Shown here piece after piece: positions 1 through 60,533 of a DNA stretch of 60,533 nucleotides (positions are counted from its first letter, which is position 1; each line of letters begins with the position of its first letter). The notes beneath the pieces were generated by a model that had not been told where the DNA came from, did not search any database, and saw only the letters and a list, made by a program, of their open reading frames with translations. The DNA is from Gemmatimonadota bacterium. Its GTDB lineage: Bacteria > Gemmatimonadota > Gemmatimonadetes > Gemmatimonadales > GWC2-71-9. Made by a program: the position numbers and the translations under genes. The stretch covers positions 4,851,783 through 4,912,315 of the forward strand of contig CP070666.1 in NCBI GenBank assembly GCA_020351775.1. Direction: 5' to 3'.

Positions 1-322
1 CGGACTCAACCGAGCAAGGCCCCGCGATGACAACGACGGCATCGCCGCCCACCGCCAGACCACCTGGCAACTTCACGATGGTCGGCTCGTCGCGCCACTC
101 GCGTGACACCTGCTTGTACGGCTGGGTCACGTGGATGATCTCTTTTACGCCTGGCAGAGCTGCCAGCCGAGAGGCATCCACTCGACCGTCGTTGCCGACC
201 AAGCCGACGGCCGTTCGCTGGGCGCCAGGCATCGGCCGGGCTTGATACCCCAGTGATTCTATCGTTGCCACGACGCGTTCCACCTCTTCTTCAGCAGCGC
301 CGTGTCGCATAACTACAAGCAT
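1..322 (-). CDS. aroF: 3-deoxy-7-phosphoheptulonate (DAHP) synthase, N-terminal part, cut by the window edge
   Basis: Reading the minus strand from an ATG at 322 gives about 107 residues with no stop before the window edge. The start, MLVVMRHGAAEEEVERV, matches the small ferredoxin-like regulatory domain found at the N-terminus of type I-beta DAHP synthases. It is followed by QPYKQVSREWR and then VVVIAGPCSVES, the conserved opening of the synthase barrel. The enzyme joins phosphoenolpyruvate and erythrose 4-phosphate in the first step of aromatic amino-acid synthesis, in the cytosol. The ATG overlaps the end of the upstream metallohydrolase gene by 10 nt, suggesting coupled expression. The catalytic barrel lies outside the window, so completeness cannot be judged. 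Confidence 0.88.
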   Translation of the reverse strand, partial: MLVVMRHGAAEEEVERVVATIESLGYQARPMPGAQRTAVGLVGNDGRVDASRLAALPGVKEIIHVTQPYKQVSREWRDEPTIVKLPGGLAVGGDAVVVIAGPCSVES

Positions 323-1110
323 CTTCTCGTCTGCCTCGGCTGCTTTCGTCTCTCCACGACATACCGAGCCCCGTCGTACGCCATTTCCACCGGCGCACCG
401 AAGGCCCGGCTCGCGATCGACGCAGGATCCGTGTCGCCGAACACGGGGTAGCAGTGCGTCAGTACCAAGTGGCCTGCCCGGGCCGCCCGCCCCAATTCGC
501 CCGCGCTCAGCGGCGTTAAATGTACGTCCAGTGCGCGGTCGTCCGGTAGCGAGCACTCCGCCAGTAGCAGATCGCAACCTGCGGCCCAATCGGCCAGCTC
601 ATCGCTGGGACCAGTGTCTCCGGTGTAGACGAGGTGAGCTACCTGATCGCGCACGGCGTAGGCAACACTGCGGTCCGTGTGTGGTGTCTTGCAGGTCTCG
701 AGCGTCACCCCTTCCTGCAGCTTATGGGAGGAACCTGGCTCAAGTTCGGTGATCTGGAGGGGATACCCCGGTTCGAGCACCCAGTCTCCCAGCGCCTGCG
801 CGAGAGCCGTGAGTCGGCGGCGCAAATCTAGCGGGCCGATGATCTCCAGCGATTCCGCTCGGGCGGGTTCAATGCCCCACCGCAACGCGAACAGATACGC
901 CGGCAACTCACCCCAATGATCCATGTGGAAGTGAGTTACTGCTATGTGCGTTACTTGCTGCCATGGAATGGCGAGTGTTGCGGCACGATGCAGCGTCCCT
1001 GCTCCGCAATCCAGCAGCAGTCGCGTGGTCCCGGTGGTCACCCAATGCGCGGGAGCTGTTCTATCAGCGGTGGGAGCCACCGTTCCGCTCCCGACTACGA
1101 CGAGCTCCAT
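313..1110 (-). CDS. Metallo-beta-lactamase-fold hydrolase, ribonuclease Z-like
   Basis: The 265-residue protein starts MELVVVGSGT and carries the metal-binding motif THFHMDHWGELP (His60, His62, Asp64, His65), later PHTDRS and GDTGPS, and a late His in LTHCYP, the pattern of RNase Z/ElaC-like members of the metallo-beta-lactamase superfamily. It should bind two metal ions, probably zinc, in the cytosol; there is no signal peptide. Substrate could be tRNA 3' ends or a small phosphodiester or lactone; the length is short for classic RNase Z. The reading frame stays open to 1227, but that extension lies inside the upstream protease gene; the ATG at 1110 shares one base with the protease stop (TGATG), so I start there. 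Confidence 0.85.
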   Translation of the reverse strand: MELVVVGSGTVAPTADRTAPAHWVTTGTTRLLLDCGAGTLHRAATLAIPWQQVTHIAVTHFHMDHWGELPAYLFALRWGIEPARAESLEIIGPLDLRRRLTALAQALGDWVLEPGYPLQITELEPGSSHKLQEGVTLETCKTPHTDRSVAYAVRDQVAHLVYTGDTGPSDELADWAAGCDLLLAECSLPDDRALDVHLTPLSAGELGRAARAGHLVLTHCYPVFGDTDPASIASRAFGAPVEMAYDGARYVVERRKQPRQTRRCL

Positions 1111-3374
1111 CAGTACCCCGGCCCCATATAGACGATGCGCTTCAAGAACGTGCCTGCAGCCGTCTGCAGTCGCACCAAATAGATGCCTCGGGGAACGTTC
1201 CGGCCGGTTGCGTCGGTGCCGTCCCACTGCAGACGGTTATCGCAGGACCCCGGCAAGCCCGATTCGCCGCGGCCGTAGCGACCTGCCTCGAGCGTGGGGT
1301 CGAACTGCATTCCCGGAACCAGATTGAGCACCACGTGTCCCCGGATGTCGAGGATGTCCAACTGTACCCTGCCTGACTCCGCCAGGTCGAACCAGATGCA
1401 TGTCGTGGAGGCGCCTGTGGTCCGATTGGGGAAGGGGTTGGGGAAGTTCTGGAATAGCAGTGTCGTTGTTGGGATCGACTCATCGACGACCAAAAATGTG
1501 CCTTCGCTCTCTGTGATACTGCTGTCCTGCCCCAGCCGGGATGTGATCTGCCACTTATAAGGTGTGTTGAGGTCGAGGTCTGCAGTTGCAGTGTACTCGG
1601 TCTCCGCTAAATCCGTTGCTTGGAGGGCGGGGAAACGATTGTCGACCCGGAAGACACTCAGATCGTAGCTGAAAGGACCCGGAGGGCTGACAACGCCGGG
1701 AGAGGTCCATTGGAAGGTAGGTCGCCGCTCACGGATGGCCGATCCGCGCGGGTCGTTGAACGTGACGAGTGTCGCCCACTCGGGTGCGATATAGCGCCTC
1801 GCAGGTAGGATGGTTACGGAAGGGCCGGCTGAGCTGGTTGCGGTCAACTCCAGCACGAAGCCATCGCCCGGCAGGAACGCACTTGTGAGTTGTACCTCGG
1901 TGCCGGTCAGAGTCGAATCGAGCAACACGGTATTGAACGTCGAATCGGTGGCGACTCTGACGCGGTAGCTCACGGGCTCGGCAAAACTGGGTAACCCGGG
2001 AATGGTCCAGGAGATGAGCGGCGTGACCTCCGTCATCACGCTGTCGGCCGGACTCGTGACTACGATCCCGAAGGGGAAGGTGGTGGCTGCTGCCGCGTCA
2101 GGCCGGCCCCAGCCAACCAGGGAGTCGGGGGACGTCCGGTTAGAGCTGACCCGCTGGAAGGCCGCGATAATGGCGTCGGGAGTCATTGTCGGATGCAGCT
2201 GCAGCATCAGGGCGGCCGCTCCGGCAATGAGCGGCGTGGCGAAGGACGTACCGGACCGCCTGCTGAAACCCGCTGCCGCGACGGGATCGACGACAAAGAT
2301 ACTCTGTCCGGGGGCAATGAAGTCGGGTTTTAGGCGCCCGTCGGCGGTTGGTCCCCTGGAGCTGAAACCTTGGAGTACGCCGAGTGAGTCTTCGGCTCCC
2401 ACCGCCAGGACCGAGTCGCCATCTGCCGGCGTAGCCAGTGATCGGAAGCTCGGGCCGTCGTTGCCAATGGCGGTGACTACTAGGATCCCACGTGCGGCGG
2501 CTGAGTCTGCGGCAACCGTGGTAACCGCGATGTCACCGTTCAGGTCGCCGAAAGTGTAGCTGAATCCTCCGTCGAAACTGCGATATGCCAAGCTCGAATT
2601 CACAACACGAGCGCCGAGTGAATCGGCCCATTCAAGCGCAGCAACGAAGTTGTCTTCCTCCACCCTGGTTTCGGAGCCCACATCTTCGGTTTTCGCGAGG
2701 ATGTACTCTGCGTCAGGGGCGATGCCGATGATCTGGGTGGGGAGGTTCGCGCCGAGCAATGACCAGACACCGGTGCCGTGTTGCGACGCGTTTGCCGGAT
2801 CGCCCGGCTCGTTGTCTACTATCGAATCGTTGTTCACGAAATCGCGTTGCGCGATGACGCGGGTCGACGCAAACGCAGCCAATCCCGTCTCGAAGCCGGT
2901 GTCGAGAATCGCTATCCTGAGGCCTGCGCCGCTCAGGTTTTGCTCGATCAAAAGGAATAGGTTGAGCCGGTGCAGCGGCATTGCCGAGGGTCCGTACAGG
3001 CTGTCCGCTGCCGCGGCGGGCGGCGCGAGCATGCGAACCGGCTCGCCCGGCAATTCTCGCGGCGCTCGGAAGCGTGCCACCGGCTGGATGTGGCGCAACT
3101 CAATGGCGGTTCGTGCCAATTCGAGTCCGCGCCTGTCGAGCTCGGCGGACACGGCCCGGAGCCAGCGACTGCGGTGCCTGACGCGTCCGCCGAGTCGCAC
3201 TGCGAGGTCCTCGACGCTGGCGAGTGAGATTCCCGGGCGAGCCATGAGCCAGACAGCTACAACCGAGTCTTGCCGTAGCGCGTTCACTAGGGTCGGCGAC
3301 ACGGTCGGTTGCTGGGAGCGTGCTGCCGTCGCGACCGGGAGCAACGCCCAGACGACGGCAGCTCGCAAGTTCAA
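1110..3374 (-). CDS. Secreted subtilisin-like serine protease (S8) with C-terminal FlgD-like module
   Basis: A 754-residue protein. An N-terminal hydrophobic stretch (AVVWALLPVATAARS) looks like a signal peptide. The S8 triad is visible: Asp158 in AILDTGFE, His199 in QHGTGVW, Ser377 in GTSFATPL, with the oxyanion Asn304 in AIGNDGP. Two fibronectin/Ig-like segments follow, then a C-terminal module ending RGIYLVRLQT and LKRIVYMG, as in FlgD-Ig/type-IX-sorting-like tails of FCB bacteria. It is therefore probably exported and surface-attached or released. The only sensible start is TTG at 3374, overlapping the smc stop in TTGA; the frame stays open to 3590 but that would put 72 non-conserved residues before the signal peptide and overlap smc by 220 nt. 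Confidence 0.85.
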   Translation of the reverse strand: MNLRAAVVWALLPVATAARSQQPTVSPTLVNALRQDSVVAVWLMARPGISLASVEDLAVRLGGRVRHRSRWLRAVSAELDRRGLELARTAIELRHIQPVARFRAPRELPGEPVRMLAPPAAAADSLYGPSAMPLHRLNLFLLIEQNLSGAGLRIAILDTGFETGLAAFASTRVIAQRDFVNNDSIVDNEPGDPANASQHGTGVWSLLGANLPTQIIGIAPDAEYILAKTEDVGSETRVEEDNFVAALEWADSLGARVVNSSLAYRSFDGGFSYTFGDLNGDIAVTTVAADSAAARGILVVTAIGNDGPSFRSLATPADGDSVLAVGAEDSLGVLQGFSSRGPTADGRLKPDFIAPGQSIFVVDPVAAAGFSRRSGTSFATPLIAGAAALMLQLHPTMTPDAIIAAFQRVSSNRTSPDSLVGWGRPDAAAATTFPFGIVVTSPADSVMTEVTPLISWTIPGLPSFAEPVSYRVRVATDSTFNTVLLDSTLTGTEVQLTSAFLPGDGFVLELTATSSAGPSVTILPARRYIAPEWATLVTFNDPRGSAIRERRPTFQWTSPGVVSPPGPFSYDLSVFRVDNRFPALQATDLAETEYTATADLDLNTPYKWQITSRLGQDSSITESEGTFLVVDESIPTTTLLFQNFPNPFPNRTTGASTTCIWFDLAESGRVQLDILDIRGHVVLNLVPGMQFDPTLEAGRYGRGESGLPGSCDNRLQWDGTDATGRNVPRGIYLVRLQTAAGTFLKRIVYMGPGY

Positions 3375-6300
3375 GACGCCACTGCCTCCGCACCCAGTCG
3401 CACGCCCACGATACTGGACACTCCCGGTTCCTGCATCGTGACCCCATATACGGCATCGGCCACTTGCATGGTGCGCGGGTTGTGGGTGATAACGATGAAC
3501 TGTGTCTCCGTCTTGAACTCGTCGAGTAGCCGGACGAAACGTGTGACATTCGCGTCGTCCAGCGGCGCATCGACCTCGTCGAGAAGGCAAAATGGGGCCG
3601 GCTTCGTCAGATAAATGGAGAACAGCAGGGACAGAGCGACCAGTGCGCGTTCACCCGAAGAGAGCAAGTGGATTCGTTGGGTACGCTTGCCCCGCGGCGC
3701 TGCAAATATGTCGATCGGACTGTCCAGTGGATCGGTTTCCTCTGCCAGACGCACGTCGCACTCTCCCCCTTCGAACAGCGTCTGGAAGACGGCACCGAAG
3801 TTCTCTCTGATCTGCGCGAAGGTCTCGAGAAACAGGCGCCGTGCTGTTTCGTCAATCTCACGGAGCGCTTGGAGCAGCGACTTGCGTGCTTCGACTAGGT
3901 CATCCCGTTGCTCTTGCAGGAACTGCAGCCGCTTCAGCTCCTCGGCGTGCTCATGAACTGCGAGCGGGTTCACCGGTCCCAGCGCCTCGAGTGCACGGGC
4001 TAGGCGCTCGGCTTCCTCATTTAGTATCTCCGTCTCTTCCTCAATCTCACTGAACGACTCGAGCAGTTCATTCAACGGCTTGTGCCACTCAGCTTCGATC
4101 CGCTCCACCAGTGCTTGCCGCTCGCCGGCTGCCTGTGTCAACTCGAGTTCCGCCGCGTGTGATTGTTCGCTAAGCTGCTCGAGCTGCTCTCGGGTCGCAG
4201 CAATCGATTCATCTGCCCGGGTCATCGCAGCGTCCGCTTCCCGCACGCCACCTTCCGCAGCACTCGCTGCTGCCTCGATCTCCTGGACCGCAACGCGCAG
4301 GTCCGCGAGCGTGTCCTCCCACTGGGCCCGACTCTTGGTCAGCTCGCCAGTGGTTACCTCGATTTCCTCCAGCTCTCGCTTGAGAGTTTCGCGTTCGTGC
4401 TGCGTCTCGGACAGGGCCGCGAGCGCGCGAGCTTCGCGATCGCGGGCGGCCTCCTCCCGGGCGGATACCTGCGCCTCCTCGACTTGCCAGTGGACGCGCC
4501 GCTCGCGGGCGGCTTCTTGGGCTCCCTCGAGGTCCGCCAACTTTGCCCGTTGTGATTCGAGATCCTGTCCCAGGCGCAGCCGTTCTCGCTCGGCACCGGC
4601 CAGTTCTCGGTCCACCGCCACCAGCCGCTCGGAGAGTTCCACGATGCGTTCGTGGAGTCTGGCGTGGGCCTCTTCACTCTCGGTGTTTTCGCGCTCAGCG
4701 CGATGTAGATGGCGGCTCGCGTCGTCGCTCGCTCCCTGTGCCTCCCGCAGAGTGGCCCGCGCAGTCTCGACCTCGGTTCCGGCCCTCTCCAGCTCTCGCT
4801 GCGCGGCGGCGTGGCGATCGGCTGCTTGTCGCGCTGCGTCATTCAGGCCGTTCAACGTGTGCTCCGCTGACTGCAACTCGCCGGCTAATGCATCCAGCTC
4901 GGCGCGGCGCGCGATCGGGCCGGCTACTTCATCACTCGGCAGGAATATCGCGCCGTTCGAACGGCGGATCGCGCCATCCTCGGGGTCGAGTGTGCTGGAT
5001 CCGGCGAGTAGAGCTCGGACCCACTCTCGGGCCGGCGCTTCCACTGCCAGTTCGGCCGGCTCCCCGCCCCCTGATGAGACGGGCCCCGGTGAGACGGGCA
5101 GCAACACTAGAGGTCCGGGCTTCGCCTCGCGATGCCAATCTCTCACAGCGGCTACGGTCGCTTCATCGCGGACCAGCACTGCGTGCAGCCAATCTGCCAG
5201 CAGGTGCTCGACCTGCCGGGCGCCGGATTGTGAGGTGGTTACGTAGTCGCTGAGCGGTCCCAGTACCGCATCCGGGCCAAACCGGTCTCTCTGATGCAGC
5301 AGCTCGCGGGCGGCCGGTGCCAATCCTTCGCGCGCTCGCTGCAGTTCTGCAAGAGCCTCCTTGCGCGCGCGAAGTTGCGCGATCCTCTCGTCGGTGGCGC
5401 GGCGCTCCACCGTGAGTGCGGCCTCTTGTTCCCGGGCAGCAGCGAGACTGTGCCTGGCCCTCTGCAGTTCGCTGACCGCAGCACTCTCGTCGCGCTGCCG
5501 TGCTTCCAGGTCTGAGCGGGCGACGGCCAGGCTCTGGCGCGATTGCTCGAGCTCACGGACCGCGGATTCGCACCGCTGCTCCACATCCCGTGACTGAACG
5601 TTGAGCGCGTCCAGTTCGCGCTGAATCGCAGCCTTCTCGCCAACCAATGTCCGCAGTATCTCCGCCTGTCGTTGGCGCTCTGCTTCTGTGCTGCGCACCA
5701 ACTCGCGGTGTGCGGTGAGGCGCTCACGGACTTCGTCCTCGCTGGAGGATCTGAGGTCCAGCTCCGTCTGAACCGAGTGCCGAGCGGTTTCCGCAGCTGC
5801 GCGTTCTGTGGCAGCCGCCTCGCGCTCGCGCTCGGCGTGAGCAGCGCGTTCTTCAGCCTGCTGTTTTTCTTCCTGGGCCCGAGCTCTCCGCGTCTCCGCG
5901 TTTGCGAGCCGTTCAGTGGCCAAGTTGACATCTCCCTCGAGTCGCTCGATCTGAACGCGGGTCTCGCCCAGTCGTCGCTCCAGCTCGGACCGCCTTGCCT
6001 CTGCCGTGGCTCGCGCCTGGGCCTGGGTGTCGCGGCGGCGCTGCAGTTCGGCGAGCTCTTCTCGGACTCGAGGTATGCGAGCAACCAGAGCCGACGACCT
6101 CTCGCGCATTCCCGCCTCCTGGTCCTCCATGCGCGTCAGCTCGCGGCGCGTCAACGTCATGACGATGTCGAACCGTTCGGCCAAGAACTTCTCGTGGCGT
6201 TCCGCCTTGCCGCGTTGCCGGGCCAGACTGCGGACCTGGGTCTGTACCTCGGCAATCAGATCGTCGAGGCGCTGCAGGTCCTCGGACGTCCGCTCCAAGC

Positions 6301-6838
6301 GGCGTTCGGTGCCTATCTTGCGATCTCGATACAATCCTATCCCCGCTGCTTCCTCGAACAGGGACCGGCGCTCGTCGGGTCGGTCGGACAGTAACCGATC
6401 GATCATCTGGGCTTCGATGACGACACCAACGTCGCTGCCAAGCCCTGTACCCTGCAGCAGGTCGTGCAGATCTCGCAAGCGAACCGGAGAACCGTTCACG
6501 AGATAGTCGCTTTGCCCGTTGCGCGACAACCGGCGGGTGACGACGACCTCGTTGTACGCCACAGCCAGGCCGTCGTCCGAGTTGTCGATGTAGAGCGAGA
6601 CCTCGGCTATGTTTACCGGGCGTCGCTTCACCGAGCCCTGGAAGATGACCTCGTCCATTCTCACCCCGCGCAGCAGTCGCACTCGCTGCTCACCCAGTAC
6701 CCACCGCACTGCGTCGGAGATGTTGGACTTTCCACAGCCGTTCGGCCCGACAATGGCGGTCACGCCGTCGTCGAACGGCAGCTCCACGGTGTCGGCAAAG
6801 GACTTGAATCCCAGCATTTCGAGCCGGGTCAGCTTCAT
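3371..6838 (-). CDS. smc: Chromosome segregation ATPase SMC
   Basis: The 1155-residue length fits bacterial SMC. The N-terminal ATPase half has GFKSFAD and the Walker A motif GPNGCGKSN (31-39). Two long Glu/Arg-rich coiled coils flank a hinge around the middle (DRFGPDAVLGPLSDYV onwards). The C-terminal half has the ABC signature LSSGERAL (from 1059) and Walker B FCLLDEVDAPLDD (about 1083-1095), then the His-switch ITHNPRTM. SMC dimers load on DNA with ScpA and ScpB and extrude loops to organise and separate chromosomes. ScpA/ScpB are not in this window. The ATG at 6838 has an AGGA about eight bases upstream. The coiled-coil region throws up many long antisense open frames, which are shadows. 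Confidence 0.97.
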   Translation of the reverse strand: MKLTRLEMLGFKSFADTVELPFDDGVTAIVGPNGCGKSNISDAVRWVLGEQRVRLLRGVRMDEVIFQGSVKRRPVNIAEVSLYIDNSDDGLAVAYNEVVVTRRLSRNGQSDYLVNGSPVRLRDLHDLLQGTGLGSDVGVVIEAQMIDRLLSDRPDERRSLFEEAAGIGLYRDRKIGTERRLERTSEDLQRLDDLIAEVQTQVRSLARQRGKAERHEKFLAERFDIVMTLTRRELTRMEDQEAGMRERSSALVARIPRVREELAELQRRRDTQAQARATAEARRSELERRLGETRVQIERLEGDVNLATERLANAETRRARAQEEKQQAEERAAHAEREREAAATERAAAETARHSVQTELDLRSSSEDEVRERLTAHRELVRSTEAERQRQAEILRTLVGEKAAIQRELDALNVQSRDVEQRCESAVRELEQSRQSLAVARSDLEARQRDESAAVSELQRARHSLAAAREQEAALTVERRATDERIAQLRARKEALAELQRAREGLAPAARELLHQRDRFGPDAVLGPLSDYVTTSQSGARQVEHLLADWLHAVLVRDEATVAAVRDWHREAKPGPLVLLPVSPGPVSSGGGEPAELAVEAPAREWVRALLAGSSTLDPEDGAIRRSNGAIFLPSDEVAGPIARRAELDALAGELQSAEHTLNGLNDAARQAADRHAAAQRELERAGTEVETARATLREAQGASDDASRHLHRAERENTESEEAHARLHERIVELSERLVAVDRELAGAERERLRLGQDLESQRAKLADLEGAQEAARERRVHWQVEEAQVSAREEAARDREARALAALSETQHERETLKRELEEIEVTTGELTKSRAQWEDTLADLRVAVQEIEAAASAAEGGVREADAAMTRADESIAATREQLEQLSEQSHAAELELTQAAGERQALVERIEAEWHKPLNELLESFSEIEEETEILNEEAERLARALEALGPVNPLAVHEHAEELKRLQFLQEQRDDLVEARKSLLQALREIDETARRLFLETFAQIRENFGAVFQTLFEGGECDVRLAEETDPLDSPIDIFAAPRGKRTQRIHLLSSGERALVALSLLFSIYLTKPAPFCLLDEVDAPLDDANVTRFVRLLDEFKTETQFIVITHNPRTMQVADAVYGVTMQEPGVSSIVGVRLGAEAVAS

Positions 6839-6880
6839 CTTGTAGTTCCTGTCATTGTGCTCAGCGGTTTCGCGGTGAGG

Positions 6881-8299
6881 TCATGGAATCGACGTTTCCG
6901 GCTCTGGAGGTACCTCTGGTTCTCTGGTGAAGATCCAGAATGCTCGGCCCAGCCGCCGTCCACTAGCCTCCGCCTCCTCCCGCGATGCGAACGGCCCCAG
7001 TACTACGCGGTAGCGTTCCTCATCGTCGTCGGGCCGTAACACCTTGGCGTTGAGCCCTGCAGCCTGCAACTCGCTCGCGAGATCTTCCGCCCAAGCCGGG
7101 TTACCCGAGCTGCTCACCTGAACGTAGATCTCCACGCTGGCGGGTTCGGTCGTTGGCGCGCTGTCCACCGCGAATTCCAGTGCCGGTCGACGAGGGTCCC
7201 AGGCTGTGGTCAGCCAGAGATCACCGGTTTGCTCCTGTACCACCGCCGCTTCACTGAATTCTTCGCCTTGGTATGCAACGACTCCGCTTCCCTGTCGCAC
7301 CAGGATCGTAAAGTCGGGTGCCACGGTGGGTAGATCGCGGTCCCACGACCCGTTGATTGTGGCCAGCACTGCAAGGCCGATCACATCGATCGCCCAGATA
7401 GTCCCGTTCTCCGACTGGGCCAGCATCAGCCTTCCGAAAGAATCAGTCCGCAGAGCCACGGCCGGGCCGGGCAACTGTGACTGCTGCACGGTATTGGCTG
7501 CGAAGCGGTCGACGGCCACCAGGCGCCCGTCTGCTAGCGCCGCGTAGATCCTGTGGCCCGACGGCGAGATGGCAATGGCCAGTGGCGCCGGCCTCAGTGC
7601 GGCGAACGCTACGGCGGACGGGTCTGCCGGATCGAATAGGGCGACACCCGAATCGACTGTAACAGCTACCAGCCTACCCCACTTGGAGACCTCAGGGGTC
7701 CCCGTTGGCAGCGGCTGCCGCACGATGGGCTGGCCGCGCGCTATGTAAGCCAAGTCCCGGCCGACATCGGTCTCGATTATTGCGATCAGCCGTCCCCTGG
7801 CTGCTCCCCAGAGTGCCGTAGGCACACCGGTGAGCGTGTCAGGCCAGGTGTCCGTCCGTCGGTGTTCCGCCTGACCTATCGATCCATCTGCCCGAACGAC
7901 GTAGGCTTGGCCCGTCGGGCCAACCGTCGCAGCCACCACGTTCGAGTCGAGAGTGCGCGACCGTCCCGTCACGAGATCGAGGGCCCTGAGGTCGAACGCT
8001 AGTGAGTCCTCGCGTTCGGCCAACGTGAAGATGAGGTCGTTATCGCTTGAGAAACCCAGGATCGTTTCGGTCGAGCGACCTTCTGTATCGAAGCGCCACG
8101 ATACTTCTTCCAGATCAGGTAGGCGGAACAGGGTGGCCGCTCTGCCACTGGATGGAAATCGGAATGCGACGGCAGCTCCGATATCATTTGAGGGAGGGCC
8201 CTGAGCGAGCGCCTCCATGACCGGGTTGGATGTCGAGTCCGACCGGCAGGCCGTGATACCGACTGCCAAGATGGCCCACAGAGCAGTGTGCGTTTTCAC
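6881..8299 (-). CDS. Lipoprotein with WD40-like propeller and C-terminal SPOR domain
   Basis: From GTG at 8299 the 472-residue product begins with a lipoprotein signal, VKTHTALWAILAVGITAC, giving a lipidated Cys near residue 18. The middle (about 50-370) is a run of beta-rich repeats alternating questions of value and display (for example LAIAISPSGHRIYAALADGRLVAVD), typical of a WD40/YVTN-like propeller. The last 80 residues (VEIYVQVSSSG, AEDLASELQAAGL, YRVVLGPFASREEAE) form a SPOR domain, which in known proteins binds glycan strands stripped of stem peptides at division septa. A periplasmic, peptidoglycan-associated role is inferred. The frame is open to 8428 but the extra N-terminus would hide the lipobox. 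No clear Shine-Dalgarno sequence precedes the GTG. Confidence 0.75.
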   Translation of the reverse strand: MKTHTALWAILAVGITACRSDSTSNPVMEALAQGPPSNDIGAAVAFRFPSSGRAATLFRLPDLEEVSWRFDTEGRSTETILGFSSDNDLIFTLAEREDSLAFDLRALDLVTGRSRTLDSNVVAATVGPTGQAYVVRADGSIGQAEHRRTDTWPDTLTGVPTALWGAARGRLIAIIETDVGRDLAYIARGQPIVRQPLPTGTPEVSKWGRLVAVTVDSGVALFDPADPSAVAFAALRPAPLAIAISPSGHRIYAALADGRLVAVDRFAANTVQQSQLPGPAVALRTDSFGRLMLAQSENGTIWAIDVIGLAVLATINGSWDRDLPTVAPDFTILVRQGSGVVAYQGEEFSEAAVVQEQTGDLWLTTAWDPRRPALEFAVDSAPTTEPASVEIYVQVSSSGNPAWAEDLASELQAAGLNAKVLRPDDDEERYRVVLGPFASREEAEASGRRLGRAFWIFTREPEVPPEPETSIP

Positions 8300-8445
8300 G
8301 GAGCGGAAGATTAGAGGACCGGACCGGTTGAAGCAACCCGTGGTTGGGCGAGCTGGAACGTCCGGACTTGGTATCCTCTGATTGACGCCACGCTTCAGCC
8401 GAAATGTTGTGATTTCGCCACGTCCCACGCTGGAGTCCTGGAGTC

Positions 8446-11400
8446 TCAGAACGTGGGTCCGAAACTGAGGACCCAGTAGAACCCCTGTGCCGAGCGAGTC
8501 AAGGGCCTCGCAAAGTCCGCCCGGAGAATGAAGAAACCCATCAGATTTGTGCGCAGCGAGAAGCCCCAGCTCATCAGGGGAGAGCGGAAGTGAGCCGGAT
8601 CGCGTTGCTGAACTTCGTTACGCTTCCACACGAGTTCGCTGCGGCTGTCCCACGCCAACCCTGCATCGAAGAACAGAGCGGTCTCGATGGGAGGGATCGG
8701 CAGGGAGCTGCGCAGCACCCGAGGCAGCGGAAAACGCAACTCACCACTCGCGAGGGCGATACGCGATCCGGTCAACTGGTCCCAAGCGCCACAACCTCTG
8801 ACTGACCCCGATCCGCTGGCCGCGCACTCCCCACGGCGGAACGAGCCCGACGTGTAGCCCCTCAGCAAATCGGTTCTGCCGAGGAACACCGGGAACTTGT
8901 CAGCGTCCGCACCGAACCTGCCGAAGAACAGGAGGCGCGAAGCAAAGCTGAAGGGCCCGACCAGGTGATCGTAGCGGCGGAAGTCAGCCAGTATTTGATG
9001 GAAGTTCCAGTTGCCCAGCGCCGGCGCATACTCCACGCGGTTACGTCGCCCCAGGAAGGGACCTACCCAGATCGACGCAGCGTTGTCGAACACCAGGGCG
9101 AGAGAAGGCTGGAGATAGAACGCGTTGTCCAATGGCTGATCGCGCCGTTCCGCGTCGATCACGGCCCCGGACGCGGGATCGAAGATCTGGACTATCTCCA
9201 CTGCCGCATGCGACACGTTCACCGCGCGCATGGTGAGTTCCAAACGCCTGAATCTGCTGAACGGCCGATAGGCCTCGAGGAAGGCCTCCCTCATCACCAT
9301 CCGTTCGTATCGCACCGTGAAAGTCTCGGTGCCCTCCGGCCCGCTCCCAAAGTCACTGCCACGGTAAAAGAAGATCGGGTTCTGCGAGACACCCACGGCC
9401 CAGTTGATCCTGTGCCCCAAGTTTGCATAGGTGGCCAAGACTTGTGCCTCATCAATCCGTCCGTTCACCATCCCGGCGAGCAACAGCCGGCGATTGCCCA
9501 GCATGTCGGAGAACGAGACGGCGCTGCCGCCAAACAGCCCGCCGCCGAAATTATCGCGAACATACCCGATAGTCGGCTGGATCGCGTAGTCGACCTGCAG
9601 CGAGGGCTTGTAGTCTTTGAACGTGAATTCCGAAGCATCGGGCAGCGACACTATAGTGCTGTCCAGCATGCGTCTCACTGTGAGTGAAGGAGGATCAGAC
9701 CGGTTCTCGCTCCCGGAGGGCGAGTGGTCCGATGGGCGGAATCCCTGTTCGGTCCGGTACAATGATGCCTGTGCCAGCGATCCTGCAAGGTGGCCACCTT
9801 TGTCTCGGCGGCCGGCTGCACCGTTCGACGCGGCGGACCCGTCTGGCGCTTGCGCTAGATCCAGCAACTGCAGCGAGGAGTGGCTGGTCGCGTAGTCACC
9901 TGGCGCCGCTGCTCCCTCCGCCATCGTGCGAGATCCACCCGCCCGATACGGTTCACGCTTCAGTGATTCAGGCTCTGTGATACCGTAGACGTTGAACTCG
10001 CCGTCCTCGAAGCACGTGAACACCAGCCGGTCGGCACGTGCGGCCCATGAAATGGCAGGCGATAGGGGAGTGATGCCTGCGGTGCCAGTGGCAACGTCGG
10101 TGAGCTGGTATACGTTGCTGCTGTTGAAGTCGTGCAAGAATACGTTGTAGATCCCGCTGCGGTCGGAGACGAACGCCAGCGAGCCGCCATGGGGAGCCCA
10201 CTGAGGGTTGGTGTTCTGTCCGTTCATGCCGGGCAGCACTTCGATTCGCCCCGTAGCTATATCGTATGTGGCAATCTGCAGCGGGCCGATGCTGAGCTGC
10301 GACAGGTTCGTAGCGGCGCCGCGGTCAGTGGCGAAGGCGATCGTCTGGCCGTCAGGTGACCAAGCGGGATGGAGATCGGCGAACTTGTCGTTTGTCAGTC
10401 GCCTCAGCTCTGTCCCGTCAGAATTCACCAAGAAGAGGTCCGAGAAGCCCCCGTCGTATCCTGTGAATGCCAGCTGCGAGCCGTCGCTCGACCACGTCGG
10501 AGTCGTCAGCGCATCCAGGGGTACCTTGATGCGGTTCACTACGCGCTTCCGCTCGACATCGTACAGCACGAGGTCGTCGGAACCGCCGTGTTTCGCCGCA
10601 AAGGCGAGCAGGCGGCCGTCGGGAGACCATGCCGCCGCGGAGTTGAGGAACCGCAGGCTCTCGAAGTCGCTGCTGAACGCACTCTTCACCAGGCGTCGTT
10701 TCACTCTCCCAGTGTTCGCATCCGCCAGGTAGAGATCGATCCAATACCAGCTGCCCTCGGAGAGATACGCGATCTCACTGCCGTCGGGAGATATTACGGG
10801 TGAGATGTGGATTGTACCTGAAGAACGCTGCTTCGAGAGCACCGGCTCCGCAAACGACATCACCGGTTGTCGGCCGTCCAGCTGCGACTCGTAGCTACTT
10901 CGCACCGCTGCGTGCCATTCGTACGACAGTTCCGGGAGCGACACCCCCAGAACTCGCTGAAACGCCGATTCCACCCCGGATACAGATGCGGAATGTAGCA
11001 GTCGGGCGATCACCGCATCGCCCCATCGCTCCCCAATGAATGACCACAATGAGTGTCCGTACCGGTAGGGTGTGAAGCGTGGGTCGCTGGTCAACTGTGC
11101 AATCGTTGGTAGCTCGTCGTTGATCAGGTCGTCCCTCAACCACATCGCTGTCTGCGGATCAGTCGGGCCGAGTGACAGGTATTCTGCCATCCCCTCCATG
11201 AACCAGAGCGGAGGGTCCACCGCCACCAGCCGGTGCAGTCCCGCTCCGATCACGCCGTGGGCGAAGACGTCGAACTGGAATTGGTGCACGATTTCGTGTT
11301 GCAGCACATGTTGGAACTCTGCATACGAGCCGGTGAACGGGACCAGTATCCGATGCCTGAGAGGCTCGGTCACTCCTGCAGTTCCTTCGCCGATCGTGGT

Positions 11401-11736
11401 GACGTTGTTCTGTTGGAACTCGCTGTGGGATGCGTAGAGCACCAGTGGTTGCCGCTGGCGATAGCGGTGGTTCAGCAATTGTGATAGCCGGCCGTACGCC
11501 CGCTCTGCCAAACGGGCGCCGTCGATGGCCGCGTCGCGCACACCATCGTAGTAGTACACGTCGAAGTGTTGGGTCTGGATTACCGAGAAGTCCAGATGAT
11601 GGTGCTGTACTTTGTTCTGGCCGAAATACTGCGCGCGTAACATCGGTGCGGCCGTAACCGACGCCAGCGCGGCTACGACGAGAGTACGGCGCAATGCCGT
11701 GCTGCTAGAACGAGCCTCCCGCGGACGATGGTGCAT
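8446..11736 (-). CDS. Peptidase MA-like / PD40 propeller / outer-membrane beta-barrel protein
   Basis: A 1096-residue, apparently three-part protein. Residues 1-36 are a signal peptide. An HEIVH zinc motif (147-151) with a downstream WFMEGMAEYL (about 178-187) matches gluzincin peptidases of the peptidase MA type. Next come five or six PD40/TolB-like repeats (PDGSEIAYLS, SPDGRLLAFA, SSDGSQLAFT, SPDGQTIAFA), roughly 300-580. From about 690 the sequence is amphipathic beta-strands with LLRGYTSGSFRRGE, resembling the RGY motif of Omp85 barrels, and the chain ends in FYWVLSFGPTF, a C-terminal aromatic typical of barrel proteins. It probably sits in the outer membrane with protease and propeller facing the periplasm or outside. 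The ATG at 11736 overlaps rsfS by 32 nt. Substrate is unknown. Confidence 0.8.
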   Translation of the reverse strand: MHHRPREARSSSTALRRTLVVAALASVTAAPMLRAQYFGQNKVQHHHLDFSVIQTQHFDVYYYDGVRDAAIDGARLAERAYGRLSQLLNHRYRQRQPLVLYASHSEFQQNNVTTIGEGTAGVTEPLRHRILVPFTGSYAEFQHVLQHEIVHQFQFDVFAHGVIGAGLHRLVAVDPPLWFMEGMAEYLSLGPTDPQTAMWLRDDLINDELPTIAQLTSDPRFTPYRYGHSLWSFIGERWGDAVIARLLHSASVSGVESAFQRVLGVSLPELSYEWHAAVRSSYESQLDGRQPVMSFAEPVLSKQRSSGTIHISPVISPDGSEIAYLSEGSWYWIDLYLADANTGRVKRRLVKSAFSSDFESLRFLNSAAAWSPDGRLLAFAAKHGGSDDLVLYDVERKRVVNRIKVPLDALTTPTWSSDGSQLAFTGYDGGFSDLFLVNSDGTELRRLTNDKFADLHPAWSPDGQTIAFATDRGAATNLSQLSIGPLQIATYDIATGRIEVLPGMNGQNTNPQWAPHGGSLAFVSDRSGIYNVFLHDFNSSNVYQLTDVATGTAGITPLSPAISWAARADRLVFTCFEDGEFNVYGITEPESLKREPYRAGGSRTMAEGAAAPGDYATSHSSLQLLDLAQAPDGSAASNGAAGRRDKGGHLAGSLAQASLYRTEQGFRPSDHSPSGSENRSDPPSLTVRRMLDSTIVSLPDASEFTFKDYKPSLQVDYAIQPTIGYVRDNFGGGLFGGSAVSFSDMLGNRRLLLAGMVNGRIDEAQVLATYANLGHRINWAVGVSQNPIFFYRGSDFGSGPEGTETFTVRYERMVMREAFLEAYRPFSRFRRLELTMRAVNVSHAAVEIVQIFDPASGAVIDAERRDQPLDNAFYLQPSLALVFDNAASIWVGPFLGRRNRVEYAPALGNWNFHQILADFRRYDHLVGPFSFASRLLFFGRFGADADKFPVFLGRTDLLRGYTSGSFRRGECAASGSGSVRGCGAWDQLTGSRIALASGELRFPLPRVLRSSLPIPPIETALFFDAGLAWDSRSELVWKRNEVQQRDPAHFRSPLMSWGFSLRTNLMGFFILRADFARPLTRSAQGFYWVLSFGPTF

Positions 11737-12142
11737 CTGCCCAGAGTCGCTCCAGTTGGTAGAACTGTCGCAGCGTGGGGTGAAAGATGTGGATTACGAA
11801 ATCTACATAATCGAGCAAGGCCCAGCGCCCAGCTCTAGTTCCTTCGACGTGGTGTGGTTCATGGCCCACCCGGCTCAGAGCTCCTTCCACATGTTCGGCG
11901 AGCGCACGAACGTGTACGTCCGACGATCCCGACGCCACGATGAAATAGTCAGTCGCGTCACTCAAGTCACGCAAGTCGAGTACGATTATGTCACCCGCCT
12001 TGTGCTCGTCCAACGTGGTGACTGCCAGGCGCAGATGCCGCAGCTCGGCGGCACCGTTGTATTCGGGATTGCGCGCTTGTTCGGGGATAGCTCTCTTTTG
12101 CTTCAGGGTGCTCAGTCTTCTATCTGGTAGAATATACCCCAT
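11705..12142 (-). CDS. rsfS: Ribosomal silencing factor RsfS
   Basis: The 145-residue product has the RsfS core: LDEHKAGDIIVLDLRDLSDATDYFIVASGSSDVHVRALAEHV, and RAGRWALLDYVDFVIHIFHPTLRQFYQLERLW. RsfS binds ribosomal protein L14 (uL14) and blocks joining of the subunits when nutrients are short. The conserved domain starts about 40 residues in; the first residues (MGYILPDRR...) come from sequence shared with the 3' end of the upstream fusion gene (31-nt overlap), so a later non-ATG start such as the CTG or TTG codons near residues 10-44 is possible. I kept the only ATG. Confidence 0.92.
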   Translation of the reverse strand: MGYILPDRRLSTLKQKRAIPEQARNPEYNGAAELRHLRLAVTTLDEHKAGDIIVLDLRDLSDATDYFIVASGSSDVHVRALAEHVEGALSRVGHEPHHVEGTRAGRWALLDYVDFVIHIFHPTLRQFYQLERLWADAPSSAGGSF

Positions 12143-13917
12143 GCGCCCGGACCGACATGCACTCCGATGGCCGCGGTAACCGGACTCACTATGCAGGTCT
12201 TCGGTGCGTAGCGGGCAACGAGATCTGCCTTGAGCCGCTCGGCGATATCATCGGCGCCCGCATGGGCGATTCCAAGTCGCAGTGCCGTGGGTCTGGGGGT
12301 CAGGCGCTGGTCGAGATGGCGTAGCACCCTAGGTATCAGATGTTCGCGCCCGCGGACACGGTCCAGTGGGGTCACAGTCCCATCGTGGCTGACCTCCAGT
12401 ATCGGCTTGATATCGAGCAATCCACCCAACCAGGCCCTGCCCTTGCTCACTCTACCGGAACGCAGCAGGTTGTCGAATACATCGACCGTGAAGAACCCAC
12501 CAGACTGATCGCGGACTCTGCGCAGCTCCTGATGGAGCTCGCCTACCGAGCGACCCTCTTCCACCAGTTCGGCTGCCCGAAGTACGAGCAAGCCCAGGCC
12601 GACACTGGCCGCGCGCGAGTCGACTACGGTGACGCCGTCCAGCTTGCTTGCCTGAACCGCCGTCTGAGCCGAGGCGAGCGTGCCTGACAGTGCTCCAGCG
12701 ATGAACAGCCCGATCACTTCGTCGGCATCCGAGCGCGCGTCTTCGAATCCCCGTATCAGCGCCGCAGGAGTGGGTTGCGATGTCGTGAAGACTTCGTCTC
12801 CGCTCTTCATGCGGTCGTATAGCTCGCTGCCGCTGATGTCCACCCGATCTAGATACGTAGTCGTCCCGGATATGACCTGAAGTGGGACGATCAGGATGGT
12901 GTGCTGGTCGACGACTGTGTCGGGAAGATCGCACGAAGAGTCTGTCACGATCGCGATCTTGCGTCTGGCCTCGTGCAGTTCGCGGTGCTGCTGCCGCATG
13001 TCGTCGGCTTTGGTCGATTCTACGTCGCCCCATTGAGCTACGAGTTCGAACACCTGGTTCGGCGTGTCGGTGTGGATGTGCACTTTGAGCAAGTCGTCGG
13101 TAGTGAGGACGACGATCGATCCGCCGAATTTGCGCAGTTGTGCGCGGATCTCCGTGGTCGACGGCAGGCTGTCGCCTCGGGCCAGGATCTGGGTGCAGAA
13201 CTGGAAGTCCCGCTCCGCTGCGACCTCAGCAAGCGCGGCCGCATCCGGCACGTCATACTCGATGGGCCCGGCCGCGGGCAGTATCGGATCTCCCTCGATG
13301 AATCGGACGACTCCTTCCAGCATGCGGACGAAGGCCTTCGCCCCGGCATCCACAACCCCCGCATCCTTCAGAGTCGAGAGCAACTCCGGTGTGCGCTGCA
13401 GGGTGATCTCCGAATGAGTCAGGACCCTGCTCATGAGTTGCTCGAAATTCGACGTCTCCACCGCGGCCCGCTCGGCCTCTTGTGCGGCCTCGCGCGCAAC
13501 GGTGAGGATGGTGCCTTCTACGGGCTCGTCGAGGCTCTGATGCAAGCGCTCCGCGCCACGGCGTATTGCCTGGGCCACTTCGGTGGCGCTCGCCGTTGCG
13601 TTGTTGGCCAGCATCTCTCTGAACCCGAGCAGGAACTGGGACAACAACATCCCGGAATTGCCACGTGCGGAGAAGACACTGGCCTCAGCCATGGCCTTGG
13701 TCACGGCCGGGAGCGGTGCCGGACCGAGGCGTCGAACCGCTTCGGCCACGGCCCGGAACGTCGAGGCGAAGTTGGTGCCCGTATCGCCATCGGGGACCGG
13801 AAAGACGTTGATGCGATTCAGTTCCTCACGGCCCGCATCGATCCAGTCGGCCGCGGCCAGCAGTGAGACCCTGAGCCGCGGTCCGTCGATGTAGGCGATC
13901 CCCACGGGGACGGTCAT
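12112..13917 (-). CDS. FakA-like (DhaL/DAK2) kinase fused to a DegV/FakB-type fatty-acid-binding domain
   Basis: In 601 residues there are two normally separate proteins. Residues 1-200 are a DhaL-type kinase domain with NVFPVPDGDTGTN (38-49) and SARGNSGMLLSQF (83-95), the nucleotide and metal sites of FakA. Residues 235-312 match the FakA middle domain (LKVHIHTDTPNQVFEL). From 320 to the end is a DegV domain beginning IAIVTDSSCDLP, with TSQPTP and the lipid-site segments GALSGT and KPIL. In Firmicutes, FakA phosphorylates fatty acids bound to FakB; here both would act in one chain, and the FakA C-terminal domain seems to be replaced by DegV. The ATG follows an AAAGGA and lies two bases after rplI. 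Confidence 0.9.
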   Translation of the reverse strand: MTVPVGIAYIDGPRLRVSLLAAADWIDAGREELNRINVFPVPDGDTGTNFASTFRAVAEAVRRLGPAPLPAVTKAMAEASVFSARGNSGMLLSQFLLGFREMLANNATASATEVAQAIRRGAERLHQSLDEPVEGTILTVAREAAQEAERAAVETSNFEQLMSRVLTHSEITLQRTPELLSTLKDAGVVDAGAKAFVRMLEGVVRFIEGDPILPAAGPIEYDVPDAAALAEVAAERDFQFCTQILARGDSLPSTTEIRAQLRKFGGSIVVLTTDDLLKVHIHTDTPNQVFELVAQWGDVESTKADDMRQQHRELHEARRKIAIVTDSSCDLPDTVVDQHTILIVPLQVISGTTTYLDRVDISGSELYDRMKSGDEVFTTSQPTPAALIRGFEDARSDADEVIGLFIAGALSGTLASAQTAVQASKLDGVTVVDSRAASVGLGLLVLRAAELVEEGRSVGELHQELRRVRDQSGGFFTVDVFDNLLRSGRVSKGRAWLGGLLDIKPILEVSHDGTVTPLDRVRGREHLIPRVLRHLDQRLTPRPTALRLGIAHAGADDIAERLKADLVARYAPKTCIVSPVTAAIGVHVGPGAWGIFYQIED

Positions 13918-13919
13918 CG

Positions 13920-14366
13920 CTACTCTTCCTTTACGACCCAGACTCTGACCTCGGCTTTGACTTCGGAGTGCAGACGAATGGGCACCTTGTAGATGCCGAT
14001 CATCTTGATGGGTTCGTCCAACTCGATGACTCGCTTGTCGATCGTGTAGCCCTGCTCAGCGAGCTTCCCTGCAATGTCGGCCGACGTGATCGATCCGAAC
14101 AGCTTGTCTCCCTCTCCCGCTTTCACAGTGAACTCGACCGAGACCGCCGCTAGCTTCTCGGCCAGCAGCTCGGCATCTCCGATCTCCGCTGCCGAGCGCT
14201 GCGCCCGGCGCACCGCCTCGGCCTCCACGCGGCGTTTGTTAGCGGTTGTGGCCGGGTAGGCCAGCCCCTTGGGCAGAAGGTAGTTCCGGGCGTAGCCACT
14301 CTTCACTTTCACTATCTCTCCAGCGCGCCCCACATTAGTGATCGTTTCTCTGAGTATGACTTCCAT
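13920..14366 (-). CDS. rplI: 50S ribosomal protein L9 (bL9)
   Basis: A 148-residue protein of normal L9 length. The N-terminal rRNA-binding domain is clear: MEVILRETITNVGRAGEIVKVKSGYARNYLLPKGLA. A charged connecting helix (RRVEAEAVRRAQRSAAEIG) leads to the C-terminal domain (GEGDKLFGSITSADIA ... RVIELDEPIKMIGIYKVPIRLHSEVKAEVRVWVV). It follows rpsF, rpsR and a DUF2232 gene, a common block order, and is two bases from the downstream fusion gene, so the genes are very likely one transcript. Confidence 0.97.
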   Translation of the reverse strand: MEVILRETITNVGRAGEIVKVKSGYARNYLLPKGLAYPATTANKRRVEAEAVRRAQRSAAEIGDAELLAEKLAAVSVEFTVKAGEGDKLFGSITSADIAGKLAEQGYTIDKRVIELDEPIKMIGIYKVPIRLHSEVKAEVRVWVVKEE

Positions 14367-14372
14367 GTCCGC

Positions 14373-15311
14373 TCAATCCGCTTGCGGTGACAGCCACCGC
14401 CGTCTGAGGTCCAGGCCCGAATCGACCACGCCTAATAGGATGGCACCGGCGAGAGCGATGGGCAACATCAACAATGCCGCCACGGCGGCAATCACCATTA
14501 TCAGTCCACTTCCACCTGCCAGAAGTTGGAGTCCAAAGGCAGCAACGGCAACACCCCTGAATGCGTACAACGTGCCCATCACCAACAGGAGGTTAACGGC
14601 CCCTACCTTGAACGCAGCCAGTTTCGGGAGCAGCACGACCAATAGCGCCACTATGGACACCCACCCAATCTGCTCGTTGAACCTGAAGCTGCTGAACTTC
14701 CCCAGGGCGGGCCCGTGTGGCTTGTGTGCAACACGGTGGTAGATGGCAGTTGCCAGGTACAGTCCTCCAATTAACTGCAACGCGACGATGCCGCCAAAGT
14801 AGTCGGCCATGAACCGAACGCTGTTGCCGATCCAGGTCGCCAACTGGGCCGCGCTGGACGTGGTCCCATTGCCAACCAGCCAGACTACTTGCGAAGCCAC
14901 CCTGGCAGCGTAGCCGACCTGGTACTCCACCCACCAGTGGAGTTCACCCCAGGAGGACCCGAGTGCGAGCAACAACCCGCCCAGGGTGACGGCCGTCGCC
15001 GCAACGGCCAGGAGGGAACGGTGAATGACGGCGGTATTCAGGTAACGAGTGACCGACGCGTATGCAGCGGCCGTGACTACTGCACTGGCCCGCACCACTT
15101 GATCTGGCAGGCTGCCGACGTCGAATAGCCACGCAAGGCTCAGTCCACCCGCGATCGCAGCTGTTACCAGCTCCCGGCGGCTACGCAAGGAGGTCATCAC
15201 CAGCAGGGCTGCTAGAGGGAGCGCAGCCAGCGCGGCCTGCGCGAACGTCACAAACGCTACTCCGGCCAGCAAAACCAGGCCATGTCGGACGAACCACTGC
15301 CCGGCACTCAC
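14373..15311 (-). CDS. DUF2232-type multi-pass membrane protein
   Basis: A 312-residue, strongly hydrophobic protein with about eight predicted membrane helices (for example LVLLAGVAFVTFAQAALAALPLAALLV, SIVALLVVLLPKLAAF, LIMVIAAVAALLMLPIALAGAILLGVV). The placement between rpsR and rplI and the overall pattern fit DUF2232/YybS family proteins, whose function is not established. It begins with GTG at 15311 and ends six bases before rplI. The gene context says co-expression with ribosomal proteins, not a ribosomal role. Confidence 0.75.
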   Translation of the reverse strand: MSAGQWFVRHGLVLLAGVAFVTFAQAALAALPLAALLVMTSLRSRRELVTAAIAGGLSLAWLFDVGSLPDQVVRASAVVTAAAYASVTRYLNTAVIHRSLLAVAATAVTLGGLLLALGSSWGELHWWVEYQVGYAARVASQVVWLVGNGTTSSAAQLATWIGNSVRFMADYFGGIVALQLIGGLYLATAIYHRVAHKPHGPALGKFSSFRFNEQIGWVSIVALLVVLLPKLAAFKVGAVNLLLVMGTLYAFRGVAVAAFGLQLLAGGSGLIMVIAAVAALLMLPIALAGAILLGVVDSGLDLRRRWLSPQAD

Positions 15312-15354
15312 GTGACACCGTCCCGTGGCTGCTGCCCGGGCGGCTGTGGCATGG

Positions 15355-15573
15355 CTAGCGGCTGTGGCCCTTGATGAAGGGAATCAGCGCCAGGTGTCGC
15401 GCTCTCTTTATGGCACGCGAGAGCTGGCGTTGGTGGCGGGAGCACATTCCGGACAACCTGGATGGCAGGATCTTTCCCCGTTCAGTCGTGAAGCGCGACA
15501 GAAGCCGTTCGTCCTTGTAGTCCACGATTCTCACACCCATTTCGCAGATCGGGCAGGTCTTGCTGCGCCGCAT
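15355..15573 (-). CDS. rpsR: 30S ribosomal protein S18 (bS18)
   Basis: A 72-residue protein beginning MRRSKTCPICEMG and continuing YKDERLLSRFTTERGKILPSRLSGMCSRHQRQLSRAIKRARHLALIPF, diagnostic of S18. The CPIC pair and the later Cys-Ser-Arg-His could hold zinc, a form seen in many bacteria. The ATG at 15573 shares one base with the rpsF stop (TGATG), so the two are translationally coupled; a GTG one codon earlier is a less likely start. S18 pairs with S6 on the 30S platform. Confidence 0.97.
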   Translation of the reverse strand: MRRSKTCPICEMGVRIVDYKDERLLSRFTTERGKILPSRLSGMCSRHQRQLSRAIKRARHLALIPFIKGHSR

Positions 15574-15962
15574 CACTCTGCCTCCTCTTCACTTTCGAGC
15601 GGTGCCTCACCCTCGTCCTCCTCGGCATCGCGCTCGACCCGATCAACAGTTGTGGGAACCGTGGCCAAACCCTCATTGATCACAACCAAGTAACGCAACA
15701 CGCCCTCATCCAACTTGATTGCTCGTTCAAACTCGTCGAGCAATCCCTGGTCAGTCTCGAACTGGGCCACTACGTAGTGACCCTGCTCCCTGTTCTTGAT
15801 GGGATACGCGAGGGTCCGCTTGCCCCAGTGGCTTACGTCGGTGATCGGCTCGGGATAGTCGGGGCTCTTGAGGAGCTCGTGGAACCGGGTCAGATGTTCG
15901 TCGACCTGGGGTTCCTCGAGTGCGCTATCGAAGATGTAAACTACCTCGTACTTTCTGCTCAT
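15573..15962 (-). CDS. rpsF: 30S ribosomal protein S6 (bS6)
   Basis: A 129-residue protein starting MSRKYEVVYIFDSALEEPQV, with the S6 core HWGKRTLAYPIKNREQGHYVVAQFETD and a very acidic tail (EEDEGEAPLESEEEAE), as is common in S6. S6 and S18 bind 16S rRNA as a pair. I chose the ATG at 15962, which follows an AAAGGATGG; the frame runs seven codons further upstream to 15983 without a conserved sequence. First gene of the rpsF-rpsR-DUF2232-rplI run. Confidence 0.96.
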   Translation of the reverse strand: MSRKYEVVYIFDSALEEPQVDEHLTRFHELLKSPDYPEPITDVSHWGKRTLAYPIKNREQGHYVVAQFETDQGLLDEFERAIKLDEGVLRYLVVINEGLATVPTTVDRVERDAEEDEGEAPLESEEEAE

Positions 15963-16067
15963 CGGCACCATCCTTTGGACCAAGTGACCCCGTGCTCGAC
16001 GGCACGGAGTAGGTGGTTATCAAGCCACGCAATGTAGTCAGGCGGACGCCAGGAGGGTAGTGCTGCA

Positions 16068-17165
16068 TCAGACGTTGAACCGAAACAGCAAGACGTCTCC
16101 ATCCTGAACCAAGTGCTCCCGTCCTTCACTCCTGATCAGCCCCTTCTCCCGGGCCACCTTGTAGGATCCGGCTGCAATGAAATCTTCGACGTGGATCGTG
16201 TCTGCGCGAATGAAGCCGCGCTGGAAGTCAGTGTGGATCTTCCCCGCGGCGTCATAGGCGGTAGCTCCAGCGGGAATCGTCCAAGCCCTAGCTTCTTTCT
16301 CGTTGAACGTGAAGAACGTCTCCAGCCCGAGCAACCGGTAGCAGGCTGCGACGAACCGCTCGAGGCCCGATTGCTCCAGCCCGACACTGGTCAGGAACTC
16401 GGCACGTTCAGCTTCCTCTAGGTCAGCAAGCTCGGCTTCGAACTCGGCCGAGAATACGAGGACCTCCGCCGTTTCTGCGAGCCGCCGCACTGCTCCTGCC
16501 AGCGCCTCAACCTCAGGGATCTCGGGACGACCGAGATCCTCTTCCGAGATATTGGCGGCATAGATGACGGGCAGCGCCGTCAGCAACCCGATCTCGCGTG
16601 CCAGCAGGGCGTCGTGGTCGGAGGTTATTGCAGCGTGTGGTGCTCTCCCGGCATCCAGTTCACCCACAATCCTGACCAGCGTCTCTTCCTCCGCCTGTGC
16701 ATCCTTGTCACCCGATCGGGCGATCTTCTTGACCCTGTCCAGTCTCCGCTCGGCTGCGGCCAGATCGGCCAGCGCCAGTTCCGTCATGACTATGTCGTGG
16801 TCGCGTACGGGGTCTATCGTACCCATGACGTGCGTCACGTCCGGGTGCTCGAAGCAGCGCACGACGTGTGCAATCGCGTCGACGTTACGAATGTGTCCCA
16901 AGAACTGATTACCGAGTCCCTCTCCCTTGCTGGCACCTTGGACCAGGCCCGCGATATCCACGAACTCGATGACTGCCGGAATGACTTGCGGGGGATGCAC
17001 GACCGCAGCCAGCCGTTCCAGGCGTTGGTCGGGAACGGGCACGACACCAACGTTTGGCTCGACCGTGCAGAAAGGATAGTTGTCGGCAGGGGCGCCTGCA
17101 GCCGTGAGGGCGTTGAACAGCGTCGACTTACCAACGTTGGGGAGACCAATGATGCCGATGCGCAT
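16068..17165 (-). CDS. ychF: Redox-regulated ribosome-binding ATPase YchF (Obg family)
   Basis: A 365-residue protein, normal for the family. The G domain has MRIGIIGLPNVGKSTLFNALT (P-loop GLPNVGKS), the effector segment NYPFCTVEPNVGVVPVPDQRL, and DIAGLVQGASKGEGLGNQFL. YchF uses ATP because its G4 motif is altered, here NISEED in place of NKxD. The C-terminal TGS domain includes TFFTFNEKEARAWTIPAGATAYDAAGKIHTDFQRGFIRADTI. The protein binds ribosomes and is linked to the oxidative stress response in E. coli. It sits between pth and rpsF on the same strand. Confidence 0.96.
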   Translation of the reverse strand: MRIGIIGLPNVGKSTLFNALTAAGAPADNYPFCTVEPNVGVVPVPDQRLERLAAVVHPPQVIPAVIEFVDIAGLVQGASKGEGLGNQFLGHIRNVDAIAHVVRCFEHPDVTHVMGTIDPVRDHDIVMTELALADLAAAERRLDRVKKIARSGDKDAQAEEETLVRIVGELDAGRAPHAAITSDHDALLAREIGLLTALPVIYAANISEEDLGRPEIPEVEALAGAVRRLAETAEVLVFSAEFEAELADLEEAERAEFLTSVGLEQSGLERFVAACYRLLGLETFFTFNEKEARAWTIPAGATAYDAAGKIHTDFQRGFIRADTIHVEDFIAAGSYKVAREKGLIRSEGREHLVQDGDVLLFRFNV

Positions 17166-17276
17166 GATGCCCCCGTTGCGTAGACGGCCAGCTGCGGGTT
17201 AGCTGGGATCGGTTCGGCCTGATCCAAGGGCAACTTACCGTCGCGGCGAACCCACGACCAGACGGCTGTGCGGCGG

Positions 17277-17855
17277 CTACGTCTCTAGCCGTCTGTTGAA
17301 CCGATTCATTGCCGTCTCGATCCCCTCCGTCAGCCAGCACTCCACGGCGTCCGCCAATGTAGGGAGCAGCCGAGCCAGCGTGTCGACCTCGTCTTGCTCG
17401 AAGCCTGACAGTACGAAGTCCGCCGGATCGTCGAATCCGTCAGGTAGCGGACCCACCCCGATCCTCAGCCGGCAGTACTCCTGTGAGCCGAGACGGTTCT
17501 CAATGCTGACGAGTCCGTTGTGTCCCCCGGCTGAGCCTCGGGCCCGCATCCGCAGTGAACCCAGGGGTAGGGCGTAGTCGTCCACTGCCACCAGCAAGTC
17601 GGTCGAGAAGTCGAAATCGGCGACATCCAGGAGGGGCCCGAGGGCGGTGCCACTGCGATTCATGTACGTGTCGGGTTTCACGATCGCGACTTGTTGCTGG
17701 AGCACAACGCCGTCGGTCACGCGGGCCGGGCCGGCCCGACGGAACGACGGCAATTGCCATTCACGAGCCAGGAAATCGCCCAGGATGAAGCCCGCGTTGT
17801 GGCGGGTGAACGCGTACGCCGGCCCGGGATTTCCCAACGCGACGATAGCGTGCAG
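17277..17855 (-). CDS. pth: Peptidyl-tRNA hydrolase, apparent CTG start
   Basis: The product HAIVALGNPGPAYAFTRHNAGF ... KPDTYMNRSG ... DDYALPLGSLRMRARGSAGGHNGL is Pth, which frees peptides from stalled peptidyl-tRNA; the catalytic His of TRHN, the Asp of VDDYALP and Asn of TYMNRSG are present. The first beta-strand (HAIVALGNPG) is essential to the fold and needs a start upstream of the TTG at 17837. The only codon that fits is CTG at 17855, two codons after an in-frame TAA that is the rplY stop. No ATG, GTG or TTG lies between. Length would then be 192 residues, normal for Pth. Confidence 0.9.
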   Translation of the reverse strand: MHAIVALGNPGPAYAFTRHNAGFILGDFLAREWQLPSFRRAGPARVTDGVVLQQQVAIVKPDTYMNRSGTALGPLLDVADFDFSTDLLVAVDDYALPLGSLRMRARGSAGGHNGLVSIENRLGSQEYCRLRIGVGPLPDGFDDPADFVLSGFEQDEVDTLARLLPTLADAVECWLTEGIETAMNRFNRRLET

Positions 17856-17858
17856 CGG

Positions 17859-18554
17859 TTAGCCCTCTTGCTCTGGGCTCCCGGACTCTGGCTCGGCTTC
17901 CGCCGCTTCCTCTTCCTCTTCCACGCGCGGCTTCCGGATGAGCTCTGGCTCCAGGGCCTCTTCCTCCTCCTCCTCGAGCACGACTACCGGTTCCACTTCG
18001 ACGCGCGGCGGTACCACTGTACAAACGGTCGACTCCGGATCGTCCAGGATCTCGGCGTTGGGGATCTCGATGTCGCTTACATGGAGTGAATGACCCACCG
18101 TCAGGTCGGTCACGTCCAGCTCAACGGACTCCGGCAGGTGACGTGGTAACACCCTGATTTCGACGTCCCGTAGAACCTGGTCCAGCACCCCGCCCTGGTT
18201 GCGCACACCCTCGGGTGAACCGACCAACCTGATCGGAGCGCGCACGGTCAGCTTCTCGCCGGCGTGGATCTCGAGGAAATCGACATGCAGCACGTCCAGC
18301 CGGGTCGGATGCCTCTGAACCTCACGAATGAGGGTCTTGAGCTTCTTGCCTCCCAGCTTCAGCTCGATCACCGTCGAGGCTCCCGCCGCAGCGAGAATTC
18401 TGTCCAGTTCGGCCCGGGAGATCTTGAGAGCTTCCGGTTCACGGCCGTGACCGTAGATCACCGCCGGGACCTCCCCGCCACGCCTGAGCGCCCTTGCTAT
18501 CCCTTTGCCTGTCTCGGTGCGTTTCTCTGCAACTAGTACATTGGTCTGAGCCAT
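17859..18554 (-). CDS. rplY: 50S ribosomal protein L25/general stress protein Ctc
   Basis: A 231-residue CTC-type L25. The N-terminal 5S-rRNA-binding domain has EKRTETGKGIARALRRGGEVPAVIYGHGREP and LIREVQRHPTRLDVLHVDFLEI; the second beta domain follows (VPIRL-like VRAPIRLVGSPEGVRNQGGVLDQVLRDVEIRVLPRHLPESVELDVTDL). The tail from about 190 is nearly all Glu with a few basic residues. An AAGGAA precedes the ATG. The gene lies 46 nt after prs, and its stop is six bases from the pth CTG, in the same frame. L25 sits on 5S rRNA in the central protuberance. Confidence 0.95.
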   Translation of the reverse strand: MAQTNVLVAEKRTETGKGIARALRRGGEVPAVIYGHGREPEALKISRAELDRILAAAGASTVIELKLGGKKLKTLIREVQRHPTRLDVLHVDFLEIHAGEKLTVRAPIRLVGSPEGVRNQGGVLDQVLRDVEIRVLPRHLPESVELDVTDLTVGHSLHVSDIEIPNAEILDDPESTVCTVVPPRVEVEPVVVLEEEEEEALEPELIRKPRVEEEEEAAEAEPESGSPEQEG

Positions 18555-18600
18555 CGTTCCTTCTTCCTACTATTCTCCGGTGTATAGTCTAGCGCCCAGG

Positions 18601-19563
18601 TCAGTTGAACAGAGAACTGACCGACTGCGAGCTATGCGTGAAGTGAACTGCCTTGGCCAGCAGTTCGGCAACCGACAGTATCTTGAGCGTGTCGAACCGG
18701 CGCTCCTCGGGGATTAGCATGGTATTGGTGACCGCTACTTCCTTGATGGGGGAAGCGCTCAGTCGGTCGGCTGCGGGGCCCGACAGCAGTGCGTGAGTGG
18801 CGCAGGCGTACACGTTCCGTGCACCGAGCCGATCGAGCGCGTGGGACGCCTCTGCCATCGTGCCTGCCGTATCGATCATGTCGTCGACCAGCAGGCAATC
18901 ACGGTTGGTCACATCACCTACCACGTTGACGACCTCAGCGATGTTGGCTGAGGGGCGCCGCTTGTCGATGATCGCGATTGACGCGTCGAGTCGCTTGGCA
19001 AAGCCCCGGGCCATCTTGGCGCCGCCCACGTCCGGGGCCACGACCACTGGCTTGTGCAACTGTTTCTGGCGATAGTGCTGCACGAATACCGGTGCGGCAT
19101 ACAGGTGGTCGGTAGGGATGTCGAAGAAACCCTGTAACTGGTGCTGGTGGAAATCGATTGCCAGCACCCGATTGGCACCGGCCGTCGTGATGATGTTGGC
19201 CATCAGTTTGGCAGTGATCGCAACGCGGGGCTGGTCCTTGCGGTCCTGCCTGCCGTACCCGTAGTACGGGATGACCGCCGACACGCGAGCGGCGCTGGCC
19301 CGGTGGGCGGCGTCGATTAGAATCATCAGTTCGACGATGTTCTCCGCCGGAGGGCAGGTCGGCTGGACGATGAATACATCCTGTCCTCTCACGTTCTCGT
19401 CGATCTTGACGAAGATCTCTCCGTCGGAGAACCGCCGGATCGTCACCTGGCACAACGGCTGGCCGAGGTGATCGGCGATCTCCTCCGCCAGCGGAATGTT
19501 GGCGGAGCCAGACATGAGGAGCATCTTGGTCGATGCTGCTAGGAATTCGTCGGTATCGGTCAT
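18601..19563 (-). CDS. prs: Ribose-phosphate pyrophosphokinase (PRPP synthetase)
   Basis: A 320-residue class I PRPP synthetase. Visible motifs: RRFSDGEIFVKIDENVRGQDVFIVQPT, the ATP-binding YYGYGRQDRKDQPR, FHQHQLQGFFDIPTDHLYA, PDVGGAKMARGFAKRL, and the PRPP-binding loop CLLVDDMIDTAGTM. It makes phosphoribosyl pyrophosphate from ribose 5-phosphate and ATP for purine, pyrimidine, His, Trp and NAD synthesis. It diverges from the sulfatase at 19655, leaving about 90 bp for promoters. Confidence 0.97.
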   Translation of the reverse strand: MTDTDEFLAASTKMLLMSGSANIPLAEEIADHLGQPLCQVTIRRFSDGEIFVKIDENVRGQDVFIVQPTCPPAENIVELMILIDAAHRASAARVSAVIPYYGYGRQDRKDQPRVAITAKLMANIITTAGANRVLAIDFHQHQLQGFFDIPTDHLYAAPVFVQHYRQKQLHKPVVVAPDVGGAKMARGFAKRLDASIAIIDKRRPSANIAEVVNVVGDVTNRDCLLVDDMIDTAGTMAEASHALDRLGARNVYACATHALLSGPAADRLSASPIKEVAVTNTMLIPEERRFDTLKILSVAELLAKAVHFTHSSQSVSSLFN

Positions 19564-19637
19564 GGTCGGCGTAAAAGTTACCTGTGGACATGGGGTTGGA
19601 GAAGGGGAAGGCCACAGACTGTCGTGGTTATCCCTTC

Positions 19638-19645
19638 AAGGAGGT
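19638..19645 (+). promoter_or_regulatory. Strong Shine-Dalgarno sequence before the sulfatase
   Basis: AAGGAGGT lies nine bases before the ATG at 19655, about as close to the anti-SD complement as a site can be. It is the reason for choosing 19655 over the later in-frame ATGs at 19736 and 19766, which have only a weak GGGG or nothing upstream. Confidence 0.6.
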
Positions 19646-19654
19646 GTGCGAAGG

Positions 19655-21697
19655 ATGGTGGAAGCACTGAACAGTTTGTTCCTGCAGCTGCGCGGTGGCG
19701 GCCGCTTGCCGCTCCTCCATCGGTCTGGGGCATCGATGAGGGCGAGTTCCTCCACGCCAGTCTGTATGAGGGCGCTTGGCGCTGCCTTGCTCGCCCTCAC
19801 GGTCGGGGGCGTGACTACCGGTTGCGGTCCAGCGGAGGCCCCCCCCAACATCGTCATCATATTCACTGACGATCAGGGGTATGCCGATGTGGGAGTTTTT
19901 GGGGCGACCCAGTTCACAACGCCGCATCTCGACCGGCTCGCCTCGGAGGGAATGCGCTTCACGAGCTTCTATGCCAGTCAGGCCGTGTGCTCAGCCTCCC
20001 GGGCCTCGTTGCTCACCGGCGCCTACGCCGAGCGGGTCTCGATCCGCGGTGCTCTGGCACCCTCGGCCGAAGTCGGTCTCAATGCCGCAGAGGAGACCAT
20101 CGCCGAGCTGCTCAAAGAGCGGGGCTATGCCACGGGCGCGTTCGGCAAGTGGCACCTAGGTCATCACCGCGAGTTCCTCCCCTTACAGCACGGATTCGAC
20201 GAATACCTGGGACTGCCCTATTCCAACGACATGTGGCCGGTGGATTACGATGGCTTGCCCGTCACGCAAGGGCACAAGCTGAACTACCCGCCGCTGCCGC
20301 TGATCGACGGTAATGAAACGGTTGCGACCATAAACGACCTGGCCGATCAGTCCACGCTGACCACCCGCTACACGGAACGAGCCGTCCGGTTTATCGAAGC
20401 GCACCGGGACGAACCATTCTTCCTCTATCTGGCGCACTCGATGCCCCACGTGCCGTTGGGCGTGTCGCAGCGCTTCGCTGGAAGCAGTGCTCAGGGGATG
20501 TATGGTGACGTCATCGAGGAGATCGACTGGTCGGTGGGCGAGGTGCTTGCCACGCTAGATCGTTTCGACCTGGCTCAGCGTACGTTCGTAATCTTCACCA
20601 GCGACAACGGGCCGTGGCTCAACTATGGCAACCATGCGGGCTCTACCGGCCCTCTGCGCGAGGGCAAAGGCACGGCCTTCGAGGGCGGGCCCCGGGTGCC
20701 TGCCGTCATGCGCTGGCCTGGGCGCATCCCGGCGGGTGCTGTGACGGACAAGATGGCCTCAACCATGGACCTGCTTCCCACCATCGCTGCTGCCACAGGC
20801 TCACGCCTGCCGCGACAGCGAATCGATGGGGTCAGTCTGTTGCCGCTGCTCGAGGGCGAGGCCGCAGCCCAGCCACGGACTCAGTTCTACTTCTACTATC
20901 TGGGAGAGCTCCGAGGTGTCCGCGAGGGCAAGTGGAAACGGGTGTACCAGCATCGCACGCGATCCTACGTGGGTGTGGAGCCGGGCAAGGACGGGCACCC
21001 CGGTCCCTACGCGTTCCCCACCGTGCCGGCAGCGCTCTATAACCTGGAAGCCGATATAGGCGAGACAACCGATGTTTCAGCCGCCCATCCCGATGTCGTG
21101 CAGCGACTCGACTCCCTAGCCGAGGAGGCTCGTGAGGCCCTGGGTGACAGACTCACGGATCGGAGCGGGCGGGAGGTCCGTCCGCCAGGGCGACGTGGGT
21201 TTGACCGGGCCGAGACCGTCGAGCATCTAGCAGTCGGCGCGCCTGTGACGCTGACCGTCCCGCCCAGCTCCAGCTATCCCGGCCGGGGGCCATCCTCGTT
21301 GACGGACGGGAGGCTCGGGAGCCGCGATTTCCAGGATCGTGAGTGGCTGGGCTTCGAGGCCGAGGATTTGGAGGCAATAGTGGATCTCGGCCAGGCGAAA
21401 AGGATACGGCGCGTCGATATCGACTGCTTGAGGAGCCAGGTCTCGTGGATCTTCTTCCCGCCGTATGTGGAGTTCGCCGTATCCACCGACGCTGCCGTCT
21501 GGGAGACCCTGGGCCGGGTCGACTTGACGCTGGAGAGCAGGCCTGAATCGGGTGTACGCAGCGTCGGGCTGGAATTCCAGCCCAAACGGGCACGCTATGT
21601 CAGGGTGCGGGCGGCCAATATCGGGGAGTGTCCCGCCTGGCACCCTGGCGCGGGTGGCAAGGCATGGCTGTTTGCCGACGAGATCGTGGTGCGGTGA
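19655..21697 (+). CDS. Arylsulfatase-family lipoprotein with C-terminal discoidin-like domain
   Basis: A 680-residue protein. A lipobox VTTGC puts the lipidated Cys at 57 from this start. The sulfatase domain begins NIVIIFTDDQGYADVG (Asp72, Asp73 as metal ligands) and has the formylglycine motif C112-S-A-S-R116, so it needs an FGly-generating enzyme, not seen here; FGKWHLGH and FTSDNGPW are also present. From about 540 a segment with VDLGQAKRIRRVDIDCL, SWIFFPPYVEFAVSTDAAVWE and RARYVRVRA resembles F5/8 (discoidin) domains that bind carbohydrate. It probably removes sulfate from a polysaccharide outside the cytoplasm. The start is doubtful: 37 residues precede a normal lipoprotein signal; ATGs at 19736 or 19766 give conventional signals. 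Confidence 0.85.
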   Translation: MVEALNSLFLQLRGGGRLPLLHRSGASMRASSSTPVCMRALGAALLALTVGGVTTGCGPAEAPPNIVIIFTDDQGYADVGVFGATQFTTPHLDRLASEGMRFTSFYASQAVCSASRASLLTGAYAERVSIRGALAPSAEVGLNAAEETIAELLKERGYATGAFGKWHLGHHREFLPLQHGFDEYLGLPYSNDMWPVDYDGLPVTQGHKLNYPPLPLIDGNETVATINDLADQSTLTTRYTERAVRFIEAHRDEPFFLYLAHSMPHVPLGVSQRFAGSSAQGMYGDVIEEIDWSVGEVLATLDRFDLAQRTFVIFTSDNGPWLNYGNHAGSTGPLREGKGTAFEGGPRVPAVMRWPGRIPAGAVTDKMASTMDLLPTIAAATGSRLPRQRIDGVSLLPLLEGEAAAQPRTQFYFYYLGELRGVREGKWKRVYQHRTRSYVGVEPGKDGHPGPYAFPTVPAALYNLEADIGETTDVSAAHPDVVQRLDSLAEEAREALGDRLTDRSGREVRPPGRRGFDRAETVEHLAVGAPVTLTVPPSSSYPGRGPSSLTDGRLGSRDFQDREWLGFEAEDLEAIVDLGQAKRIRRVDIDCLRSQVSWIFFPPYVEFAVSTDAAVWETLGRVDLTLESRPESGVRSVGLEFQPKRARYVRVRAANIGECPAWHPGAGGKAWLFADEIVVR

Positions 21698-21781
21698 CCC
21701 GGGCGGCAGCCGAGTAACACCGCGTCGTCTGGCATCAGCCGCCACAGCGGGCTTGATCTACGGTTTTTGTTCGGTTACTCT

Positions 21782-21985
21782 ATGGTAATGGAGCGACCGA
21801 ACCTGTCACCCAAGGTCACACGCCGCGATGTCGACAGCTGGCTGGCCCAGATCCAACACCAGATCGAGACGCTGCTTAGAGGCCCCGCGGGTGAGCTGCG
21901 AGCTCGGTTGGTTCTGCTCCACAAGCGAGTGTCGGGTTGGAGGGACCTGTTGCAGGTCCGCCGCAGCGGGGAGAGACGGCCCTAG
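21782..21985 (+). CDS. Possible small helical protein, unrecognised
   Basis: A 67-residue open frame beginning MVMERPNLSPKVTRRDVDSW. It could form two amphipathic helices (WLAQIQHQIETLL and ELRARLVLLHKRVSGWRDLLQ), which is the only argument for it; no clear Shine-Dalgarno sequence precedes it and I recognise no family. It falls in the 480-bp gap between the sulfatase and a minus-strand envelope gene. The rest of that gap (21986-22177) shows nothing I can name. Confidence 0.28.
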   Translation: MVMERPNLSPKVTRRDVDSWLAQIQHQIETLLRGPAGELRARLVLLHKRVSGWRDLLQVRRSGERRP

Positions 21986-22177
21986 TCGGCCAGCGGACCG
22001 CATGAGGACGCACTCTGATCCTTTGGATCTGCTCAGACCCACGGCGTTGCAGGCAATTGGTCTTCAATTCGCAGTCGGGCCGCGTGGGGCTGTTTTCGGT
22101 CCTGTCACTGCGGGAGAGCTCCGGATTAAAGGGATGCGGCGGGTGGGCGCTGCCCCACGCACCGTCGGGTCCTTATC

Positions 22178-22693
22178 CTAGAAACTCAGCGACAACCCGA
22201 CAGTCACCGCTCCATCTGGTCGTGGCATCACGTCTACTCGCAAGCGGTCGGGAGGCACCGATTCCCAGTTGTCGCTCGTGTGGAAGGCTCCAATAATGCC
22301 ACCGATCAAAGCACCAGCTGCGAAGCCAGCAGACGTGCCGATCAAAAACGCCGCGGGCACTTGATCTGAACAGTCGATGAAGCTGCCAGAGCTACCAGCG
22401 CAGGCAACACCCAGCCCGACACCAGTGAGCGTGCCCAAGGTGATCCCTCCCAGAAGGGCGCCCTTCCCGGCATGACTCCGGCGGTGACGGACCTGTAGAT
22501 CCGTTATCGAGTTGATTGGCAGGCGGACCGTGTCGATGACGATCCACTCAGCGCTCACGTTCGTCACCGATCCCTGGAGGGGTGGATGACGATCTGTTGA
22601 GACGCGCACGTGTGTTCCCGGCTCGACTGCCTGAGCGGCCGCGACAGCCGGCCCGGTCACGAGTAACGAGCAGACTAGGAGTTTCAGTCGCAT
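22178..22693 (-). CDS. Secreted glycine-rich (glycine-zipper-like) envelope protein, unrecognised
   Basis: A 171-residue protein with a signal peptide (MRLKLLVCSLLVTGPAVAAAQ), a small beta-rich region (GTHVRVSTDRHPPLQGSVTNVSAEWIVID) and two hydrophobic, glycine-rich stretches, GALLGGITLGTLTGVGLGVACAG and LIGTSAGFAAGALIGGIIGAF, like glycine-zipper membrane-spanning segments. Two cysteines (VACAG and FIDCSD) may form a disulphide. The chain ends VTVGLSLSF. A GGGGGAGGT lies just before the ATG. Export to the periplasm or outer membrane is inferred; function unknown. Confidence 0.7.
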   Translation of the reverse strand: MRLKLLVCSLLVTGPAVAAAQAVEPGTHVRVSTDRHPPLQGSVTNVSAEWIVIDTVRLPINSITDLQVRHRRSHAGKGALLGGITLGTLTGVGLGVACAGSSGSFIDCSDQVPAAFLIGTSAGFAAGALIGGIIGAFHTSDNWESVPPDRLRVDVMPRPDGAVTVGLSLSF

Positions 22694-22896
22694 GAGTACC
22701 TCCCCCGTTGTGCTGGAGTGTCGTGCCCAGGCGTCAGACGAACGTCAAGCGACCTCGTCGCTCTTGTGTCCGCGAGGGGGTGGGTTCAGGCCGGTGGGTG
22801 GTGGCAACTACGGGAGAGCTACGGAAATCGGGCCCGCCAAGGGATTGCCGCTTGCAGTGGGGTGGCGAAACCCCAGTTCGCATGTGGCTCAGGCGA

Positions 22897-22967
22897 TTGG
22901 CCCCGGTGGATTCGAACCACCATTCCCGGATCCAAAGTCCGATGTCCTGCCATTGGACGAGGGGCCA
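22897..22967 (-). tRNA. tRNA-Gln (TTG)
   Basis: On the minus strand a complete cloverleaf: acceptor TGGCCCC paired with GGGGCCA, anticodon loop CTTTGGA with anticodon TTG on a five-pair stem, T arm GGTGG-TTCGAAT-CCACC, discriminator A. The bases after the discriminator are TCG, so CCA is not encoded. It sits between the glycine-rich envelope gene and ispE. Confidence 0.95.
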
Positions 22968-23038
22968 CCAACTTCTTGTGAAGCAACGCCTTAGGCACCA
23001 GCGCCGGATGCCAAAGCTAATCACCTGTGACTTGATTG

Positions 23039-23971
23039 TCACATGGCAGTCTCCTCCGGTCCTGGCGCTGCAACACTACGCGTTTTGGTCTTGATCAGCT
23101 GGTGGCCGCGCTCTCCTATCTCCAGGGCCGCGTCGTTCAGATCGTCGTCGGTACGGTAGATGGCTATCACCGCGGACCCGGATCCAGAAACCCGCACCAG
23201 CAGCGGGCGCGTCTCAGCCATTCGCTCGAACAGCGAACGCAGCTCCGGCCGTCTGCCGAACAACACTGTCTCGAAGTCATTGCCGCCCAGCCGGCCGATC
23301 CCACCCCAGGTGGCGAGTGCATCGGTATCGAACACCACCGGTCCACGCTGTTGGCCGGAGCCCCTGCCGATCCGCAGGAGATCGTATGCCTGTTTGCTGC
23401 TGATGCCAAACTCCGGTACGGCGATGAGCACCGGGGCTGCCCCGGGCGGTGGCAGCCGGAACAGGCGCTCACCGCGGCTCCACCCGAGAGCAAGCGGTGC
23501 GCCGGACGCGAAGAAGGCGACATCGCTGCCCAGCTTGGCTGCGAATTGGAGGATCTCGTGGCGCGGCACGGCGTCTCCGGTGAGCCGATTCACAGCGTGC
23601 AAGGCCGCGGCCCCGTCGCTGGAGCCGCCACCGAGTCCTGCCTGAACGGGGATCGACTTCTGCAGCCTGATCCGTACGCCAAACCTGCCCCCCGTTGCGG
23701 CCAGGATGGCGGCGGCAGCTCTGTACACCAGGTTCTCTTCGACGGGTCCTGTGTCTGCTCCCGCTACGTCCAGCTCGATCCCCCGTGCCGCGCGCTCCGC
23801 CACGATGCTGTCGTGTAACTCGAGCAGGGTGAATAGGGTCTCAATAGTGTGGAATCCCGATTCTTCCCGAGCCAATACCCTCAGCAGAAGATTCGTCTTC
23901 GCGTGGGCCCTGATCTGAACACGATCCGGCGGATCTGCTATCCGGTTGGGCGGATGGTCACTTCCCGTCAT
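23039..23971 (-). CDS. ispE: 4-diphosphocytidyl-2-C-methyl-D-erythritol kinase
   Basis: A 310-residue GHMP kinase. The N-terminal AHAKTNLLLRVLAREESGFHTIETLF and the ATP-binding loop PVQAGLGGGSSDGAAAL (about 108-124) are those of IspE, which phosphorylates CDP-methylerythritol in the MEP route to isoprenoid precursors. SDVAFF and the late GSGSAVIA are also present. The ATG overlaps the stop of the upstream membrane-protein gene by four bases (ATGA). About 17 extra residues precede the usual start of the fold. Confidence 0.94.
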   Translation of the reverse strand: MTGSDHPPNRIADPPDRVQIRAHAKTNLLLRVLAREESGFHTIETLFTLLELHDSIVAERAARGIELDVAGADTGPVEENLVYRAAAAILAATGGRFGVRIRLQKSIPVQAGLGGGSSDGAAALHAVNRLTGDAVPRHEILQFAAKLGSDVAFFASGAPLALGWSRGERLFRLPPPGAAPVLIAVPEFGISSKQAYDLLRIGRGSGQQRGPVVFDTDALATWGGIGRLGGNDFETVLFGRRPELRSLFERMAETRPLLVRVSGSGSAVIAIYRTDDDLNDAALEIGERGHQLIKTKTRSVAAPGPEETAM

Positions 23972-25098
23972 CGTGCCGTACTCGCCGGTGAATCGGCTTC
24001 GTGGTACAGCATCTCCTGGCCCGGCGCAACCTCATCCAGGGCGTCGCGGCGCCGCAGGTCGGCCAGGTGGAGGTGTGCCCGAGATAGCGACCACATACCG
24101 AGCAGCGTAATCGGGAAGAACCCACCCAGGTGGAATCCAAACGCGAACGACACGGCCGATCCGGCCGCAACACCATACAACCCTAGTGTGATACGGCAGA
24201 TGGCTTCCCATTGGCCGAAGAAGCCGGGACTGAACTGGACCGCTACTCCAAAGGCCAGGAGCGACTGAAGCAACAACGTTGCCGACCAGGGAGTCTCGAT
24301 CCCGAAGGCTCGCAGGGCCATCCAAAACGACGCGGCGCCCGTGAGCCAGACGACCAGCGACCACAGCAGAACGGCCCCGAACCGGCTGGGGCTGCGTAAC
24401 GCGTCCAGACCCGACACGAGGCCTTCAACCACTTCGGTGAGCCGCAGCGACCACTTGTCGGGTAGCACCCTGTTCGTGAAAGACCGAGTCAGCCTGAGGG
24501 CTGTGCTGGGCCAGTGTACTGCCAACAGCGCCACCACCAGTAGGACAAAGAACAACACGCCCGAAGCACGCGCGACGTCACCCAGCGTGAGGTTGGGTCC
24601 GATAGACGTGCCGGCTCCGAAACCGCCGGCCCAGATCCCGATCACTAGCAGCGCCACCAGAGTGATCCCGTCGAGGACACGTTCCACCGCTATCGATGCA
24701 AAGGCGGTGCTGAATCTGGCGCCCGTCATGCGCCGTGCTGCATAGGCCCGTGCAAACTCACCGGCGCGAGCGGGTAGCAAATTGGTGGCCGTGAAGCCTA
24801 TCGCGGTCGCATGCCACAGTGGAACGAACGGGAGAGTCGCCCCCTCGAGGCGCAGCAGGTACTGCCAGCGGATGGTGCGCAGCGGGAAAGTCAGGGTCGC
24901 GAGGGTGAGCGCCGCAACGAACGGTAGTACTTGCACGTGACGCATGTTATCCCAGACCTCGACTAGACTCACGTCATGCAGCGTCCACCAAATCAGCAGG
25001 GCCGCTATGGCGATACCTACGGCTCCGGTCCAGCCGAGGCGGCCGGGTCCGTTCCTACTGCTCGAGGTTGAGTTCGACGATGTCGAGGAGTTCGTCAA
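23968..25098 (-). CDS. LPG-synthase-type transmembrane protein (UPF0104 family)
   Basis: About 376 residues with seven or eight membrane helices, including WTGAVGIAIAALLIWW, LPFVAALTLATLTF and SLLAFGVAVQF. The segment FTATNLLPARAGEFARAYAARR matches the conserved motif of the lysylphosphatidylglycerol-synthase transmembrane family (PF03706), whose members flip or transfer lipids; QFSPGFFGQWEAICRITLGLYG is the second typical segment. No C-terminal aminoacyl transferase domain is present, so it is a membrane-only family member. The start is uncertain: no good ATG precedes the first helix; TTG at 25098 is my choice, overlapping the upstream gene by 44 nt. It ends in a four-base overlap with ispE. 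Confidence 0.75.
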   Translation of the reverse strand: MTNSSTSSNSTSSSRNGPGRLGWTGAVGIAIAALLIWWTLHDVSLVEVWDNMRHVQVLPFVAALTLATLTFPLRTIRWQYLLRLEGATLPFVPLWHATAIGFTATNLLPARAGEFARAYAARRMTGARFSTAFASIAVERVLDGITLVALLVIGIWAGGFGAGTSIGPNLTLGDVARASGVLFFVLLVVALLAVHWPSTALRLTRSFTNRVLPDKWSLRLTEVVEGLVSGLDALRSPSRFGAVLLWSLVVWLTGAASFWMALRAFGIETPWSATLLLQSLLAFGVAVQFSPGFFGQWEAICRITLGLYGVAAGSAVSFAFGFHLGGFFPITLLGMWSLSRAHLHLADLRRRDALDEVAPGQEMLYHEADSPASTAR

Positions 25099-27034
25099 CG
25101 AGATCTTGGAGATGTGAGTCCTTTTGTGTCGGTCTTGCGAGCACTGCATGGATTTGCTCGCGGATCTGGAGTGCTCGCTCCACTGCCGCTTCGCCGCGGT
25201 AGCAGAGATCCGTAATCGGGACAGTAGTCTCACCTGCTGTAGCAGCTTGCTGCTCGTCGCTCTCCGCTTCACCAACAAGCTGAGGTTCGGACGCGGCAAC
25301 CGGCGAGTCGCCGTATCCCGATGCGGTGATCGGTGCAGGCTCCTCGGCCGGCAGTGCGATCACTTCCGGAGGCTCGGGTTGGGCAGCTGGCATTTCCGCC
25401 TCCAACGCCGGTATCTCGGGCTCAGCCGCCAGATCGTCCACCCCCATCGCCGGGATCTCGATTGCGTCACGTGTTGCTGGCTCCGCCTCCGGGGGAGCCG
25501 TCGCGAGGAACTCCTCCAGCGTTCCCTCTCCTGGTCCAGCCTGTCCCTGAAGCCGTTCGTAGCGCGCCCAACCACCGGCGAGATCCGGAGTCTCGCTGTC
25601 TCTGATTGCAGCTACCTCGCTCGGCTCGGGCGGAGCGGCGGCTTCGGGGACGGCTGTGGCCTCCGCCTTAGCGGCTTCCTCGGCTGCTGCGGCTGGCTCC
25701 TCCACGGCGGCCGCCTCATGCTCTGTTCCGATCGGCTGCGGCACTTCCGCGGACGGGGCTGGCGGACGACTGGGATGATCCTGCACGTGCTCGTCCGTAG
25801 TGACGGTCGCACCAGCCGGGATCGCCTGAAGTGCCGTCGTCGCTCGGGACAGGCGCTGGGCGAGGTCCGCCGGTTCGCCTTCTGTTGAGGATGTGAGGAT
25901 TGCCCCCGTCTCGCGTAGGTAGGCCGCGAATTCTCTGGTGCGATGCAGCGGTGCTCCCCGCGTTACGGCGTTCTGGGCCGCTCTAGCAAACTCGGCAAGT
26001 GCGTTCTCCAGCGGGCCGCCGGTCGCGCTCAGCAGGGAGCGAAACGTTGAGGTCAGCGCCAGAGCCCGCAGCTCCCGTTGCGTATCCCACTGTGCCCGTT
26101 CGAGCTCGTCGGCCGCCTGCTTCAGATGCTCGCCGTGGGCCACCAACTCGAGTTGCGCCAGCCGTCCGGGAACGGCTGCCGGAGTCCCAGTCTCCAGAAT
26201 GTGTGGTCCGTCGTCGTCGTAGAAGAGCGACTGAATCGGAACCACTTCGCTGGAGTCGAGCATCGATCCGAACCGACTGGCGAATTCCCGTGCCTCCGGT
26301 GAGTCAGGCCTGGCACTTCCCGTGGCCACTATCTCCTGTGCGGCGTTGGATAGTGCCCTGGCAGCCGTGTCGAGCAGCTGCGCCATGCCCTCCCGCTGGA
26401 TGCCACGTTGCACGATCCCAACCGCCCGCTCCACCCCTTCCAATACTTCCGGAATCGGCGAAATCTCCGGGAGCACGGCGAGGCCGCGCAGCGGCTGCAT
26501 TACCTTGAGAAGCTCGTCGAGTTGCTCAGGCTGCTGGAGTTCCTGGTGGAGCGACTTAGCCACGGCGTGCAGGGAGCTGGCGACGATGGCGCACTCACGT
26601 GCGACGAAGGCCCGTGTCCCGGAGTCGATGCCGGCCTCCTGGCGCGTTGGCATCGTGACCTTTGTGACTCCGGCAGCAGAATTCAGCTGCTCGGCGGCTG
26701 CCGCGGCCGTCGCGTCCTCCGCATCGGACCAGTCGCCCACCTTGCGGACCAGGATACGGAGGTCATCAACGGCGCGGACTGCGATCTGCTTCGCCCTTTC
26801 GTCCCACTGTGCGCGATTCTCTCCGATGGCGCGGGCGAAGTTCTCAAGCGCGGCGGCAACCTCACCGATTTGGTGCTCGTTTGCCATCAGTGCGGAACCC
26901 CGCAGCGCACGCGCCAGTCGCACGAGTTCCACCCGATCTGGCCCTGCTGCGGCCGACACGATCACGTCGAGGCGGTCCAAGTACTCGCTCGCCTCCATCG
27001 CGAAGAACTCTTTCAGGCCCATCCGTGTGTTCAT
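25055..27034 (-). CDS. Protein with two degenerate HPt-like modules, FimL/CheA-N-like
   Basis: A 659-residue, mostly helical cytosolic protein. Residues 6-75 look like a histidine-phosphotransfer bundle, but where CheA-type modules have HTLKGSA this has R42-A-L-R-G-S-A. A second copy around 172-210 reads Q180-P-L-R-G-L-A, again without His. Residues 300-365 may hold a third degenerate copy. From about 410 to 600 the chain is rich in Ala, Glu and Pro, then ends in a helical segment (AAVERALQIREQIHAVLARP ... LVDELLDIVELNLEQ). FimL of Pseudomonas, a ChpA-like protein with Gln for His, is a known parallel. It lies 27 nt after pdxJ and overlaps the membrane-protein gene, so it is probably co-transcribed with pdxJ and ispE. 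Partner unknown. Confidence 0.65.
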   Translation of the reverse strand: MNTRMGLKEFFAMEASEYLDRLDVIVSAAAGPDRVELVRLARALRGSALMANEHQIGEVAAALENFARAIGENRAQWDERAKQIAVRAVDDLRILVRKVGDWSDAEDATAAAAAEQLNSAAGVTKVTMPTRQEAGIDSGTRAFVARECAIVASSLHAVAKSLHQELQQPEQLDELLKVMQPLRGLAVLPEISPIPEVLEGVERAVGIVQRGIQREGMAQLLDTAARALSNAAQEIVATGSARPDSPEAREFASRFGSMLDSSEVVPIQSLFYDDDGPHILETGTPAAVPGRLAQLELVAHGEHLKQAADELERAQWDTQRELRALALTSTFRSLLSATGGPLENALAEFARAAQNAVTRGAPLHRTREFAAYLRETGAILTSSTEGEPADLAQRLSRATTALQAIPAGATVTTDEHVQDHPSRPPAPSAEVPQPIGTEHEAAAVEEPAAAAEEAAKAEATAVPEAAAPPEPSEVAAIRDSETPDLAGGWARYERLQGQAGPGEGTLEEFLATAPPEAEPATRDAIEIPAMGVDDLAAEPEIPALEAEMPAAQPEPPEVIALPAEEPAPITASGYGDSPVAASEPQLVGEAESDEQQAATAGETTVPITDLCYRGEAAVERALQIREQIHAVLARPTQKDSHLQDLVDELLDIVELNLEQ

Positions 27035-27061
27035 GGCTGTGCTCGTGACGACAAGCTAACC

Positions 27062-27784
27062 TCAACGTGCCGCGTCTACCAGGGAACGCATCTCTCGCAC
27101 CGCCGCCTCGATCCCTACCAGAATACTTCGGCTCACGATCGAGTGGCCGATGTTGAGCTCTTCGATCTCGGGTATGGCGGCGACAGGCTGGACGTTCCGA
27201 TAGGTGAGTCCGTGTCCAGCATGAACTGCCAGTCCCAGGTCCTTGGCGTAGCTAGTGGCAATCCGCAGGCGTTCCAACGGCTTCTCCGATTCGCGGTAGC
27301 GATTCGCGTACTCGCCCGTGTGCAATTCGATGGCTGCTACGCCCAGCTCAGCAGCTCGGTCGATGGTTGCGTGGTCCGGGTCGATGAAGAGGCTTACCCG
27401 AATACCAGCCTTGTGCAGTCGCGCGATTGTGTCCTTCAGACGAGGCTCGGCCTGGTGCCCGACACCTAGGTCGAGGCCGCCCTCGGTCGTGACCTCCGCG
27501 CGCCTCTCCGGCACAAGAGTCGCGTGATGGGGCCTGATTTCAGTGGCAAGCGTCACAATGTCATCGGCGGCGGCCAGCTCCAAGTTGAGCGCGGTGGTCA
27601 CGCTTTCCGCCATCGCCCGGACATCGGCATCCTGGATGTGACGCCGATCTTCCCGCAAGTGTATCGTGATCCCATCGGCACCGCCCCGCTCGCAGTGTAG
27701 CGCTGCCTCCACCGGATCAGGCTCGTCGGTCCTGCGCGCCTGCCGGACCGTCGCCACGTGATCTACGTTGATGTACAACCTCAT
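27062..27784 (-). CDS. pdxJ: Pyridoxine 5'-phosphate synthase
   Basis: A 240-residue PdxJ, the usual length. Motifs: [86 protein letters not shown] and the final [11 protein letters not shown]. It condenses 1-deoxyxylulose 5-phosphate with aminoacetone phosphate in the last ring-forming step of vitamin B6 synthesis. The frame is open to 28165, but the true ATG is 27784; beyond it lies the divergent lipoprotein gene. Confidence 0.97.
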
Positions 27785-27835
27785 CGCTGTCCCTCGCCTT
27801 GCCCCGGGTTTTGGAACCGTATAGGTTCGATCAAC

Positions 27836-28315
27836 ATGAACTTCACGACGTTCCCTCGAATCGCGCAAGTTCCTGCCGTGTTGCCGGTGATCGCCGCGGT
27901 TCTCTCGGTGAACGCCTGCTCGCAAGGTGGTTCCAGCAGCCCCGCGCCTACAAACCCTGAAGCCGCGGTCATCAGCTTCCTGAGTGCTGTGCGGGCCCAA
28001 GACATGAACCAGATGTCCGACCTGTGGGGCAGCTCTGCCGGACCCGCGTCCGAGCGCATGGACTCGCAGACGCTGGAGCAGAGACTCACTGTCATGCGCA
28101 TCTACTTGGAGCACGAAGAGTACACCATCGTGCCCCGGCCTGCTGACATGTTGGTCGAGGTGCAAGCGGGCGAGCAGGCGGTTTTCGTGCGTCTCACGCG
28201 CAAGGGCTGCACACCAGTGGTGCCCTTTACCGTGGCGCCGTACCGTGGTGGGTGGCTGATCAGGAACATCGATTTGGAGAAAGCAGGTAACCCTGCCCGG
28301 AGATGCCTACCGTAG
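27836..28315 (+). CDS. Small lipoprotein, NTF2/DUF4878-like by pattern, unassigned
   Basis: A 159-residue protein from ATG 27836 with a lipoprotein signal ending LSVNAC (Cys about residue 25). After a Gly/Ser/Pro linker comes [25 protein letters not shown], a helix and strand pattern common in small periplasmic NTF2-like domains, then [29 protein letters not shown] and [18 protein letters not shown]. The family guess rests on pattern only. The frame upstream to 27758 overlaps pdxJ and is not used. It diverges from pdxJ and converges on the epimerase. Confidence 0.7.
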
Positions 28316-28349
28316 GCCCGATCCGGATTGGGAGCTCGAGCGTTCGAGG

Positions 28350-28748
28350 CTACTCCGTAAGTTCCAAGAGAATCCCACCCGTGGACTTCGGGTGAACGAA
28401 GGCGACCCGCCGGCCGCCGGCCCCCGGACGGGGAGTCTCGTCGATGAGCCGGTAGTTCAGGCGGCGGCATTCATCGAGGGCGCGGTCCAGGTCGGGAACT
28501 CTAAAGCAGATGTGGTGGATCCCCGGGCCACGTTTGTGGATGAACTTGGCAACTGGTCCATCCGGTGTCACAGGCTCCATCAGCTCGACCTCCGTGTCGC
28601 CGAGGTGCAGGGAAACAATGGACGCACCATCGGCTGTTACCGGAGGTGATGGCTCAAGCCTCAAGACGTCGCGGTAGAATGCTACGGCATCAGTCAGGCT
28701 AGGCACCGCGATCCCTATATGGGCAACTTGAGCATCGAATTCCAACAC
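28350..28748 (-). CDS. mce: Methylmalonyl-CoA epimerase (VOC family)
   Basis: A 132-residue glyoxalase-fold protein. VAHIGIAVPSLTDAVAFYRDVLRL, EVELMEPVTPDGPVAKFIHKRGPGIHHICFRV, LDRALDECRRLNYRLIDETPRPGAGGRRVAFVHPKSTGGILLELTE are the hallmarks of the epimerase, with His10, the HH pair and the last Glu as metal ligands. It interconverts the S and R forms of methylmalonyl-CoA for the mutase in propionate and odd-chain metabolism. The start is TTG (GTG one codon earlier is possible), after a GGAGG. No mutase gene is in this window. Confidence 0.93.
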   Translation of the reverse strand: MLEFDAQVAHIGIAVPSLTDAVAFYRDVLRLEPSPPVTADGASIVSLHLGDTEVELMEPVTPDGPVAKFIHKRGPGIHHICFRVPDLDRALDECRRLNYRLIDETPRPGAGGRRVAFVHPKSTGGILLELTE

Positions 28749-28825
28749 GGGTCCTCCGTCAACGGGCCGAAACGCACTGGGCCTCGTGGGCCGGGTGTCC
28801 GCAACATAATGTGAGGGAGACAGTC

Positions 28826-29161
28826 ATGGCAGGGACAGATTTGCTAGTTAAAGTAACAGATGACACGTTCGCCGAGGAGATCGAACAGCACGAGGGCCTG
28901 GCGTTGATCGATCTTTGGGCGACTTGGTGCGGGCCGTGTCAGATGATCGCGCCGATCGTCGCACAGATCGCAGAGGACTATCAGGGGAGGGTGAAGGTCG
29001 CGAAGCTGGACGTAGATCACAACCAGAAGACTCCCATGCAATTTGGGGTGCAATCGATCCCGACACTGTTACTGTTCAAGGATGGCTCGCTGGTTGACAA
29101 GGTCGTCGGTGCAGTACCGAAACAGCACGTCGTCGAGAAGATCGAGCAGCATTTGGGCTGA
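28826..29161 (+). CDS. trxA: Thioredoxin
   Basis: A 111-residue thioredoxin with LIDLWATWCGPCQMIAPIV (active-site Cys35 and Cys38), VKVAKLDVDHNQKTPMQFGVQSIPTLLLFKDGSLVDKVVGAVPK including the cis-Pro. It reduces disulphides in cytosolic proteins. I use ATG 28826, which follows GAGGGAG; a GTG five codons earlier is in frame. There is no signal peptide. Confidence 0.97.
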   Translation: MAGTDLLVKVTDDTFAEEIEQHEGLALIDLWATWCGPCQMIAPIVAQIAEDYQGRVKVAKLDVDHNQKTPMQFGVQSIPTLLLFKDGSLVDKVVGAVPKQHVVEKIEQHLG

Positions 29162-29260
29162 CTGCGACCTCGGCGGCAATCGTATGGGGCACGAGAGTGC
29201 CACGGCGGCGCACGGCGACTCTTTCCCGGCGCCGTCTGTCGTTATGCTGATCGGAGGCCT

Positions 29261-30088
29261 GTGGCTGGGACACTACATGTAGTCGCGACGCCGTTGGGAA
29301 ACCTGTCCGATCTCTCACGGCGCGCCGCCACCGTGTTGCAGGCGGCAGATCTCGTGGCGGCGGAAGATACCCGTCGGGCACGCAAGCTGCTGAACCACGT
29401 TGGGGCCAGGTGCCGGGTGTGCAGCTACCATGCTCAGTCTCCTCCCGGCAGGCTGGACCAGCTGGAGCGCGAGCTGAGACAAGGGGCATCTGTTGCACTC
29501 CTCAGCGACGCCGGGACTCCCACCGTAAGCGATCCGGGGGCGCAGCTTGTGATCCGCGCGCGCAGCTGCGGCGCCCGCGTGATCCCGATCCCCGGCCCCA
29601 CTGCCGTGGCAACCGCGCTCAGTGTGTCCGGGCTGCCTGCGGACCGATACACGTTCCTCGGCTTCCTACCGCGCAAAGGAGCAGATCGCAGCCGGCGGTT
29701 GGATGAGATTGCCGCGTCTCCATGGACGGTCGTGATCTTCGAAGCTGCCAATCGGCTAGTGCGGCTTCTGAGCGATCTCGCCACACACTGCGGTGCAGAT
29801 CGAGAAGCGGTCGTTGCGCGCGAACTCACCAAGCTGCACGAAGAGATCAAGTGCGGAAACCTCGCTGACCTGACGGTCTATTACGACGAGCAGGCGCCGC
29901 GAGGTGAGGTGACCGTACTGGTGGGAAGTGCAACTCGTCAGCCCGCAGCAGTTGACTGTGACGCAGTCAAACAGACAGCGCGTTTGTTGCTCGAGGACGG
30001 TGTGACGCGCAGAGACACGGCTGCTCGGGTGGCGCGTGAGTTCGGCATCTCCCGTAGGGACGCATACCGGCTGGTGACTGACCTGTGA
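29261..30088 (+). CDS. rsmI: 16S rRNA (cytidine-1402-2'-O)-methyltransferase
   Basis: A 275-residue RsmI: LHVVATPLGNLSDLSRRAATVLQAADLVAAEDTRRARKLL, VALLSDAGTPTVSDPG, VIPIPGPTAVATALSVSGLP, YTFLGFLPRKG, FEAANRLVRLLSDL and REVVARELTKLHEE-like residues. The C-terminal segment GVTRRDTAARVAREFGISRRDAYRLV is the helical tail of the family. It methylates the ribose of C1402 in the decoding centre using SAM. The start is GTG at 29261, and the stop overlaps the next gene's ATG by one base (TGATG). Confidence 0.95.
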   Translation: MAGTLHVVATPLGNLSDLSRRAATVLQAADLVAAEDTRRARKLLNHVGARCRVCSYHAQSPPGRLDQLERELRQGASVALLSDAGTPTVSDPGAQLVIRARSCGARVIPIPGPTAVATALSVSGLPADRYTFLGFLPRKGADRSRRLDEIAASPWTVVIFEAANRLVRLLSDLATHCGADREAVVARELTKLHEEIKCGNLADLTVYYDEQAPRGEVTVLVGSATRQPAAVDCDAVKQTARLLLEDGVTRRDTAARVAREFGISRRDAYRLVTDL

Positions 30089-30747
30089 TGCGCTCTCTCG
30101 TGATCATCGCCTCCATAGCGGTCGCAACGGCGCCGGCGCAGCAGGACGTGCAGCTCACTATCGGGCGCCTGCAGTACGACGGCGGCGGAGACTGGTATGC
30201 GAATCCGTCTAGCATCAGCAATCTGCTGGAAGCGATTCGGAGCCGGACCGCACTTCCGGTCGCCACCCGTGAACGGGTTGTGCGCCTCACAGGCCCCGAG
30301 CTGTGGGAGGTACCCTACCTCCACATGACGGGGCATGGCAATGTGCGCTTCTCCGACGAGGAAGCGACCGCACTGCGCACGTTCCTCGAGAACGGCGGAT
30401 TCCTGCACGCCGATGACAACTACGGGATTGACGAGTCGTTCCGCCAGGAGATGGCTCGCATCTTTCCGGAGAACCCGCTGGTCGAAGTCCCCTGGGATCA
30501 CGAGGTCTACCACATCTTCTACGACTTCCCACAAGGGATTCCCAAGATTCACGAGCACGACGGTCTGCCGGCGCAAGCGTTCGGTTTGTTTATCGATGGC
30601 CGTCTCGCGGTGTATTACAGTTATCAGTCGGACCTCGGTGACGGCTGGGAAGACCCCGAGGTGCACGAGGACCCCGCGGAGGTGCGCGAGGCGGCGTTAC
30701 GCATGGGCATCAATCTGTTCCTCTACGCGGTGAGTAGCGTCAGATGA
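30088..30747 (+). CDS. DUF4159 domain protein, exported
   Basis: A 219-residue protein with a short signal peptide (MRSLVIIASIAVATAPAQQ). The rest matches DUF4159: LTIGRLQYDGGGDWYANPSSISNLLEAIRSRT, ELWEVPYLHMTGHGNVRFSDEEATALRTFLENGGFLHADDNYGIDESFRQEMARIFPEN, and HEVYHIFYDF. The fold resembles a glutamine-amidotransferase-like (Rossmann) domain as found in von Willebrand/BatA-type gene clusters; activity is unknown. It is coupled by a one-base overlap to rsmI and by a four-base overlap to the DUF4175-like gene. Confidence 0.85.
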   Translation: MRSLVIIASIAVATAPAQQDVQLTIGRLQYDGGGDWYANPSSISNLLEAIRSRTALPVATRERVVRLTGPELWEVPYLHMTGHGNVRFSDEEATALRTFLENGGFLHADDNYGIDESFRQEMARIFPENPLVEVPWDHEVYHIFYDFPQGIPKIHEHDGLPAQAFGLFIDGRLAVYYSYQSDLGDGWEDPEVHEDPAEVREAALRMGINLFLYAVSSVR

Positions 30748-33700
30748 CCGAGACGCGACGCTGGCTGGAGATGCAACGAACTCCGCTCGTGCGCCGCATT
30801 TGGGGAGCGGGCCTGGTGCGTACCTCGGGGCTGGTGCTTGCGACATTGGGTGTCGGCGTGCTGCTAGGCCGGTTGGGTGCGTACCGCCTACTTCCTCCAG
30901 CTGTAATACTCGGCTGGCTCGGTGCGGTGGTCGTCGCCACCTGGGGAGTGGTCCACGGTAGACGGTGGCTCCGCAAGACTCGGCCTGGGGCACTGGCGCG
31001 CGGAGTGGAGCTAGAGCTTGGATTGCGGCGCGGCTCGGTGTTGGGTGTGGTCGAGGCGGGGCGAGGGTCCGGCAGCGCGGCCCTATACGAGTTGGCCGAT
31101 CACAGGGCACTGAAGGAGCTGACAGAGCGAGGCACCGAGGCGCTGGCGTGCGAGCGAGCCCGCGCCAATCGAGCCTTGGGGAAGGGTGCAGCAACCCTGG
31201 CGGCGGGCGGTCTCGTGTTCCTGCTCTCCGGTCCGACGTCCAGTGCCGGCAACCAGTTCTGGCATCCGATCACGACATTGGCTCGGTCGCTGGGGCCAGT
31301 TGTGCTGACGGTAGATCGTTTGGAGGTCAGGCGCGGAGATACGGTCACGGCCTCGGTGGCGGCGGTGGGCCGCAGGAGCGCCACGTTGTGGACCAGACAG
31401 CCGGGAGAGCCCTGGAACTCCAGCCCGATGCGGCTCGATTCGGCCGGCACGGCGCGAGTGAGGCTCGGTCCACTGGATAGCGATTTCTTCGTGACGGCTG
31501 TCAGCGGAAAGCGCGGCTCCGATACCGTGCACGTGCGGGTGCTGCGACCTGCGTTTCTCACCGACCTGCAGTTGCTGGCGCGGTTCCCACGCTACGTCGA
31601 ACGGCCGGACGAACTGCTCGTGCCGGGTGAAACAGCACTGCTGCCGGTTGGGACCCGCGTTCTAACCAGTGGCCGCATAACGCTGCCGCTGCGCTCCGTG
31701 GAGTGGCGTTCGGGTCCGGATACGGTGACGCTCGACATCGACGACCGATCTTTCTCCGGCGTACTCCGGGTCTCCGCGAATCGCGGCTGGCTGTTGCATG
31801 TGACGACGCGGGATGGTATCCCGCTGGCCGAAGGCCCGGTGAGACTCGACATCATCGCGTTGCCCGACAGTGCTCCCACGGTCGTTGTCCCGGTTCCGGG
31901 AGCGGACGCGGCAGTGCCGCTGACGCTGAGGCAGCCACTTGTGATAGACGCACGCGATGATCACGGGCTGACCAAGGTCGAGCTTGTGAGCTGGAGGACG
32001 AGCCGATTCGGTGCCGTCGACGAGCCGGTGTCAGAGCCGATACCCTTGCCCAAGGTGGACACCGACCGGGCTGTACTACAGTGGATCCTCGATCTGAACG
32101 GGCGCGGCTTTCTGCCGGGCGATACTGCCCGCTTCAAGGTTCGGGCAGCGGACAACGCTCCCCAAGCTCAAGTGTCCGAGAGCCGCGAGTATGTGCTGTG
32201 GTTACCCTCGGTAGCCGAGTTACGGGACGAGATGAGAGATCGGGCGCGGATGGCACAGCAGGGTGGGGACTCGTTGCTCCAGGCCCAGGAAGAATTGGCA
32301 AAGAGCCTTGAGGATCTGGCTGCGGAACGCCAGCGCAGTACGGAAACGCCAGCTTCCAGCTCGCAGCAGCAAGGTGAGGAGTTGCCGTTCAACTCGGCAG
32401 AACGTGCTCGGGAGCTAGCCGACCAGCAGCAGCGGGCGATCGAGCGCGCAATGGAGCTGAGTGAGGAACTGCAGCAGCTGGCTGACGCCGCCTGGTCGGC
32501 AGGGATCACCGATCCGGAGTTCCATCGCCAGCTGCGTGACATCGAAGAACTGCTCGACCAGGCGCTGACCGATGAGCTGAGAAGCCGCTTGGAGGCATTG
32601 CGTAACGCTCTTGAGCGACTGGATGCTGAGGCCGCACGCGAGGCCCTGAGACGCCTGGCCGAATCGGCGGACCAGCTGCGTCAGGAGCTGCAGCGGGGCC
32701 GAGAGCTGTTTGGGCGCGCCGCTCTGGAAGGGACTTTGACATCTTTGGCCGACGATGCGGAGGAGCTAACCCGGCGTCAGGAACAGTGGAATCAGACGGT
32801 CGAGGGTGGAGACGCCGACAGTGCGGTGGCCGCCCACGAGCGAGAATTGGCCGCGGGGGCAGACTCACTCGCTGCCCAACTGTCGGAGCTAGCTGCGACG
32901 ATCGAACATTCCGAGCAGCAAGCTGAGCTGCTGCAGGATGCCGCCCAGAGTGCTGGGCAGGCGGCCGGCGAGATGCGGCGGGCAGCGTCGCAAGCGCAGC
33001 GGGGCGAACGCACCACGGCACGCCAGTCTGGCGAATTGGCCCAACAGTCTCTGGAACCGGTCGCGGAACAGCTGCGGCAGCAACGCGACGAGCTGCGTGA
33101 GAGCTGGCGCCAGGAAGTGATCGCGGCCATGGACCGCGCTCTGGTCGAGACCGCGCGCTTGGCGGAACAGCAGCAGCAGATTCTGGAACGCCTCAACAGT
33201 GGCGAGTCGGGGGCTGAGCTGAGGGGTGCTCAGGTTGCGGCCCGGTCGGGCGTTGAGCGGATCCTGGAACAGATCCAGGGCGCTGCGGGCAAGAACGCCC
33301 TGGTATCGCCTCAGCTGGGCACCGCCCTGGGCTTCTCCAAGCTGCGCATGTCGGAGGCGCTGGATCAGATACAGCGGGCGAACCCCAACACGCGGCAGGC
33401 CGGCGCGCTCGCCGGCGAAGCGCTGGATGGGTTGAACGCGCTAGCCTACGCTCTGGTGCGCAGCCGGGCCGACGTTGCCGCAGCGCAATCCGGGTCGGGC
33501 CTCAGTGAGGCGCTGGAGCGACTGGCTCAGCTGGCGGAGCAACAGGGTCGACTCAACAACAGTACGAGCGACATGCTCTCGATGATGCCCAGTGCTGACC
33601 AGCAGATGCTGCAACAGTTGCAGGCGCTGGCGCTGCAGCAGCGTTCTTTGGCCGAGCAGATGGACCATCTGCAAGCCGAGGCGGACATGGGCGGCATCGA

Positions 33701-34028
33701 CGAGTTGGCGGATGAGGCCAGGGAGCTGGCACGCGAGTTGGAGGCAGCACGGCTCGACCGAGAGACGGTTGAGCGGCAGGAGCAGCTATTTCGACGCTTG
33801 CTGGATGCCGGGCGCACCTTGCGCAGCGACGAAGAAGACGAGCGCGATGAGCGAGTGAGCGAGACGGCAGACCCGCGCAACGTGCAACAGCCTCCGGCCG
33901 GGCAGCTACCCACGGTGTCCGATCCCAGGTTCCCCTATCCCAGTTGGAATCAGCTGCGCTCGCTGTCGCCCGAAGACCGCAGGCTCGTTCTCGACTATTT
34001 CCGTCGGCTGAACCGTGGGCGCCCCTAG
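30744..34028 (+). CDS. DUF4175-like giant membrane coiled-coil protein
   Basis: A 1094-residue protein. Two membrane helices near the N-terminus (about 22-45 and 50-70) and a third around 148-165 frame a cytosolic segment; residues 175-470 are a beta-rich region likely in the periplasm (for example VVLTVDRLEVRRGDTVTASVAAVGRR, PVRLDIIALPDSAPTVVVPVPG). From about 480 to 1060 the chain is almost pure Gln/Glu/Ala/Leu coiled coil. That layout fits DUF4175, seen beside DUF4159 and VWA/MoxR genes in many Gram-negative bacteria; function not established. It overlaps both neighbours by 4 and 14 bases, so the three are one transcription unit. The coiled coil produces long antisense shadow frames. Confidence 0.75.
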   Translation: MTETRRWLEMQRTPLVRRIWGAGLVRTSGLVLATLGVGVLLGRLGAYRLLPPAVILGWLGAVVVATWGVVHGRRWLRKTRPGALARGVELELGLRRGSVLGVVEAGRGSGSAALYELADHRALKELTERGTEALACERARANRALGKGAATLAAGGLVFLLSGPTSSAGNQFWHPITTLARSLGPVVLTVDRLEVRRGDTVTASVAAVGRRSATLWTRQPGEPWNSSPMRLDSAGTARVRLGPLDSDFFVTAVSGKRGSDTVHVRVLRPAFLTDLQLLARFPRYVERPDELLVPGETALLPVGTRVLTSGRITLPLRSVEWRSGPDTVTLDIDDRSFSGVLRVSANRGWLLHVTTRDGIPLAEGPVRLDIIALPDSAPTVVVPVPGADAAVPLTLRQPLVIDARDDHGLTKVELVSWRTSRFGAVDEPVSEPIPLPKVDTDRAVLQWILDLNGRGFLPGDTARFKVRAADNAPQAQVSESREYVLWLPSVAELRDEMRDRARMAQQGGDSLLQAQEELAKSLEDLAAERQRSTETPASSSQQQGEELPFNSAERARELADQQQRAIERAMELSEELQQLADAAWSAGITDPEFHRQLRDIEELLDQALTDELRSRLEALRNALERLDAEAAREALRRLAESADQLRQELQRGRELFGRAALEGTLTSLADDAEELTRRQEQWNQTVEGGDADSAVAAHERELAAGADSLAAQLSELAATIEHSEQQAELLQDAAQSAGQAAGEMRRAASQAQRGERTTARQSGELAQQSLEPVAEQLRQQRDELRESWRQEVIAAMDRALVETARLAEQQQQILERLNSGESGAELRGAQVAARSGVERILEQIQGAAGKNALVSPQLGTALGFSKLRMSEALDQIQRANPNTRQAGALAGEALDGLNALAYALVRSRADVAAAQSGSGLSEALERLAQLAEQQGRLNNSTSDMLSMMPSADQQMLQQLQALALQQRSLAEQMDHLQAEADMGGIDELADEARELARELEAARLDRETVERQEQLFRRLLDAGRTLRSDEEDERDERVSETADPRNVQQPPAGQLPTVSDPRFPYPSWNQLRSLSPEDRRLVLDYFRRLNRGRP

Positions 34029-35814
34029 AGTCGCGTCGTATCTCTGCCTGCTGACGATTGTGGGCGCACAGCCGGCGTCGGCGCAATCGGGGAGTGGCCT
34101 GGAGCTGGAGCGCCGCGGCCGCCATCACGAGGCGGCGGCCGCCTACCGCGAAACACTCGGCTCGGACCAGGCCAATGTGGGGGCGTGGCTCGGGCTGGAG
34201 AGGGTGCTGACCCGGCTGGGACGGCTGGAGACGATGATGTCGCTGCTCGATTCGGCGATCAGTCGCAGTCCAGCCAGCAACTTCTTGCGGGAGCTGGAGC
34301 TGCGGGCTTGGGCGGCCCTGGGCCAAGGCGACAGCGTCTCCGCAGCGGCAGAGCGGTGGATTGCCTATGCGCCAGAAATCCCCGATCCCTACCGTCACTG
34401 GGCTCGCACCGCCTCTCGCAGAGGAGAGAGTGCCCGTGCAATCCAGATACTGCTCGACGGAAGGGCGCGGCTTGGCGGGTCCGCCCTGGCGCCGGAACTG
34501 GCGCAGATGTATATGGCAGCCGGAGCATGGGCCGGCGCGGCCGAGGAATGGGCCGCGGCGGTGATGCTCGATGAGTCGCACACCACGGCGGCGGCCGCCG
34601 GCTTGAGGCAAGCGCCCGAGCTGCAACGCGATCGTATCCTCATGATTCTGGTCGACCCCCACCGCGAAAAGGTCGTGCACCGTCTCGGTGCCGAAGTACT
34701 GGTTTCTTGGAATCGGCCGGAAGAGGGGTGGACCTTGCTCGACAGTGCGCTGCCCGCCGATCGAACCAGGGCGGCTACCAGTCTCAGCCGTTTCGCGGAC
34801 CGGACGGTGCGAATCGGGACACCCGGAGCGGCTCGGGCACGAGCGTATGCGCTGGAGCGTTTGGCCGAGCTCACCCAAGGTGCCGCATCCGAGAGGGCCA
34901 GGGTCGGGGCAGCCCAGGCGTTTGCTGACGCGGGTGATCTCGCGGCAGCACGCCGCATGTTGGAGACCTTGGCTACGGCAGATGCTCCGCCGGGCGACGC
35001 CGCGTCGGCGATGGCGACTCTGATCAGGGTGACGCTAGAGTCGGGCCGGCTGGAAGAGGCCGACACCCGATTCCGCGTGTGGGAGGAGCGTCTGCGAGCA
35101 GATGACACGGAGCGCCTGCGCCAGTCGCTCGCTAGTGCATGGATTCGACGCGGAGAGCTCGGTCGGGCAGAGCAGCTGCTGGCTGCGGATTCGAGCATTG
35201 CCGCGCTGGCGATCCGGGGCTGGCTGGCGCTGTATCGCGGCGATCTATTCGGCGCGACCGAGTATTTCAGGGCGGCCGGTCCTCGCGCTGGCTCGCGCGA
35301 GGAGGCTACCCGCAGGACCGCTATCCTCGCGTTGCTGCAGAATGTCAGGCGCGATTCGCTGCCCCGGCTGGGTCGAGCGATGTTGTTGTTGGAGCAGGGC
35401 GACACGAGCGAGGCGGTTGACCATATGGCGGAGGCCGCGACGCATCTGGACGACGTTGGAGGGCGTGCTCACCTGTTGGCGTTTGCTGGCAGGCTGTGTG
35501 TCGCACGGAGTGATTTTGGCCGCGCGGAATCGCTGCTGCAGCGGGCGCTGGCCGCCGACTCGGTCGGGTCGGCCGCACCGGCTGCCGAGTACGCCCTGGC
35601 GGTGACGTACGTTGAAACTGGTCGCCCGGAAGCGGCGGTGCGGCAACTGGAGCATCTGATCCTGAGTCACGCTGGCAGCGCAGTGGTGCCGGAAGCCCGG
35701 AGAATGTTGGATCAGGTACGAGGTGCGATTCCCAGGGCCGACGCTGGTGAGTCTGCACCCAAGCGCGATCCTCTGATCGAGGATCGCGTGTTTCGCGGGG
35801 GGAGCGCTGTGTGA
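34015..35814 (+). CDS. Exported TPR-repeat protein
   Basis: A 599-residue protein, GTG start at 34015 overlapping the previous gene by 14 bases. The signal peptide is RVASYLCLLTIVGAQPASAQ. From residue 27 there are about ten helix pairs of TPR character (LELERRGRHHEAAAAYRETL, GAWLGLERVLTRLGRLETMMSLL, AVDHMAEAATHLDDVGGRAHLLAFAGRLCVARSDFGRAESLLQRAL, AEYALAVTYVETGRPEAAVRQLEHLIL). TPR proteins are scaffolds; here it is probably periplasmic and acts with the adjacent DUF4159/DUF4175 proteins. No enzymatic motif was seen. Confidence 0.75.
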   Translation: MGAPRVASYLCLLTIVGAQPASAQSGSGLELERRGRHHEAAAAYRETLGSDQANVGAWLGLERVLTRLGRLETMMSLLDSAISRSPASNFLRELELRAWAALGQGDSVSAAAERWIAYAPEIPDPYRHWARTASRRGESARAIQILLDGRARLGGSALAPELAQMYMAAGAWAGAAEEWAAAVMLDESHTTAAAAGLRQAPELQRDRILMILVDPHREKVVHRLGAEVLVSWNRPEEGWTLLDSALPADRTRAATSLSRFADRTVRIGTPGAARARAYALERLAELTQGAASERARVGAAQAFADAGDLAAARRMLETLATADAPPGDAASAMATLIRVTLESGRLEEADTRFRVWEERLRADDTERLRQSLASAWIRRGELGRAEQLLAADSSIAALAIRGWLALYRGDLFGATEYFRAAGPRAGSREEATRRTAILALLQNVRRDSLPRLGRAMLLLEQGDTSEAVDHMAEAATHLDDVGGRAHLLAFAGRLCVARSDFGRAESLLQRALAADSVGSAAPAAEYALAVTYVETGRPEAAVRQLEHLILSHAGSAVVPEARRMLDQVRGAIPRADAGESAPKRDPLIEDRVFRGGSAV

Positions 35815-37133
35815 TCGGCCGGCGGAGTTTCCTCAGGGTGCTGGGATCCGCGGGGCTGTCCCATATGGCCGCACCTGCGGTCCTCTCCGCGCGGCCGCTG
35901 AGCTCCGCCATGCGACCAGGTACCGGCCAGGGCGCCTCTCTCCTAGTACCGATGGACGATCGGCAGTCGAATCATCTGAAAGCCTATGGGGTGACCTACC
36001 GATCTCTCGGGCGCGGCGGTACCGCCGAGTGGCTGCTCAACTACAGGGATGGCAGTTTCCTTTTGCCGGATGGCTCAGCTGTAAGGCGGGATGCCGCGTT
36101 GTCCGGGGTCGCATGCGAACCGTTATCCCCCGGCGGGCTGGTCGACATCCGCGGAGTGATCCAGGCGAACAACATGGACGCCGTGCCGTTGGAGAAAGCG
36201 CCCAAGGTGGCCGTCTATGTGCCTCCGAGCGCGGCACCTTGGGATGACGCAGTGACAATGGCACTGCAGTACGCCGGGATCGAATACGCCAAGGTGTGGG
36301 ATCCGGAAGTCGTCGCGGGGAGGCTACAGGATTACGAGTGGCTACACTTGCATCACGAGGATTTCACCGGGCAATTCTCCAAATTCTACCTAATGTACTC
36401 CGGATCGGCATGGCTGGCCGAGATGGTACGCCAGAATGCTCGCACAGCTAGGGACCTCGGGTTCGGCACGGTTGCCGCACTCAAGAAGGGTGTGGCCGAG
36501 GGCATTCGCCGCTTCGTGGAACAGGGCGGCTTCCTGTTCGCGATGTGCACGGCCACGGAGACTCTCGAGATAGCGTTGGCGGCGCGCGACGTGGATGTGG
36601 CGGCGCAATACAGCGATGGTACGCCCATGGACGCACGCGCGTCGGAGCTACTGGAATGGAGCCGGACCTTCGCCTTCGAGAACGTCGTGCTCGAGCGGTC
36701 TCCGTCGACCGCGAGCTTCTCGAACATCGACGGTCATCAAGTGAATAGCCCGGCGCGCCGCCAGGTGCTGGGTGCCTTCCGGTTGTTCAATTTCAGTGCG
36801 AAGATAGATCCCGTTCCCACGATGCTGGTTCAGTGTCATCGTCAGGTGATTCCCGATTTCTACGGGCTCACCACCTCGTTCAGCCGCAGCACGTTGAAGC
36901 CGGGGGTCACGATTCTAGCTGATGAGAACGGGGCACCGTGGGTCAAATACATTCACGGGGACTACGGTGACGGTACGTGGACCTTCCTCGGCGGGCATGA
37001 CCCGGAGGATCCGCAGCACCAGATCGGCGATCCGCCGACAGACCTGTCGCTCTACCCCAACTCACCCGGCTACCGGCTCATATTGAACAACGTTCTCTTT
37101 CCCGCCGCTCAGAAGCGCGAGCTCAAGACGTGA
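35811..37133 (+). CDS. Tat-exported protein of the family often labelled asparagine synthetase B, function unknown
   Basis: A 440-residue protein whose N-terminus, GRRSFLRVLGSAGLSH...AAPAVLSA, is a twin-arginine signal, so it is exported folded. The next part, LVPMDDRQSNHLKAYGVTYRSLGRGGTAEWLLNYRDGSF, is a signature I recall from proteins in FCB bacteria that databases label asparagine synthetase B. I see no N-terminal Cys nucleophile or synthetase P-loop, so that label looks wrong. The later FVEQGGFLFAMCTATETLEIALAARDVDV and YGDGTWTFLGGHDPEDPQHQIGD suggest a GATase-like Rossmann fold similar in style to DUF4159. It overlaps both neighbours by four bases. Confidence 0.65.
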   Translation: MIGRRSFLRVLGSAGLSHMAAPAVLSARPLSSAMRPGTGQGASLLVPMDDRQSNHLKAYGVTYRSLGRGGTAEWLLNYRDGSFLLPDGSAVRRDAALSGVACEPLSPGGLVDIRGVIQANNMDAVPLEKAPKVAVYVPPSAAPWDDAVTMALQYAGIEYAKVWDPEVVAGRLQDYEWLHLHHEDFTGQFSKFYLMYSGSAWLAEMVRQNARTARDLGFGTVAALKKGVAEGIRRFVEQGGFLFAMCTATETLEIALAARDVDVAAQYSDGTPMDARASELLEWSRTFAFENVVLERSPSTASFSNIDGHQVNSPARRQVLGAFRLFNFSAKIDPVPTMLVQCHRQVIPDFYGLTTSFSRSTLKPGVTILADENGAPWVKYIHGDYGDGTWTFLGGHDPEDPQHQIGDPPTDLSLYPNSPGYRLILNNVLFPAAQKRELKT

Positions 37134-39646
37134 CGGATATCGCGCCAGCTGTTCGTGACCTTGTGGCGTCCGAGATCGCTGCAACAGGAGGCCGCGAGGT
37201 TTCATTCGTGGCGGACGTCGACGCAGCCGGCACCATCACATATGCCAGCGCGGTCGCTCGCGGCACGGCAGCGGCCGTACTCGCTCTACCGGGGGTTGCA
37301 GCCCGGGGGCAGATGGTACTCCACAATCACCCCAGCGGCTTGCTCGAGCCGTCGCAGGCGGACCTCGAGGTTGCCGCCAGGCTTCATTTTGATGGCATCG
37401 GGTTCGGCATCATCAACAACGACGCATCTCAGCTCTCGGTCGTGGTCGAGGTACCACGCGCCAAGAGCTACGCGCAGCTCGATCCTGTTGCCACTGCCGA
37501 TCTGCTAGCTGTGGACGGTCCCGTTGCAGGTGTGCTGGGGCAATTCGAAAACCGTCGCAGTCAGCGGGATATGGCCTCGTTCGTGTCGGACACGTACAAT
37601 GAGGGGGGAGTATCGCTGCTGGAGTCAGGTACGGGCGTCGGTAAGTCCTTCGCCTATCTGGTACCCGCGATCCGCTGGGCGCAGATGAATGATGGCGAAC
37701 GTACCGTCGTATCCACCAATACCATCAATCTGCAGGAGCAGCTGGTAGGTAAGGACCTTCCACTGCTTGCCCGTGCGTTCGGCGACGACGAAGCCGAGCC
37801 GACGTTTGCGTTGCTCAAGGGTTGGTCCAACTACATCTGTCTCAATCGTCTGCAAGTGGCCCAGGGTGGTCAGGCTTCGCTGCTGGAGCCCGACCGTCAG
37901 GGCGAACTGGAGGTTCTGGCGGACTGGGCAGCACACACTGGCGACGGTTCGCTGGCCGACTTGCCCGACGTACCCTCGCCTGAGGTGTGGGACGAAGTGT
38001 GCGCCGAGGCCGATCTCTGCACGCGGCAGGAGTGCCCGTACTATGATCGTTGTTTTGTGATCAACGCTCACGTCTCAGCAGCTGCTGCCGATGTAGTGGT
38101 CGTGAACCATCATCTTCTCACCGCTGATCTGGCGGTGCGCCGCGTACAGAACAACTGGTTGGAGAAGGCCGTGCTGCCGTTCTACAGGCGGCTGATCATC
38201 GACGAGGCTCACCACTTAGAGGACGTGGCTGCGAAGCATCTCGGAGCGCAGGTGACTTCGCGCGGCCTCGGCCGCCTGCTGAGCCGGTTGGAGCGCGGTG
38301 GCAGGGGTCTCATCCCGACACTGGTGGCCGAATTGCGCGGTAGAGACGATCAAGCCAGCAGAGCATCGCTGGACCTGTTGCGCAAGACGCTGCTGCCGGA
38401 GGTCGGCGACGCCCGTACCTACGCCGATCGGGTGTTTGCCATCCTGTGCGAACGGCTCGCATCATCGGACGATGAGGTGCAACGACTCGACGACTCGTTC
38501 GCCGCAGACGAGATCTGGGAGCAGGGGCTAGACGTGGCGGTCGACAACCTGGTGCGGGTGCTGGCCAGGCTGGCCGAGGGTGTGGAGGCCATCGTCGACC
38601 GCATGCAGCTTGACGAGGATCCCGATCGCCGGTCCCAGTTGGTGCAGGAGCTGCGCGGCGTGGTACGCCGGTTCCAGTCAATGACCGACGCGATCCTCCT
38701 GGCGCTGCGGCCCCAATCAGATGCACAGCTGGTTCGCTGGCTCGATCGCAGAGGTAACCGTCCGGCCGGGAACCTCCCGTTCCACATCGGACTCGCTGCT
38801 GTGCCCTTGGATCTGGCGCCCGTGCTCCGGGAGTCGTTGTTCGACCGGATTGACACCGTTGTGCTCACGAGTGCAACGCTCGCGACCGGTGGTGACTTCT
38901 CTTTTCTCAAGGAACGGCTGGGTCTCGATCGAGCTCCGGATCCGATCAAACACGAGGAATCACTCCCGTCTCCGTTCGATTTCTCCCGCCAATGCTTGTT
39001 CGGCGTTCCTACGGACTTCCCCGATCCCCGGAGTGACGAGGAAGGGCACGGCAATGCGTTGGCTGAAGCACTGCTGGATCTGGCACATGCTGCAGATGGA
39101 GGCATGTTTGTGTTGTTCACCAGCTATGCGGCTTTGCGGCGAGCAGCGGTCGCAGTCAAAGGGTCGATCGGCGGCCGCTGGCCGGTACTGGTGCAGGGTG
39201 AGGGCCAGCGAGACCATCTGTTGCGGCGGTTTCGTGAAGCGGGGTCGGCCATCTTGTTCGGGACCGATAGCTTCTGGGAAGGTGTAGATGTACCTGGGAG
39301 ATCGTTGCGCGTCTTGGTATTGGCCAAGCTTCCCTTCAAGGTTCCGAGCGAGCCGCTCACGGCAGCTCGGCTGGAAGCGCTCGCCGGCCGTGGTGTGGAT
39401 GGATTCAGTCACTATCTGCTGCCCCACGCCGCGCTCAAGCTCAAGCAGGGATTCGGGCGGCTGATACGGTCCTCGTCCGATGTCGGAGTGGTGATGTTGA
39501 TGGACCCGAGAGTGACCAGGCGGAACTACGGCAACCTGTTGCTTGCATCGCTGCCGCCGGCGACGCGGTCGATCGGACCCTGGTCCGAACTCCGGTCCAC
39601 GGCGGAGGAGTTCTTTGCGCAGCATGGAATCGGAGCCCCGGTATGA
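37130..39646 (+). CDS. JAMM (RadC/MPN+-like) domain fused to a DinG-type iron-sulphur helicase
   Basis: An 838-residue protein with an unusual layout. Residues 15-110 carry a complete JAMM metal motif: Glu23, then H65-N-H67-P-S-G with S75 and D78, in the style of RadC. From 140 on is an XPD/DinG superfamily-2 helicase: Walker A ESGTGVGKS (165-173), DEAH (358-361), late motifs LTSATL, LFGTDSFWEGVDVPG and GFGRLIRSSSDVGVVMLMDPR. Four cysteines, C237, C297, C302 and C308, match E. coli DinG spacing (x4 and x5 in the last three) and should hold a 4Fe-4S cluster. In other DinG relatives the N-terminus is an exonuclease domain; here it is JAMM. Overlaps of four bases on both sides tie it to neighbours. 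Confidence 0.9.
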   Translation: MTDIAPAVRDLVASEIAATGGREVSFVADVDAAGTITYASAVARGTAAAVLALPGVAARGQMVLHNHPSGLLEPSQADLEVAARLHFDGIGFGIINNDASQLSVVVEVPRAKSYAQLDPVATADLLAVDGPVAGVLGQFENRRSQRDMASFVSDTYNEGGVSLLESGTGVGKSFAYLVPAIRWAQMNDGERTVVSTNTINLQEQLVGKDLPLLARAFGDDEAEPTFALLKGWSNYICLNRLQVAQGGQASLLEPDRQGELEVLADWAAHTGDGSLADLPDVPSPEVWDEVCAEADLCTRQECPYYDRCFVINAHVSAAAADVVVVNHHLLTADLAVRRVQNNWLEKAVLPFYRRLIIDEAHHLEDVAAKHLGAQVTSRGLGRLLSRLERGGRGLIPTLVAELRGRDDQASRASLDLLRKTLLPEVGDARTYADRVFAILCERLASSDDEVQRLDDSFAADEIWEQGLDVAVDNLVRVLARLAEGVEAIVDRMQLDEDPDRRSQLVQELRGVVRRFQSMTDAILLALRPQSDAQLVRWLDRRGNRPAGNLPFHIGLAAVPLDLAPVLRESLFDRIDTVVLTSATLATGGDFSFLKERLGLDRAPDPIKHEESLPSPFDFSRQCLFGVPTDFPDPRSDEEGHGNALAEALLDLAHAADGGMFVLFTSYAALRRAAVAVKGSIGGRWPVLVQGEGQRDHLLRRFREAGSAILFGTDSFWEGVDVPGRSLRVLVLAKLPFKVPSEPLTAARLEALAGRGVDGFSHYLLPHAALKLKQGFGRLIRSSSDVGVVMLMDPRVTRRNYGNLLLASLPPATRSIGPWSELRSTAEEFFAQHGIGAPV

Positions 39647-40830
39647 GCAGAACCAGTGATCGGCTTGGCAGGCTGCCGTACTATGCTGTCAATGAATTGG
39701 CGGCAGCCAAGAAACGGATGTTGGCCGAGGGTGTCGATGTCATCGATCTCAGTGTGGGAGACGCCGATATACCGCCACCGGAAGTCGCGGTCCGCACGCT
39801 GCATGAGGCGTTGTCCGATCAGGCTATGAGCCGATACTCGTTCCAAATCGGTCTCATCGAATTCCGCGAGGCCGTGGCGCGCTACATGGAGCGACGCTTT
39901 GGGGTCGTGGTCGATCCCATGGCGGAGGTGCTTCCGCTGATCGGATCCAAGAACGGTCTGTCGCACTTGCCGTTTGCCATCCTCAACACGGGCGACATCT
40001 GCATCATACCGGAACCGGGCTACCCGGGCTATTTCGGGACGTATCTGACGGATGCGGAGGTTCTGCCCTATCCTCTTAGGGCCGAGCGGCAGTTCCTGAT
40101 CGAGTTGGAAGACCTGAGCGCGGACCAGCTGGCGCGGACGGGATTGGCGTTCCTGAACTATCCCAACAACCCCACGTCGGCGATTGCACCGCGGGATTAC
40201 CTGGAGCGGACTGTTCGTGCCTGTCACGAACACGACATAGTGCTGGCGTACGACAATCCCTATTGCGAGATGACCTTCGATGGCTACGTGGCTCCCAGCG
40301 TTCTTGAGATCCCCACAGCTCGGGACGTCACGCTCGAATTTCACTCGCTGTCGAAGAGCTTCTGCATGACGGGCTGGAGGTTGGGTTGGGCGGTCGGTTC
40401 CTCCGAGCTGATTGCCGCGCTCCAGAAGGTGAAGAGCTATGTGGATACCGGTCCGTTCCTGGCCGTGCAGCGTGCCGGTGCGGCGGTGCTCGACAATGCC
40501 GAGCCGTTGGTCGCGGAGATGCAGCGTGAGTTTCAGGAACGGCGTGACGCAGCAGTGCGTTGTTTCAGAGAGGTGGGCTTCGAGGTCGAGGCACCCAAGG
40601 CTACGATGTACCTTTGGATCGAGCTGCCAAGTGGAGTGACCTCGGTCGACTTCGCCCAGCGAGTCCTGGAAGAGCAAGGCGTGGCGGTGCTACCGGGTTC
40701 GGCCCTGGGATCGAGTGGAGAGGGGTACTTTCGGATTGCACTGACTGTTGGGGCCGAGCGGACCCGTGAGGCTGCCGCCCGGATCGGCCGAGTTCTCAAC
40801 GAGGTGAGAGAAACGAGTGCGCGAGCTTAA
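39643..40830 (+). CDS. Class I/II PLP aminotransferase, DapL/AspC-like
   Basis: A 395-residue fold-type I aminotransferase. VDVIDLSVGDADIPPPEVAV opens the domain; GSKNGLSHLPFAILNTGDICIIPEPGYPGY, LAFLNYPNNPTSA, IVLAYDNPYCEM and the Schiff-base lysine K238 in HSLSKSFCMTGWRLGW follow. The pattern is closest to LL-diaminopimelate and aspartate aminotransferases of the AT-Ib/DapL group, but substrate cannot be fixed from sequence. It overlaps the helicase by four bases and the next gene by 14. Confidence 0.9.
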   Translation: MSRTSDRLGRLPYYAVNELAAAKKRMLAEGVDVIDLSVGDADIPPPEVAVRTLHEALSDQAMSRYSFQIGLIEFREAVARYMERRFGVVVDPMAEVLPLIGSKNGLSHLPFAILNTGDICIIPEPGYPGYFGTYLTDAEVLPYPLRAERQFLIELEDLSADQLARTGLAFLNYPNNPTSAIAPRDYLERTVRACHEHDIVLAYDNPYCEMTFDGYVAPSVLEIPTARDVTLEFHSLSKSFCMTGWRLGWAVGSSELIAALQKVKSYVDTGPFLAVQRAGAAVLDNAEPLVAEMQREFQERRDAAVRCFREVGFEVEAPKATMYLWIELPSGVTSVDFAQRVLEEQGVAVLPGSALGSSGEGYFRIALTVGAERTREAAARIGRVLNEVRETSARA

Positions 40831-41701
40831 TTTCCGGCTGCCCGATCCGGAACCGCCCCAACCAGGTTGGGGTGCGGTGGGGGTCGCCGCGCACGCAATC
40901 GTGATTGCGCTTCTCGTCGGGACGGTAGGCCGTAGTGTCGTGGAGAAGACCGCAACCTTCCTCGATCTCGGCGGAAGCATGGAGGGGGCAAGGGAGTTCG
41001 TGTTGCCGCCGCTCTCAGAATCGGTGGTGCTGACCCCCGGGAGTGCGAGCGAGCCGGTACTTGAAGCAGCCGATACGGCTTCCGGTTATACGGTAATCGT
41101 AGCGCCTCGGGTCATCCCCATCGGTGTTCCCCCACGCCTCCCGACGCTCTCCGAGTACGATCCAGTTGTAGGGTCGGCGCCGGTGATCGGTGTGAGCCGC
41201 GGCACTGGGAATCTCTGGGTCGGTCCGTTGGAAGGCAGATTAGGCGTGGTGGGACCGTCGCCGGATATGGCGACCCACGTCGCCAGGGTCGACTCAGCGG
41301 TGAAGGCAATTGTACTGGCTTACATCGACTCGATGCCGGCCGACAGCTTCGCAACTCCACCTATGGCCTCACCGTGGGTGACCGAAACGGAGGACGGCAA
41401 GACCTGGGGTGTGGACCCGGGCTGGATCTACCTGGGAGATTTCAAGCTGCCATCGGCTCTGTTGGCACTGCTACCTTTGCCACAAGGGAACATCGACTTG
41501 GCACGGGGGGAGGCGGAGTTGATGCGCATTCGCCAGGAGATCATGGTAGCGGCCCGCCAGGCCCAGGCAAACGCGGACATTAATCGCTACATCAAGGAGA
41601 TTCGCAAGCGCAAAGACGCCGAGCGCCAGGCACGGCTCGCGGCCGAAGCGGCGAGGAAGGGTGTAAAGAAGGATACGATCAAGCCGACACCGGGACTCTG
41701 A
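40817..41701 (+). CDS. Single-pass membrane protein, unrecognised
   Basis: A 294-residue protein starting at GTG 40817. A proline-rich cytosolic start (DPEPPQPGW) precedes one membrane helix (about 20-37). The periplasmic part is Pro/Gly/Ser-rich and then has WVGPLEGRLGVVGPS, VARVDSAVKAIVLAYIDS and TWGVDPGWIYLGDFKLPSALLALLPLP, ending in a basic charged helix (YIKEIRKRKDAERQARLAAEAARKG). The layout recalls TonB-like or envelope energiser proteins but no TonB domain is visible. It is last in the run and is followed by a terminator. Confidence 0.6.
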   Translation: MRELNFRLPDPEPPQPGWGAVGVAAHAIVIALLVGTVGRSVVEKTATFLDLGGSMEGAREFVLPPLSESVVLTPGSASEPVLEAADTASGYTVIVAPRVIPIGVPPRLPTLSEYDPVVGSAPVIGVSRGTGNLWVGPLEGRLGVVGPSPDMATHVARVDSAVKAIVLAYIDSMPADSFATPPMASPWVTETEDGKTWGVDPGWIYLGDFKLPSALLALLPLPQGNIDLARGEAELMRIRQEIMVAARQAQANADINRYIKEIRKRKDAERQARLAAEAARKGVKKDTIKPTPGL

Positions 41702-41730
41702 TCAGTCGAGTCGCTTGACGTGAACACCTG

Positions 41731-41757
41731 ACCCCGGGGTGTCTCCTGGGGTTTTTG
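41731..41757 (+). terminator. Rho-independent terminator after the DUF4159-to-membrane-protein run
   Basis: ACCCCGGG (41731-41738) pairs with CCTGGGGT (41745-41752) around a six-base loop, with one G-U pair, and is followed by a T run ending TTTTTG. It lies 30 bases after the stop of the last gene of the plus-strand run. Confidence 0.75.
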
Positions 41758-41844
41758 TATTGCCAGGGATCGGAACCTCCGGCTGTGCCGGATTCGTGTG
41801 TCGCGGGCTGAGGAACGCGCGTTCGGCCGCCACGGTCGGTTGGC

Positions 41845-41868
41845 GCGTCCTTCCGGGACGCTGTTTCT
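41845..41868 (+). terminator. Second weak hairpin with T-rich tail
   Basis: GCGTCC-TTCCG-GGACGC (41845-41861) followed by TGTTTCTT. It would back up the terminator at 41731; the T run is broken, so support is modest. Confidence 0.3.
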
Positions 41869-41902
41869 TGGCCGAGCTCTGCCTTACTGGGCCAGGACCG
41901 GC

Positions 41903-43234
41903 TCAACCAGACTGCTGCTGACGCATTCTGAGCACCGCGTCGATCCGGGCCAGGCTCTCCGCGCGGCCCACCACATCCAACAGGATGTGGATGCCTTCGG
42001 AGACAGTTGTGCCAGTGATCGCCACTCGGATTGGCTGAAATATCTTGCCGGGCCCAAGCCCGAGAGAGTCTGCCAAGCTTCGCAGCTCCCGCTCGAGGCG
42101 CTCGGGTCGCCAGGCCGAATCGTCCAATCCGGCCAGCAGGTTGCGCGTGGCCTCGAGTGACGAGTAGAACTCTTGCGGATCCTTTGCAATGAGCTTGGTT
42201 GCCTTCTCATCGTCGCGCTTGATGAACCTTGAGTCGAGACGCACGGCAGCACGTTCGGCAACGTCCATTGTAGTGCGGGCGCGTTCGCGGTTCACGTCCA
42301 CAGCACGTACCAGTTGCGCGCGTGGCACGCTTCGAGGATCGAAGCCCAGGCGTCTCATTTCCGGCTCCACTAGGTGCATCAACTCCTCGACCGCAGTGCG
42401 GCTCAAGTACTGACCGTTCATCCACTCCAGCTTGGTGATATCGAAGATGGCGCTCTTGCGTTGTACATCTGCCAATGAGAATGCCTGTATTAGATCGTCG
42501 ATCTTGAAGAAGAGCTCGCGCTCGTCTTTCGGGTTCCAGCCGAGCAGCGCCAGGAAGTTGCGGAGCGCCTCCGGCAGGATGCCGAGTTTCTTGTAGTCGC
42601 CGACGGCGGTGGCACCGTGACGCTTCGAAAGCTTACGGCCATCCGGCCCGTGTATCATCGGCACGTGAGCGAAGACTGGGGGCGTGTGTCCCAACGCCTC
42701 AAATACCGCGATCTGTTTAGGTGTGTTCGATATGTGGTCTGCTCCCCGAATCACATGAGAGATCTGCATGCTGAGATCGTCGGCCACGACCGTGAAGTTG
42801 TAGGTGGGAGTCCTGTCCGAACGCAGGATCACCCAATCCTGAATGTCGGCCCCGTGGAAGCTGATGTGACCACCAACCGCATCCTCCCAAGCGATCTCAT
42901 GGTGGGGCATTCGGAATCGCACTGCGCCGTCGTCGACATAGGCGTCGCCTTTGGTCAGCAGCTCGTCTGCTAGGGCCTGGTGCCGTTCGAGTCCCTCGCC
43001 TTGGAAGACGATGTCTTCGTCCCAATCGAGGCCGATCCAGGTCAGTCCGTCGCGGATTACCTGGGTGTGCTCCTCTGAGGACCGCTGGCGGTCCGTGTCC
43101 TCGATCCGCAGTAGGAACTTGCCACCGGCTTGGCGAGCGAAGAGCCAGTTGAATAGGGCAGTTCTCGCCCCCCCGACGTGCAAATATCCGGTTGGTGACG
43201 GCGCGAATCGAACTCGAATCGGATCCTGAGACAT
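41903..43234 (-). CDS. gltX: Glutamyl-tRNA synthetase
   Basis: A 443-residue class I synthetase. RVRFAPSPTGYLHVGGARTALFNWLFAR holds the HIGH-like signature (H19-V-G-G), LLRIEDTDRQRSSEEHTQVIRDGL follows, then VLRSDRTPTYNFTVVADDLSMQISHVIRGADHISNTPKQIAVFEALG and KLSKRHGATAVGDYKKLGILPEALRNFLALLGW with the KMSKS-like KLSKR. The C-terminal anticodon-binding region is shorter than in many GltX, and there is no zinc-binding Cys set. ATG 43234 is the natural start; the frame is open to 43360 through a repeat-rich, non-coding stretch. Confidence 0.95.
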   Translation of the reverse strand: MSQDPIRVRFAPSPTGYLHVGGARTALFNWLFARQAGGKFLLRIEDTDRQRSSEEHTQVIRDGLTWIGLDWDEDIVFQGEGLERHQALADELLTKGDAYVDDGAVRFRMPHHEIAWEDAVGGHISFHGADIQDWVILRSDRTPTYNFTVVADDLSMQISHVIRGADHISNTPKQIAVFEALGHTPPVFAHVPMIHGPDGRKLSKRHGATAVGDYKKLGILPEALRNFLALLGWNPKDERELFFKIDDLIQAFSLADVQRKSAIFDITKLEWMNGQYLSRTAVEELMHLVEPEMRRLGFDPRSVPRAQLVRAVDVNRERARTTMDVAERAAVRLDSRFIKRDDEKATKLIAKDPQEFYSSLEATRNLLAGLDDSAWRPERLERELRSLADSLGLGPGKIFQPIRVAITGTTVSEGIHILLDVVGRAESLARIDAVLRMRQQQSG

Positions 43235-43280
43235 TGCTGTCGATGTTTGCCTTTCCAGCTGTATGCCCCGCCTGCTCCAT

Positions 43281-43328
43281 TCCGCTCCCCGCTCCCTGCT
43301 CCCTTTCCCTGCTCCCCGCTCCCCGCCC
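43281..43328. repeat. G-rich (C-rich on plus) short repeat upstream of gltX
   Basis: Copies of GGGGAGC with small variation make up about 48 bases. The 16-mer formed by the reverse complement of 43281-43296 occurs exactly at 53131-53146, and 43311-43324 reversed matches 53130-53143, so this belongs to a dispersed family in this genome. Confidence 0.7.
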
Positions 43329-43440
43329 CTAAGACTAGCATCGACCTGCGCAAATGGCATGGGGTGTGACCTGCGGTGACCGCGATCACTTCATTTCGCC
43401 CGGTCAGAGCTAAGAATGGCGATGGTCATCGGGAGGTCTG

Positions 43441-44250
43441 ATGAGTAATACACGGCTGTTGTGGAGTGTGGTAGTAGCAGGTGCAGGGATCGGGACGATC
43501 GTGTCCGGTTGCACTGAAGACGGTTTCCTCGCGCCGGGTGGTAGCGCTATTGAGGGAGCCGTCGTTGCCGGGCACGAAGCGGTGGCGGCATTCGAGTCGA
43601 TCCCCACTTCGACCCTCGACTCGATTCGGGCCACGTACCGCATCTACTATGGTCATACCTCGCACGGCAGCCAGATCGTGACCGGCCTCAACATGTTGGC
43701 GGGCCAAGACGCCGACTATGCAGTGCCCGAGTTCCGTGAGCCCGGAGGCGACCTCGGACACAACGGTGACGTGACCTGGGCGAACACGACGCGGGCCTTC
43801 TTGGACGCTCACCCCGGTGAGTACAACGTCGTGATGTGGTCGTGGTGTGGTGGAGTGTCAGACAACACCGAAGCGGGTATCGACACCTACCTGAACGCCA
43901 TGGCGCAGTTGGAGGCGGACTACCCGGATGTCATCTTCGTATACATGACGGGCCACCTGGACGGCACCGGTCCCGGCGGCAACCTATACGCTCGCAACAA
44001 CCAGATCCGCTCGTTCACCGAAGCGCACGACAAGGTCTTGTTCGACTTCGCCGACATCGAGAGCTACGATCCGGGCGGGAACTACTACCCCGATGCATCC
44101 GATGCCTGCGAGTGGTGCGCCGCTTGGTGTGCGGCCCACACTTGTCCCGGTTGTGGCTCTTGCGCCCATTCGCACTGCTTCAACTGCTATCTGAAGGGGA
44201 AGGCTTTCTGGTGGATGATGGCACAGGTGCTAGCCCGGGAATCACAGTAG
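43441..44250 (+). CDS. Cys-rich lipoprotein, unrecognised
   Basis: A 269-residue lipoprotein with lipobox IVSGC (Cys24). The body has IRATYRIYYGHTSHGSQIVTGLNMLAGQD, VVMWSWCGGVSDNTEAGIDTYLNAMAQLEADYPDVIFVYMTGHLDGTGPGGNLYARNNQIRSF and DKVLFDFADIESYDPGGNYYPD, which looks like a Rossmann/SGNH-hydrolase-like fold with conserved His and Asp, and I recall similar unnamed bacterial proteins. Near the C-terminus is a dense Cys block, CEWCAAWCAAHTCPGCGSC and HCFNC. An exported, metal- or disulphide-stabilised protein is inferred; function unknown. The downstream tRNA-like remnant follows the stop by 24 bases. Confidence 0.65.
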   Translation: MSNTRLLWSVVVAGAGIGTIVSGCTEDGFLAPGGSAIEGAVVAGHEAVAAFESIPTSTLDSIRATYRIYYGHTSHGSQIVTGLNMLAGQDADYAVPEFREPGGDLGHNGDVTWANTTRAFLDAHPGEYNVVMWSWCGGVSDNTEAGIDTYLNAMAQLEADYPDVIFVYMTGHLDGTGPGGNLYARNNQIRSFTEAHDKVLFDFADIESYDPGGNYYPDASDACEWCAAWCAAHTCPGCGSCAHSHCFNCYLKGKAFWWMMAQVLARESQ

Positions 44251-44273
44251 GAAGGCGACAATACAAGGGGAGC

Positions 44274-44352
44274 ACGGAGAGGGAGGGATTCGAACCCTCA
44301 GTACGGCTTTTACCCTACCACGGTTTAGCAAACGGCCGCCTTCAGCCACTTG
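44274..44352 (-). pseudogene. Partial tRNA-Ser(GCT) copy
   Basis: Over about 78 bases this matches the 3' part of the tRNA-Ser(GCT) at 46002-46091 (discriminator, acceptor 3' strand, T arm, variable arm, anticodon loop TTGCTAA), with a handful of substitutions and small gaps. The similarity stops in the D arm; the acceptor 5' strand is missing and the anticodon stem has a C-C mismatch. It cannot fold as a tRNA. It looks like a recombination or integration scar. Confidence 0.85.
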
Positions 44353-44614
44353 CGCTTCGCGCAAGCTGCTATGCCTACACGGTTTACCTGATTGCTCTTG
44401 CTGTCCCTCTCGCTCCGATCGACTCACTGTGGCCGGATTCTGTGGATCTTTTCACGATAGAATGCTCGTTTCAGCAACACAATAGCTTTTCAGGTGGGCT
44501 GTTGGAGCGAGGTTGGCGGAGACCCATAGCACCCCCCCAAGGCGAGTGGTACGTGTTTACAGGTGCGGCTGCCGTTTTGTTCGCGAGATGTTGAACTCAC
44601 CGCCTCAATCGCAT

Positions 44615-44643
44615 CGCCCGGCCCTGCGTCGGGCGTTTCTTCT
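44615..44643 (+). terminator. Hairpin with T-rich tail
   Basis: CGCCCG (44615-44620) pairs with CGGGCG (44630-44635), a nine-base loop, then TTTCTTCTT. It could end transcription from the Cys-rich lipoprotein gene, though 365 bases downstream, or shield the next gene. Confidence 0.45.
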
Positions 44644-44711
44644 TCACGCTCCCTTGACACCTATCTGACGCACCCCCTGTAGGGTTGGGTTGTCACCTGC
44701 GGGAGGCGGCC

Positions 44712-45098
44712 GTGCAGCGCTTCAGATCCAGACAGCTTCGGTTCGTGCTAGTGCCCCTGATGGCGGTGAGCCTGCTAGCGGCATGTGGTGGATACAGGGT
44801 CCAGCAGATGACACCCGAGATGGAAAGGTGGACGCCGACCCTGGAGCCGATGGGTCCCGCCGACCTCATGAGACTGCCCACTGCCGAGCGGCTGGCATGT
44901 CAAACGGGAGACTCACCTGCCGCTTCAGGACCGGCTTCCATGTCCACCGGTCACAAAATCGTCTTGGCTACGCTTACCGCCGTCATTGCGGTGGGCGTAA
45001 CGGTCAACCACGTTGTCACGTCATTTTACAGGGACTTCTGCCCCTTTTGCGGGACATGGGAACCGCACACAACCGGCCGTCAGCGACAGACACTGTAA
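44712..45098 (+). CDS. Small lipoprotein with a second membrane segment, unrecognised
   Basis: A 128-residue product from GTG 44712, just after GCGGGAGGCG. The lipobox is LLAAC (signal VQRFRSRQLRFVLVPLMAVS). A short polar region is followed by a hydrophobic stretch, IVLATLTAVIAVGVTVNHVV, and a Cys pair, FCPFCGTW, near the C-terminus. Origin and role are unknown; it sits between the two tRNA-Ser(GCT) sequences. Confidence 0.6.
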   Translation: MQRFRSRQLRFVLVPLMAVSLLAACGGYRVQQMTPEMERWTPTLEPMGPADLMRLPTAERLACQTGDSPAASGPASMSTGHKIVLATLTAVIAVGVTVNHVVTSFYRDFCPFCGTWEPHTTGRQRQTL

Positions 45099-45333
45099 GA
45101 CCACTATAATAGTGGACTAGCCCTCAACATCTCTTGACTGCAAAGCTCCAGCCAGCCGTGCGAGGGCCTGCAACTCCTTTCGACTGGTAACGGCAATCCG
45201 CCTGTGCTGGAATGCGCCGTCCCGGTCTCGGGTAGCGTGGCCTGGGCGCCGTCGGTTAGGTTGGACTCGTGATCGTCAGGACGGCTGGCCAACCGTCGCC
45301 TAGCCATGCGCCCAAGATATCCGAGGAGGAACG

Positions 45334-45696
45334 ATGATTCGAAAGCTGACGGCCGTGCTGGTCCTGGTGCTCCTGACGCAGGGTTGCGCCGCTGCCGGAG
45401 CAGCCGGTGGAGAGGCCGGGGACACGGATCAGGTGGCCACATCGCGCGCGAACGTGATCACGCGGCAGGAGCTGGCGGAGCACCCGGAACTCACTTCGGT
45501 GGGCGAAGCGGTGCGGACACTCCGTCCGCGCTGGCGTGACGAGACCATCTACGTCGACAACCGGCCCTATGTGGGGCGGAGCACGGACATCCTGCTGACT
45601 TTCGTGACGGAGATTCGATACCTGGAGCTCTCGGAAGCACAGATGACGTTTGGCCAGTCCATCGAGACGAACGTGATCCACGTCATCACGAGATAA
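45334..45696 (+). CDS. Small lipoprotein, unrecognised
   Basis: A 120-residue product with a GAGGAGGA just before the ATG and a lipobox LTQGC (Cys18). After an Ala/Gly linker comes NVITRQELAEHPELTSVGEAVRTLRPRWRDETIYVDNRPYVGRSTDILLTFVTEIRYLELSEAQMTFG, an alpha/beta pattern like small TonB-plug-type or 'VDNRPYVG' lipoproteins common, as I recall, in Gemmatimonadota. A periplasmic, membrane-attached location is inferred. Confidence 0.7.
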   Translation: MIRKLTAVLVLVLLTQGCAAAGAAGGEAGDTDQVATSRANVITRQELAEHPELTSVGEAVRTLRPRWRDETIYVDNRPYVGRSTDILLTFVTEIRYLELSEAQMTFGQSIETNVIHVITR

Positions 45697-46001
45697 AGGT
45701 CTCACCCGGCCCGGACCGAGACGCGCACTCTTTCGGGTACTCCAACCAGGCCCCGATTCAGTCGATCCGCTAGCTCCGAGACACACGTGTGAGCATACCT
45801 TCTCGCTGTGGCCTTGTGTGTGGTGCAGCAGCTGAAGCGAAACGGCCTGTTGTGCAAATAGACTAGCGCCTGCCAATTCTGGCTTTCGCCAGTGCGCTTG
45901 TAGAGAGAGATGGACCTTCGGCATGGCCTGCCTCTTCACGAAGAGTGTGGCTGGCCACAGTGAGTAGGACGCTCAGTTAGCTCAGCGTTGAATTGCAGAT
46001 A
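45697..46001. other. Intergenic region, nothing identified
   Basis: About 305 bases between a lipoprotein gene and tRNA-Ser(GCT). No open frame with a start signal, hairpin or repeat stood out. Confidence 0.55.
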
Positions 46002-46091
46002 CGGAGAGGGAGGGATTCGAACCCTCGGTAGGGCTTTTAACCCTACAACGGTTTAGCAAACCGCCGCCTTCAGCCACTCGGCCACCTCTCC
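46002..46091 (-). tRNA. tRNA-Ser (GCT)
   Basis: On the minus strand: acceptor GGAGAGG with CCTCTCC, D arm GGCCGAGTGGCTGAAGGC, anticodon loop TTGCTAA (anticodon GCT), a long variable arm (TAGGGTTAAAAGCCCTA), T arm GAGGG-TTCGAAT-CCCTC, discriminator G. CCA is not encoded. A partial copy lies at 44274-44352. Confidence 0.96.
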
Positions 46092-46199
46092 CCAGACGCG
46101 TACGGAGGCCTCGACCTCCTGTTCAGGAACAACAATCTGGCCAGGGAAGGCGGTGAATACAAGGAGGGATGTGAGAGGAGTGCCCTTGCCTAGCAGTAA

Positions 46200-46622
46200 T
46201 CAGTGCAGGTCGATACCGTAGCGCTGCAGGTAAAGGCGAGTCAGAGCTTCGCCGCAGGTATTGCACAGCGTGTTGGGCTCTTCGATGGTGACGTCACAGA
46301 CCAGACAGACCTGATTGGCACCGGCATAATGCCACTCTGGATTGAGTAGGGCTGTATCGAACTCCAAATTGCGCGCGGCCCAGATCGGCCGCCACGGCAC
46401 GGCGCTGGCGTCCAGAGCTGCGTCGGGCTCTGAGTCCGTGCGTTCTTGCCACCATCTTTCGGCAAAGCACGACAGATCCAGGAATTGCTGGACGTGCTGC
46501 ACCTCTATGAGCGGGTCGCGGGCATTGCCTTCCGGCACCGGCACAGAGCTGTAGGAGATTCGCCCGGCGCGTGGGGCGTAGCGGATCCGCTCGTGCTTCT
46601 CGTCGATCAGTTCAAAGATCAT
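46200..46622 (-). CDS. Small zinc-ribbon-like protein, unrecognised
   Basis: A 140-residue cytosolic protein from ATG 46622 (a GGAG about nine bases upstream). The N-terminal half has MIFELIDEKHERIRYAPRAGRISYSSVPVP; the C-terminal third has NQVCLVCDVTIEEPNTLCNTCGEALTRLYLQRYGI, with a C-x2-C ... C-x2-C zinc knuckle. DNA, RNA or protein binding is possible; no family is recognised. Confidence 0.6.
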   Translation of the reverse strand: MIFELIDEKHERIRYAPRAGRISYSSVPVPEGNARDPLIEVQHVQQFLDLSCFAERWWQERTDSEPDAALDASAVPWRPIWAARNLEFDTALLNPEWHYAGANQVCLVCDVTIEEPNTLCNTCGEALTRLYLQRYGIDLH

Positions 46623-46789
46623 GCTCAAGTCTCCGTCCCCAGTATGTTTTGGCCGGGGGCGGAGACTCTGTGAAATGGGTCACTCTCCGGTGCGGCTGTC
46701 GAACGTGAGGCAGGTCACCGAGTCGCGGGGCCGACTACGGCGGCGCACCACCGCTCAGCTCTTGGTGCGTGACCTCGCAAGCGGACTTG

Positions 46790-47143
46790 TCACGAGCTCG
46801 GGGACTCGTCCGTGATTCTGGGGAGCCCGTAGCGGAATGCCTTGTACCAGGTCGGCCTGCAGCGTCCTGCGACGCTGGACCAGTCAAAGCCGGGCATCGC
46901 CTCGTCGAGGAGGGTCGGCATCATTTCGGCGACGCAGGCGCGGGCGGTACCCGCGTGGATATCTCGGGGCATCGTGTACCGGGCCACGGTTCCGCTGAAG
47001 CCGGCCACGACCAGCAGGAGGAGCAACAGGCCGAAGGCTATGGCGAGGCGGACCGGGAACGATTTCTTCCTGCCACAGTGGGGACAGCGCTTGGCGTCCT
47101 TGTCAACGTGTCTGCCACACTGGGGGCAAAGGACCTGGGTCAT
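46790..47143 (-). CDS. Zinc-ribbon protein with one membrane helix
   Basis: A 117-residue protein opening MTQVLCPQCGRHVDKDAKRCPHCGRKKSFPVR, a classic C-x2-C-x(n)-C-x2-C zinc ribbon, then a membrane helix, LAIAFGLLLLLLVVAGFSGTV, and an extracytoplasmic segment with two Cys (RACVAEMM, GRCRPTW). This is the layout of 'zinc-ribbon domain-containing' membrane proteins found in many bacteria; role unknown. Confidence 0.72.
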   Translation of the reverse strand: MTQVLCPQCGRHVDKDAKRCPHCGRKKSFPVRLAIAFGLLLLLLVVAGFSGTVARYTMPRDIHAGTARACVAEMMPTLLDEAMPGFDWSSVAGRCRPTWYKAFRYGLPRITDESPSS

Positions 47144-47872
47144 GTATCGCAGCGTTCAGGGACAAGGCAAAACGTGTGGTCAGGGCCTAACTTCGGCAAG
47201 AGCCTGGGCATGGCCGGGCCACGCGCAACCGTGTGTGCTGTTTCGGGCGAGGCGGAGGGCCGGGCGCCCGAACGCCGCAGGCATTGCTCCAGGCGCCTTT
47301 CAAGACCCTCCAGTCCTATGTGCTGAGCGCATAAGTGGTTTATCGACAGCAGTTTAGGGGCCTAGCGGTACAACACGTGACGCCAGGATAGGTCCAGGCC
47401 TTCTCGGGGTCAAGCGATCCGAGAGAGGCACGGTTGTGACCGTCAACCGCTAGCGGACGCGAGGGTAAGTCAATGCTCAAACCTGTCAGCAACGCTGGCT
47501 TGCGAAACGAGAGCGAACACTGGTGTGCCGCCTCAGTCTGGTCTGGGGCGACGCTGGCTTTGAGCTGGAGTTGGTCACGTTCGACAACGAGCCTGGTTGA
47601 GCTAGAAAGGTCAAGGGCGAACTGGCGCGAGAAGACTACCTTAGTTGACCGGAGCCTTTCTAATTCGCCGGAGTGAACCGTTTGGGTGTAGTGGAGAAAA
47701 TTGATGGCAGACAAACGTGGCATGGTTTCTGCTTCGAGGAATGGCGATTAGTAGGGCCCCTTAGCTGTTCTCCTTGATTCTGTATTGGACCAACATTCGA
47801 AGTCCAAGAGTCGGTCCTGTTACCTGTCACCTGCAACCGGATCAACTGGCGACGTCACACTCCGAACACACA
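47144..47872. other. Intergenic region, nothing convincing
   Basis: Some 730 bases without a supported gene. The longest frame (47340-47723, minus, 127 codons) has no start signal and no recognisable fold. Base composition drops in AT-rich steps toward the membrane-protein gene on the right. Confidence 0.5.
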
Positions 47873-48559
47873 ATGGCTATTCGGCCGGCACGAGTTGCCA
47901 AGATACTTGTAAGCGTCGTTCCAGTGCTGCTTATAGCCAGTATAGCCGGACAGATACTCAACCACTTCAGAGGACACGACTACGTTTTTGGATTTGTCCC
48001 GCTGTTCTATCTCGATGGCGAGAACAACATCCCAACCTACTTCTCCACCATGCTCCTGTTTGTTTCGGCACTTCTTCTCGCGATCATAGCGTGGTCTAAG
48101 AAGAAGCAAGATGACGCGTATGCACTTCACTGGGTGATCTTGTCGGCTGTCTTTCTACTCATGTCGCTTGACGAAGGTGCTTCTTTGCATGACGTGGTGA
48201 TAACGCCGCTGAGAGAACTTCTTAACATCACTCGGGGGCCGCTGTACTTTGCCTGGATCATTCCAGGTATGGCGCTGATTGTGGCCTTCGCAGTGTTCTA
48301 CTACAGGTTCCTGTTTTCTCTCCCAAGGAGGACACGGCTCCTATTCTCGATTGCCGCAATCCTCTATGTGACGGGCGCGCTCGGCACGGAGATGGTCGGA
48401 GGGCACCATGCGGCATTGTATGGGATGGAGAATTTTGGCTATACGATGCTAGTGTCGGTCGAAGAAACGCTTGAAATGATTGGTCTCATCGTCTTCATCT
48501 ATGCTCTTCTGGAACAGGTGAAACGCAATCTGGGCGGGATCCGGATTCGTATTGCCTGA
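47873..48559 (+). CDS. Membrane protein of lower GC, unrecognised
   Basis: A 228-residue protein from ATG 47873 with about six membrane helices (VSVVPVLLIASIAGQIL, STMLLFVSALLLAIIAW, WVILSAVFLLMSLDEG, YFAWIIPGMALIVAFAVFYY, LLFSIAAILYVTGALG, TLEMIGLIVFIYALL). The loop FYLDGENNIPTYFST and SLDEGASLHD recur, as I recall, in unnamed bacterial membrane proteins. Codon use is clearly more AT-rich than its neighbours, suggesting recent transfer, and it lies between two tRNA-Ser genes with duplicated ends. Confidence 0.65.
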   Translation: MAIRPARVAKILVSVVPVLLIASIAGQILNHFRGHDYVFGFVPLFYLDGENNIPTYFSTMLLFVSALLLAIIAWSKKKQDDAYALHWVILSAVFLLMSLDEGASLHDVVITPLRELLNITRGPLYFAWIIPGMALIVAFAVFYYRFLFSLPRRTRLLFSIAAILYVTGALGTEMVGGHHAALYGMENFGYTMLVSVEETLEMIGLIVFIYALLEQVKRNLGGIRIRIA

Positions 48560-48630
48560 TCCTACCGCCTGCCGCTGACTGACCTCCAGCCCGCGGCGGC
48601 CGCCGCCACCTTATTCGACTTGCCAGACTA

Positions 48631-48649
48631 CGGAGGGCCGGGGACTCGA
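48631..48649 (-). repeat. 19-bp copy of the 3' end of tRNA-Ser(TGA)
   Basis: CGGAGGGCCGGGGACTCGA here is identical to 48757-48775, the discriminator, acceptor 3' strand and start of the T arm of tRNA-Ser(TGA). The copies are direct repeats 126 bp apart. This is what an att-type core left by an integrated or excised element looks like. Confidence 0.75.
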
Positions 48650-48756
48650 CGCAGTTGCTTGCCCGCAGCACGTTTTGTAGACGAGACTGTTGGAGCGCGA
48701 GGAGTTGGCGCGGGCGCGAGGCTGCGGGGCCGGTAACACGCCGACCCCGCACCGAG

Positions 48757-48840
48757 CGGAGGGCCGGGGACTCGAACCCCGAAGGGATTGCTCCCGGCGG
48801 TTTTCAAGACCGCTGCCTTACCAGTTAGGTCTAGCCCTCC
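48757..48840 (-). tRNA. tRNA-Ser (TGA)
   Basis: Minus-strand cloverleaf: acceptor GGAGGGC with GCCCTCC, anticodon stem GCGGT-ACCGC with loop CTTGAAA (anticodon TGA), long variable arm (CGGGAGCAATCCCTTCG), T arm GGGG-TTCGAGT-CCCC, discriminator G. CCA is not encoded. Its 3' end is repeated at 48631. Confidence 0.93.
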
Positions 48841-48936
48841 CGGATGCCGCAATCCATTAGACGCAGCCAAGTTACGGTACTTAATCGCTGCAGTCACCTC
48901 AAGTCCTGCTGCTGCCGTTTGATCGTCAGCATGTCG

Positions 48937-50058
48937 TCAACTGCTGTCGGAAACCCGATAGACCGCTGTCTGCCGGTAGCCGGTGATCACCCGGTAGTGG
49001 CCGCACAAGGATGAGTCCGTGTCGGCATCTCCCGTGTCGACTAACAGCGGCCTGCCACCCAGGGAACCCAACTTTTCTACCGTCGCCGCGATGGTGATGT
49101 TCTGCTTGCCGACTCGTCGGATCACAGCCGGAGAGATCTGCTGGTTACCCCTACCGAGCAGGAACCCCTGGCCGCCCACTGGCGTGAGGATGAGATGACA
49201 CCTGCGATCGGCCGTCTTCTCCAGGATATCCCGCTCGCTCATGTCCTTCCCGATCAGACGTCCCGCGCAAATCATGTCGACGCCCAGTAGGCTGTTGTCG
49301 AGACCCAGCAGCTCCATGAGCGCGGCGCATGTGGTGCCCGGGCCAACTAGATAACAACGATCGTTCGTCATCTGCTCGGCCAGTGCCGCAGCGATCGCCG
49401 CCTGCACCGCCCGTTCGTCGGGAGATGTTGCTGCCTTGCCACCCTGCAGGAGACGTCTGGCGGCGGGGATTCTCAGGTAACCGTACAGGATCGCCGATAG
49501 GATGCCACGCCGGTAGTCATCCTCATTGATGTCCATCACCTCCGCTTCCTGCACACGCTTGATCTCACCCGTGAGGACCGAGGCCGCCACGCGACCTGCT
49601 GCCGCAGGACTGGAGGCAAACACTGCCGAGTGGATCTTCACGCCAGCCGGAATCCCCAGGGTGGTCACGGACGTTTTGACAGCATCGTAGATGTCACGCG
49701 CGGTACCGTCGCCGCCTGCAAACAGCAGCAGATCGACATCCTCGGTCGCCATTTGGCGTGCGGCACTCACTGTGTCCTCTGAATTCGTACGGGGAGTCGA
49801 GCCAGAACCGATCACAGCCGGCCTTAAACCGCAGGCCTTCGCTGGCGCCTCGCCCATGGCGCCGCCGTACGTCAGGATTGTCATGCTATCCTCGAGTGGG
49901 CCCAGAGCTGTCAGAGCCCGCTCAGCCCGCTGACCGGCCCGCGGGACGGCACCGAGCCGCTCTGCCTGGATTACGGCTTCCGGCCCGTCCGTTCCCTTGA
50001 GGCCGACGGCGCCACCCATGCCTGCCACGGGATTGACGATCAGGCCCAGCCGCTTCAT
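48937..50058 (-). CDS. ATP-NAD/AcoX-type kinase-fold protein
   Basis: A 373-residue protein with the NAD-kinase-fold motifs LGLIVNPVAGMGG (about 4-16) and LLLFAGGDGTARDIYDAV (GGDGT at 115-119), and later VGPGTTCAALMELLG and LILTPVGGQGFLLGRGNQQISP. It belongs to the ATP-NAD kinase (AcoX-like) group, distinct from housekeeping NadK; the substrate is unknown. It follows gcvPB by about 15 bases on the same strand, so it is probably co-transcribed with the glycine dehydrogenase genes. Confidence 0.85.
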   Translation of the reverse strand: MKRLGLIVNPVAGMGGAVGLKGTDGPEAVIQAERLGAVPRAGQRAERALTALGPLEDSMTILTYGGAMGEAPAKACGLRPAVIGSGSTPRTNSEDTVSAARQMATEDVDLLLFAGGDGTARDIYDAVKTSVTTLGIPAGVKIHSAVFASSPAAAGRVAASVLTGEIKRVQEAEVMDINEDDYRRGILSAILYGYLRIPAARRLLQGGKAATSPDERAVQAAIAAALAEQMTNDRCYLVGPGTTCAALMELLGLDNSLLGVDMICAGRLIGKDMSERDILEKTADRRCHLILTPVGGQGFLLGRGNQQISPAVIRRVGKQNITIAATVEKLGSLGGRPLLVDTGDADTDSSLCGHYRVITGYRQTAVYRVSDSS

Positions 50059-50073
50059 GCCGTGCTCAGCCTG

Positions 50074-51651
50074 TCATACCCGGATGCTCGCGGCGGCCTC
50101 GCCGTGCTTCTTCAGATAGGCCCTCCACGTCACGGCCCACTTCGCGGGATCGTCCATGCTGCTCTCATCGATCTTGTGGACCACACTATTGTGCGGTGCT
50201 CGTTTCACGGTCTCCGGTTCGGTTCGCGCCTCTTGTGCTACGTGGCGCAGGCCGTCCAAATACTCATCCAGCTCTTCTTTCGAGTAGGATTCGGTTGGCT
50301 CAATCGTGAAAGGCTGCGGTACGACGAATGGATGGTGGCTAGACCAAAGGTGAAAGCCGAAATCTGCCATCCGCAGTGTCACGTCGTGTGTGTCTATCCC
50401 TGTCGCCCTATACAGCTCTTCCCATGAGTAGCGTACTTGTTCGATTCGCCGCTTGCCACCTGAGTACGGCGATGTCGCGCCGTCAATCTCACAGATCTTC
50501 TTGAGTAGGTAATTGTTGTTGAGGACCGCGACCCTGGCGGCCTCCTTGAGCCCTTCCGCTCCCATGCTCAGGATCCAGGCATAGGACTTGAGAATCACCG
50601 GAAACGCGCCGTAGAAACTGCGCGCTTTACCGATGGTCTGAGGCACGTCGTAGTCGAGGAAGTACCGCTCGCCGTCGTAGCCGACAAGGGGAACGGGCAG
50701 GTAGGCTGCCATTTCCTCGGTAGCACCGACTGCTCCGGCGGCTGGACCACCGCAACCGTGGGGGGCGGCGAAAGTCTTATGCATGTTGAAGAAGCACAAG
50801 TCGAAGTCGGCATCCCTTGCCCGGGTGATGCCCATGATGCCGTTGGCGTTTGCCTGATCGTACCCGCATATGCCGCCCGCGTCGTGCACGGTGCGTGTGA
50901 ACTCGGCGATTCTCGGGTTGAAGATGCCGACATCTTCGGGGTTGGTGATGAACAGGCCGGCCGTGCGCTCCGAGATTGCAGCCTTCAGTGCTTCCACATC
51001 GGGCATTCCCTGCTCGTCGGGATAGAGAGTGATGATGTTGTACCCTTTCACAGCCGCTGCAGCAGCATCAGACGGGTGAGAGAAGATCGTCGTGATCAAC
51101 TCATCCCTCGTGTTGGCCTCTCCACGGATCTGGTGGTACTTGTGCATGATCGCAGCCATCGTGAGAATCGCGTGCGATCCCGAGCTGGGTTGCAGCGAGA
51201 ACCGGTCCATTCCCGAGATCTCCCGCAGGAACTGATCGACCTCGTACATCACCCGCAGGGCCCCTTGCACCGTACTTTCGTCTTGGAGCGGATGGATGTC
51301 TCGTGCCTTGGGAGACGCCGCGATCTGCTCATTGATCTTGGGGTTGTACTTGATCGTGCACGTGCCTTGGCCGACGTCCACGTTGAGATCGGCACCGAGG
51401 TTCTGCTGAGAGAGACGCAGATAATGCTTGAGCACACGCATCTGTCCGACCTCGGGTAAGGCAGGTGGTATCTCTCTCTGCATGCTTGCCGGAATCTGTG
51501 ATACCCCGTCGCCCACCGAGTCCGCGATGGCCGGTTCCACCGGTGGTACGTGTATACCACGCTCGCCGGGCGTGCTCAGCTCGAAGATCACCTCCTCGTC
51601 CCACTTCGCCTGATGGAAGTTTCGCAGCTTGCTTCCCCGCTGTATCTCCAT
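50074..51651 (-). CDS. gcvPB: Glycine dehydrogenase (decarboxylating) subunit 2
   Basis: A 525-residue PLP protein. DRFSLQPSSGSHAILTMAAIMHKYHQ, GYDQANANGIMGITRARD and the PLP lysine K292 in DLCFFNMHKTFAAPHGCGGPAAG place it as the catalytic P-protein subunit of the glycine cleavage system. With gcvPA it releases CO2 from glycine and passes the aminomethyl group to lipoyl-GcvH. The end, KKHGEAAASIRV, is longer than in many relatives. GcvH and GcvT are not in the window. Confidence 0.96.
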   Translation of the reverse strand: MEIQRGSKLRNFHQAKWDEEVIFELSTPGERGIHVPPVEPAIADSVGDGVSQIPASMQREIPPALPEVGQMRVLKHYLRLSQQNLGADLNVDVGQGTCTIKYNPKINEQIAASPKARDIHPLQDESTVQGALRVMYEVDQFLREISGMDRFSLQPSSGSHAILTMAAIMHKYHQIRGEANTRDELITTIFSHPSDAAAAAVKGYNIITLYPDEQGMPDVEALKAAISERTAGLFITNPEDVGIFNPRIAEFTRTVHDAGGICGYDQANANGIMGITRARDADFDLCFFNMHKTFAAPHGCGGPAAGAVGATEEMAAYLPVPLVGYDGERYFLDYDVPQTIGKARSFYGAFPVILKSYAWILSMGAEGLKEAARVAVLNNNYLLKKICEIDGATSPYSGGKRRIEQVRYSWEELYRATGIDTHDVTLRMADFGFHLWSSHHPFVVPQPFTIEPTESYSKEELDEYLDGLRHVAQEARTEPETVKRAPHNSVVHKIDESSMDDPAKWAVTWRAYLKKHGEAAASIRV

Positions 51652-51663
51652 GAGTGTGACCTC

Positions 51664-53055
51664 CTAGGCGAGAATCGTCGTCAACGTGCGCACCAGGCGA
51701 TCGATGTCCTGTCGGGTGGTAACCTCGGTGACTGCGTAGAGCGCGCATCCTTCCAGGTCAGCGAAGTCGTCTCCTAGGTCCCTGCCGCCGAATATGCCGT
51801 GTTCCAGGAGGGCTCGGTTGATATCGGTGACGCTCTTTCCTGTGGCTGAGAAGTCGACTACGAACTCCTTGAAGTGAAATGCGTCGAATCTCATTCGAAC
51901 ATGCTCGAGCTGGGACAGACACCTCATCGCATACTGTGACTTCTGCAGGATGTGCTGATCGAGTTCACGCATGCCTGCCGGACCCATCAATGACAGGTAG
52001 ACCGCCGCCGAGATGCCGTAAAGTGCGGCTGCCGTGCCTACGAATTCTCTGCCGTGCTCTCTGACTGCGAATGAGGTCCTGCCGTACGCAACGTCACCAA
52101 AGCCCCACTCGCCGGCTCGCTCGGTCTTGCAGATGCCGAACAGGCGGGATGGATACTCCATAACGAACGTCTCGTCGTCGCATGTCGCGATGAACCCGCC
52201 CAAGGCGCCACCGAAGTACATGTGGTTGCCGAGGCTCTGGATGTCGCCGCACGTGATGTCCGCTCCGTATCGGCTCGGCGGGGCGAGGACACCAAGGCTG
52301 ATCGGATCGACCCCGACCGCGAAGATGCTGCCGTTGTCATGCAGTGTATCGGCCAGTTTGCGACCACCCTCTTCGACGGTGCCGAGGTAGGACGGGTTCT
52401 CCACATACAGCACCGCCACGGAGTCGTTGAGGCGCCCGCACAGGTGGTCCACCTCCAGTGCTGCGGTATCCGGAGAATGCCCCACCGACTCGATGCGCAT
52501 CACTGGCTCGCAGTAGGTCCTGATCACCTGGAGACGGTCGGGCGAGATCGTGTCTGCGATCAGCGCCACGTCCCGGCCCGTGATCCGACCGGCCATCCGG
52601 ATCGCGGTGCTGGCGGCCTGGCCCCAGTCGTAGGTGGGAACGTTGACCACATCCGTCTCGAGCAGCTCACCCATGAGGCTCTGATACTCAAACAGCGCCT
52701 GGAATCGGCCATGATCTTCGTATGGCTCGCCCGCGTAGGCCGTAAGGAACTCCGCGCGCCCGGTGATCTCATCGCAGACTGCGGGTACGTAGTGCTGGTA
52801 GCAGCCCCCGCCAAGGAAACTCACGTTCTCCTCGCAGGTGTGATTCTCTGAGAGAACCCGCTCCACGTGACGGCGTAGCTCCATTTCGGATGTAATGCCG
52901 GGAGGGATGTTCATCTTCCCTCTGAAACGGAGCTTCTCGGGGATGTCCTCGTATAGAGTATCCATGTCGTCGACGCCGATCTCAGCGAGCATCCTGGCTT
53001 TCACTTCAGGGACAGAGTTGGGGATGTAAGGGTGGATCCTCTCGCTTCCCGCCAT
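51664..53055 (-). CDS. gcvPA: Glycine dehydrogenase (decarboxylating) subunit 1
   Basis: A 463-residue protein: HPYIPNSVPEVKARMLAEIGVDDMDTLYEDIPEKLRFRGKMNIPPGITSEMELRRHVERVLSENHTCEENVSFLGGGCYQHYVPAVCDEI is the conserved start of GcvPA, and YDWGQAASTAIRMAGRITG follows. It pairs with gcvPB (12 bp downstream) as a heterodimeric P-protein. Of two nearby ATGs I use 53055, which has AGGAG nine bases upstream. I looked for a glycine riboswitch in the leader and did not see the usual GGAGAG...CCGAAGG pattern. Confidence 0.95.
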   Translation of the reverse strand: MAGSERIHPYIPNSVPEVKARMLAEIGVDDMDTLYEDIPEKLRFRGKMNIPPGITSEMELRRHVERVLSENHTCEENVSFLGGGCYQHYVPAVCDEITGRAEFLTAYAGEPYEDHGRFQALFEYQSLMGELLETDVVNVPTYDWGQAASTAIRMAGRITGRDVALIADTISPDRLQVIRTYCEPVMRIESVGHSPDTAALEVDHLCGRLNDSVAVLYVENPSYLGTVEEGGRKLADTLHDNGSIFAVGVDPISLGVLAPPSRYGADITCGDIQSLGNHMYFGGALGGFIATCDDETFVMEYPSRLFGICKTERAGEWGFGDVAYGRTSFAVREHGREFVGTAAALYGISAAVYLSLMGPAGMRELDQHILQKSQYAMRCLSQLEHVRMRFDAFHFKEFVVDFSATGKSVTDINRALLEHGIFGGRDLGDDFADLEGCALYAVTEVTTRQDIDRLVRTLTTILA

Positions 53056-53083
53056 GCTCCGCATCTCCTGAGTTCGAGGTAGA

Positions 53084-53150
53084 TACAGAGTACAGGGTGC
53101 GCGGTGAAGAGTACAGGGCGCATGGGGGTGGGGAGCGGGGAGCGGAGAGT
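53084..53150. repeat. GTACAGAG/GGGGAGC repeat cluster upstream of gcvPA
   Basis: TACAGAGTACAGGGT (53084-53098) recurs inverted at 53888-53902, a partial copy follows at about 53110-53118, and GGGAGCGGGGAGCGGA (53131-53146) recurs inverted upstream of gltX. The rest of 53151-53442 shows nothing I can name. Confidence 0.65.
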
Positions 53151-53442
53151 GGACAGCTGATCACCCCCAGGTGAAGACGTTCTGCGGCGCCCGGGTCACT
53201 CGCGGCAAGTCACTGATGGAGCAACACCAACTCCAGGCCATGCGGCGTGCTCCGGCCAAATCCGAGACACGGTCGTGCGTAGTTGCACGGGCCGGCCCGC
53301 TCAGTCATCTGACAGATCGGCAGGTCACGAACGATTCTCGAGAGCAGCTGCCGTGGCCCTAGCGGGACCCCGGCACCAGAGCACACTTTTTGGTTGAACG
53401 AAGCAGCCGGTTGGCTCGCAAGCGGGAGCAAAGTGAACGCGG

Positions 53443-53811
53443 ATGCCACGTCGACGCTCTGACCCACCTCACGACGGATTGCAACGCTTCCTGTCCGACC
53501 TGCGCTGTTCGGCCGAGCGCCGCACGTTCGGTGATCGGCGGTGCGCCTCTAGTCCGGTGCTGCTGGACCGCCGCAGTGAGGTCGAGCGTCGCGCGCGGCC
53601 CGACCGGCGCCAGGGTCTGCGTGAATTCTCGGATGAAGATGCGGCAGAGATCAGGATGATGATCGTCAATCGAGCGATCCGTGTCGCCTGTCCGGTGTGT
53701 GACGGACACCTGATGCTCGGCCCGCCGGCCAAACGCGGTGTGCTGACCTTTCGCCGGGTGCACTGCACCAATTGCCGTTGCAGCGTGGTCCTGCGGACGC
53801 CGCCGCGGTGA
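53443..53811 (+). CDS. Small zinc-ribbon-like protein, unrecognised
   Basis: A 122-residue frame. A very Arg-rich half (ERRTFGDRRC, LLDRRSEVERRARPDRRQGLREF) leads to a C-terminal VACPVCDGHLMLGPPAKRGVLTFRRVHCTNCRCSVVLR, with two C-x2-C pairs like a zinc knuckle. No clear Shine-Dalgarno sequence; the gene sits inside an inverted-repeat pair, so reality is moderately likely only. Confidence 0.5.
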   Translation: MPRRRSDPPHDGLQRFLSDLRCSAERRTFGDRRCASSPVLLDRRSEVERRARPDRRQGLREFSDEDAAEIRMMIVNRAIRVACPVCDGHLMLGPPAKRGVLTFRRVHCTNCRCSVVLRTPPR

Positions 53812-53887
53812 GTGGCCAGTGCCGATTCAGCGCGGCCCTGCACTCCCGTCCTTAAGTTCGTTTCGCACAATGTCTTAGGAGGAGGAG

Positions 53888-53937
53888 ACCCTGTACTCTG
53901 TACTCTTTACCCTGCACCCTCCGCCCCACCCCCGTTC
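53888..53937. repeat. Inverted copy of the GTACAGAG repeat
   Basis: ACCCTGTACTCTGTA (53888-53902) is the exact reverse complement of 53084-53098; a second copy of GTACTCTTTACCCTG follows, then a C-rich run. The pair flanks the 53.4-kb zinc-ribbon frame. Confidence 0.65.
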
Positions 53938-54030
53938 CTAAACAGTCCTTAACGCTGGCCTTGTGAAAGACATAGGAAAGACATAGGACTTCCGTTCGGA
54001 ACTGAGTACATTGCACGGTGTTTTTATCGT

Positions 54031-54087
54031 GGGGTGTGGGGCTGAAACACCTCGCGTGATTCGGTTCACCCACATAGGGGTGTGGGG
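54031..54087 (+). promoter_or_regulatory. Paired 11-bp direct repeats upstream of gdhA
   Basis: GGGGTGTGGGG occurs exactly at 54031-54041 and 54077-54087, start-to-start 46 bp. A regulator binding two sites upstream of gdhA is a possible reading, not shown by the sequence. Confidence 0.35.
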
Positions 54088-54256
54088 AGAAGGTGTTTGT
54101 GGTCCCAATCGTTCCTGATTCAGCATTCATGGCCGGCTCGTTGCCGAACCGCGTTATCCGTATTCACAATTTGGATTGTTGCAGCCGCATGACCCGATGC
54201 GGTAAGTACCCGTGTGCGGCAGATGCTGAACATCGTGTTGAAATGGAGAGGTCCAG

Positions 54257-55606
54257 ATGTCAATGAACATCGACGCTGAAGTAAAGAGCTTCATGGACGG
54301 TGTGAAACAGCGCAGCCCCGGTGAACCCGAGTTCATTCAGGCTGTCCAGGAGGTGGTGGAGAGCCTGATGCCGTTCTACCTGGAGCATCCGGAGTACGTG
54401 AAGGAGCAGATCCTCGAACGTATGACCGAGCCCGATCGGGTCTTCATCTTCCGCGTGAGCTGGGAGGATGACAATGGTGTGGCCAGGTTCAATCGTGCAT
54501 GGCGCGTGCAGTTCAACAACAGTATCGGCCCCTACAAGGGTGGGCTGCGGTTCCACCCGACCGTGAATCTCAGTGTGCTCAAGTTCCTGGGCTTCGAGCA
54601 GGTCTTCAAGAACAGCCTCACTGGTCTGCCCATGGGTGGCGGCAAGGGTGGTGCCAACTTCGATCCCAAGGGCAAATCGGATCGTGAAGTCATGCGTTTC
54701 TGCCAGTCCCTGATGACTGAGCTGTCGCGCCACATTGGCGAGGATACCGACGTACCCGCGGGTGACATCGGAGTCGGCGCCCGTGAGGTCGGCTATCTGT
54801 TTGGCCAGTACAAGCGCGTTGTGAATGAATGGACTCCGACGATCACCGGTAAGGGTCTGAGCTACGGCGGCAGCCTCATCCGTGCCGAGGCGACAGGATA
54901 CGGCACCGTGTACTTCGTGCAGAACATGCTGGAACATCGGGGCGACGGCATGAAAGGCAAGGTCTGCACTGTATCCGGGTCCGGCAACGTCGCTATCTAC
55001 ACGATTGAGAAGCTCACCCAGCTAGGCGCCAAGGCCGTGACGGCCTCGGATTCCAGTGGGTTCATCTACGATCGCGACGGCATCGACGCCGAGAAGCTGG
55101 CCTGGATCAAGGACCTCAAGGAAGTGCGCCGCGGACGGATCAAGGAATACGCTGAGAAGTTCGGCTGTGAGTACCACGAGGGCAAGCGCCCCTGGTCGGT
55201 GCCGTGCGATGTGGCGTTCCCCAGTGCTACCCAGAACGAGATCAACGGCAAAGAAGCCGAAGAGTTGGTCAAGAACGGCTGTATTGCGGTGGGCGAAGGT
55301 GCCAATATGCCGTCCGACCTCGATGCGGTGAAGATCTACCTCAAGAACAAGATCATGTACGGTCTTGGCAAGGCTGCCAATGCCGGTGGCGTCGCCGTGT
55401 CGGGCCTGGAACAGAGCCAGAACTCCCTACGTCTCAGCTGGTCGCGTGAGGAAGTGGACAGCAAGCTGGTCGACATAATGAAGAACATTCACGCCAAGTG
55501 CGTCGAGTTCGGTGATGAAGGCGATTGGGTCAACTATGTGAAGGGTGCAAATGTCGCCGGATTCGTGAAGGTCGCTGACGCGATGCTCGCATACGGCGTC
55601 GTGTGA
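54257..55606 (+). CDS. gdhA: NADP-specific glutamate dehydrogenase
   Basis: A 449-residue hexameric-type enzyme. RVQFNNSIGPYKGGLRFHPTVNLSVLKFLGFEQVFKNSLTGLPMGGGKGGANFDPKGKSD carries the catalytic lysines (K94, K118, K130); DIGVGAREVGYLFGQYKR, GLSYGGSLIRAEATGYG and the cofactor loop VSGSGNVAIYTIEKL (a non-canonical GxGxxA/G start) follow. It makes glutamate from 2-oxoglutarate and ammonia with NADPH. A GAGAGG lies just before the ATG (AGAGGTCCAG). A long hairpin follows the stop. Confidence 0.96.
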   Translation: MSMNIDAEVKSFMDGVKQRSPGEPEFIQAVQEVVESLMPFYLEHPEYVKEQILERMTEPDRVFIFRVSWEDDNGVARFNRAWRVQFNNSIGPYKGGLRFHPTVNLSVLKFLGFEQVFKNSLTGLPMGGGKGGANFDPKGKSDREVMRFCQSLMTELSRHIGEDTDVPAGDIGVGAREVGYLFGQYKRVVNEWTPTITGKGLSYGGSLIRAEATGYGTVYFVQNMLEHRGDGMKGKVCTVSGSGNVAIYTIEKLTQLGAKAVTASDSSGFIYDRDGIDAEKLAWIKDLKEVRRGRIKEYAEKFGCEYHEGKRPWSVPCDVAFPSATQNEINGKEAEELVKNGCIAVGEGANMPSDLDAVKIYLKNKIMYGLGKAANAGGVAVSGLEQSQNSLRLSWSREEVDSKLVDIMKNIHAKCVEFGDEGDWVNYVKGANVAGFVKVADAMLAYGVV

Positions 55607-55623
55607 TCTGCGTGTAGCAACAG

Positions 55624-55659
55624 TGAGTCCCGGTGCGGGGTTTCCCGCGCCGGGACTCA
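55624..55659 (+). terminator. Strong hairpin after gdhA
   Basis: TGAGTCCCGGTGCGGG pairs with CCCGCGCCGGGACTCA almost perfectly (one T-G pair) around a GTTT loop. The bases after it (GTTCGTTATG) are only weakly T-rich, so it may be a terminator or a transcript stabiliser. Confidence 0.6.
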
Positions 55660-55712
55660 GTTCGTTATGCCTTTGATTCCTGTGTCATTCCCTGGTGGTT
55701 TCAGGAGGAACC

Positions 55713-56588
55713 ATGTTCACGGTGGTCGACAGCCCATACCTCGTTCCCGATAACGGTACGTTCACGGTCGCGGAAGCTGCGACAACGCCGCCCAGCGGCT
55801 CCCTGGGGAAGCGAGCCTGCAAGCGGCGGCTCAAGGCTGCGACCAAAGAGCTGCGCGAGCTGCAGCGGGTGCTGTATGCCCACGATCGCTACGCCGTTCT
55901 CCTGATCTTCCAGGCGATGGATGCTGCGGGAAAGGATGGCACGATCCGCTCTGTGCTGACCGGAGTCAATCCGGCCGGTTGCCAGGTGTTCTCGTTCAAA
56001 CGGCCATCAGCTACCGAGCTGGACCACGACTTCCTGTGGCGGACCGCTCGCAGTCTGCCGGAACGAGGGCGGATCGGAGTCTTCAACCGCAGCTACTACG
56101 AAGAGGTCCTCGTAGTGCGGGTACATCCCGATCTGCTGCAATACCAGCGGCTGCCGGCGATCGATCCCGATACCATCTGGCAGGAACGACTCCAATCGAT
56201 CCGCGATCACGAGCGACACCTGGCCGCGAACGGCACCGTGATCATCAAGTTCTGGCTCAACGTTTCACTCGAGGAGCAGCGGCAGCGGTTTCTGGCGCGG
56301 CTCGATCAGCCCGAGAAGAATTGGAAGTTCGCAGTGGCCGACGTGGAGGAGCGCAAACACTGGGACGAGTACATGCAGGCGTACCAAGAGGCCCTGCGTG
56401 GCACGTCGCGGCAGTGGGCGCCGTGGTACGCCATTCCGGCCGATGACAAGCCGTACATGCGGATGATCGTAGCAGAATTGCTGGTGCAGACTCTCAGGAG
56501 GCTGGGATTGCACTATCCGCAGCCGGATGCCGATGCTGTCGCCCGCTTTGGGGAAATGCGCAGGCTGTTAGAGAGTGAGGCGTCCTGA
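55713..56588 (+). CDS. Polyphosphate kinase 2 family (PPK2) protein
   Basis: A 291-residue protein from ATG 55713, after AGGAGG. The P-loop reads [16 protein letters not shown] (about 65-79), the lid/Walker B region [21 protein letters not shown] (119-139), with [26 protein letters not shown] and [17 protein letters not shown]2 enzymes transfer phosphate between polyphosphate and nucleotides; the [19 protein letters not shown] segment is characteristic. Whether it uses ADP, AMP or GDP cannot be fixed from sequence. It follows gdhA by about 100 bases across a hairpin. Confidence 0.92.
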
Positions 56589-56636
56589 TCGGCTTGTTAG
56601 ACTCTGGCAAGCGGTCCTAACCCAAGGAGACGATAC

Positions 56637-58385
56637 GTGCAAATCCGACCTAGCTTCCTTTTCCTGGCTGCGTTGCTTGCACTTGGTGCACCGGCCGTTC
56701 TTGGCTTCAGAGCCGCGACAGTTGCCGAGCCCGTTACGTTCGAGGTTCGGTTGAGCCGGGCCGCGGCGCTGGAGATAGAGCGCCTGGGTCTCACGGTACC
56801 CGCCGTCGGTCGCGTGTTCGTGATCGTTGCTCGCAGCGAGGAGCAGGAGCCGAGGAGGCAGGTGGGTGTCACCGGTGTGCCGTTCTGGGGCATCGATGTC
56901 AGGGATTTCGGAGCGTTGAGCACCGTGACTTTGGACTGGCGTGACGAGAGCGTGACCGGCTATCCGCTGCGGTCGTTCGACCAGCTACCACCCGGAGAGT
57001 ACTTCGTCCAGGCATTCCTGTCCGTCTACACCAGATTCGAGCGGTCCGACGGCCATACCGTGGAGATGCACCTCAACTCGGGCGCAGGTCAGAATCTGTG
57101 GTACGCACCTGGGAACGCGTATAGTGAGCCTCAGCGTGTGGTCCTGGACCCCGATAGGGGAGGACCGGTGGAATTGAGACTCACGCAAGTGATCGCTCCC
57201 ATCGAGCCGTTGCGCGATGGAGAAGTCCTGCAACAGGGCAATCCGCGTGATACCGAATGGGTGAAGTTTGTCAAGATCAGGAGTGAGTTGCTGTCGGAGT
57301 TCTGGGGCCACGACATGTACATCGGGGCCAACGTGCTCGTTCCCAGGGGCTTTGCAGAGAACAGCGATCGCCGGTACCCTGTGATCTACATGCAGGGCCA
57401 CTTCCCCGGGCGCCGAGCTCCTCTCGGATTTCGAGAGAGCGCCCCAGGTGGCAGAGCCGCCCGACTACTCTATGACTACTGGCTGGCGGACGAGTCGCCC
57501 CAGGTGCTAGCCGTCACCTTCCGTGAAGCGAACCCGTTCTACGACACGTCGTACGACATCAACTCGGCGAACATGGGTCCATCGGGAGACGCTGTAGTGC
57601 GCGAGCTGATCCCCCATATCGAACGCACTTTCCGCGGTATCGGTGAGCCATGGGCGCGGGTACTAGCCGGAGGGTCCACAGGCGGATGGGAAGCACTCGC
57701 GCTGCAGGTTTTCTATCCCGACGATTTCAGTGGTACCTGGGCCTGGTGTCCCGATCCCGTCGATTTTCACTACTACCAGATCGTTAACATATACGAAGAC
57801 CGCAACGCCTACTTCACCGAGTATGAATGGGTCTCGGTTGAAAGACCCAATTCGAGACGCCCCGACGGGAATATCAGGAGCACGGTGCGACAGGAGAACC
57901 TGTACGAGCTGGCAAAGGGCCCAAACTCGCGTTCCGGCGGACAGTGGGCGGTGTGGGAGGCTCTCTTCGGTCCCGTCGGAGCGGACGGCTATCCCCAGCC
58001 GATCTGGGACATGAAGACCGGAGTCATCGATCGGGCAGTTGCCGAGTATTGGCGCGAGCACTACGACATCAACCATTACCTGCAACAGAACTGGGCCACT
58101 GTGGGGCCCAAGTTGCACGGCAAGATCCATGTGGCTACCGGTGATATGGATAGCTACTATCTGAACGAGGCCGTCTATCTGCTGCAGGAGTTTCTCGACT
58201 CGGCCACCGATCCACCGGCGGAGGCCACGTTCGAGTACGGTTGGCGGCGGCCCCATTGCTTCATCGGCTATAGTCCCACCAGGCCGGAACGGGATCTGAG
58301 TTACGCGGAGTTTGTAGAGGTGGCAGCGGATCACATGTGGAACACGGCTCCACCTGGGGCCGATCTCCGGTGGTGGCGCAGGTGA
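56637..58385 (+). CDS. Exported alpha/beta-hydrolase (putative esterase)
   Basis: A 582-residue protein, GTG start after AAGGAGA. A signal peptide (SFLFLAALLALGAPAVLG) precedes a beta-rich domain (about 30-200: FEVRLSRAAALEIERL, GRVFVIVARSEEQEPRRQ, PPGEYFVQAFLSVYTRFE). From about 225 is an esterase fold: NVLVPRGFAENSDRRYPVIYMQGHFPG, then the nucleophile elbow AGGSTGGWEAL (Ser347). Asp in YPDDFSGTWAWCPDPVDF and a C-terminal His in WRRPHCF could complete a triad. Esterase D/feruloyl-esterase-like enzymes have this layout; substrate unknown. Confidence 0.8.
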   Translation: MQIRPSFLFLAALLALGAPAVLGFRAATVAEPVTFEVRLSRAAALEIERLGLTVPAVGRVFVIVARSEEQEPRRQVGVTGVPFWGIDVRDFGALSTVTLDWRDESVTGYPLRSFDQLPPGEYFVQAFLSVYTRFERSDGHTVEMHLNSGAGQNLWYAPGNAYSEPQRVVLDPDRGGPVELRLTQVIAPIEPLRDGEVLQQGNPRDTEWVKFVKIRSELLSEFWGHDMYIGANVLVPRGFAENSDRRYPVIYMQGHFPGRRAPLGFRESAPGGRAARLLYDYWLADESPQVLAVTFREANPFYDTSYDINSANMGPSGDAVVRELIPHIERTFRGIGEPWARVLAGGSTGGWEALALQVFYPDDFSGTWAWCPDPVDFHYYQIVNIYEDRNAYFTEYEWVSVERPNSRRPDGNIRSTVRQENLYELAKGPNSRSGGQWAVWEALFGPVGADGYPQPIWDMKTGVIDRAVAEYWREHYDINHYLQQNWATVGPKLHGKIHVATGDMDSYYLNEAVYLLQEFLDSATDPPAEATFEYGWRRPHCFIGYSPTRPERDLSYAEFVEVAADHMWNTAPPGADLRWWRR

Positions 58386-58493
58386 CACGACCGTGGCGAC
58401 TGAGCCGGCGACTCGCACGCATCCGTGGTTGGCGCTATCATAGGGAGCCGAGCTGATGCGGCGAGGAGACGGCCGCCCGTAGAGAGGAGCACT

Positions 58494-58700
58494 ATGGCAC
58501 AAACAGTTCAGCCCGTCAGGGACCGCAGGTCTGATACCGACCGAGTTTGCATTGTCTGCCTGCAAGGTCACTACGTGACCCGCGACGCACACGACTATCG
58601 GAAAGGGGATCCCGAGAACTCTCCGTGGCATGTCGAGGCCTGCACCAACTGCGGACATGTGCAGCTGTTCAGGCGGGATTGGCGGAAAACTCAGAGCTGA
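58494..58700 (+). CDS. Small zinc-ribbon protein, unrecognised
   Basis: A 68-residue product from ATG 58494 with GAGAGGAG just upstream. RVCIVCLQGHYVTRDAHDYRKGDPENSPWHVEACTNCGHVQLFRRDW has two C-x2-C pairs spaced like a zinc ribbon. No family is recognised. The frame extends 23 codons upstream without support. Confidence 0.6.
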   Translation: MAQTVQPVRDRRSDTDRVCIVCLQGHYVTRDAHDYRKGDPENSPWHVEACTNCGHVQLFRRDWRKTQS

Positions 58701-58805
58701 TCTCTTGTAAGCCACCCACCCTTAGGCGGCGGACGTGCCACACCGCTAGCTGCACTGCGCTCGGTGGCCTCAGATTAGATCTGTCGATTTCTCCAGGGCT
58801 CTAAC

Positions 58806-59582
58806 GTGACGCAGCAAGGATTCAAAGACAGAGGCGCGCTGATCACAGGAGGAGCATCCGGCATCGGTCGTGCGACGGCGCTGTCGCTTGCCCGCGCTGG
58901 CGCTGCCGTGCTGGTGATGGATCTGGATGAGCTGGGTGGCGAGGCTGTGGTCAGCGATATCCGGCGAGAGGGGGGCCGAGCTGTCCTGGCTGTCGGTGAT
59001 GTGAGCAGGGCGGTGGACTGCAGCGATGCGGTGGCAACGTGCGCCGGTGAGTTCGGCCGGCTCGACATCCTCTGCAACAGCGCCGGAATCATCTACCGTT
59101 CCTCGGTCGTGGAACTGACCGAGGAGCAGTGGGACCGCACCATGGCGGTCAACGTTAGGTCGGTCTACCTCATGTCGAAGTACGCCGTGCCGCTTATGGC
59201 TCAGCAGGGTGGGGGAGCGATTGTGAACATCGGCTCGGGATGGGGTCTGAGTGGGGGCCGGCGCGCCGCAGCCTATTGTGCCTCGAAGGGAGCGGTCGTA
59301 CAACTCACCAAGGCGATGGCGCTCGACCACGGCGATCAAAACATCCGGGTCAACTGCGTCTGTCCGGGTGACACAGATACCCCTATGCTGCGCGGCGAAG
59401 CGCAGCAGTTGGGCGAACCGATAGACCGCTTCCTATCAAGTGCGGCTACGAGGCCGATCGGTCGCGTTGGCCGACCGGAAGACATTGCAGAAGCCGTGCT
59501 CTATCTGGCTAGTGATGCCGCTGCGTTCGTGACCGGAACGATTCTACTTGTCGATGGCGGCGGGCTTGCCGGCACGGGTTAG
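58806..59582 (+). CDS. Short-chain dehydrogenase/reductase (SDR)
   Basis: A 258-residue classical SDR. Cofactor motif TGGASGIG (14-21), LDILCNSAGI, the serine and Tyr-x3-Lys pair in NIGSGWGLSGGRRAAAYCASKGAVVQL, and CPGDTDTPM with VTGTILLVDGGG near the end. The acidic residue after beta-2 (VMDLDE) suggests NAD(H). Substrate unknown; the pair with the next SDR hints at a sugar or alcohol oxidation pathway. GTG start. Confidence 0.92.
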   Translation: MTQQGFKDRGALITGGASGIGRATALSLARAGAAVLVMDLDELGGEAVVSDIRREGGRAVLAVGDVSRAVDCSDAVATCAGEFGRLDILCNSAGIIYRSSVVELTEEQWDRTMAVNVRSVYLMSKYAVPLMAQQGGGAIVNIGSGWGLSGGRRAAAYCASKGAVVQLTKAMALDHGDQNIRVNCVCPGDTDTPMLRGEAQQLGEPIDRFLSSAATRPIGRVGRPEDIAEAVLYLASDAAAFVTGTILLVDGGGLAGTG

Positions 59583-59591
59583 GAGAGGCCG

Positions 59592-60347
59592 GTGCGGGGC
59601 TTACGAGGCAAGACGGTACTGGTAACGGGCGGTGCGAGCGGCATCGGGGCGGCCACTGCGACGCGCTTTCTGGAGGAAGAGGCCAAGGTCATCGTCTTGG
59701 ATCGCGATGTCGAGGCGCTGGAACGGATCCACGAGGAACAGCGAGAGCTGAGCGGGACGATCCTAGCTGACGTATCCGATCCGCAATCGGTCGATCGGGC
59801 ATTTCGGGAACTGGATCAGCTGTCCGACCGCCTGGACGTGTTGATAAACAACGCCGGCATCAGTGTGAGGCATCCGGGCATCACGGAAGTCGACCCGGCG
59901 GATTGGGAACGCGTGATCGCCGTCAATCTCACCGGCGTCTTTCTAGTGGCACAACAGGCGGCGAGGCGCATGCTGGCAGGTCCGGGAGGTGTGATCCTGA
60001 ACATGGGTTCCACCAATGCGTTGGTCGGATACCGTCACTACCTCGACTACAACGCGTCCAAGGCAGGCGTAGTCGAACTCACTCGGTCGATGGCGTTGGA
60101 GCTCGCGCCGACCATACGCGTAAACGTGGTGTGTCCGGGCTATGTCCTCACCCCGATGCAGGAGGCCGAGTACTCTCCCGAGATGATGCAGGAGCTGAAT
60201 GCCAAGATCCCACTGGGTAGACACGCCCGGCCGGAGGAAGTCGCCGCGCTGTTCGCGTTCCTTGCATCGGACGAGGCGTCGTACATAACGGGACAGTGTT
60301 ATGTGATCGACGGCGGTGAGACGGCCGGGGGGCTGGCCAGTCACTGA
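59592..60347 (+). CDS. Short-chain dehydrogenase/reductase (SDR)
   Basis: A 251-residue classical SDR, 10 bases after the first. Motifs: TGGASGIG (12-19), LDVLINNAGIS, MGSTNALVGYRHYLDYNASKAGVVEL (catalytic Ser, Tyr, Lys), CPGYVLTPM, ITGQCYVIDGGETAGG. Asp after beta-2 (VLDRDV) again suggests NAD(H). The two share clear identity and probably arose by duplication, each with its own substrate. Confidence 0.92.
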   Translation: MRGLRGKTVLVTGGASGIGAATATRFLEEEAKVIVLDRDVEALERIHEEQRELSGTILADVSDPQSVDRAFRELDQLSDRLDVLINNAGISVRHPGITEVDPADWERVIAVNLTGVFLVAQQAARRMLAGPGGVILNMGSTNALVGYRHYLDYNASKAGVVELTRSMALELAPTIRVNVVCPGYVLTPMQEAEYSPEMMQELNAKIPLGRHARPEEVAALFAFLASDEASYITGQCYVIDGGETAGGLASH

Positions 60348-60377
60348 TTGCTGCCTCCCCTGGCCCCGGACAGATCT

Positions 60378-60533
60378 TCACTCGGCTCCCACAGCCTGCT
60401 TGATCCGCCGCTTCTGGCCTTCCGTGACCATATCGCTTGCCACGACTTCACGCACGATCGGTGCCACGAAGGAGTAGCCCAGGGCATCGGCAGCCAGCCA
60501 TCTTTGCCATTCCAGCTCATCCAGTGCGCGGTT
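60378..60533 (-). CDS. 3' end of an unrecognised minus-strand gene
   Basis: Fifty-one in-frame codons end at TGA (60378-60380): NRALDELEWQRWLAADALGYS, VAPIVREVVASDMVTEGQKRRIKQ and AVGAE. A sensible, evenly charged helical C-terminus with no stops supports a real gene running past the window edge, but the family cannot be told. Confidence 0.65.
   Translation of the reverse strand, partial: NRALDELEWQRWLAADALGYSFVAPIVREVVASDMVTEGQKRRIKQAVGAE

Follow-up and report, generated by a model that had tools for sequence, protein, structure and literature searches.

The results presented here indicate that the DNA between the tRNA-Ser(GCT) gene of a Gemmatimonadota bacterium and a displaced copy of the 3' part of that gene is probably a decayed or cargo-only element, integrase-less and similar to a CIME (cis-mobilizable element, as defined in PMC5704250), which holds two small lipoprotein-like ORFs. 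The DNA analysed, referred to here as the window, is a stretch of 60,533 nucleotides. An insertion scar of this type is an ordinary kind of event, and the slightly unusual part is that five tRNA genes with displaced fragments occur in one genome.

The displaced copy of tRNA-Ser(GCT)

46002..46091, minus strand: intact tRNA-Ser(GCT) (called by ARAGORN; Rfam score 60.4 bits), presumed regenerated gene and attL-like end
44275..44350, minus strand: displaced and decayed 3' portion (nt 14-90) of tRNA-Ser(GCT), 93.5% identity, presumed attR-like end

The earlier note on this DNA had described a partial copy of tRNA-Ser(GCT) near the intact gene, in the same orientation and with substitutions, and this description holds. 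Over 77 aligned positions, 4 mismatches and 1 gap leave an identity of 93.5%. The two sequences lie on the minus strand with the copy downstream, and their local alignment score of 127 is far above the best of 200 dinucleotide shuffles (32), confirming that 44275-44350 is a true displaced partial copy. The start-to-start spacing from copy to gene is 1727 bp, and the copy is without the first 13 nt of the tRNA. One extra base past the tRNA end is identical (the T after the last tRNA base, 44274/46001), and because a T follows the last base of tRNA-Ser(GCT) in 77 of 89 distinct tRNA-plus-flank sequences from relatives, the homology of the copy can be said to stop at the tRNA 3' end. No extended similarity between the flanks of the copy and the intact gene was found beyond this single base, and the duplicated flanking DNA that marks a tRNA pseudogene arising by segmental duplication is thus absent at tRNA-Ser(GCT). 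A short direct repeat at 44250/46144, a gapped similarity of 20 bp, was reached by 54 of 5000 shuffles and is treated as chance.

The copy is decayed and the intact gene matches its relatives. In the comparison set of 89 distinct sequences, each comprising tRNA-Ser(GCT) plus 8 bases, the intact gene has the common base at all four substituted positions, whereas the copy deviates at two positions that are invariant in 89/89 and carries at a third a base absent from the 89; where relatives agree, the derived base is in the copy and not in the intact gene. The fold of the copy with its flank is no better than that of shuffles (z -1.16, against -4.21 for the intact gene), its score as a tRNA (18.6 bits) is under the gathering score of 29, and ARAGORN called no tRNA at 44275-44350. 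A second tRNA-Ser(GCT) was called elsewhere in the genome (stretch L258, 9994-10085) and is unmatched by the window gene at E<=0.001, and the window gene may therefore not be the sole one in the genome.

In the variable arm, a facing G and C that form a pair are common to both copies, and each of these bases occurs in 1 of the 89 sequences from relatives. The duplicated sequence therefore belongs to the organism's own lineage, and this leaves room for a local duplication of the tRNA gene without any integrase, after which the spare copy would have lost its 5' end and decayed as a pseudogene while small genes accumulated between the two. The lack of any shared flank beyond one base speaks against such a duplication, to which we assign a lesser though real chance.

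The reading that we favor is one of integration, in which a small element may have entered tRNA-Ser(GCT) via recombination by a tyrosine integrase. The attachment site of the element would have carried a 3' part of the tRNA and regenerated the gene at 46002-46091, and the original 3' end would have been displaced 1.73 kb downstream, where it would now be decaying at 44275-44350. The segment between would then be a remnant without an integrase, and we infer that this enzyme either disappeared or acted in trans, the two small lipoprotein-like ORFs presumably being cargo. The truncated start of the copy falls in the D-loop, whereas PMC4383910 places crossover subsites at the anticodon loop, the T loop, and the T/acceptor junction; this counts against integration, although the block of identity may reach beyond the crossover.

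Contents of the interval

44351..46001, no strand: 1651-bp segment separating the two copies (the interval), GC 0.60 (window 0.62)
44718..45098, plus strand: small lipoprotein-like ORF44718, 126 aa, with a longer start at 44685
45334..45696, plus strand: small lipoprotein-like ORF45334, 120 aa

That only small lipoprotein genes and no integrase lie between the copies had also been claimed, and the two ORFs above are what the interval holds, "lipoprotein" being our reading of their leader sequences. Neither the ORF list nor a PF00589 search revealed an integrase in the interval, and none of the 13 PF00589 hits in the 5.51-Mb, one-record genome lies in the window. Both ORFs are without a family match in Pfam, PHROGs, and NCBIfam. 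Relatives of ORF44718 were found only in its own genome (1 of 41 genomes searched), one of them inside an interval bounded by tRNA-Ala(TGC) (tblastx E 1.6e-12), and ORF45334 has weak matches, with E values of 2e-4 to 9e-4, in 4 of 40 relatives. The composition of the interval is not foreign, and this, together with the membership of ORF44718 in a gene family of its own genome and the absence of an integrase from the interval and the window, limits the integration reading.

A phage or plasmid origin of the interval was considered and rejected. Searched alone, the interval had no match among plasmids, and a phage search with a query that included both tRNA copies matched 15 records, the 10 listed spanning the length of the tRNA only. 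Neither ORF has a relative in viral_contigs, and a 35-base tRNA pattern had no exact match there.

Within the interval, 44617-44774 and 45060-45166 are similar to other places in the same genome. The second of these is a dispersed piece, of which ~105 bp is repeated at G000:C1:2906466 and 4940570 (77-79%). Neither of the 10-kb stretches around those two positions (L100 and L244) contains a tRNA fragment or an integrase-domain hit, and we regard these similarities as either paralogy or a dispersed intergenic sequence.

Inverted repeats near both ends of the interval and a hairpin at the truncated end of the copy were also considered as possible marks of an element:

44422..44434, minus strand: left arm of a 13-bp inverted repeat, weak candidate integrase arm-type site
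45953..45965, plus strand: right arm of the 13-bp inverted repeat, weak candidate integrase arm-type site
44349..44365, no strand: perfect hairpin (7-bp stem, 3-base loop) located where the copy is truncated and found nowhere else in the genome

Measured inward from the ends of the interval, the distance to the repeat is 71 bp on one side and 36 bp on the other, and the genome has two exact copies of the 13-bp sequence, both at the interval. Their score was reached by 12 of 5000 shuffles with 150 bp taken per side, by 47 of 5000 with 300 bp, and by 4 of 1406 control pairs. A genome search tolerating one mismatch gave 12 matches, compared with 14 for a backward control pattern. Because several comparisons were made, these putative arm sites are only a hint.

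In this genome, three of seven fragments (those of tRNA-Ser(GCT), tRNA-Pro, and tRNA-Ala) have a perfect 6- or 7-bp hairpin with a 3-base loop no more than a few bases from their truncated end, the density of such hairpins being 1 per 2250 bp. This would fit a tRNA fragment inserted through a different route (for example, as reverse-transcribed tRNA or by a transposase guided by hairpins), with the junction hairpin as its mark. The hairpin was sought after the data had been seen, though, and is present at neither of two truncated junctions in clean cases from the family relative G020; it was not taken as evidence. The fragments are also close to the gene they derive from and share its strand, a pattern not expected of free insertion, and we consider this route very improbable.

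The gltX locus in relatives

41903..43240, minus strand: gltX, usual neighbor of tRNA-Ser(GCT) in relatives
43441..44250, plus strand: lipoprotein-like gene lying between gltX and the displaced copy, not enclosed by the repeat and shared with the genus mate G002

By gltX, the closest named records are genomes of Gemmatimonadota and Gemmatimonadales, in keeping with the assignment of the organism to that group. The order dinG, aminotransferase, orf40817, gltX, tRNA-Ser(GCT), tRNA-Ser(TGA) is found in whole or in part in most of 38 relatives' loci. A total of 119 loci were examined, including the window, and gltX and the tRNA are both present in 104; without the window this leaves 103, or 86 distinct loci after duplicates were merged. 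The 3' end of the tRNA is <=210 bp from the start of gltX in 75 of the 86, and in the remaining 11 these are separated by 504-3251 bp of other DNA with other ORFs. No tRNA fragment was detected in the gltX-tRNA gap in any of these 11 long gaps, and relatives with other DNA at the same spot and no fragment are a further limit on the integration reading. The corresponding gap in the window measures 2761 bp and contains the gene at 43441-44250, the fragment, and then the interval, and the repeat bounds only 44275-46001.

No tRNA-Ser(GCT) was found in the assemblies of two genus mates (63% and 69% complete), and there is hence no direct empty site; the 75 loci with close spacing of gltX and the tRNA are all from more distant relatives. 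The contig of G002 ends inside the gene at 43441-44250. In G001, another genus mate, a possible small remnant was seen by eye, and a match search there was negative. A tblastn search of relatives' loci recovered none of the proteins encoded between the two copies or from there to tRNA-Ser(TGA), and the whole stretch is therefore changeable, also outside the repeat, a point in favor of local duplication.

A self-scan of relatives' loci covered 160 predicted tRNAs in 108 of the 118 loci, with duplicates kept and E<=0.001, a setting at which fragments shorter than ~17 nt would be missed. It gave 1 self match (17 nt, 1.4 kb upstream and outside the gltX-tRNA gap) against 8 cross matches, several of which we attribute to spurious tRNA calls or to tRNAs at contig ends, and the idea that tRNA fragments are a general feature of this site was rejected.

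A further possibility is an assembly artefact, with the contig wrongly joined at the tRNA or duplicated there. Other stretches of the genome contain N runs of exactly 100, probably scaffold joins, which make such an artefact conceivable. In the window itself there is no N, the copy and the gene differ at 5 places, the order dinG-gltX-tRNA-Ser(GCT)-tRNA-Ser(TGA) is that of relatives, and the window DNA is shared with a genus mate as far as 43919, to within 0.36 kb of the copy. We therefore give an assembly artefact almost no weight.

Fragments at other tRNA genes

When all 34 tRNA genes of the genome were scanned over 5 kb on each side, with 204 cross comparisons as the control, 8 fragment matches were found at five tRNA genes, all 8 on the strand of the tRNA. 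The fragments are downstream at four tRNAs, as 3' or inner-to-3' parts, and upstream at one, as a 5' part. At E<=1e-4 there are matches at 5 of 34 tRNA genes compared with 1 of 204 cross comparisons, that one being the Ser(GCT) copy, and at E<=0.01 there are 8 cross matches among the 204, two being relatives of real fragments. When wider stretches were scanned, the numbers were 8 self and 7 cross matches, four of the latter being relatives of real fragments. The same-strand rule at all five loci counts against local duplication. The second tRNA of the locus, also in the window, is one of the five, and its fragments do not appear in the earlier note:

48756..48840, minus strand: tRNA-Ser(TGA), with displaced fragments
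47252..47307, minus strand: displaced 3' part of tRNA-Ser(TGA), nt 30-85, 84%, 1.5 kb from the gene
48631..48649, minus strand: short fragment from the 3' end of tRNA-Ser(TGA) (nt 66-84, 100%), displaced, 0.1 kb from the gene

An ORF at 47774-48559 lies between the two tRNA-Ser(TGA) fragments. At tRNA-Arg(CCG), inner and 3' fragments lie 1.8-2.4 kb downstream; stretch L250 (12125-12703) contains two decayed fragments, with 47 bp interrupting the T-loop of the second, and both are downstream of a gene that by eye is sulfatase-like. The tRNA-Pro(GGG) fragment lies 0.3 kb downstream, in stretch L254 (8844-9100). A 44-bp direct repeat (98%) accompanies it, in which a second decayed fragment and a short hairpin can be made out by eye.

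The case of tRNA-Ala(TGC) is of the other polarity, with the 5' half 1.7 kb upstream (L262 8001-8085 and 9727-9848; G000:C1:2372500-2374347). Here 47 bp of upstream flank is duplicated with the 5' half, which could be a plain duplication and is to that extent favorable to local duplication at tRNA-Ser(GCT) as well. One ORF44718 relative lies between the tRNA-Ala copies and two more lie just upstream. The copy-to-gene spacing is 1727 bp, the same as at tRNA-Ser(GCT), perhaps by chance. On the basis of this shared spacing and of an ORF44718-family member in each interval, one could envisage a lineage-specific set of ~1.7-kb integrase-less elements in tRNA genes, with ORF44718-family cargo, moved in trans by a resident tyrosine integrase, a reading that we regard as improbable.

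Integrase domains do adjoin tRNA genes in this genome, at tRNA-Ile(GAT) and tRNA-Met(CAT), starting ~160 bp past the tRNA 3' end. The att-like fragments at these two tRNAs (17-18 bp, E 0.68 and 0.2) are at chance level and were not counted. More direct cases come from G020, in which an exact 40-nt fragment of the 5' part of tRNA-Lys(TTT) lies 2.9 kb upstream of the gene, and the pair encloses a PF00589 tyrosine integrase beside the gene (L275 2106-5074); this pair, an insertion that duplicates the 5' half, weighs against local duplication. At tRNA-Leu of G020, a 57-bp 3' fragment with one mismatch lies 3.4 kb away and a PIN-domain gene is enclosed, and no integrase was recognized among the seven longest ORFs listed for this interval, two of which were scanned with Pfam. 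These two pairs indicate that tRNA-bounded intervals occur in the family both with and apparently without an integrase.

The same 5-kb scan gave self matches at 0 of 16 tRNA genes in G001 (cross 1/96), at 2 of 44 in G020 (cross 9/264, two being relatives of its Lys fragment), and two weak ones among the 44 scanned in G043, where 3 more tRNA genes were left out, one self match has the wrong arrangement, and the cross matches (9/264) put the self matches at the same level. All 12 self matches in the four genomes, including the one studied here (G000), are on the strand of the tRNA, and G000 stands out only modestly among them.

The integration reading is the best of those considered because of the polarity of the repeat, its boundary at the tRNA end, the usual adjacency of gltX and the tRNA in relatives, and the repetition of the pattern within the genome. 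The suggestion in the earlier note of a decayed or cargo-only element is accordingly upheld in part. It fits a 3' part that is downstream, on the same strand, and ends at the tRNA end, the 75 of 86 loci with close spacing, and the four other tRNAs with fragments. It fits less well in that the repeat bounds only part of the 2761-bp gap, the gene at 43441-44250 is outside the repeat and common to a genus mate, and 11 relatives have other DNA there and no fragment.

Comparison with known integrative elements

The islands collected by Islander (PMC4383910) are described as bounded by a tRNA gene and a displaced fragment in the same orientation, with 5' fragments in the minority (159 of 3919). The Ser(GCT) interval is like them in its shared orientation and in having a 3' fragment that is downstream, not internal, and reaches the tRNA end, and the tRNA-Ala 5' fragment of the same genome corresponds to their minority class. 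It is unlike them in having no integrase gene and in its length of 1.73 kb (<2 kb). The Islander filters, as set out there, reject intervals that lack an integrase gene or fall outside 2-200 kb, and such an interval would therefore be left out of the Islander list.

The likeness to a CIME as defined in PMC5704250 lies in the absence of integration and transfer genes and perhaps in the direct repeat, which has one decayed copy and may represent a pair of att sites; unlike elements covered by that definition, the putative Ser(GCT) element has no known parent element. As with the tRNA fragments of mobile elements described in PMC9897764, a partial, low-scoring tRNA lies beside a complete copy, whereas the examples given there are far longer (~9-23 kb of archaeal viral DNA, a 21.4-kb element, and a 121-kb island, against 1.7 kb here). 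A tRNA at the border and cargo genes are shared with the tycheposons (PMC10872708), which are described as 4-200 kb long with a xerD-type tyrosine recombinase, and the Ser(GCT) interval has neither that length nor that enzyme.

Among the matches listed in a literature search, no title concerned tRNA islands in Gemmatimonadota, although this is no proof of absence. Finders of the Islander type drop short or integrase-less intervals, and small decayed or cargo-only scars are therefore uncounted there. With several tRNA fragments in one genome, this organism provides a usable case for the rate at which such scars form and for their decay.
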